This document shows positions 1 through 33,031 of a stretch of 33,031 bases of DNA, piece by piece. Origin of the DNA: Parcubacteria bacterium C7867-007 (GTDB lineage Bacteria; Patescibacteriota; Minisyncoccia; Phycocordibacterales; Phycocordibacteraceae); NCBI GenBank assembly GCA_001189195.1, contig LFCQ01000007.1, positions 1-33,031 on the forward strand. The letters run 5' to 3'. Both the position numbers and the translations under genes were made by a program. Under the pieces are notes generated by a model. That model searched no databases and had not been told where the DNA came from. It saw only the letters and a list, made by a program, of their open reading frames with translations. Numbering within the stretch: the first letter of the stretch is position 1; every line of letters begins with the position of its first letter.

Positions 1-98
1 CGTTTCTACGTTTCAACTGAATCTTCAACAGCAGCTATGCGTCGTAGACTCGTACTTGAGGTCGGATTCGGACGGGAGTTCAACTCTCCCCACCTCCA
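1..98 (+). ncRNA. ssrA: tmRNA, 3' end only (5' end outside window)
   Basis: CTATGCGTCGTAGACTCGTACTTGAGGTCGGATTCGGACGGGAGTTCAACTCTCCCCACCTCCA closely matches the tmRNA 3' end; T-arm GGGAG-TTCAACT-CTCCC, acceptor CACCTCC-A, followed by a terminator. Confidence 0.88.
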
Positions 99-108
99 CA
101 AATACAGG

Positions 109-143
109 AAAGGTAAGACCGCTTAAAAAGCGGTCTTACCTTT
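109..143 (+). terminator. Terminator after tmRNA
   Basis: 16-bp perfect stem AAAGGTAAGACCGCTT-AAA-AAGCGGTCTTACCTTT. Confidence 0.85.
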
Positions 144-157
144 ATGGTTTGCATCTA

Positions 158-186
158 TTGACATATATAAATATATAGTGTACTAT
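158..186 (+). promoter_or_regulatory. Sigma70-type promoter of small orphan ORF
   Basis: TTGACA (158-163), 17-nt spacer, TACTAT (181-186). Confidence 0.7.
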
Positions 187-216
187 GTATTCAGGCACAT
201 TGAATGCGGGGATTAC

Positions 217-444
217 ATGAAGGATAACGATGACTACAAGGATCCGTGGACCGGCGAAACCTGGCGCACTTCCTTCGCCTGGTTCCCGACTCGCGTTGGG
301 ACCAGGGAAGATCGGACGCACGTTCGGGTCTGGCTGAAAAGCTATGAAGTGGCCGGGAAGGACTGGAGAAGCTACGGCAAATTCCGCCGACCTCTTCCCA
401 AACAAAACAACGTCGAACCATATTGTGTTTGGTGGGGCAGATAG
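217..444 (+). CDS. Small orphan hypothetical protein (75 aa)
   Basis: MKDNDDYKDPWTGETWRTSF...; GGGGA upstream of ATG; strong promoter upstream and hairpin downstream. Confidence 0.55.
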   Translation: MKDNDDYKDPWTGETWRTSFAWFPTRVGTREDRTHVRVWLKSYEVAGKDWRSYGKFRRPLPKQNNVEPYCVWWGR

Positions 445-481
445 TCCCCACCATCCAACTGAAGGCACTATCCTCAGACTA

Positions 482-518
482 CTGCTCGGAGTAATAAAAC
501 TCTGAGCAGTTTTATTTT
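482..518 (+). terminator. Terminator of small orphan ORF
   Basis: CTGCTCGGAGT-AATAAA-ACTCTGAGCAG followed by TTTTATTTT. Confidence 0.8.
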
Positions 519-540
519 GGAACTGCAGGTTCTTCCAGAT

Positions 541-765
541 CTATCGCGTAATCCCCTCCTTATGCAGTGCTTCCGTAAGCCATGCGAGCACGAGTGCTCC
601 CGCAATGAGTAGTGCATCACGCGCGGCAATATCGAATACCCAAGTATTAGGAAACTAATGGTTGTGAGTGTAAGCACTGCTACTGAAATGTATGCAGCAG
701 AAGCTATTGCACCAAGCACTAAGAGAATGGCAACGAGAAGAATGGTGAGGTACGTCTCACGACCT
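541..765 (-). pseudogene. Small membrane protein, apparently frameshifted
   Basis: Frame 1 ...YLTILLVAILLVLGAIASAAYISVAVLTLTTISFLILG continues sensibly only in another frame as VFDIAARDALLIAGALVLAWLTEALHKEGITR*; break at GGG (plus ccc 639-641). 5' start unclear. Confidence 0.5.
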
Positions 766-777
766 CATTCTATCCAC

Positions 778-1770
778 TTACTGTTTGTTGGAAAGCATTT
801 TACCTAGGTAATAGGTACCGTATCCACAGCCCATAATTATGAATCCGCAAATAACCAGTGCGATAGGCCATCCGATGACATCCGCAAAGTATTTGGTGGT
901 GAGATGGATAAGGTGACCAATAAGGAATATTCCTGAGAGAACCAAGATTCCACGACTACGCAAGAACACACTTAGATAGAAGAAACCGAAGATCACCGCG
1001 ATAAGTACAATATCCCATATTCCGCCAAGGGATATTGCACCACCAAGAACGGCTAATGTACCGAAGAAATATAGAAGTGTTCGTACGGAGTTTCTTTCCT
1101 TAGTATGTGCACTGTCTTCTGATGTCGCTGAACGTACATAGCACCCGAGAAGAAGATAGGAGATGCCAAGAACTATCGTCGCCCAGATTAGCGCATCCTT
1201 GTAGTCGGCAAACTTTATAACCGTAGCGTAATACGCTGCACTGGCATATATAACGGTGTAGAGAATTGTCACATTGCGACGAGTGAATGCCCACGCAACA
1301 ACATACAATGCGGCTAGTCCTGAACTAATACCAATTCCGAGTTCAAGCGTTGGGTTAATATCTGCCTCATCGAGCACCACACCAATACCTAGTGGGAGTA
1401 GTACAAATGCCAGAGTAAGGAACACTTGAGAGATAATGCGCGAACCAGGTCCGCGTTGGAGAAGGCCAGCAATAAAGGTAACGCCACCAATGCCCAGAGT
1501 AACCGCAACACGCCCTGCGTATCCAAGATCACTCCAGTACTGCGCGATGAGAATCACGATACCTGAAATAACCACAATGCCGCCAATCGCATAGAAGATA
1601 TTAATGAGGTGATTTGAAGATACTTTAGCGGCTGCCGTCTCAGGAATTACAGTACCCGGCATACTCGGTGCTGGAACGGCACTTTGAGTGAACGGCAACA
1701 AATCAGCAACCGTAATGGTTCCCGCCTGTAACTGGCTTGCGATGAATTGTAGGATTTGTGTCTTATCCAT
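778..1770 (-). CDS. Polytopic membrane protein, DUF2157-like
   Basis: N-terminal helical segment then multiple hydrophobic helices (SNHLINIFYAIGGIVVISGIVILIAQYWSDLG...). Start chosen at MDKTQ. Confidence 0.7.
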   Translation of the reverse strand: MDKTQILQFIASQLQAGTITVADLLPFTQSAVPAPSMPGTVIPETAAAKVSSNHLINIFYAIGGIVVISGIVILIAQYWSDLGYAGRVAVTLGIGGVTFIAGLLQRGPGSRIISQVFLTLAFVLLPLGIGVVLDEADINPTLELGIGISSGLAALYVVAWAFTRRNVTILYTVIYASAAYYATVIKFADYKDALIWATIVLGISYLLLGCYVRSATSEDSAHTKERNSVRTLLYFFGTLAVLGGAISLGGIWDIVLIAVIFGFFYLSVFLRSRGILVLSGIFLIGHLIHLTTKYFADVIGWPIALVICGFIIMGCGYGTYYLGKMLSNKQ

Positions 1771-1772
1771 AC

Positions 1773-2318
1773 CTATTTGATCCATCCAACAACTTCAAAT
1801 CCGTATGATGAGAAATATGCGTTTTGTTGGTTAACACCTTCAAGCTTTTTGCTTGCATCACCCTTTGAGATAAAGTATCCAGACTCATCACTTGAACTTC
1901 CAGAAAGTGAGCCGAGTAGACCGCTTGATGAACGCTTCCATGCAACGGAGTATCCATCTGGAGACGAGGGTCCTGATACTACAGAAATATTCTGTACCTC
2001 TGCATACGACACTTCCTGAGCAGTATCGTTCTGCACGTCATAACGATACAACTTTGGTGCTTCAACCAATACCTGATTTCGTAATGACGAAGTACTGATG
2101 TTCATGTCATTGCGAACAATCCTTCCGTTGTTAACGGAGTAGCTGTACTGATATACCGTTGAGTAAGAATTGGAGTCTTTCTGAGTATAGATGAAGTCAT
2201 GTGCAGGACGCACACTCTGCGTTAGATAGGAAGAATAGCCAATAACGAAAATAATAAAGAGTATCGGGAGTAATATTCCAACTGCAAGCGGGAGATACTG
2301 GACGTGTTCTTTGTTCAT
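1773..2318 (-). CDS. Single-TM anchored hypothetical protein
   Basis: MNKEHVQYLPLAVGILLPILFIIFVIGYSS...; abuts the downstream gene; -10 TATACT 6 nt before ATG. Confidence 0.7.
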   Translation of the reverse strand: MNKEHVQYLPLAVGILLPILFIIFVIGYSSYLTQSVRPAHDFIYTQKDSNSYSTVYQYSYSVNNGRIVRNDMNISTSSLRNQVLVEAPKLYRYDVQNDTAQEVSYAEVQNISVVSGPSSPDGYSVAWKRSSSGLLGSLSGSSSDESGYFISKGDASKKLEGVNQQNAYFSSYGFEVVGWIK

Positions 2319-2368
2319 GCCCTTAGTATAAAGGGCACTCAACTACCACAAGGCCGTTCTCCCCTACC

Positions 2369-3508
2369 TCACCACCGAAGGTGCATGAGTGCTTTAGGAT
2401 TCTCGGCCTCATACATCTTTTCAAATGTGATGATAAAGGAATCATCATTAAAGTTTTCAAACTGTTCTGGATAGTGTTTCGCAATAGACTGTAGATGCCT
2501 TTGTAGGGTTTCAACTGCCTTATGAAAATCTTTTGAGGCAGCATCCCAGAACTCTGACGCAGGAGGGGGAGCATTGAGTTCTTCTTCAAAAGAAGTGTAT
2601 TCGGGGATGACCGGATCTTTATCTTCATCGGGACGTTTTGTAACACTATCGAAATCTACTACTCGGCAATCAAGCGTAATGTTATGCGGAGTGAGATACC
2701 CATGCAGATATCCATTTGCATGCATGCGTCCGATATTTTGAGCGAGTGTAGTTGAAAACCACTGCATGTATGATTCGATATCTGTAACCTCACCATTTGT
2801 CTCAAGTCGTACTAAATCTAGTGCATCCTCAAATTCCTGAAAGGAAGTGACGCTCTCCATATCCTGAAGACGACTCTTGGTACCAAAGGCACGCACTTGA
2901 ACTACAGGAACGAAGTCGTCTATCAAACTTTTCTCACGGCGAAGTTGTTCAACAGACTCAACTTCTCCTTTGCGGGTAAGAAGATTAAATCGTACTAATT
3001 CTTGGAGTTCGATAATGGCAAGTGATCGATGTGTTCGTATGTTCAGTGCGGTAAGTACTTCTGCCATTTCAGAGTCATGCAGAGCGTCTTCCTTACTCAT
3101 AAGTCCATACATAACTTCTCCGTTAGTGGTCATGAGTCGACCCCAACTCACTGATTTCCCCGTATTATTTGATACCGCCCCTGTTCCTTTTACATCGATA
3201 TCTCTATACAGCCTTCCTTGTGTGTCTTTAAAATAAACTCCCCCCACATCTGCACTGCGACCATGTCCTCGTTCGCGTACACGTAACGATAAAGCGCTTT
3301 GATCAACTGGAGGATCAATTGAAGGGTCGAGCATTACACCGAGAGGTGACTGTGTACCCACCTCAAAGTTGAACGGTGCCTTAAGCGCAGTATTCTCCCA
3401 AACCACCGTATTCTTAAGTTCAAGAGTTGGGTGTGGTATGCGTTCGTTATATGTCCCTGATGGATAGACTTTTGAGTCTGGTCCAGTAGGTATTCCTTCC
3501 TTTCCCAT
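2369..3508 (-). CDS. Divergent protein-kinase-like (SelO-like) protein
   Basis: DVKGTG...DSEMAEVLTALNIRTHRSLAII resembles the SelO KG/SEAMHALGIPTTRAL region; IGRMHANGYLHGYLTPHNITLDCRVVDFDS resembles catalytic-loop and DFG-like segments. Confidence 0.5.
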   Translation of the reverse strand: MGKEGIPTGPDSKVYPSGTYNERIPHPTLELKNTVVWENTALKAPFNFEVGTQSPLGVMLDPSIDPPVDQSALSLRVRERGHGRSADVGGVYFKDTQGRLYRDIDVKGTGAVSNNTGKSVSWGRLMTTNGEVMYGLMSKEDALHDSEMAEVLTALNIRTHRSLAIIELQELVRFNLLTRKGEVESVEQLRREKSLIDDFVPVVQVRAFGTKSRLQDMESVTSFQEFEDALDLVRLETNGEVTDIESYMQWFSTTLAQNIGRMHANGYLHGYLTPHNITLDCRVVDFDSVTKRPDEDKDPVIPEYTSFEEELNAPPPASEFWDAASKDFHKAVETLQRHLQSIAKHYPEQFENFNDDSFIITFEKMYEAENPKALMHLRW

Positions 3509-3541
3509 TGCACTATGATACCCTACGGTACTAGACTATAC

Positions 3542-3569
3542 TTGACACTCTAAAAATATAACGTATTAT
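3542..3569 (+). promoter_or_regulatory. Sigma70-type promoter of orphan ORF
   Basis: TTGACA (3542-3547), 16-nt spacer, TATTAT (3564-3569). Confidence 0.7.
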
Positions 3570-3636
3570 ATACCCGGGTCTGGGATTCTCCCTTCCCCGC
3601 CTTCTGAATTCGGCGGCACTGTTGAGAGGACTACCA

Positions 3637-4104
3637 ATGCGTTCGTTCACTAAAACACGAGTCGATTCCCTCCGCGCGCTTTGCGTCTGGATGCCGGAAT
3701 ACGGCGAGCTGATGAAGCAAGTCTACGCCGCCATGAATGGCAGCGCCTCCATCTACACCCTTGCGCCGTTCTACACGAATCGCAACGGCAAGACAACTCC
3801 CTATTCAGAGGACGAAATCTTCGCCTCGATGAGAGAAGGCACAACGCTCAAGGTCCAACCTCACGGACACTCAGCGAGTGTGCTTATCAGGGGGCGGGTC
3901 ATTTCGATAACCCGTACTCCCGGACATAGCGCCGTGATCCTGGTCTTGGATGGCGACATCGTGAGGCCTCAACAAGGCTCCGAGGAAGACTGGTATGGCT
4001 CCGAGAGCAAAACAGTCTGCTACTACGACCTGGAGAGTGGTGATGGCTTTATCCTCATGAGCTCTCAATCGCTAGCCAAAGTGGGCTGCGAAAACTGGCG
4101 GTAG
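3637..4104 (+). CDS. Orphan hypothetical protein (155 aa)
   Basis: MRSFTKTRVDSLRALCVWMPEYGEL...; SD GAGAGGA before ATG; own promoter and terminator. Confidence 0.7.
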   Translation: MRSFTKTRVDSLRALCVWMPEYGELMKQVYAAMNGSASIYTLAPFYTNRNGKTTPYSEDEIFASMREGTTLKVQPHGHSASVLIRGRVISITRTPGHSAVILVLDGDIVRPQQGSEEDWYGSESKTVCYYDLESGDGFILMSSQSLAKVGCENWR

Positions 4105-4124
4105 TGTCCGCACAAAAACTATGC

Positions 4125-4153
4125 ATCGCCCCGCTGATTCTCAGCGGGGCGAT
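4125..4153. terminator. Bidirectional terminator between convergent genes
   Basis: ATCGCCCCGCTGA-TTC-TCAGCGGGGCGAT. Confidence 0.85.
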
Positions 4154-4162
4154 TTCAATTTC

Positions 4163-5419
4163 TTACCGTGCAGGTTCTTTAAGCGAAATCTTATAGATAG
4201 CACCCTGCCTATCATCAGACACATACAACACTCCACCCGGCTCTGCCATTAGTCCTGCAGGTCTTCCAATCACATCATCGGTATCTCTTGATCCTGCGGG
4301 TATGAACCCCGTTACAAAATCTTGAAGACCTCCCTTTGGGTTACTGTTGTTATCTAGATCAACACGTACCACTTTGTATCCACTTGGTGTGGAACGATTC
4401 CATGAGCCGTGTAACGCGACAAGGAGATCATTCCCCCACTCATCAGGCCATCCTTCTTCAGGAACGAATGCTAACCCAAGTGGTGCAGAGTGTGCAGGTA
4501 TCTCTTTGTGGGGTGCAGTCTTTCCTGTGCATGAATTAACTCCCTTCTTGCCGAAGTCTGTATCAAGGATGTTATTTCCATAACAAAATGGCCATCCATA
4601 CCCTGCTCCCTTCTTAACAATGTTCACCTCATCTGGAGGAATATCATCCCCAAGAATGTCGCGTCCATTATCTGTTGCCCATAGCTCCCCATCAATGGGA
4701 TTTGTTGCCATGAACACTGAGTTACGGAGACCTGTCGCAAAGGTGCTGAGGGTGTTTGTGGTGAGATCAAACGTTTGAATCGTTGCACGGAGTGGATTTG
4801 ATTCAGTGCATACATTGCAACTTGAACCAATTGAGATGAATAGATTCTTGAGATCTCCACTTGGAAGAAGTGTTCGTGTGAAGTGCCCGTCTCCTGTGGG
4901 AAATGTGGTCAGTTCCTTTGGATTAGATGCGGTCATGGTGTCTGCATCGTACGAATACGACTTGAGCGAACCAGTCTCAGCTACATACAGCAGACATGCA
5001 TCTTGATCTGCACTCTCGTTGCCAGTGTACGGACAGATCACCGTAATACCATGTGGTTGATTTAATCCTTCCAGGACAGTTACCGTCCTGTCAGACTTAC
5101 CATCAGCATCAGCATCTGGGAGTGCAACTACCTTTCCATCTGTTTCACCTGCTTGCGATACCAGCATGGTTCCCTTTGAATCACGAGTCATCACACGTGC
5201 ACGAGGCACATCACGTGAATAGATCGTTGCAATGAATCCTTCTGGAACGGTTAGCGGTGCACTGTCTCCTGCAGGAAGCGGTGGGGGTGGCTTTGTTTTA
5301 GTAACAAGCTTTACAAGAAACGCAGGTGGCTTCTCTTTTACATAGGTATAGGCGGAATATCCGCCTATACCTACCAGGATGATTGCGAGCACAGCGATGA
5401 TGAGGGTGCGCTTATTCAT
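4163..5419 (-). CDS. PQQ-dependent sugar (sorbosone/glucose) dehydrogenase-like, membrane-anchored
   Basis: N-terminal TM then beta-propeller signatures (VPEGFIATIYSRDVPRARVM, GLNQPHGI, GYGWPFCYG, ALHGSWNRSTPSGYKVVRV). Confidence 0.8.
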   Translation of the reverse strand: MNKRTLIIAVLAIILVGIGGYSAYTYVKEKPPAFLVKLVTKTKPPPPLPAGDSAPLTVPEGFIATIYSRDVPRARVMTRDSKGTMLVSQAGETDGKVVALPDADADGKSDRTVTVLEGLNQPHGITVICPYTGNESADQDACLLYVAETGSLKSYSYDADTMTASNPKELTTFPTGDGHFTRTLLPSGDLKNLFISIGSSCNVCTESNPLRATIQTFDLTTNTLSTFATGLRNSVFMATNPIDGELWATDNGRDILGDDIPPDEVNIVKKGAGYGWPFCYGNNILDTDFGKKGVNSCTGKTAPHKEIPAHSAPLGLAFVPEEGWPDEWGNDLLVALHGSWNRSTPSGYKVVRVDLDNNSNPKGGLQDFVTGFIPAGSRDTDDVIGRPAGLMAEPGGVLYVSDDRQGAIYKISLKEPAR

Positions 5420-5443
5420 ACCTGTATATTCGCACGTCTGATG

Positions 5444-5704
5444 CTATCGAGTACCTCTCGTGCTCGTGCTGTTTACCGTCGTACTCGTTGCGTTAATCGT
5501 GGTGTTGTTTATGACCGGTGCCGGAAGAATGGTTGGATTGGTATTCTGTGGCGCTCCCGTGGTACCTGTCGTTGCAGGAGTCTCTGTGTTGCGCGGCATG
5601 AAGAACATGAATAGCAACACGAGAACCACGATCGCTACAATTCCCACGATCCAGGGAGTTGCATTGTTGCTTGAGCCATTCGGGTTGTTGTAGATGTCAG
5701 CCAT
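5444..5704 (-). CDS. Small single-TM protein with Thr/Asn-rich tail
   Basis: MADIYNNPNGSSNNATPWIVGIVAIVVLVLLFMFFMPRNTETPATTG... Confidence 0.6.
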   Translation of the reverse strand: MADIYNNPNGSSNNATPWIVGIVAIVVLVLLFMFFMPRNTETPATTGTTGAPQNTNPTILPAPVINNTTINATSTTVNSTSTRGTR

Positions 5705-5842
5705 ACGATGATGCGGTATATGAAATTAGTATCTCGCAAGCGTACGACTATATAGGTGAGGAACACATTAACGCTTGGTACCTATCAACCCTTTCCGGTA
5801 TAGTGATCCACAGACCCGGTTCAGGGAGTGTGGGAGAAATGC

Positions 5843-6037
5843 ATGATCAGCACCGAACGAGACCAGGCGGCTCGAGCATTCTATGGCAGTGGGCTACTCC
5901 AAAACCCACAAGCCACTTGGGGTGAAATCCTCGACTGTGTAGACGCACTTCCCCAAGATGGGGTGGTGCACCCAGAAGACGTGCGGAGCATCATTCTAGA
6001 TGTCCGTTCTGGAATAATCGCCCTCCCTAATGGGTGA
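5843..6037 (+). CDS. Small orphan hypothetical protein (64 aa)
   Basis: MISTERDQAARAFYGSGLLQNPQATWGEILDCVDALPQDG...; SD GGGAGA; hairpin downstream. Confidence 0.55.
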   Translation: MISTERDQAARAFYGSGLLQNPQATWGEILDCVDALPQDGVVHPEDVRSIILDVRSGIIALPNG

Positions 6038-6046
6038 GCAAGGCAG

Positions 6047-6076
6047 TCCCGGCACGCAGCGCGTGACCGGGGCTTC
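6047..6076 (+). terminator. Hairpin downstream of orphan ORF (approximate coordinates)
   Basis: CCCGGCACGC-AGC-GCGTGACCGGGG with a one-base bulge; weak T-tract. Confidence 0.5.
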
Positions 6077-6153
6077 TTCATGAACGCTTCACTGATACTC
6101 ACGTACAACGACGGCAGGATCTTTTATTTCCTAACTAACCTATTCGCTCACGT

Positions 6154-6450
6154 ATGAAAAAGAATGCTGGTATGGCATGGACCGTTGCAGGCGTACTCGC
6201 CGTAGTGGTCATTATCCTCCTGGCCATGATGGCAACAAGCTGGCAGGATAAGCAGCCAAAGAATCTGGACGATGTACTCCGCAATGGAAAAGAAGATATT
6301 TCAGAGCTGCGTGAACGTATCCGTATGGACTGCGCAAAGACTGATGAAGCAGGCAAGAAGATGTGTGAGAAGGATAAACAGGAACTAACTGAGCTCCTTA
6401 AGGAATTCAGCACTGATGTAACGTACTCAACCACTACTACTGCTAATTAG
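6154..6450 (+). CDS. Single-TM hypothetical protein
   Basis: MKKNAGMAWTVAGVLAVVVIILLAMMATSWQDKQPKN... acidic/basic helical C-terminus. Confidence 0.65.
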   Translation: MKKNAGMAWTVAGVLAVVVIILLAMMATSWQDKQPKNLDDVLRNGKEDISELRERIRMDCAKTDEAGKKMCEKDKQELTELLKEFSTDVTYSTTTTAN

Positions 6451-6461
6451 TAGCGGTATTT

Positions 6462-6496
6462 GAAACGGCCCCCAGCTTTTGGCTGGGGGCCGTTTC
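6462..6496 (+). terminator. Terminator upstream of infC
   Basis: GAAACGGCCCCCAGC-TTTTG-GCTGGGGGCCGTTTC, 15-bp perfect stem. Confidence 0.85.
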
Positions 6497-6520
6497 CCTA
6501 CCCCAACGAACACGAATACC

Positions 6521-6549
6521 TTGTTGCAGAGCCGTTTTTGTGCTACTAT
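6521..6549 (+). promoter_or_regulatory. infC promoter with extended -10
   Basis: TTGTTG, 17-nt spacer, TGC-TACTAT; start codon 9 nt after the -10. Confidence 0.55.
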
Positions 6550-6558
6550 CCTCATACA

Positions 6559-7039
6559 TTGGCCACCGAACGAGTACGTATCAATCGAGAGATTACTGCG
6601 CGTGAACTACGCGTCGTAGGAGCCCAGGCAGAGAACCTGGGTGTTTTGAGTTTTGATGAGGCCTTTAAGAAGGCTCAGGAGCTTAATTTGGACCTCATTG
6701 AGATCTCTCCAAACGCCCTGCCTCCGGTTGCGAAAATCATGGATTATGGTAAATTCGAGTACGAGCGGAGCAAGAAAGAGAGTGCAGCTCGTTCCAAGGC
6801 GAAGGTCTCCGAAACCAAGGAACGCCGAGCTGTTCCTCAAAGGTCGCTATAAGGGAATGGATGAGGTCTTTCTCAAGACACGTCTCGAGAAGTTCCTACT
6901 TCTCATCCCGTACGCATACCGTATCGCTGAGCCGGTAGCGCGAGCGCCGAAAGGATTCGCAGCTATCATCGAGCGAGATCCAAAAGGTGCCACTGCTTCA
7001 GCACCTAAAAAAGAAGAAGCAAGTCCTGAACCTAAGTAA
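6559..7039 (+). CDS. infC: Translation initiation factor IF-3, reading frame apparently disrupted by a missing internal segment
   Basis: N-domain (RVRINREITARELRVVG...LDLIEISPNALPPVAKIMDYGKFEYE) in frame 1 to stop 6852; C-domain (LFLKGRYKGMDEVFLKTRLEKFLLLI...RAPKGFAAIIERD) in frame 2. TTG start proposed. Confidence 0.85.
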
Positions 7040-7044
7040 TTACT

Positions 7045-7236
7045 ATGAAAACCAACAAGTCATACACCAAGCGCATACGCGTCACCAAAACCGGCAAGCT
7101 CGTTGCGCGTAAGTCGGGTCAGGACCATTTCAATGCAAAGGAAGGAGGTCGCACCAAGAATGTGAAGAAGCATCCGGTTGATCTAACCGTGCCAAAGCGC
7201 ATTCGCCGTCAGTACCTTTCGCAGGTATCAAAGTAA
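7045..7236 (+). CDS. rpmI: 50S ribosomal protein L35
   Basis: MKTNKSYTKRIRVTKTGKLVARKSGQDHFNAK...; infC-rpmI-rplT order. Confidence 0.9.
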   Translation: MKTNKSYTKRIRVTKTGKLVARKSGQDHFNAKEGGRTKNVKKHPVDLTVPKRIRRQYLSQVSK

Positions 7237-7258
7237 TAGTTTCTATAATTAATTCTGT

Positions 7259-7609
7259 ATGTCACGAGTAAAAGGAGGAGTAAATTCAGCAAAGCGTCGT
7301 CGCAACATTCTTGCGCGTGCTAAGGGCTATCGCCATGGTCGCAGCACCAAGGTGCGCCTCGCAAAGGAGTCTCTCGTGCACGCTGGCAAGAATGCGTTCA
7401 ACCACCGCCGCGATAAGAAGACCGACTTCCGTAAGCTCTGGATCGTACGTCTTAACGCTGCTATTCGTGAGAACGGCTTCAAGTCATACAGTACTTTCAT
7501 TGCTGCCCTCACCAAGAAGGAGATCGCTCTAGACCGTAAGGTTCTCTCTGAGATCGCTCAGAATCAGCCAGAGTCCTTCACTCGCATCGCACAGAAGGTA
7601 ATGGCGTAA
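7259..7609 (+). CDS. rplT: 50S ribosomal protein L20
   Basis: MSRVKGGVNSAKRRRNILARAKGYRHGRS...LWIVRLNAAIRENGFKSYSTFI. Confidence 0.95.
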   Translation: MSRVKGGVNSAKRRRNILARAKGYRHGRSTKVRLAKESLVHAGKNAFNHRRDKKTDFRKLWIVRLNAAIRENGFKSYSTFIAALTKKEIALDRKVLSEIAQNQPESFTRIAQKVMA

Positions 7610-7627
7610 GTCACAAACACCTAAGAA

Positions 7628-7654
7628 GAAAGGCCCCGCAAAGCGGGGCCTTTC
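7628..7654 (+). terminator. Terminator of infC-rpmI-rplT operon
   Basis: GAAAGGCCCCGC-AAA-GCGGGGCCTTTC then TTCTTT. Confidence 0.9.
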
Positions 7655-7661
7655 TTCTTTC

Positions 7662-7991
7662 TTAAGACCAATGATCTAAATAGAAGTCCGCATTAAAACA
7701 CGTAAGCAGGACTGGAATGACAACAAAAAGTATGCTTACCCATGCGAACAGGAAAGATATTTTTCCCTCTCTATAACGCCTGTATGCAAGGATAGAAAGA
7801 ACTCCGCTCGTTACTATCCAGAAAGGAAATGTATAGATAGCCCAGGGAATGATTACCCAAAATAGGAAAAAACCAAAGTGTTCCAATCCATACGTAAGAA
7901 AATTAGATATAAATGAATGATTCCGGAAAGAAGAGATTATTAATGCGAGAATCAATGGGAAAAACAGATTCAATACGAAAAGTCTTTTCAT
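7662..7991 (-). CDS. Small polytopic membrane protein
   Basis: MKRLFVLNLFFPLILALIISSFRNHSF... several hydrophobic helices. Confidence 0.6.
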   Translation of the reverse strand: MKRLFVLNLFFPLILALIISSFRNHSFISNFLTYGLEHFGFFLFWVIIPWAIYTFPFWIVTSGVLSILAYRRYREGKISFLFAWVSILFVVIPVLLTCFNADFYLDHWS

Positions 7992-7995
7992 ATCA

Positions 7996-9390
7996 TTACG
8001 GTACCTTAATCTGAACTGCACCCTCCTTCGTAATCTCCCACTTCTGCCCCTTCTCAGGAACAATAGCTTTTGCACCTAGATACTCATGGATACGCTGCGC
8101 AAGGAATCGTGCGGCTGATGGTTCACCAAGTGCAGTAAAGAAGGTCTTTGTCCTTGGCTGGCAACTCTCTGCAAACTCCACCAATCCATCCCTGTCAGCA
8201 TGTGCAGACCATCCATGGAAGGACTCCACATGGGCCCGTACACGCACTTTGTTGCGATCTATCTGTACATGGGTCGCACCGTCCTGAAGACGGCGTCCTG
8301 GGCTTCCTGGTGCCTGGTACCCCACGATCATGAGGGTGGTTGTGGATTCTGGAAGGAACTTCTGCTCATGTCTTCCAATACGCCCTCCATGGCTCATACC
8401 AGCACCGGCCATGATGATCTTTGGGCCATGGTCCTGCCATATACTCATAGACTCTTCTCGTGAAGGAGTCTCTTTAAGGAATGGGAACTTAAAGAGACTC
8501 TTCTCACGGTGCATTTCCTCAACTGCTTCAGGACGGAAGTATTCCTCTGCCCATTTCTCATATACGGCTGTTGCTTTGATAGCGAGTGGTGAGTCTAGAT
8601 ATACGGTGATCTTTGGAAGCTCACCTGCGTCCATGAGGTTGGAGAGTTCATAGAGCATTAGCTGAGTACGCTCTAGAGAGAATGCAGGAATGAGTACCGT
8701 ACCACCACGCGCAATAGCGCGCTTAAGGGCATCGCGTAGTTCAGGTACACGGTCTCCCTTCTCGGTATTCTTGCGGTCTCCGTACACACTCTCCATCACC
8801 ACTACGTCTGCATCGGTAACAGGTTCTGCATCTTTGAGGTATACGTTTGGTGTTGCGCCTATGTCTCCCGTTATGCAAAGGGCCACATCATCCTCATCTT
8901 TAATACGCACACTTCCAGAACCAAGAATGTGTCCGGTGTTGCGCATGTAGCAGGAGAGACCGGGAGCTGCTTCCCATTCCTGGTGATACTTAACCACTTC
9001 AATACGAGACATAAGCGCATCAATATCCCGATCGTCATACATAGGTTCAAGACCATGCTCACGAGCGTTCTCTGCAAGGATACGTGCAGAGTCTCGCAGC
9101 ATTATGTCCATCAAATCCCTTGTTGGACCTGTTACATACACCGTCCCCTTAAATCCTTCACGGATAAGCTTAGGTGCACGACCAATGTGATCAAGATGCG
9201 CATGAGTGATAACAAGTGCATCAAGACTGGGTACGTCATAGTCAAAGGGTGCGTACATTTCTCTCTCGGAGAAATCCCTTCCCTGCTCAATACCACAATC
9301 AACCAAAAGCTTGCCGCGAGCTCCCTCCACCAGGAAATTAGATCCTGTTACGGTATCCGCACCACCATAGAAGGTTAACGTGAGCGCCAT
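7996..9390 (-). CDS. MBL-fold beta-CASP RNase/metallo-hydrolase
   Basis: ITHAHLDHIGRAPKL, NTGHILGSGSVRI, TGDIG, beta-CASP core and C-terminal SFHGWSAHAD. Confidence 0.9.
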   Translation of the reverse strand: MALTLTFYGGADTVTGSNFLVEGARGKLLVDCGIEQGRDFSEREMYAPFDYDVPSLDALVITHAHLDHIGRAPKLIREGFKGTVYVTGPTRDLMDIMLRDSARILAENAREHGLEPMYDDRDIDALMSRIEVVKYHQEWEAAPGLSCYMRNTGHILGSGSVRIKDEDDVALCITGDIGATPNVYLKDAEPVTDADVVVMESVYGDRKNTEKGDRVPELRDALKRAIARGGTVLIPAFSLERTQLMLYELSNLMDAGELPKITVYLDSPLAIKATAVYEKWAEEYFRPEAVEEMHREKSLFKFPFLKETPSREESMSIWQDHGPKIIMAGAGMSHGGRIGRHEQKFLPESTTTLMIVGYQAPGSPGRRLQDGATHVQIDRNKVRVRAHVESFHGWSAHADRDGLVEFAESCQPRTKTFFTALGEPSAARFLAQRIHEYLGAKAIVPEKGQKWEITKEGAVQIKVP

Positions 9391-9737
9391 ATAGTGAATC
9401 GTGCGAGAACATATACTGCCACCGCACCAAATACATCGTTAAGGATATCGTGGAGCGTGTCCCATACATAGCGAGACTGGCCCGTTGAAATACCAAAATA
9501 ATATTCAAAGAGCTCCCATCCAACTGCTCCAAGAGCGATAATGAGGAGGTATGTGTACGGACGGAACTTTTGGAACACTCCCACAATAGCAGCACCCATC
9601 ATGGCACCACCCAGTATGTGCATTGGAGTATCCAGCCAGCGATAGTACCAGTATAGGTAGTTCTCAAGCGCAACAAGATGTATACCAAGCATGATGAGTG
9701 CCAGTACAAGCGTGCCAAGGAGCCATCGTAATCTCAT
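9375..9737 (-). CDS. Membrane protein (VanZ/DUF2238-like)
   Basis: MRLRWLLGTLVLALIMLGIH...WLDTPMHILGGAMMG...GWELFEYYFG...DTLHDILNDVFGAVAVY; overlaps the downstream gene. Confidence 0.65.
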   Translation of the reverse strand: MRLRWLLGTLVLALIMLGIHLVALENYLYWYYRWLDTPMHILGGAMMGAAIVGVFQKFRPYTYLLIIALGAVGWELFEYYFGISTGQSRYVWDTLHDILNDVFGAVAVYVLARFTIWRSR

Positions 9738-9767
9738 AGGGATAACTTTAGCATGGCGAGTGAACGT

Positions 9768-9796
9768 AAAAACCCCGTCCATAAGACGGGGGTTTT
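9768..9796. terminator. Terminator hairpin between 9737 and ndk
   Basis: AAAAACCCCGTC-CATAA-GACGGGGGTTTT. Confidence 0.8.
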
Positions 9797-9864
9797 ACGA
9801 AGCTGCCTCCCTGTGGCAACTTTCGTATACCACGTGGGTGTCCGCAATCTGCAGAGGTAGAGCA

Positions 9865-10491
9865 TTAAATGTTCACGGTCTGCAGACAATATGAGCCGTC
9901 GATGTTAATGTCGTAGAGCATCGCTTCCTGCACATGGCGATATGCAATGATCTCTTGCGGAGTGAACCAGAGATTGATTTCTCCTTCTGCTTCTTCGGGT
10001 TGATCGGTGCAGTGAATGAGGTTTCGCACAGCACGATCATCCACGTTAGCCATTGCATAGGTATCGAGGGTGAGATCTCCACGAATAGTACCAACGTCTG
10101 ATACCGCAGGCTCCGTGGTGCCAACAAGTTTCTTAACAATAGCAACTGCTTGGTTACCCTCCCAAATCATCATCACCACAGGACCAAACGTCATGTACTT
10201 CTCAAGAGCACGGATAATATCTTTACCGTATTCAATCGGTTCCTTCTCTGCAGAAAGACCCGCACTCTTTCGGTTCTCAACAATACCGGTTCCCTTCTTG
10301 ATAAACCACGCATCATCCTTGTTGTAGTGCTTCCAGATGAGGTCTTTATCTGCAACGGTCATCTTGAGCGCAACAAGCTTGAGGCCAGTGCGTTCAAAGC
10401 GACTAATAATTTCACCTACCAGGTTACGCTGAATACCATCTGGCTTGATTATCACGAAGGTGCGCTCGGTCTTTGGGTGCGGAATAGCCAT
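9865..10491 (-). CDS. ndk: Nucleoside-diphosphate kinase with internal insertion and C-terminal extension
   Basis: ERTFVIIKPDGIQRNLVGEIISRFERTGLKLVALKM, VRNLIHCTDQPEEAEGEINLWF (active-site His); longer than typical Ndk. Confidence 0.88.
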   Translation of the reverse strand: MAIPHPKTERTFVIIKPDGIQRNLVGEIISRFERTGLKLVALKMTVADKDLIWKHYNKDDAWFIKKGTGIVENRKSAGLSAEKEPIEYGKDIIRALEKYMTFGPVVMMIWEGNQAVAIVKKLVGTTEPAVSDVGTIRGDLTLDTYAMANVDDRAVRNLIHCTDQPEEAEGEINLWFTPQEIIAYRHVQEAMLYDINIDGSYCLQTVNI

Positions 10492-10546
10492 GAATTACTC
10501 TATAAATACTAAAGAATCGCCAGGGCGAAGATAGTGACAGTATAGC

Positions 10547-10581
10547 AAAACAGCCACACCTCAGCGAGGTGTGGCTGTTTT
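10547..10581. terminator. Terminator downstream of 10592-10828
   Basis: AAAACAGCCACACCTC-AGC-GAGGTGTGGCTGTTTT. Confidence 0.85.
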
Positions 10582-10591
10582 AATCCGACTG

Positions 10592-10828
10592 CTACTGAGG
10601 CGCAGCATCCCCGCCAATCATGCCGTTATCTGGCATGTCACTTCCTGCGGGAAGAGTGACATTGATGTTTGCTGAGCCACCTGCGGGTGCTGCTGGAGTA
10701 CCTCCCCCATAGTTCATCCAGGCATAGGCGCCTGCACCAATAAGTGCGATAAGGAGAATAACCGCAATAACCCATCCCGCGGCAGAGTTCTGAGGAGCGG
10801 CGGCTGGGGTCGTAACAACAGTGTCCAT
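10592..10828 (-). CDS. Small Ala/Gly-rich single-TM protein
   Basis: MDTVVTTPAAAPQNSAAGWVIAVILLIALIGAGAYAWMNYGGG... Confidence 0.6.
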   Translation of the reverse strand: MDTVVTTPAAAPQNSAAGWVIAVILLIALIGAGAYAWMNYGGGTPAAPAGGSANINVTLPAGSDMPDNGMIGGDAAPQ

Positions 10829-10908
10829 AGTGTATGAGGTTCAGTTTATATAAGCTTGTATCTAGCGATCGTACGCTTATCTATATTAACGTTTGATGAA
10901 CCAAAATC

Positions 10909-11679
10909 TTACTCACTCGGGCGCTTTGTAACAACAATGGTGTTGTTTTCTTCAATGAGAATAGTGTGTTCAAAGTGTGCACTACGTGAACCATCCTTTG
11001 TAGCGAAGGTGTAGCCATCGCGGAGTATATGTACCCCCGCACGTCCGATATTCGCGATAGGTTCTAGAGCAAGCACCATGCCTGGTACGATCTCAGGACC
11101 TGTGCCCGGGTGCCCCACATTCCCAACAAACGGCTCTTCGTGCACTTCTTCACCAACACCATGTCCACCCAGAATCTTCACCACTGAGAATCCTGTTCCT
11201 TTAAAAGCCTCTTCTGTGGCGTGTGAAATATCACCTATCCGGTTACCTACACGAGACGCAGCAATTGCCGCATCAAGTGCGAGACGTGTAGTGTCCATAA
11301 GTGCGTATGACTTCGTATCAGTCTTCCCCACCGGTACCGTGACGGCAGAGTCTACGATCATACCGTTATGCGAAAGACCAAGATCGAGAGAAACAATGTC
11401 TCCTTCCTTGAGTACACGATCACTTGGGATACCATGCACCACCTCATCATTCACTGAGATACAGAGTGCTGCCGGAAATGGATAGCGTGCTCCTTCAGGC
11501 TGATACCCTTTAAAAATTGGTTCGTCTCCACCGGCACGAATAAGTTCTTCAGCACGAATATCAAGCTGCTTGGTGGTTACACCAGGGCGCACTTCTCCTG
11601 CGAGTGTTTCCAGAATAATCCCAAAGCGGCGTCCTGCTTCCAGAAGATCCTCACGTTGTTCAGGCGTACGAATAACCAT
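10909..11679 (-). CDS. map: Type I methionine aminopeptidase
   Basis: EEDIV-type metalloprotease motifs: VSLDLGLSHNGMIVDSAVTV, GGHGVGEEVHEEPFVGN, VPGMVLALEPI. Confidence 0.92.
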   Translation of the reverse strand: MVIRTPEQREDLLEAGRRFGIILETLAGEVRPGVTTKQLDIRAEELIRAGGDEPIFKGYQPEGARYPFPAALCISVNDEVVHGIPSDRVLKEGDIVSLDLGLSHNGMIVDSAVTVPVGKTDTKSYALMDTTRLALDAAIAASRVGNRIGDISHATEEAFKGTGFSVVKILGGHGVGEEVHEEPFVGNVGHPGTGPEIVPGMVLALEPIANIGRAGVHILRDGYTFATKDGSRSAHFEHTILIEENNTIVVTKRPSE

Positions 11680-11681
11680 AC

Positions 11682-12254
11682 CTATAGACCGAGTGCAGTA
11701 TGCACTGCCTGTGCCACTTCTTCAGGAGACTGTTCACCATCAATATCGATAAGTGCTCCCTTTGCACGGAAGATCTCAAGTGCCTTGAGAGTATGTTCTG
11801 CATATTCTTCCAAACGCTCTTCAACTGCATCTTGGCGATCATCAGATCGACCTGAGGTGTGAGCACGACCTTCTAGGCGACGGCGTACCTCATCATCAGA
11901 CACACTGATGTTCACTACCTTAAACGGACGGCCCACCCACTCGAGCGTTGCAACATTTAATTCAGCTTCTTGAAGCTTACGATTGAAACCATCGAATATA
12001 ACACTCTCTTCTTCCCCTACGGAAAACAGAGCACGTTGGTATAGGTACATAGCAAACCAGTGTGGCATGAGGAGGCCTTGTGCGAGATCATCTCGCACCC
12101 TTCTCCCGACAACAGTATCTTCTTCAGCAATTGAGCGGAACTGAGCTCCTGAAGCTAAGATCTTCCAGCCCGTACGCTGTGCAAGGATCCTTGCCTGCGT
12201 ACCCTTGCCGCTGCCAGGTTTACCAATGAAAAAGACGGTATGTGGTTGATTCAT
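11682..12254 (-). CDS. adk: Adenylate kinase
   Basis: P-loop FFIGKPGSGKGTQARILAQRTG; FDGFNRKLQEAE; position after secY. Confidence 0.9.
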   Translation of the reverse strand: MNQPHTVFFIGKPGSGKGTQARILAQRTGWKILASGAQFRSIAEEDTVVGRRVRDDLAQGLLMPHWFAMYLYQRALFSVGEEESVIFDGFNRKLQEAELNVATLEWVGRPFKVVNISVSDDEVRRRLEGRAHTSGRSDDRQDAVEERLEEYAEHTLKALEIFRAKGALIDIDGEQSPEEVAQAVHTALGL

Positions 12255-12260
12255 AAGGGT

Positions 12261-12269
12261 ACTTTAGCA
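12261..12269 (-). promoter_or_regulatory. Extended -10 of adk (putative leaderless)
   Basis: Minus strand TGC-TAAAGT-ACCCTT-ATG. Confidence 0.45.
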
Positions 12270-12277
12270 TGGTACGA

Positions 12278-12302
12278 AAAAACCGGCCTCTCAGCCGGCT
12301 GT
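12278..12302 (-). terminator. secY-end terminator
   Basis: CCGGC/GCCGG stem followed on the minus strand by a T-run. Confidence 0.65.
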
Positions 12303-12304
12303 TT

Positions 12305-13570
12305 CTAATACTCTCTAAGTGATGCGTGTGCATCGACCTTTCGGATGAGGTCCAGAAGTACCTGAACCGCGATGAGGAGTGCGGTACCTCCCACAAGAAC
12401 TGCAGTGATACCCGTGATTCCCTGCACAATGAATGGAATAACGGCAACGAGACCAAGGAAGATTGCACCAGGAAGAGTTACGCGTGTCACCACTGAACCG
12501 ATGTATGATTCTGTCTCACGTCCAGGACGAACACCAGGAACGAATGCACCAGACTTCTGAAGGTTATCTGCAACACGCTTTGGCTCGAAGGTGATGGTGG
12601 TGTAGAAGAAGGTGAACATGATAACGAGGAGGAAGTATGCAGCACCGTACGCGAACTGATTGTTCACGAATGCTGTGTATGCGGCAGTAAGGCCTGCTGC
12701 ACCAAATACACCCATAGCATCAAGTGCTGAGAATGCCATCTGAGGAAGAAGAAGGAGTGAGAGTGCAAAGATGATTGGGATCACACCAGCCTGAAGAAGG
12801 CGTATTGGAAGATAGGTCGTTGCATTCACCCCACCACGTACCTGACGTGCGTATGCGATTGGAATTGAACGTTCTGCTTCAGATACAAGAACCACCGAGT
12901 ACACAACAGCAATCGCAAGTGCGAGGAAGCCAAGGTATGCAGGGATGTTTTCAACCGATGCAGTGAAGATTGCCTGAGATACGGCTGCAGGAAGACCGGC
13001 AATGATACCTGCGAAGATAATAAGTGATACTCCGTTACCAATACCGAACTCGGTGATGAGCTCACCAATCCACATAAGAAGGAGTGAACCTGCTGCTGCA
13101 AGGAATACGTTGATTGCGAAGGCAAATGGCGTAAGGGTAAGAAGTACATTCTGACTCTCAAGGAGTGAGAGGAATGCTACCGATTGCATGATAGCGATCG
13201 GGATAGTGATCATGCGGGAGATAGAAATGAACTGGGTGCGTCCTGCCTCCCCCTCCTCGCTGTACATTGCTTTCACACGTGGGAATACCACCGTTGAGAG
13301 CTGCATGATGATAGATGCCGTAATGTACGGACCAACACCGAGCATTACGATCGATACATATGAGAAACCACCTCCTGAGAATACGTTCAAGAGGCCAAGG
13401 AACTGGTTATTGAAGAAGAACTGCTCCAGCGCAACACGATCTACACCTGGAATTGGTACAGCCGCAAGGAAACGGAATACTGCAATCGCTGCAAGAACAA
13501 AGAATATGCGATTACGAAGCGTCTTATCACTAAATGCGAGACGGAGCTTGTTGAAGAAATTAGCTACCAT
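12305..13570 (-). CDS. secY: Preprotein translocase SecY
   Basis: RIFFVLAAIAVFRFLAAVPIPGVD, SIVMLGVGPYITASIIMQL, GVNATTYLPIRLLQAGVIPIIFA. Confidence 0.97.
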   Translation of the reverse strand: MVANFFNKLRLAFSDKTLRNRIFFVLAAIAVFRFLAAVPIPGVDRVALEQFFFNNQFLGLLNVFSGGGFSYVSIVMLGVGPYITASIIMQLSTVVFPRVKAMYSEEGEAGRTQFISISRMITIPIAIMQSVAFLSLLESQNVLLTLTPFAFAINVFLAAAGSLLLMWIGELITEFGIGNGVSLIIFAGIIAGLPAAVSQAIFTASVENIPAYLGFLALAIAVVYSVVLVSEAERSIPIAYARQVRGGVNATTYLPIRLLQAGVIPIIFALSLLLLPQMAFSALDAMGVFGAAGLTAAYTAFVNNQFAYGAAYFLLVIMFTFFYTTITFEPKRVADNLQKSGAFVPGVRPGRETESYIGSVVTRVTLPGAIFLGLVAVIPFIVQGITGITAVLVGGTALLIAVQVLLDLIRKVDAHASLREY

Positions 13571-14015
13571 AGGAGATTGAGCCTCCTGCTGCTTCGATAG
13601 CTGACTTTGCGGCAGCTGAAACTTCGCAACCGGAAACTGTTAGTTTCTTAGTAAGGGTGCCAGTACCGAGAATCTTTACCTGCTTTAGGTATCCACCACG
13701 GCTACCGAGAAGATTCTTCTGGGTAAGTGCGATTGGGTGCACAGCATCACCTGCAGCGAAGTTTGCCTCAAGTGCAGAAAGATTAACTGCTACATAGCTG
13801 ATGCGGGGACGTACGGTGCGTGAACGATTCTTACCGTGTCCACGGAGTTTTGGGATCTTCTTGATAAGATCGCGCATTTCAGGTCGTTTCTTGTGACCGG
13901 CACGTGCATTTTGACCCTTGGTACCACGACCAGAAGTCTTTCCACGAGTACCACCACGTCCCACACGTGCGGTGGTGATGCGAGGAGTCTTGGGAGCGAG
14001 TGTGTTTATCTGCAT
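13560..14015 (-). CDS. rplO: 50S ribosomal protein L15
   Basis: GRGGTRGKTSGRGTKGQNARAGHKKRPE... typical L15 N-terminus. Confidence 0.93.
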   Translation of the reverse strand: MQINTLAPKTPRITTARVGRGGTRGKTSGRGTKGQNARAGHKKRPEMRDLIKKIPKLRGHGKNRSRTVRPRISYVAVNLSALEANFAAGDAVHPIALTQKNLLGSRGGYLKQVKILGTGTLTKKLTVSGCEVSAAAKSAIEAAGGSISYGS

Positions 14016-14024
14016 AAAAATGTC

Positions 14025-14639
14025 TTAGCCTTTGAGCTGCTTGAGTGCGGCGATGGTAGCGCGTGCAATAGTGAGCTTGTTCTTAGAACGAGTCTGAATC
14101 TTTGCAATCACGTTGGTAACACCAGCGTGCTCAAGAACCACACGCATTGCTGATCCAGCAACGATACCACGACCTGGAGAAGGGATGATCTCTACGGTGC
14201 TTGATGAATACTTTGCATGTACCTCATGTGCGATAGAGCGGTCCTTGGTGAGAGGGACAGTGAAGAGTGCTTTCTTTGCAGAACGTACTGCCTTATCGAT
14301 AGCAAGTGCAGTGTCTGCACCCTTACCGATACCAACACCAACACGACCCTTCTTGTCACCGATAACAACGGTAACGCTGAATGAGAAACGGCGACCACCT
14401 GCCATCACACGAGCAACACGACGTACTTCAAGAGTAGCCTGTTCGAACTCGCTGCGCTCACGGGGAGCACGCTCACGGGGGCGACCTCCTGGACGTCCTC
14501 CGGTGCGACCACCGCGACCACCACGTGCCTGACGTGGGTCTACAGCAGCTGCTTCAACAGGCGCAGCAGTTTCAACAACTACTTCTGTTGCTTCGGTTGG
14601 AACGATCTCGGTCTCGGTCATGGTGGTTGTGTCAGTCAT
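14025..14639 (-). CDS. rpsE: 30S ribosomal protein S5 with RGG-rich N-terminal extension
   Basis: RRVARVMAGGRRFSFSVTVVIGDKKGRVGVGIGKG...; preceded by ARGGRGGRTGGRPGGRPRERAPRER. Confidence 0.95.
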   Translation of the reverse strand: MTDTTTMTETEIVPTEATEVVVETAAPVEAAAVDPRQARGGRGGRTGGRPGGRPRERAPRERSEFEQATLEVRRVARVMAGGRRFSFSVTVVIGDKKGRVGVGIGKGADTALAIDKAVRSAKKALFTVPLTKDRSIAHEVHAKYSSSTVEIIPSPGRGIVAGSAMRVVLEHAGVTNVIAKIQTRSKNKLTIARATIAALKQLKG

Positions 14640-14645
14640 AAAATA

Positions 14646-14990
14646 TTAGAAAGCGAGACCTCCTTCACGGGCTGCGTCCGCAAGCTTCTTAACCTGGGCT
14701 GCGTATGAGTATCCGCCGCGGTCAAATACCACGGTAGTAACACCAGCCTTCGCTGCACGCTCAGCAATCGCCTTCCCTACCGCAGCAGCCTGAAGGGTCT
14801 GTGCACCAGCGAACTCACGACCATGCGCTGCAGCAAGCGTACGTCCTGCAACATCGTCAATAACCTGTGCTGATACGAAACGATTTGAACGATGAATGGC
14901 AAGACGTGGACGAACAGCCGTTCCAGAAACCTGGGAACGAATTCGGTTGTGGCGGCGTGCGCGAAGCGCTTGTTTGCTGATAGTAGTCAT
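14646..14990 (-). CDS. rplR: 50S ribosomal protein L18
   Basis: [35 protein letters not shown]...[28 protein letters not shown]. Confidence 0.95.
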
Positions 14991-14996
14991 AATGGA

Positions 14997-15530
14997 TTAG
15001 ACGGCTTTCTTGCCCTGCTTACGGCGGATGACTTCATCATCATACTTAATACCCTTACCAAGATACGGTTCAGGTGGCTTGATGCCGCGTACTTCTGCAG
15101 CAAACTGGCCAACCTTCTGCTTGTCTGCACCCTCGATAGTGATAGTGGTCTTTACAACACCAACAGTGATGCCGTCAGGAATCTTCATTACTACAGGATG
15201 TGAGAAACCAACTGCAAAGACGAGTTCAGTTCCCTTAAGCTCTACCTTGTATCCAACACCGTTAAGAATAAGTACTTTCTTGAAAGGAGTCTCAACACCC
15301 TGCATCATCGCAATAACATGTGCAGCGAATGTACCGGTGAGTGCCTTTGCAAGCTTGCTCGAGTTGTTTGGAGTGATTACTACACCCTCATCCGTAACCT
15401 TGATAGAGATTGAGGAGTGCACGGAACGAGAAAGTGTTTCCTTTGCTCCCTTTACAGAAAGCATGCCATCACCTGCGGTAACGGTTACTTTCGTTGGAAT
15501 CTGGATTGGCTTCTTTGCAAGGCGGCTCAT
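14997..15530 (-). CDS. rplF: 50S ribosomal protein L6
   Basis: MSRLAKKPIQIPTKVTVTAGDGMLSVKG...KPPEPYLGKGIKYDDEVIRRKQGKKAV. Confidence 0.96.
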   Translation of the reverse strand: MSRLAKKPIQIPTKVTVTAGDGMLSVKGAKETLSRSVHSSISIKVTDEGVVITPNNSSKLAKALTGTFAAHVIAMMQGVETPFKKVLILNGVGYKVELKGTELVFAVGFSHPVVMKIPDGITVGVVKTTITIEGADKQKVGQFAAEVRGIKPPEPYLGKGIKYDDEVIRRKQGKKAV

Positions 15531-15541
15531 AAATAAATGTA

Positions 15542-15934
15542 TTACCAGATCTCAAAGAGATTCTCACCTCCAGCACGAACCTTACGTGCTTCCTTGTCTG
15601 TAAGGATTCCCTTTGGAGTAGAGATGATACGAGCACCAAGACCGTTCTTCACTGCATGCGCTTCTGTAGAAGAGACATAGAGACGACGACCTGGCTTTGA
15701 GATGCGCTTAACATCAGTGATCTTGTGATTGCCGTGCGCGTCATATGCAAGTGTTACCTCAATCTGGAACGGCGCCTTCTTTGTTACCTCAACACGCTCA
15801 ACGAAGCCGAGCTCCTTAAGCTTCTTAGCAATCTCCTCAATGTGCTTAGAATGCGGCGCAGACACCACCGTGTTACCGATAGCTCCTGCATTCTTTAGAC
15901 GGATTATAAAATCTCCTACGCGGTCAGATACCAT
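15542..15934 (-). CDS. rpsH: 30S ribosomal protein S8
   Basis: MVSDRVGDFIIRLKNAGAIGN...ISKPGRRLYVSS...GLGARIISTPKGILTDKEAR. Confidence 0.95.
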   Translation of the reverse strand: MVSDRVGDFIIRLKNAGAIGNTVVSAPHSKHIEEIAKKLKELGFVERVEVTKKAPFQIEVTLAYDAHGNHKITDVKRISKPGRRLYVSSTEAHAVKNGLGARIISTPKGILTDKEARKVRAGGENLFEIW

Positions 15935-15944
15935 ACAAAAATAA

Positions 15945-16214
15945 TTACCAAGAAGCTTTCTTAACACCCGGAATCTTTCCTTCACGAGCCATCTCGCGGA
16001 ACTGGATGCGAGAAAGACCGAATGTGCGCATGTAGCCACGACCGCGGCCAGTGATTGCACAACGATTCTTTATACGTACAGGGGAAGAGTTCTTCGGGAG
16101 TGCCTGTAGGCCATCCCAGTCACCAGCAGCCTTAAGAGCAGCGCGCTTCTCAGCGTACTGCGCAACAAGCTTCACCTTCTTGGCGTTGCGAGCGATTTGG
16201 GATGTTTTAGCCAT
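15945..16214 (-). CDS. rpsN: 30S ribosomal protein S14 (zinc-free long type)
   Basis: [43 protein letters not shown]. Confidence 0.95.
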
Positions 16215-16284
16215 ACGAAAAAGAGCTCCGGAGAGCGTGCAAGTAATGTATCAGTTAGCATTTAGGCTGTCAAATTAATGAAGA

Positions 16285-16316
16285 ACCGCCCGACGCTAGT
16301 GCGCGCCGGGCAGTTA
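16285..16316 (-). terminator. Hairpin downstream of orphan ORF 16323-16757
   Basis: AACcGCCCG...CGGGCaGTT imperfect stem. Confidence 0.5.
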
Positions 16317-16322
16317 TTGGCT

Positions 16323-16757
16323 CTAGAGTTCAGCCACCAAAATTCTAAAATTCTCGAGTGTGAGGCTGAAATACAGGTCTAAACGCAGCGTCCCCCCATC
16401 CAGCACCCTAAACATAAGTAGTATGGGCATGACGGCTTCTTCAGAAGGTTCGGGTGGGAAGGAGACCCAAAAGACTCCTTCATGGATCAAGGAAACTAAT
16501 TTGTCTCTTTCATCCTGATCTAGCCTATTGTGACTAGGTGCGGTACTCAAGGAAGATTCATACGTTATATCAACCTCTTTCCCTCCCGCACCCACCAAAG
16601 AAGCCGTGATTTCAGTAAATCTGTTGCCATCAGAAGTCAGATTGAGGCCACCACGGATATGCTTGAACGCGACTTCAACCACAGGGATCTCTGATCTGAA
16701 GGTTCCCTCTGCAACTGAAACGATGAGTAGAGAGACTTCGTTACGATTAAGTGCCAT
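16323..16757 (-). CDS. Orphan hypothetical protein (144 aa) interrupting the spc operon
   Basis: MALNRNEVSLLIVSVAEGTFRSEIPVV...; SD AGAGGTG before ATG; flanked by hairpins. Confidence 0.75.
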   Translation of the reverse strand: MALNRNEVSLLIVSVAEGTFRSEIPVVEVAFKHIRGGLNLTSDGNRFTEITASLVGAGGKEVDITYESSLSTAPSHNRLDQDERDKLVSLIHEGVFWVSFPPEPSEEAVMPILLMFRVLDGGTLRLDLYFSLTLENFRILVAEL

Positions 16758-16839
16758 TTCACACCTCTATGTCTTGCTACCCACGTAGCGTTGAATTCCC
16801 GTATCACAATCACACGATGAGTGTAATAAGTCAAAAGAC

Positions 16840-16868
16840 CGACTCCAAAGAGCCGGCCTTTTGACTTA
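16840..16868 (-). terminator. Terminator after rplE (approximate coordinates)
   Basis: GTCAAAAG.CCG...CCGGCCTTTTGAC imperfect inverted repeat. Confidence 0.65.
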
Positions 16869-16874
16869 ACACGC

Positions 16875-17420
16875 TTACTTAGGCTCAGTAACCTTAAGCG
16901 GAATACCGAGGTGGCGATAGAAGGCTTCTGCCTCTTCCTTGCCCTTTGCAGTAGTAACTAGAGTGATAGCGAGACCAAATACATCCTTGAGATCCTCTTC
17001 GCTTGTTTCAGGGAAGATGCTGTTCTCACGAATACCAATGGTGAGGTTACCCATAGCATCGATAGCGGATGCATTAAGACCACGGAAGTCACGAGTACGA
17101 GGAAGTGCGATGTTCACGAGCTTGTCGAGGAAGTCACGCATGCGGTCTCCACGAAGAGTTACCTGGTATCCGACTATTTCTCCCTCACGAAGCTTGAATG
17201 ATGCAATAGACTGGCGTGCTGCGCGCTCTGATGGCTTCTGGCCAGTGATGCGAGCAAGTCGGTCTGCAACAACCTTGTTGCGGTTCTTGTCACGTGCCTT
17301 TCCAACACCAGAAGATACAACGATCTTAAGGAGACGTGGTGCAGCCATCGGATTGGTGTATCCGAATGTACCCTTGAGGGTATCGTATGCGTTCTTCTGC
17401 TTTTCTTTGGTAATAATCAT
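16875..17420 (-). CDS. rplE: 50S ribosomal protein L5
   Basis: NPMAAPRLLKIVVSSGVGKARD...REGEIVGYQVTLRGDRMRDFLDKLVNIALPRTRDFRGL. Confidence 0.96.
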   Translation of the reverse strand: MIITKEKQKNAYDTLKGTFGYTNPMAAPRLLKIVVSSGVGKARDKNRNKVVADRLARITGQKPSERAARQSIASFKLREGEIVGYQVTLRGDRMRDFLDKLVNIALPRTRDFRGLNASAIDAMGNLTIGIRENSIFPETSEEDLKDVFGLAITLVTTAKGKEEAEAFYRHLGIPLKVTEPK

Positions 17421-17430
17421 AAAAGTGTAA

Positions 17431-17748
17431 TTACGAGAGTGTGGTGTTGCTCTTCTTTGCTACACGAACGGTCTTGCCGTCTTCCTTCGTGCGTGCGATA
17501 CGAGTTCCCTTCTTGCTCTTTGGGTCGAGGAACATTACGTTCGATGCATCGATAGCGCGAGGACGTTCTATGATTGCACCCGACTCCTTTGAACCGCGAC
17601 CTGGTTTAAGATGACGCTTCACAAGCGCAACGCCTTCAATAACAACCTGACCAGTAGCAGGAAGTGCACGAGTGATAGTACCGGTACGACCTTTGTCTTT
17701 TCCTGATACTACGATCACCTGATCTCCCTTTTTGAGTTTCATCTTCAT
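17431..17748 (-). CDS. rplX: 50S ribosomal protein L24
   Basis: KKGDQVIVVSGKDKGRTGTITRALP...GVALVKRHLKPG. Confidence 0.95.
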   Translation of the reverse strand: MKMKLKKGDQVIVVSGKDKGRTGTITRALPATGQVVIEGVALVKRHLKPGRGSKESGAIIERPRAIDASNVMFLDPKSKKGTRIARTKEDGKTVRVAKKSNTTLS

Positions 17749-17759
17749 ATATAAATGGA

Positions 17760-18137
17760 TTAGATGACTTCAGGTGCGATAGACGCAATGTTCTGCCAAC
17801 CGCGCTCTATAAGGTCGCGAGGTACGGGACCGAATACACGGTTACCCTTAGGACCCATCTCCTTACCCTGCTTCTCGATAAGCACTACGGCGTTATCGTC
17901 GAAACGAATGTACGAACCATTTGCGCGGCGGTATGCTTTGCGCTGACGTACGACAACGGCCTTGTAGATATCCTTCTTCTTTACGGCCTTGCGCGGCTCT
18001 GCAGTCTGAATAGATACGACAACAACGTCTCCTAGTTCAGCGTAGCGGCGCTTTGAGCCTCCGAGCACCTTGAAGACGCGCGCTACTTTAGCGCCTGAGT
18101 TGTCTGCGACGGTGACGATGGACTGTGGCTGCAACAT
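17760..18137 (-). CDS. rplN: 50S ribosomal protein L14
   Basis: [41 protein letters not shown]... Confidence 0.96.
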
Positions 18138-18154
18138 AGTAAATAAGTTAAATG

Positions 18155-18397
18155 CTATTTCGCGATAGCGAAGTGCTTGTTCTTAGAGATTGGACGGCAC
18201 GCTACGATCGTTACTTCATCTCCCACCTTCACAGTGTTCTCTGGATCATGTGCGAGATACTTCTTCGTGCGTACCTGGTACTTCTTGTACTTTGGATGCT
18301 TCACGTAGCGAGATACTGCAACGGTAGCCGTGTCCTTCATGGCCGTCTTAACAACGGTTCCGCGGAAGGTCTGAGGACGAATAGTGTTTGTTTCCAT
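18155..18397 (-). CDS. rpsQ: 30S ribosomal protein S17
   Basis: [32 protein letters not shown]...[27 protein letters not shown]. Confidence 0.94.
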
Positions 18398-18405
18398 AGT
18401 AATTG

Positions 18406-18615
18406 TTATGCAGTTGCTTCTGATGCGGCACCGCGTGTACCGAGTTCGTAGAGTACGCGTGCGATCTCCTTGCGAAGACGTGCATGTGCATTCGTGTCCT
18501 TCGGACGAGCGCCTACAGATGCAAAGCGAGCAGTGCGAAGTTCTTCGCGCTTCTCTGCGAGCATCTTCTTGAGCTCTTCAGTCTTCTTCTCGGTGAGGAT
18601 AGTCTTCTTTGCCAT
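18406..18615 (-). CDS. rpmC: 50S ribosomal protein L29
   Basis: ELKKMLAEKREELRTARFASV...NAHARLRKEIARVLYEL; position between L16 and S17. Confidence 0.88.
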   Translation of the reverse strand: MAKKTILTEKKTEELKKMLAEKREELRTARFASVGARPKDTNAHARLRKEIARVLYELGTRGAASEATA

Positions 18616-18624
18616 ACGTAAATA

Positions 18625-19047
18625 CTAGCTGCGAGTGATGACGCTTGTCTTAAGAGGAAGCTTTGCAGCAGCGCGACGCATCGCATCACGAGCTACTGAA
18701 TCAGCTACCCCATCGAGTTCGAAGAGTACGCGACCCGGACGTACTTCGAATACGAAGTGCTTCGGATCACCCTTACCCTTACCCATCTTCAGACCTGCTG
18801 CCTTCTCAGTGATCGGACGATCAGGGAAGATGCGGATCCAAAGCTTTCCGCCTTTTCCAGTTGCGCGGGTGAGCACCTTACGTGCTGCCTCGATCTGATT
18901 CGAAGTGATGCGGCTTGGAGTAATTGCCTTCATGCCATATGCACCAAATGATACCGAGGTACCACGAGTGTCAGGACGCGCGAGCTTTTCAGGGCTCTTG
19001 CGCATGGTCTGCCACTTTCGGTGTTTTACTTTCTTAGGAAACAACAT
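18625..19047 (-). CDS. rplP: 50S ribosomal protein L16
   Basis: MLFPKKVKHRKWQ...GTSVSFGAYGMKAITPSRITSNQIEAARKVLTRATGKGGKLWIRIFPDRPITEKAAG. Confidence 0.96.
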   Translation of the reverse strand: MLFPKKVKHRKWQTMRKSPEKLARPDTRGTSVSFGAYGMKAITPSRITSNQIEAARKVLTRATGKGGKLWIRIFPDRPITEKAAGLKMGKGKGDPKHFVFEVRPGRVLFELDGVADSVARDAMRRAAAKLPLKTSVITRS

Positions 19048-19053
19048 AAGCAA

Positions 19054-19752
19054 TTATTTAGCGCGCGCGTTAGAAGCACTTGCCGGAGCGTTATCTGCAG
19101 CAAACTGATCGCCGAGGTAGATCCATACCTTGATACCAATCACACCGTATGGAAGGAGTGCTTCCTGGTGAGCGTAATCAATGTTTGCACGGAAGGTCTG
19201 AAGCGGGATACGGCCACGCTTGATCTGCTCGGTGCGGGACATGTCAGCACCACCAAGACGACCAGATACTACGATGCGTACACCGATAACATCACGAACC
19301 GCCATTACCTTCTCAACGGTCTGCTTAAGCACACGACGGAATGGCATACGCTTCTCAAGACCCTCAACAACCATCATTCCCACTACCGCAGCAGAGGTTT
19401 CTGGCTGACGAATCTCCATGATGTCGAGCTTGATAGTACGACCGTGCTTTGATGCAACCTTCTGTACTGCCATGGTGAGTTCCTTGCGGAGCTTTGTAGC
19501 ATTCTCTCCAGAACGACCGATAACGAGACCGGGGCGCGCGGTGTGGAGAATAACACGTACTTCGCTTGCTGAACGTTCGATCTCTATCTCTGCGATGTGC
19601 ATGTTGCGGAGCTTCTTCTTGAGGAAAGCACGGATAGTCTCATCTACAACGATATTCTCGCGGTAAGTCTTCTTGTCTGCAGCAAACCAACGGCTTCGCC
19701 AATCGCGAATGATGCCAAGTCGGTGTGCGTAAGGATGTACGGTGTGAGTCAT
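19054..19752 (-). CDS. rpsC: 30S ribosomal protein S3
   Basis: MTHTVHPYAHRLGIIRDWRSRWFAADKKTYREN...ARPGLVIGRSGENATKLRKEL...RAEQIKRGRIPLQTFRANIDYA-like. Confidence 0.96.
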   Translation of the reverse strand: MTHTVHPYAHRLGIIRDWRSRWFAADKKTYRENIVVDETIRAFLKKKLRNMHIAEIEIERSASEVRVILHTARPGLVIGRSGENATKLRKELTMAVQKVASKHGRTIKLDIMEIRQPETSAAVVGMMVVEGLEKRMPFRRVLKQTVEKVMAVRDVIGVRIVVSGRLGGADMSRTEQIKRGRIPLQTFRANIDYAHQEALLPYGVIGIKVWIYLGDQFAADNAPASASNARAK

Positions 19753-20020
19753 GGTATTGAAAAGGACGTGGCATGTACTTAACAAGCATACCTGCGCTAT
19801 TAACAGTGATGTTTTCTACACGAAGAGTGGTCTCATCTTCACCCTGCTGCTTAGCATTAGCTGCAGCAGATTCAATGAGCTTAGCGATCGGTAGAGATGC
19901 ACGCTTAGGGAGGAAGGAGAGCGCATTAAGCGCATCCTTTACGGACTTACCCTTTACGAGATCCGTCACAAGGCGAACCTTGCGAGGAGACTGGTTGTAG
20001 CTGGTTAGTTCTGCCTTCAT
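19640..20020 (-). CDS. rplV: 50S ribosomal protein L22; expected Arg-rich C-terminus missing, ORF runs out of frame into rpsC
   Basis: MKAELTSYNQSPRKVRLVTDLVKGKSVKDALNALSFLPKRAS...VNSAGMLVKYMPR is L22; following residues do not resemble L22. Confidence 0.85.
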   Translation of the reverse strand: MKAELTSYNQSPRKVRLVTDLVKGKSVKDALNALSFLPKRASLPIAKLIESAAANAKQQGEDETTLRVENITVNSAGMLVKYMPRPFQYHDSHRTSLRTPTWHHSRLAKPLVCCRQEDLPREYRCR

Positions 20021-20023
20021 ACC

Positions 20024-20374
20024 TTATTTCTTCTTTGCGGTTGCGGCAGGAGCTGCCTTAGCAGCCTTTGCAGCTGCAATTTCAGAGTCCTTCTTCTTCT
20101 GCTCAAGCTCCTTCTGCATCTTACCGCCGTGACGGATGAACTTCTTGGTTGGTGAGAACTCACCGAGGCGGTGACCCACCATTTCCTCTGAAACGAGGAC
20201 CTCGGTGTGCTTCTGGCCATTATGTACGCCAATGGTAAAGCCCACCATCTCTGGTGAAATCTGGCTGGCACGCGCCCACGTCTTAATGACGCCTGCGGTT
20301 GAAGCCTTAGCGTTAGATACCTTCTTGAGGAGTTTTACGTCCACGTAAGGGCCTTTCTTGAGTGATCGAGACAT
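20024..20374 (-). CDS. rpsS: 30S ribosomal protein S19 with Ala/Lys-rich tail
   Basis: [19 protein letters not shown]...[38 protein letters not shown]. Confidence 0.95.
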
Positions 20375-20417
20375 GCGAAGTAAAAACCCGCGCAAGCGCG
20401 AGATAGGTAAAATCTAT

Positions 20418-21220
20418 ATGAAAATAAAGCATTAATCGGGGTAGGTATTCTAGTACTTATATTCCTTATCTTTGCCATCTGGTACATGGCAACACATCAG
20501 GCTCCAAAGCCCATTGGTCCTGGTATAGCAACCTCAACACCAGCAACCGTAACTGGTCCACAAACCATCACCGAGAACGGGAAATACTATGAGATTAAGG
20601 GAGAATACCCTGGATCTACCCTTCTTAAACAAACCACTGGTCCACGAGCAGACGCACAGGCAGTCTCTATAATGAAAACCTTCCTTGAACAGGAAATTGC
20701 ACGCTTTAAAGACAACGGGAACTTCGCCAATCTAAGCCAGCAGGATATTGAGATACAGGGACTCGATCAAGGCCGTAAGTATGCGCTGGGTGCTGAATAT
20801 GAAACATACCAAGGAAAACATACCGTTTCCTTCGTATACACCATATACTCAGACACTCTTGGTGCTCATCCAAACACGTACTTCCGTACCTTCACCTTTG
20901 ACACCGCTGCAGGCCAGGGTCTCCATCTTGATGATCTCTTCGTTGCAGACAGTCGGTACCTAGAGAAGCTTAGCAATATAAGCCGCGTTGAGATTCCAAG
21001 CATTATCCGGACAAAAACAACCATCACGCCTGATACTCAGTACATTGAACGCGGAACCACCGCTGATGCAGATAATTTCCAGAGCTGGTACATCGACGGA
21101 ACAAACCTGGTGCTCGTATTCCCGCCCTATCAGGTCGGTCCTTATGCGCTAGGTACTGTTATGGTGCCTATCCAGCTCTCTCGTCTCGGCGACGTTCTGA
21201 AGGCAACATACGTTCCTTAA
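20418..21220 (+). CDS. DUF3298/RsiV-like extracytoplasmic protein; N-terminal signal/TM segment out of frame by one base
   Basis: NYFRTFTFDTAAGQGLHLDDLF... and VFPPYQVGPYALGTVMVPI; adding one A at 20421-20424 gives MKNKALIGVGILVLIFLIFAIWYMATHQAPK. Confidence 0.75.
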
Positions 21221-21484
21221 CTACACCTTCTTCAGGCGCACGAGTTCTACCAATGTTGCTTGTACATTAAGCAACACGCCCTGCATATTAAGTACCACTC
21301 CCTCAAGAGAGGTAAACTTCTGATCTACCTTTAAGAATCTCTCGTCTATATGTTCACGGAGAGCATCAATACGGTCGTCAGTGGCATCTGCGCGATCATG
21401 CAACGACACAATTTGATCCATTACGTCATACAGCGTTGGTTCAGTGGTGTCAGTTTGAATAACGGATTCAATGGTATCTGGCAT
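21221..21484 (-). CDS. Small coiled-coil protein
   Basis: MPDTIESVIQTDTTEPTLYDVMDQIVSLHDRADATDDRIDALREHIDERFLKVDQKFTSLEG..., heptad-like. Confidence 0.65.
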   Translation of the reverse strand: MPDTIESVIQTDTTEPTLYDVMDQIVSLHDRADATDDRIDALREHIDERFLKVDQKFTSLEGVVLNMQGVLLNVQATLVELVRLKKV

Positions 21485-21542
21485 ACAGATTGCGTTAGTG
21501 ATAAGTACCTACTAAGGCTACCAACCACACTCCATAAACAAC

Positions 21543-21573
21543 GAAGAAACCCGTCCACAGGACGGGTTTCTTC
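21543..21573. terminator. Terminator after rplB
   Basis: GAAGAAACCCGTCC-ACA-GGACGGGTTTCTTC perfect stem. Confidence 0.88.
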
Positions 21574-21596
21574 TAAAGGAAAACTTTATATCCTCC

Positions 21597-22442
21597 TTAG
21601 CTTCGCTTCTTTCCAACCTTACGGCGAGAAACAATGAAGACGTTTGAGTATTTCTTCGGGGTACGAGTCTTCTGACCCTTTCCGGTTGGCTTGCCCCACA
21701 TGCTCTTTGCACGACGGAGACCACGACCCTGCTTGCCTTCACCACCACCGTGTGGGTGATCAACTGGGTTCATCGCAGTACCACGAACCGTAGGACGAAT
21801 ACCGAGCCAGCGACTGCGACCTGCCTTACCAATGTTCACAAGGCGGCTGTTCTCGTTACCCACTGCACCGATTGATGCGTAGCAGAGATCAGAAACCTTA
21901 CGAATTTCAGTTGAAGGAAGTTTAACCTGAGCGTATCCGGCATCATGCGCCACGATCTCAGCGTAGTTACCTGCAGAGCGAACGAGACGTGCTCCTGCAC
22001 CAACCTTGAGCTCAATGTTGTAGATGAACGTACCAGATGGAATCTTTCCGATTGGCATACGGTTACCAACCTTGATAGGTGCGTTCTCTCCAACGATGAA
22101 GGTATCTCCAACCTTAGTGTCCTTAGGGGCAAGAACATAACGGCGCTCACCATCAGCATAGAGTGCGATTGAGATGAATGCAGTGCGGTATGGATCGTAT
22201 TCAATAGTTTCAATGCGCGCAGGGATATTCTTCTTGTTGTATGAGAAGTCCACATCACGATAGCGGCGCTTGTGACCACCTCCCTGGTGGCGGGTGGTGA
22301 TACGGCCCGCATTATTGCGTCCAGCCTGGCGCTTCTTTGAAGAAAGAAGGCTCTTTGTTGGCTTGTCGCCAGAAAGAAGCTTCTTGTATGGAAGCGTCGT
22401 CATGCTGCGACGGCTTGGGGATGTTGGCTTGTATGTCTTCAT
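21597..22442 (-). CDS. rplB: 50S ribosomal protein L2
   Basis: MKTYKPTSPSRRSMT...GRNNAGRITTRHQGGGHKRRYR...VRGTAMNPVDHPHGGGEGKQGRG. Confidence 0.97.
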   Translation of the reverse strand: MKTYKPTSPSRRSMTTLPYKKLLSGDKPTKSLLSSKKRQAGRNNAGRITTRHQGGGHKRRYRDVDFSYNKKNIPARIETIEYDPYRTAFISIALYADGERRYVLAPKDTKVGDTFIVGENAPIKVGNRMPIGKIPSGTFIYNIELKVGAGARLVRSAGNYAEIVAHDAGYAQVKLPSTEIRKVSDLCYASIGAVGNENSRLVNIGKAGRSRWLGIRPTVRGTAMNPVDHPHGGGEGKQGRGLRRAKSMWGKPTGKGQKTRTPKKYSNVFIVSRRKVGKKRS

Positions 22443-22462
22443 AAATAAATGCTTACGCGATA

Positions 22463-22822
22463 CTAGAATTCAATCGAGTCACCTTTAGCAAGGTACACGT
22501 ACGCCTTGTGACGGCGAGCACGAGTACCTGTACCACGACGAGTGCGAAGCGATACGCTCTTCGCAGGAAGGTTTGCAACGTGCACCTTACGCGGTGTCAC
22601 CTTGTATATCTTCTCTACAGCAGCAGCCACCTCGAGCTTTGTTGCATCGGCAGGGATCTGGAATACGTATACGCCACTACCAGAAGAAAGCAGTGCCTTC
22701 TCAGAAAGCCATGGCGCTATCAATACGTTCGCAAGGCGACCATCATCGTTCTTCGATACCGGCTGCTTTGAGCGGACCGATTCCTTCTTGGACTTCTTGG
22801 TGTCAGATGAGAAAAGAGGCAT
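22463..22822 (-). CDS. rplW: 50S ribosomal protein L23
   Basis: VLIAPWLSEKALLSSGSGVYVFQIPADATKLEVAAAVEKIYKVTPRKVHVANLPAK. Confidence 0.93.
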   Translation of the reverse strand: MPLFSSDTKKSKKESVRSKQPVSKNDDGRLANVLIAPWLSEKALLSSGSGVYVFQIPADATKLEVAAAVEKIYKVTPRKVHVANLPAKSVSLRTRRGTGTRARRHKAYVYLAKGDSIEF

Positions 22823-22832
22823 ACGAGTAGGG

Positions 22833-23597
22833 TTACTTTGCGAGACGCGTTGCGAGTACCTGCAGCGATTCTGCTGGGCGCTCGATAACGAGAAACTTCT
22901 TGTTCATGAGGTCGACCGGGTTGAGGTTACGTACCTCCTCCGTCATGAGGCTACCGATATTGCGGAATGAACGTGCAGCAACGGTGTCCTTCGCAGCGAA
23001 GGCGATGACTGCAGCATTCTTGCGCTTAGACACGAGGGTTGGCTGACCTGCACCGTTTGCAATTGCAACGAGCATTGCCTTAGCATCCTTGGTCTTTGGT
23101 GCAGCGAATTCAAACTTGTCTACGAAGATGATCTCACCATCCTTCCACTTGCGTGAGAGTACGGTTGTGAGTGCTGCTACGCGCATCTTCTTGTTGATCT
23201 TCACTGAGTAATCCTTCTCAGCGCGAGGACCATGGGTTACACCTCCACCCTTCCAGATTGGAGAACGGTTCGATCCGTGACGAGCACGACCGGTTCCCTT
23301 TTGCTTCCATGGCTTCTTACCACCACCAGATACTTCACCGCGGAACTTAGTGTGTGCAACGGTAGGGCGAGCATTTGCCTGCATACCAATAACCACCTGG
23401 TGTACGAGGTCTGCATTCCACTTCTTTCCGAAGATCTCTTCAGGAAGCGTGATAGTGCTTCCCTTTGCGCCACCTGCAGTCCAGATAGTAGCCTCCATGC
23501 TTACCTCCTTCTTAGAAGCAGCGGCAACTGGAGCGGTCTTTGCGACTGCCTTCTTTGCTGGTGCTTTCTTGGTTGTTGCTTTGGTAGTAGTAGCCAT
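22833..23597 (-). CDS. rplD: 50S ribosomal protein L4 with low-complexity N-terminal extension
   Basis: NARPTVAHTKFRGEVSGGGKKPWKQKGTGRARHGSNRSPIWKGGGVTHGPRAEKDYSVKINKKMR. Confidence 0.95.
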   Translation of the reverse strand: MATTTKATTKKAPAKKAVAKTAPVAAASKKEVSMEATIWTAGGAKGSTITLPEEIFGKKWNADLVHQVVIGMQANARPTVAHTKFRGEVSGGGKKPWKQKGTGRARHGSNRSPIWKGGGVTHGPRAEKDYSVKINKKMRVAALTTVLSRKWKDGEIIFVDKFEFAAPKTKDAKAMLVAIANGAGQPTLVSKRKNAAVIAFAAKDTVAARSFRNIGSLMTEEVRNLNPVDLMNKKFLVIERPAESLQVLATRLAK

Positions 23598-23608
23598 ACG
23601 TATGAAAA

Positions 23609-24226
23609 TTATGCGGAGATGATCTCTACAAGAGAGCCGCGCGCTCCTGGGATAGCGCCTGAGATGATGATTTCACCCTTAGCAGCATCCACATGAAGCA
23701 CCTTGAGGCTAGTGATAGTAACGCGATCGGTACCCATACGGCCACCCATGCGCATACCCTTAGCAACACGACCGCCAGCGCGACCACCGCCACCGATAGA
23801 ACCTACCTCACGCTCTGAGTGCTTCTGACCGTGTGAACGACGACCTCCCTTGAAGCCATAGCGCTGCACACCACCCGCAAATCCCTTACCCTTGCTGGTT
23901 CCAGCGATGGTAACACCATCACCCACAGCGAATGTCTCGAGAGTGATTTCAGAACCAACGGTGTAATCTGCAGGGTTCTCAACACGGAACTCTTTGATAA
24001 CCTTGAATGCCTTGCCCTTAGTGTGGCCCAGCACCGGTTTAGATACGCGGCTCTCCTTCTGATCCTCGAACGCAACCTGGATAGCATTGTATCCATCAGC
24101 ACCATCCGCAGTCTTAACCTGCGTAACGGTAAGCGGAGTCGTCTTAAGGATGGTACCAGCCTTAACATCCCCATTCTCCTGGAAGATTTGGGTCATGCGC
24201 TCTTTGCGTGCGAGAAGGAATTTCAT
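23609..24226 (-). CDS. rplC: 50S ribosomal protein L3
   Basis: MKFLLARKERMTQIFQENGDVKAGTILKTTPLTVTQVK...GVTIAGTSKGKGFAGGVQRYGFKGGRRSHGQKHSEREVGSIGGGG. Confidence 0.95.
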   Translation of the reverse strand: MKFLLARKERMTQIFQENGDVKAGTILKTTPLTVTQVKTADGADGYNAIQVAFEDQKESRVSKPVLGHTKGKAFKVIKEFRVENPADYTVGSEITLETFAVGDGVTIAGTSKGKGFAGGVQRYGFKGGRRSHGQKHSEREVGSIGGGGRAGGRVAKGMRMGGRMGTDRVTITSLKVLHVDAAKGEIIISGAIPGARGSLVEIISA

Positions 24227-24243
24227 GTAAAAAGTGAAAACGC

Positions 24244-24274
24244 GCCCTATCTTTCTGCGACAGAAAGGTAGGGC
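24244..24274. other. Hairpin in rplC upstream leader
   Basis: GCCCTATCTTTCTG-CGA-CAGAAAGGTAGGGC near-perfect inverted repeat 18 nt upstream of the rplC start. Confidence 0.6.
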
Positions 24275-24381
24275 TAGATGCACATTCAGTCGAAGGGCGC
24301 GGTGAGGATTCGGGGTGAACCCCAGACGTGGGTGAAGCCCTCCCTCTGCTAGGCACCTAACGCTTAGCGCAAAATATGGTC

Positions 24382-24408
24382 CCGGCAGTTGCAGGCTGCC
24401 GGGACTTT
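24382..24408 (-). terminator. Terminator-like hairpin in rpsJ-rplC gap
   Basis: Minus strand GTCCCGGCAG-CCTGCAA-CTGCCGGGAC followed by CATATTTT. Confidence 0.65.
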
Positions 24409-24585
24409 GCTTTATATAAACAAATAGACCACTCCCAGGGGAGTAGTCCATGGCAGCTTATTAATTGACTCGAGTCCCCCAAGGAGAACAGGTCAAAATC
24501 ATGAGAGTTAATCTCCGAAGCTACTCCAGCACTATATAGAAGAGGTACTAAAGATTGCATGAAGAGAAGCTTGCCTAATAAAAGA

Positions 24586-24612
24586 AAAACCACTCCCTAG
24601 GGAGTGGTTTTT
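24586..24612 (-). terminator. rpsJ terminator
   Basis: AAAAACCACTCCC-TA-GGGAGTGGTTTTT. Confidence 0.85.
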
Positions 24613-24631
24613 CTTTAGTCTGTTCTTTCGA

Positions 24632-24988
24632 TTAGACCATCTTCACGTCGATGGTAACACCAGACGGAAGATTGAGGTTCGTAAGCGCTTCGATAACCTT
24701 CGCATTTGGCGAGAGGATGTCGATAAGACGCTTATGGATGCGCATCTCGAACTGCTCACGTGCATCTTTGTGGACGAACGTAGAGCGGTTAACGGTCCAG
24801 CGCTTGATCTCAGTAGGAAGCGGTACCGGACCAACGATCTTCGCATCAAAGCGATTGGCGGTGTCCATGATCTGCTTCACTGAGAGGTCGAGGATCTTGT
24901 GCTCGTACGCACGCACACGGATGCGAAGCTTAGGCTCGCTAGCAGGTGCTGCGTCTGCCGTCTTCTTTGCTTTAGTAGCGGTAGCCAT
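24632..24988 (-). CDS. rpsJ: 30S ribosomal protein S10
   Basis: KLRIRVRAYEHKILDLSVKQIMDTANRFDAKIVGPVPLPTEIKRWTVNRSTFVHKDAREQFEMRIHKRLIDI. Confidence 0.96.
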   Translation of the reverse strand: MATATKAKKTADAAPASEPKLRIRVRAYEHKILDLSVKQIMDTANRFDAKIVGPVPLPTEIKRWTVNRSTFVHKDAREQFEMRIHKRLIDILSPNAKVIEALTNLNLPSGVTIDVKMV

Positions 24989-25011
24989 ACGAGTAAGGAT
25001 CTAGAGGGCTA

Positions 25012-26214
25012 TTACGCGACGATCTTAGTGACCACGCCTGCACCCACGGTCTTACCACCCTCACGTACTGAGAAACGAGTGTTGTCCTCGAGTGCAATAG
25101 GTGCAGTGAGCTTAACCTTGAAGGTGATGGTGTCACCTGGCATAACCATTTCCTTTCCTTCTGGAAGGGTTACCTCACCCGTTACGTCCGTTGTACGAAC
25201 GTAGAACTGAGGCTTGTATCCAGAGAAGAATGGAGTGTGACGGCCACCTTCGTCCTTAGAGAGGATGTATACCTCTGCTTCGAACTCGGTGTGCGGTGTT
25301 ACAGAACCAGTCTTTGAGAGAACCTGGCCACGGTGCACGTCTTCCTTCTTCGTACCACGAAGGAGGATACCTGCGTTGTCGCCTGCTTCACCCTGCTGGA
25401 GCTGCTTGTTGAACATTTCGATACCGGTAACGGTAGTCTTTGCAGTAGGCTGGAGGCCCACAATTTCAACTTCGTCACCAACCTTGATCACACCGCGCTC
25501 GATGCGACCAGTGATAACGGTACCGCGACCTTCAATTGAGAAGATGTCCTCGATAGGCATAAGGAACGGCTTGTCGAGATCACGCTCTGGCTGAGGGAAG
25601 TATGAGTCCATCGTGTCGACGAGCTCCTTCACTTTGAGAGCGTATGGATCTTCTGCACTTGAAGCCTCAAGAGCCTTAAGACCAGAACCCTTGATGAACG
25701 GGGTGTCCTTAGAGAAGCCCTGCTTCTCTAGAATCTCACGGATTTCCTCTTCAACGAGGTCCACCATGTCCTGATCATCAACCATATCAACCTTGTTGAG
25801 GAAGACGATGAGACGAGGCACACCAACCTGCTTTGCAAGAAGAATGTGCTCACGTGTCTGGGGCATTGCACCATCAGTTGCCGCAACCACAAGTACTGCG
25901 CCGTCCATCTGTGCGGCACCAGTAATCATGTTCTTGATGTAGTCTGCGTGACCTGGCGCATCGATGTGCGCGTAGTGACGGTTTGGAGACTCATACTCCG
26001 AGTGGTGAAGGGCGATTGTAATACCGCGGGCCTTCTCTTCTGGAGCGTTGTCGATGTTCTCAACCTTCTCAGCGCGGGCCTTGTAGCCTGCTGCTGAGTT
26101 GAGATTAAGCACATTGAGGATAGCCGCCGTGAGCGTGGTCTTTCCATGGTCAACGTGACCGATGGTACCTACGTTCATGTGCGGCTTACTGCGATCGAAT
26201 TCTGCTGCTGCCAT
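25012..26214 (-). CDS. tuf: Elongation factor Tu
   Basis: [31 protein letters not shown]...RGITI...[26 protein letters not shown]. Confidence 0.98.
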
Positions 26215-26257
26215 AGAATTAGTAAGTTACTGGTAGGTAAAAATAATGTGCCGCCGC

Positions 26258-26288
26258 GCCTGCCTGCGCCTTACAAAGGCAGACAGGC
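26258..26288. repeat. GC-rich inverted repeat in tuf leader
   Basis: GCCTGCCTGCGCCTT-ACA-AAGGCAGACAGGC. Confidence 0.5.
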
Positions 26289-26438
26289 GACCAAGGCTCA
26301 GGCGATACCCGCGCAGCGCCTTCCAGCCACCCCTACCCCGCTATGGAGAGGAATATCGAAAAGAGCGCCGATCTCGCGTTATGTATAAAGTACCGGAGCC
26401 AGAAATAAAGGTCAAGCAATGGTGCGCCTTTCGAAACT

Positions 26439-28730
26439 TTACGCGTTACTGAATAGACTTATTAGCCACATGAATGGAGAGAGAAGGTAGTGCAGGAGTT
26501 GGCTGAAAATCTCGCCGGCTCCTGAGGCAATGACAGAAGCAAGACTTCTGTTCTGCATGGTTGTAGTAACCGCTAGAGGACGTGTTCCCCCACCCACTCC
26601 TGCCCCCGTTCCATCTAGAACTGATCCCGCCTTTGCGTTGAAATCATATGAATTACTAGACGGATTGAAGCTGGCGTATGTGGCCGCGTTATCCAGAACT
26701 ATTATGTCATTCACCTCCGGGGATGAACCCTCATTGATGAATCCGCGTGCGGAATTGTTGGACATCACCACATTTGAAGGGATTGGGTCGCTCGCCGTCC
26801 TTCTCTTACTTGCTATCCATGTCGCCCTTCCATTGTTGGTGTAGTTCACCGCTGTGTTGTGATCGATCACACTGTCTTTCATGTTGTACCAAGAGAGACC
26901 ATGCCACACCGACGTTATGACCACGTTATGGCTTATCGTAAAGTTAATCAGTGGACCATCAAAAGACGCGATTCCCTGCATACCGCCGATGAGCGGTCGA
27001 TCCGGATCAGTCGTCTCCTGCACCCAGTTGTGATCGATTACCACGTTGCTAAATACCGCTCCATTTGTGAATACCTGGATACCATCGTCGTGGTTAGGAT
27101 CACCCTGTGACTGATCCACGTACTCATCGAGGATAGTGTTATAAGAGACAATCAGATCAGAGCCATTGGGCACGATCCCATCTGCTGAGAAATTCTGAAT
27201 GACATTTTCCTTAATGATTCCCTTTACGCTGTTTGCAGGTGCCGTACCCCCCGTAACACCCGTCTGCATGCCGATGCCGCCACGCACATTCTTTATATGG
27301 TTGCGAAGGATAGATAGACATGGCCCTCCTTTAAGCGTCACACCGCTTCTTGTACCATTCATCCATTTGTCTACGCTCCATCCGGAACTACTTTTCGCAG
27401 TGTATAAATTACCATCTGCAATTATGAGGTTTGAGACATTTCCCCCATAAATCATAACGCCGCTGACGGTGGTGATTGAAGTCATCTCAGGCTTCGTTAC
27501 AATCCATTTCTTTGCATCATAGAACTCCAAACCATCCATGACTGCGCCATTCTCAAACTCGATCCAGAACCATCCGGTCGGGTTCTTGTATGGCGGTACA
27601 TTCGCGGTGATCTTCGCTTTCGGGTGACTTCCTGGCATGAGTACAACATGGTCTCCAGGCGTTATGACACGTGCTGCCATCATTGCATTTAGCGTTTTGA
27701 AAGGACGCGCCCTCGTTCCGTCCCCCGTATCCAGGCCAATCACTGGATCAACGTAGAGCGTACGTAGGTAATTCCTGTCAGGTGCTTCGCAACCTGAGTA
27801 GACCGGATAAGAACCCGAAAGTGTGGAGGGGCTGGGTGGAGTTGGTGATGGCGATGGTGCGGGAGTTGGGGTTGGGGTTGGGGTTGGAACGGGAGCAGGT
27901 GTAGGTATTGGAGTAGGGGCAGGAATAGGAACTGGAGTAGGGGTTGGGGTACCAACACGTATGCTGATTTTTACGTTTTTTGCCGTAGAACCTCCAGGAC
28001 CCGTACATGAAATACCGTAGACTGTCTCCGTGCCGACGTATACATCTAGAGAACCTCTCGTTTTATACGCAGTATCAAAACCAGCTCCAACACAAGAAGT
28101 TGCATTATCAGCTTCCCAAGTAAGTGTTGCGGCTGATCCCGTCACAACGCTTGTCTCATTCGCTTTGAATGTAACTGCAGGAGGAGCGGGACTAACGGGT
28201 GTAGAAGGTTTTGGAGCCGGCGTCGGGGTAGAACTAGGCGTAACCGCAGGAGTTTCAGTTGGCTTTGCACTTCCCGTACCTGAAGAATCTCCAGAAGTAC
28301 TTGTATTTACAATTGCGACTGGCTCCCTTTTTGCTACAGGATTAATTCCTGATACTGGAATGAGAGATGGTACATCTCGCAGCAATTCATACTCTTTTAA
28401 ACTATCTTTAACGACTACTGGCTCACCTTTTATTGCAGGTACCGCTATGCGTGTTATGAGTCCGTACGCACCAGGTGCAGATGCAAGTAATACAAGTATT
28501 AGAAATATTTGAAAGAACGAACTTGTTGAATTGCTTTTAGTCGGCACAAAGGAACGCTGTATTCCCGATGGAACCGAAAAAGAGGAGTTCTGCAGCTTAA
28601 TGATTGCGAGTGCCCCATGTATATCTTCCGCACTATATCCCTTTGCAGTGAACTCCTTCAGGAGTTTTTCTTCACTGTGTCCAAGTACCCGTCTTTTGGA
28701 TAGGAGGTCCAGGAGTACTTCATCTGCCAT
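26439..28730 (-). CDS. Large surface protein: helical N-terminus, TM, Ig-like domain, Pro/Thr linker, parallel beta-helix, C-terminal TM
   Basis: [48 protein letters not shown] linker; [28 protein letters not shown] and repeated asparagine-rich rungs. Confidence 0.75.
27840..27955 (-). repeat. Low-complexity Pro/Thr-encoding repeat
   Basis: Plus strand ggagttggggttggggttggggttggaacgggagcagg... tandem 6-nt units. Confidence 0.8.
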
Positions 28731-28738
28731 ATGCTGAA

Positions 28739-28747
28739 ATAATAGCA
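28739..28747 (-). promoter_or_regulatory. Extended -10 of beta-helix gene (putative leaderless)
   Basis: Minus strand TGC-TATTAT-TTCAGCAT-ATG. Confidence 0.45.
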
Positions 28748-28763
28748 TCAGCTATTAAGGAAG

Positions 28764-28794
28764 ATGGGCGGCCGCAACAAGTACGGCCGTCCAT
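28764..28794 (-). terminator. Hairpin downstream of 59-aa ORF
   Basis: ATGGGCGGCCG...CGGCCGTCCAT (one G-U). Confidence 0.6.
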
Positions 28795-28813
28795 AAAGGA
28801 GCGGGTGACGCCA

Positions 28814-28993
28814 TTATCTCGACGTCAGTGGGATGCGGGCAGTTGGACCAGGACACGAGTGCTGCACGAGCCGCTGCTGTTGCTGTTGCGGTGCGAGTCG
28901 GGAACCGGCGTGAGGCGCAGGTGGCCACTTGCTCGCTTCTTCTTCTCTCAGCGCTTGTACGCGCGCAGAGCCAGTCAGTGTGGGGTCAATCAT
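28814..28993 (-). CDS. Orphan Gln-rich microprotein (59 aa), below the ORF-track cutoff
   Basis: MIDPTLTGSARVQALREEEASKWPPAPHAGSRLAPQQQQQRLVQHSCPGPTARIPLTSR*; SD GGGAGG 7 nt before ATG; hairpin downstream. Confidence 0.55.
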   Translation of the reverse strand: MIDPTLTGSARVQALREEEASKWPPAPHAGSRLAPQQQQQRLVQHSCPGPTARIPLTSR

Positions 28994-29075
28994 GAGAATG
29001 CCTCCCTATTTCCTAAGCTTAACGATACCACCAGAAATACCCGTAAATACTTTCTCTTGGGTAGGGGTGGATAAC

Positions 29076-29573
29076 TTAGCAGTGAACGTTTGATGTTGAG
29101 GTGCCGGTAGTTATCGGTATGGGGATGGTTGCTGTTGTTGTTGCGGTACCATCGTAGTCTACGCAGAAGTACCCCCCTGACTGAAGGGTTACAAATGCTG
29201 CCCATTTTCCAGGTGTAGGGATTTTCTGCTGGCTAATAATCCCTCCTGAGGTTGCATCGTAGACACGATACATTGAATTACTTGGGAAACAGGCTGACGT
29301 TGCTGGGCTCTTGGTGTTTAGTTGGACAGCATGCGTAAACATCATGCCAACATTGGTAGTTTCGCCACACAACCCATCAAAAGATCCTGTATTTGTATAA
29401 AAGAGCTCTGCCGGTGAGCGCATACCAGATAGCTGTTCTTTTATTGCCACATCGGCAGCCTTCTCTCGTGCCTTATTGAGGGCAGACATCACAATAGATG
29501 CGAGAGTACCCAGAATCGCAATAACCACAAGGAGTTCGATAAGGGTAAACCCGGCAATGACCTTTCGTCTCAT
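29076..29573 (-). CDS. Type IV prepilin-like / pseudopilin protein
   Basis: MRRKVIAGFTLIELLVVIAILGTLASIVMSALNKAREKA: class III prepilin cleavage motif G/FTLIE. Confidence 0.92.
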   Translation of the reverse strand: MRRKVIAGFTLIELLVVIAILGTLASIVMSALNKAREKAADVAIKEQLSGMRSPAELFYTNTGSFDGLCGETTNVGMMFTHAVQLNTKSPATSACFPSNSMYRVYDATSGGIISQQKIPTPGKWAAFVTLQSGGYFCVDYDGTATTTATIPIPITTGTSTSNVHC

Positions 29574-29610
29574 ATACCAAAAAGTGTAGCACTTGGTCAC
29601 ACACCCACAA

Positions 29611-29644
29611 AGACAAAAGACCGACGTAAAGCGGTCTTTTGTCT
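29611..29644 (-). terminator. fusA terminator
   Basis: AGACAAAAGACCG-ACGTAAAG-CGGTCTTTTGTCT perfect 13-bp stem. Confidence 0.85.
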
Positions 29645-29662
29645 TCAGTTTTACTTTATCTC

Positions 29663-31810
<2,148 letters not shown>

Positions 31811-31892
31811 ATAATTGATAGGTAAATAAATGGAAAAGCCCGCCAGGGCGTTAGCTATAAGATACGTTTTTAGGACCAAAAAGGCAAGAATC

Positions 31893-31919
31893 AAGGGCGC
31901 CGAACAAGTCGGCGCCCTT
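31893..31919 (-). terminator. Terminator of orphan ORF 31939-32169
   Basis: AAGGGCGCCGA-ACAAG-TCGGCGCCCTT. Confidence 0.8.
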
Positions 31920-31938
31920 TGCTGGATTGGGTTGCGAT

Positions 31939-32169
31939 CTATATCTTAAGCAGGAGAAACGCTCGGTCCCCGAAGAGAGCCCTTGCTTCTTCAGCGGCTT
32001 TTCGCATCATGTTCTCGCGCCGGGCATCACTGCCTTTGCGACCTGCCCTTACGGCAAGATCCCGGTCTCGAGAGAAAGCCCGCTTTTCTGGCGGGACTGC
32101 CTTTCCTGCCCTGCTCAAGTGAGCTCGTCGATCGGAGATCGACGACTCAACTACCCTTGATTCACTCAT
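31939..32169 (-). CDS. Small basic orphan protein (76 aa)
   Basis: MSESRVVESSISDRRAHLSRAGKAVPPEKRAFSRDRDL...; strong promoter upstream, terminator downstream; weak SD. Confidence 0.55.
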   Translation of the reverse strand: MSESRVVESSISDRRAHLSRAGKAVPPEKRAFSRDRDLAVRAGRKGSDARRENMMRKAAEEARALFGDRAFLLLKI

Positions 32170-32203
32170 GTACTACCCCATCGGTTGGTGGTTGCCTGCT
32201 ATG

Positions 32204-32232
32204 AAAATACAAATTTATGGGTGTTTAGTCAA
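32204..32232 (-). promoter_or_regulatory. Promoter of ORF 31939-32169
   Basis: Minus strand TTGACT, 17-nt spacer, TATTTT. Confidence 0.65.
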
Positions 32233-32234
32233 AC

Positions 32235-32260
32235 CAGGTTACGCACAGGTTGCGCACCTG
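32235..32260. repeat. 11-bp tandem repeat plus inverted repeat between divergent orphan ORFs
   Basis: CAGGTTACGCA-CAGGTTGCGCA-CCTG; also CAGGT-TGCGC-ACCTG. Confidence 0.6.
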
Positions 32261-32304
32261 CAGAGCGGTGGTACTCTCACTTAGGTTTGTATGGGGAGAT
32301 ACAC

Positions 32305-32541
32305 ATGAGTGAATTCGCTATGTCTGAGCAAGACGAACTGGAGGAACTCTGTATCCAATTCGGGTTTATCCGAAAAGTGCCGCATGACTCATCGCAGTGC
32401 CAATCGGGACTGACAGTTATTGGTAGTCTTTTCATCTTCAGCAACGGAAAACGCTGCTGGGAGAAAACTCCCGCAGTGGGACATCGTAACCAGATCATTC
32501 AGGCTTTTTCAGAGAGCGGTGCAGAAATCCACGAACACTAG
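32305..32541 (+). CDS. Small orphan hypothetical protein (78 aa)
   Basis: MSEFAMSEQDELEELCIQFGFIRKVPHDSSQ...; SD GGGGAG before ATG; terminator downstream. Confidence 0.65.
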   Translation: MSEFAMSEQDELEELCIQFGFIRKVPHDSSQCQSGLTVIGSLFIFSNGKRCWEKTPAVGHRNQIIQAFSESGAEIHEH

Positions 32542-32554
32542 CTTCAATAAAACG

Positions 32555-32580
32555 AAAGCGCGCCAATCTGGGCGCGCTTT
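32555..32580. terminator. Bidirectional terminator (orphan ORF / rpsG)
   Basis: AAAGCGCGCC-AATCTG-GGCGCGCTTT. Confidence 0.85.
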
Positions 32581-32602
32581 ACCGTTTATATAGTTGAGGA
32601 GA

Positions 32603-33015
32603 TTACCAAGCGAAGTGAGCGAATGCCTTGTTGGCGTCTGCCATGCGGTGCATGTCGTCCTTCTTCTTGATTGCTGCACCTTCGTTCTTTACGCGCGTGC
32701 TGCATTGATGAGCCATCGGTATGCAAGAGATACGCGGCGCTGCTGGGGTACCTCACGTGGAACCTGGTAGTTTGCACCACCGACACGACGTGAACGAACC
32801 TCCATGAGTGGTGACACGTTACGGATTGCTGTCTCAAAGGTTTCAAGGGGATCAAGATCCTGCTCCTTAATCTTGTTGAGTGCTCCGTACACTACGGCAC
32901 GTGCTGTATCCTTCTTTCCGTCCCACATAACAGTGTTGATGAAGCGAGAGATTGCTTCAGAACCGTACTCTTGGTCCGGGCGGCGAGGATGCTTATTTTT
33001 TAGGGGATGTCGCAT
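32603..33015 (-). CDS. rpsG: 30S ribosomal protein S7, reading frame disrupted by a missing internal segment
   Basis: [35 protein letters not shown]...[10 protein letters not shown] in one frame; [28 protein letters not shown] in another frame. Confidence 0.88.
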
Positions 33016-33031
33016 GATTAAAAATTAAAGA

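Follow-up and report, generated by a model that had tools for sequence, protein, structure and literature searches.

The split of the IF-3 gene infC in the window, i.e., in the whole 33,031-nt contig C7 of the MAG Parcubacteria bacterium C7867-007 (G000), is in all likelihood a local assembly error, a real property of the deposited sequence but an artefact as far as the organism is concerned. The organism itself very probably carries a single, complete infC of the ordinary kind, followed as usual by rpmI and rplT. We favour an assembly error because the infC junction ends a run of sequence shared with the sister genome G041, because indels recur at shared runs of 99 nt, and because rpsG is broken likewise in the same contig. 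The original prediction had named assembly error as the default explanation, and these same three observations strongly favour it.

The G000 genome comprises 702,407 nt in 8 contigs, is rated 99.12% complete with 0.06% contamination, and is a Paceibacteria (Kaiserbacteria-type) MAG, its relatives in a GTDB scan being MAGs named Patescibacteria, Paceibacterota or Kaiserbacteria. The DNA of window positions 6540-7620 was compared with 92 other genomes of the genus, of which the sister MAG G041 is the nearest and G096 the next nearest. For the run-length test, every maximal exact match between the whole genomes of G000 and G041 was listed. The features discussed below are collected in Table 1.

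Table 1. Coordinates of the infC region, of rpsG and of the sequence runs shared with G041 (window numbering).
Feature	Position	Strand	Description
infC, both frames	6559-7039	+	frame 1 N-domain, then frame 2 C-domain remnant
infC 5' part	6559..6822	+	frame 1; IF-3 N-domain plus linker, 88 codons up to the junction, TTG at 6559 as probable start
infC identical run	6744..6822	+	79 nt, equal to bases 1-79 of G041:C3; right end is the junction
Junction	6822..6823		89 nt absent between two bases, from alignments to congeners; read as artefactual
infC 3' part	6823..7039	+	IF-3 C-domain remnant and tail; frame 2, stop at 7037-7039
rpmI (ribosomal protein L35)	7045..7236	+	intact; named by operon context and sequence; 97% identity to the G041 ORF, 66 residues
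rplT (ribosomal protein L20)	7259..7609	+	intact; PF00453, E 4.3e-35
99-nt identical run	32594..32692		shared with G041:C3 30872-30970; ends exactly at the rpsG deletion
rpsG (ribosomal protein S7)	32606..33015	-	only copy, split; 37-nt out-of-frame deletion at 32692/32693
Last 99 nt of the contig	32933..33031		identical to internal G041:C3 31248-31346

The 5' part of infC matches IF3_N (PF05198) above the cut-off (E 9.6e-29), shows 64-75% identity to the three congeners searched and 90% amino acid identity to G096, and reads in frame 1 as ...KVSETKERRAVPQRSL up to a stop at 6850-6852. The remnant in frame 2 reads AELFLKGRYKGMDEVFL...IIERDPK...PK and then terminates. No Pfam model matched this remnant, and IF3_C (PF00707) had no match in the whole G000 genome; the missing complete, in-frame IF3_C is attributed to the assembly error. 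The remnant nevertheless is 98% identical at the amino acid level to a C-domain query built from congeners (52-53 residues aligned) and differs from G041 by 14 synonymous and 3 nonsynonymous base changes over 54 codons; it is under purifying selection. Such conservation would not be expected of a gene broken long ago. In G000, infC is present in a single copy, upstream of rpmI and rplT. Its start at 6559 appears to be TTG, and congeners are likewise without an ATG near the conserved start. The 98-aa ORF upstream of infC (6154-6450) has a predicted-looking hydrophobic N-terminal stretch and matches DUF7198 only below the cut-off (E 2e-4).

Congener DNA aligns to infC as two blocks, the first ending at 6821 or 6822 and the second restarting at 6823 or a few bases further on (in the numbering of the 6540-7620 query, the first block reaches base 282 or 283, and matching begins again at 284 or slightly later). 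Contig C3 of G041 aligns over bases 1-79 and then from base 169 onward, and contig C3 of G096 aligns on its minus strand as blocks 187282-187564 and 186388-187192; each has exactly 89 nt more than the window. The original prediction had assigned the N-domain to frame 1, running to a stop, and the C-domain to frame 2; translation, the PF05198 match and the two-block alignment confirm this, and the interval 6811-6852 that it gave brackets the junction, now placed at 6822/6823. It had also expected about 30 conserved residues to be absent and the missing length to be 2 mod 3, as is the case for 89 nt (about 30 codons). The absent piece encodes, less one base, the 30 residues VQIKVG...HRVR of the IF-3 C-domain, which we take from the IF3 fold to be strand 1, helix 1 and the beginning of strand 2. 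A search for a second infC had been suggested as a check: neither a second infC nor the missing segment was found elsewhere in the G000 genome with PF00707, N-domain, C-domain, 30-aa and 89-nt queries. The sequences left and right of the junction both match G096, and their order there is the same, so that a chimera of two organisms at this point is not favoured.

A full-length C-domain match is present in 77 of the 92 congeners; in the others, infC is absent from the draft or is cut by contig ends or Ns, and no gapless internal infC deletion was found among the 92. Partial matches that could have been the same deletion turned out to be contig ends in G014 and G075 and a run of Ns in G044. In this last genome, a Kaiserbacteria MAG, about 98 Ns occupy positions of about 1543-1640 of the 82,007-nt contig C4 (locus L068, apparently MFMU01000004.1), in the same infC segment; they may be a scaffold gap or masking by the provider, and little weight is placed on them. 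Contig ends of congeners fall within infC in four cases, where a rough estimate gives about two; this clustering was not significant and was not used. The infC match at locus L062 (G089:C24), a congener, carries, as listed, a single in-frame TGA within its open frame.

The position of the junction relative to G041 is informative. G041:C3 starts inside infC, at the equivalent of 6744, and is identical to the window up to the junction, after which the window is 89 nt short. We infer that the identical run is really 99 nt long (6724-6822), only 79 nt being visible as G041:C3 starts there; a run of 99 nt followed by the 89 absent nt would make a shared stretch of 188 nt. The first 99 nt of G041:C3, the expected branch node, include 20 nt that are absent from the window, which implies that something else in the assembly had the intact continuation, an intact G000 infC being the obvious candidate. 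G041:C3 begins 20 nt, and not 89 nt, into the putative shared stretch; the simplest two-genome scheme does not predict this, and a third strain may account for it.

The same type of lesion is found in rpsG, near the end of the contig. In the window the rpsG frame switches and KKGKPMADKLAD is missing compared with G041, whose S7 occupies a single reading frame (PF00177, E 3.4e-49); PF00177 recognises only the 5' fragment of the window gene (E 4.9e-36), and the G000 genome contains no other complete rpsG. At both genes, the lesion ends a k-related run identical to the probably co-assembled G041, this run being exactly 99 nt at rpsG and 79 visible nt of a putative 99 nt at infC. That a single 33-kb contig has two broken universal genes, each at the end of a run shared with G041, makes biological explanations implausible.

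The pattern extends to the whole genome. Exact runs of 99 nt between G000 and G041 number 21, of which 11 are internal, while runs of 85-98 nt average 1.4 per length and runs longer than 102 nt do not occur. Directly to the right of internal runs of 99-102 nt, the alignment is lost in 15 of 16 cases, compared with 21 of the 134 runs that measure 50-98 nt (Fisher P 4.7e-10), and there is no excess of loss on the left (3 of 16 versus 19 of 134 shorter runs, P 0.71); the same lesion thus recurs at runs of k length and not at shorter ones. The shifts that could be measured at the 99-102-nt sites are 5, 6, 23, 24, 27, 32, 35, 37 and 43 nt, all below 99, and the shift at infC is 89 nt. Six of the 16 sites lose the alignment altogether, with no measurable indel, and some of these may be natural gene-end divergence. 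An apparent pile-up of runs at 59 and 79 nt (k = 60, 80) was dropped, as runs shorter than 99 nt mainly track codon periodicity and 79 is not enriched genome-wide. Within the window, four further right ends of 99-nt runs shared with G041 lie at 9894, 19765, 20423 and 24250, with an indel or a loss of alignment after each, and the sequence around these positions should be read cautiously.

The contig ends of the two genomes carry the same length. At nine of its 12 contig ends, G041 meets a G000 contig end with exactly 99 identical nt, and the final 81 nt of the window recur as bases 1-81 of contig C3 in its own genome. Overlaps between adjacent G000 contigs measure 81, 83, 85 and 37 nt; the last three of these values are found in G041 as well. 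Such values are to be expected of a de Bruijn assembly with k of about 100 if two species have 113-161 nt exactly in common and each contig extends 99 nt into that stretch. Judging from these overlap numbers, G000 (C1-C8) and G041 (C1-C6) probably come from one co-assembly. By their end overlaps, the G000 contigs can be ordered as C2-C8-C1, C4-C5 and C7-C3 (37, 85, 83 and 81 nt). The end overlaps left by assemblers equal maxK in the case of metaSPAdes and MEGAHIT or maxK-1 in the case of IDBA_UD (the COBRA paper, PMC10914622).

The one-sided pattern is observed directly, and a false join is the mechanism that we propose for it. Both genomes would have come from a single short-read de Bruijn assembly whose maximum k was about 100. 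At exact matches of more than 99 nt between the two species, the graph would have branched and the contigs ended; the assembler, a scaffolder or a curator would then have joined contigs on the assumption of an end overlap of exactly 99 nt. Such a join would remove, at the right end of the run, whatever the shared stretch has beyond 99 nt: 37 of 136 shared nt in rpsG and 89 of 188 in infC. One-sided losses of less than 99 nt would result if 99 nt were cut from the second contig before it was attached to a first contig with which its overlap was smaller. Scaffolding by IDBA_UD can introduce errors (PMC10914622), and uncorrected local assembly errors, suspected to be especially prominent in IDBA-UD assemblies, place incorrect protein-coding genes in databases (PMC7111523). 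The case described here resembles the local assembly errors of MAGs discussed in these papers in that contig ends are shared at a fixed length of k or k-1, breaks fall at regions common to genomes, and the resulting wrong coding genes have no counterpart in relatives. It differs from their emphasis on Ns, unsupported bases and repeat miscounts: here the deletion is clean, free of Ns and always to the right of a 99-nt run.

The alternative that survives best, although it is decidedly unlikely, is a real and very recent 89-nt deletion in the population, which would make infC a dying pseudogene or a minority variant picked up by the assembler. The deposited consensus carries the junction without Ns, and no microhomology is visible at the 6822/6823 join, so that a simple repeat collapse inside infC does not account for the loss. 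However, the affected gene is the only infC of G000, its remnant is conserved, and IF3, normally essential according to the original prediction, is described as essential (PMC8266586). A recent deletion would also need two coincidences, namely, a lesion of the same type at a 99-nt shared run in rpsG, on the same contig, and a sister contig that starts exactly at this place in infC.

A genuinely split or altered IF-3, the alternative offered by the original prediction, is very unlikely by the tests that favour the assembly error. In one form of it, the frame-1 N-domain would be followed by reinitiation at ATG 6857, which is in frame, lies five bases after the TAA at 6850-6852 and has AAGGG upstream, to give a separate C-terminal peptide and a functional two-piece IF-3. 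However, the intact infC of the sister genome contains the same Met and AAGGG (KGMDE; tataagggtatggac), which are thus inherited codons and no new start site. The second piece, moreover, would presumably be a C-domain without its first strand and first helix, for which the G000 genome has no coding segment elsewhere. No congener has such an arrangement, and the probability of this scheme is vanishingly small. Just as negligible is ribosomal frameshifting or hopping that restores one protein from the assembled sequence: the two parts do lie in adjacent frames around 6822, but by eye there is no slippery heptamer at GAACGCCGAGC, the product would still miss 30 conserved residues, and congeners have a single frame. 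It is highly improbable that we are dealing with a Kaiserbacteria-type CPR bacterium whose sole infC is truly broken, be it with an IF-3 that lacks the first strand and helix of the C-domain or with two IF-3 pieces.

Under the preferred explanation, assembly error, the N-domain, the gene order of the infC-rpmI-rplT operon and the conserved C-domain remnant are those of bacterial IF-3, and the absence of 89 nt of the C-domain and the change of frame set this infC apart from an ordinary one only as assembled. Both G000 and G041, rated nearly complete and low in contamination, carry systematic clean deletion joins that break universal genes (infC, rpsG), and completeness scores do not reveal such joins. 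The run-length histogram against a co-assembled sister genome provides a simple, read-free test for errors of this kind. With the split of infC explained in this way, the false claim of a bacterium living with a broken sole infC is removed.
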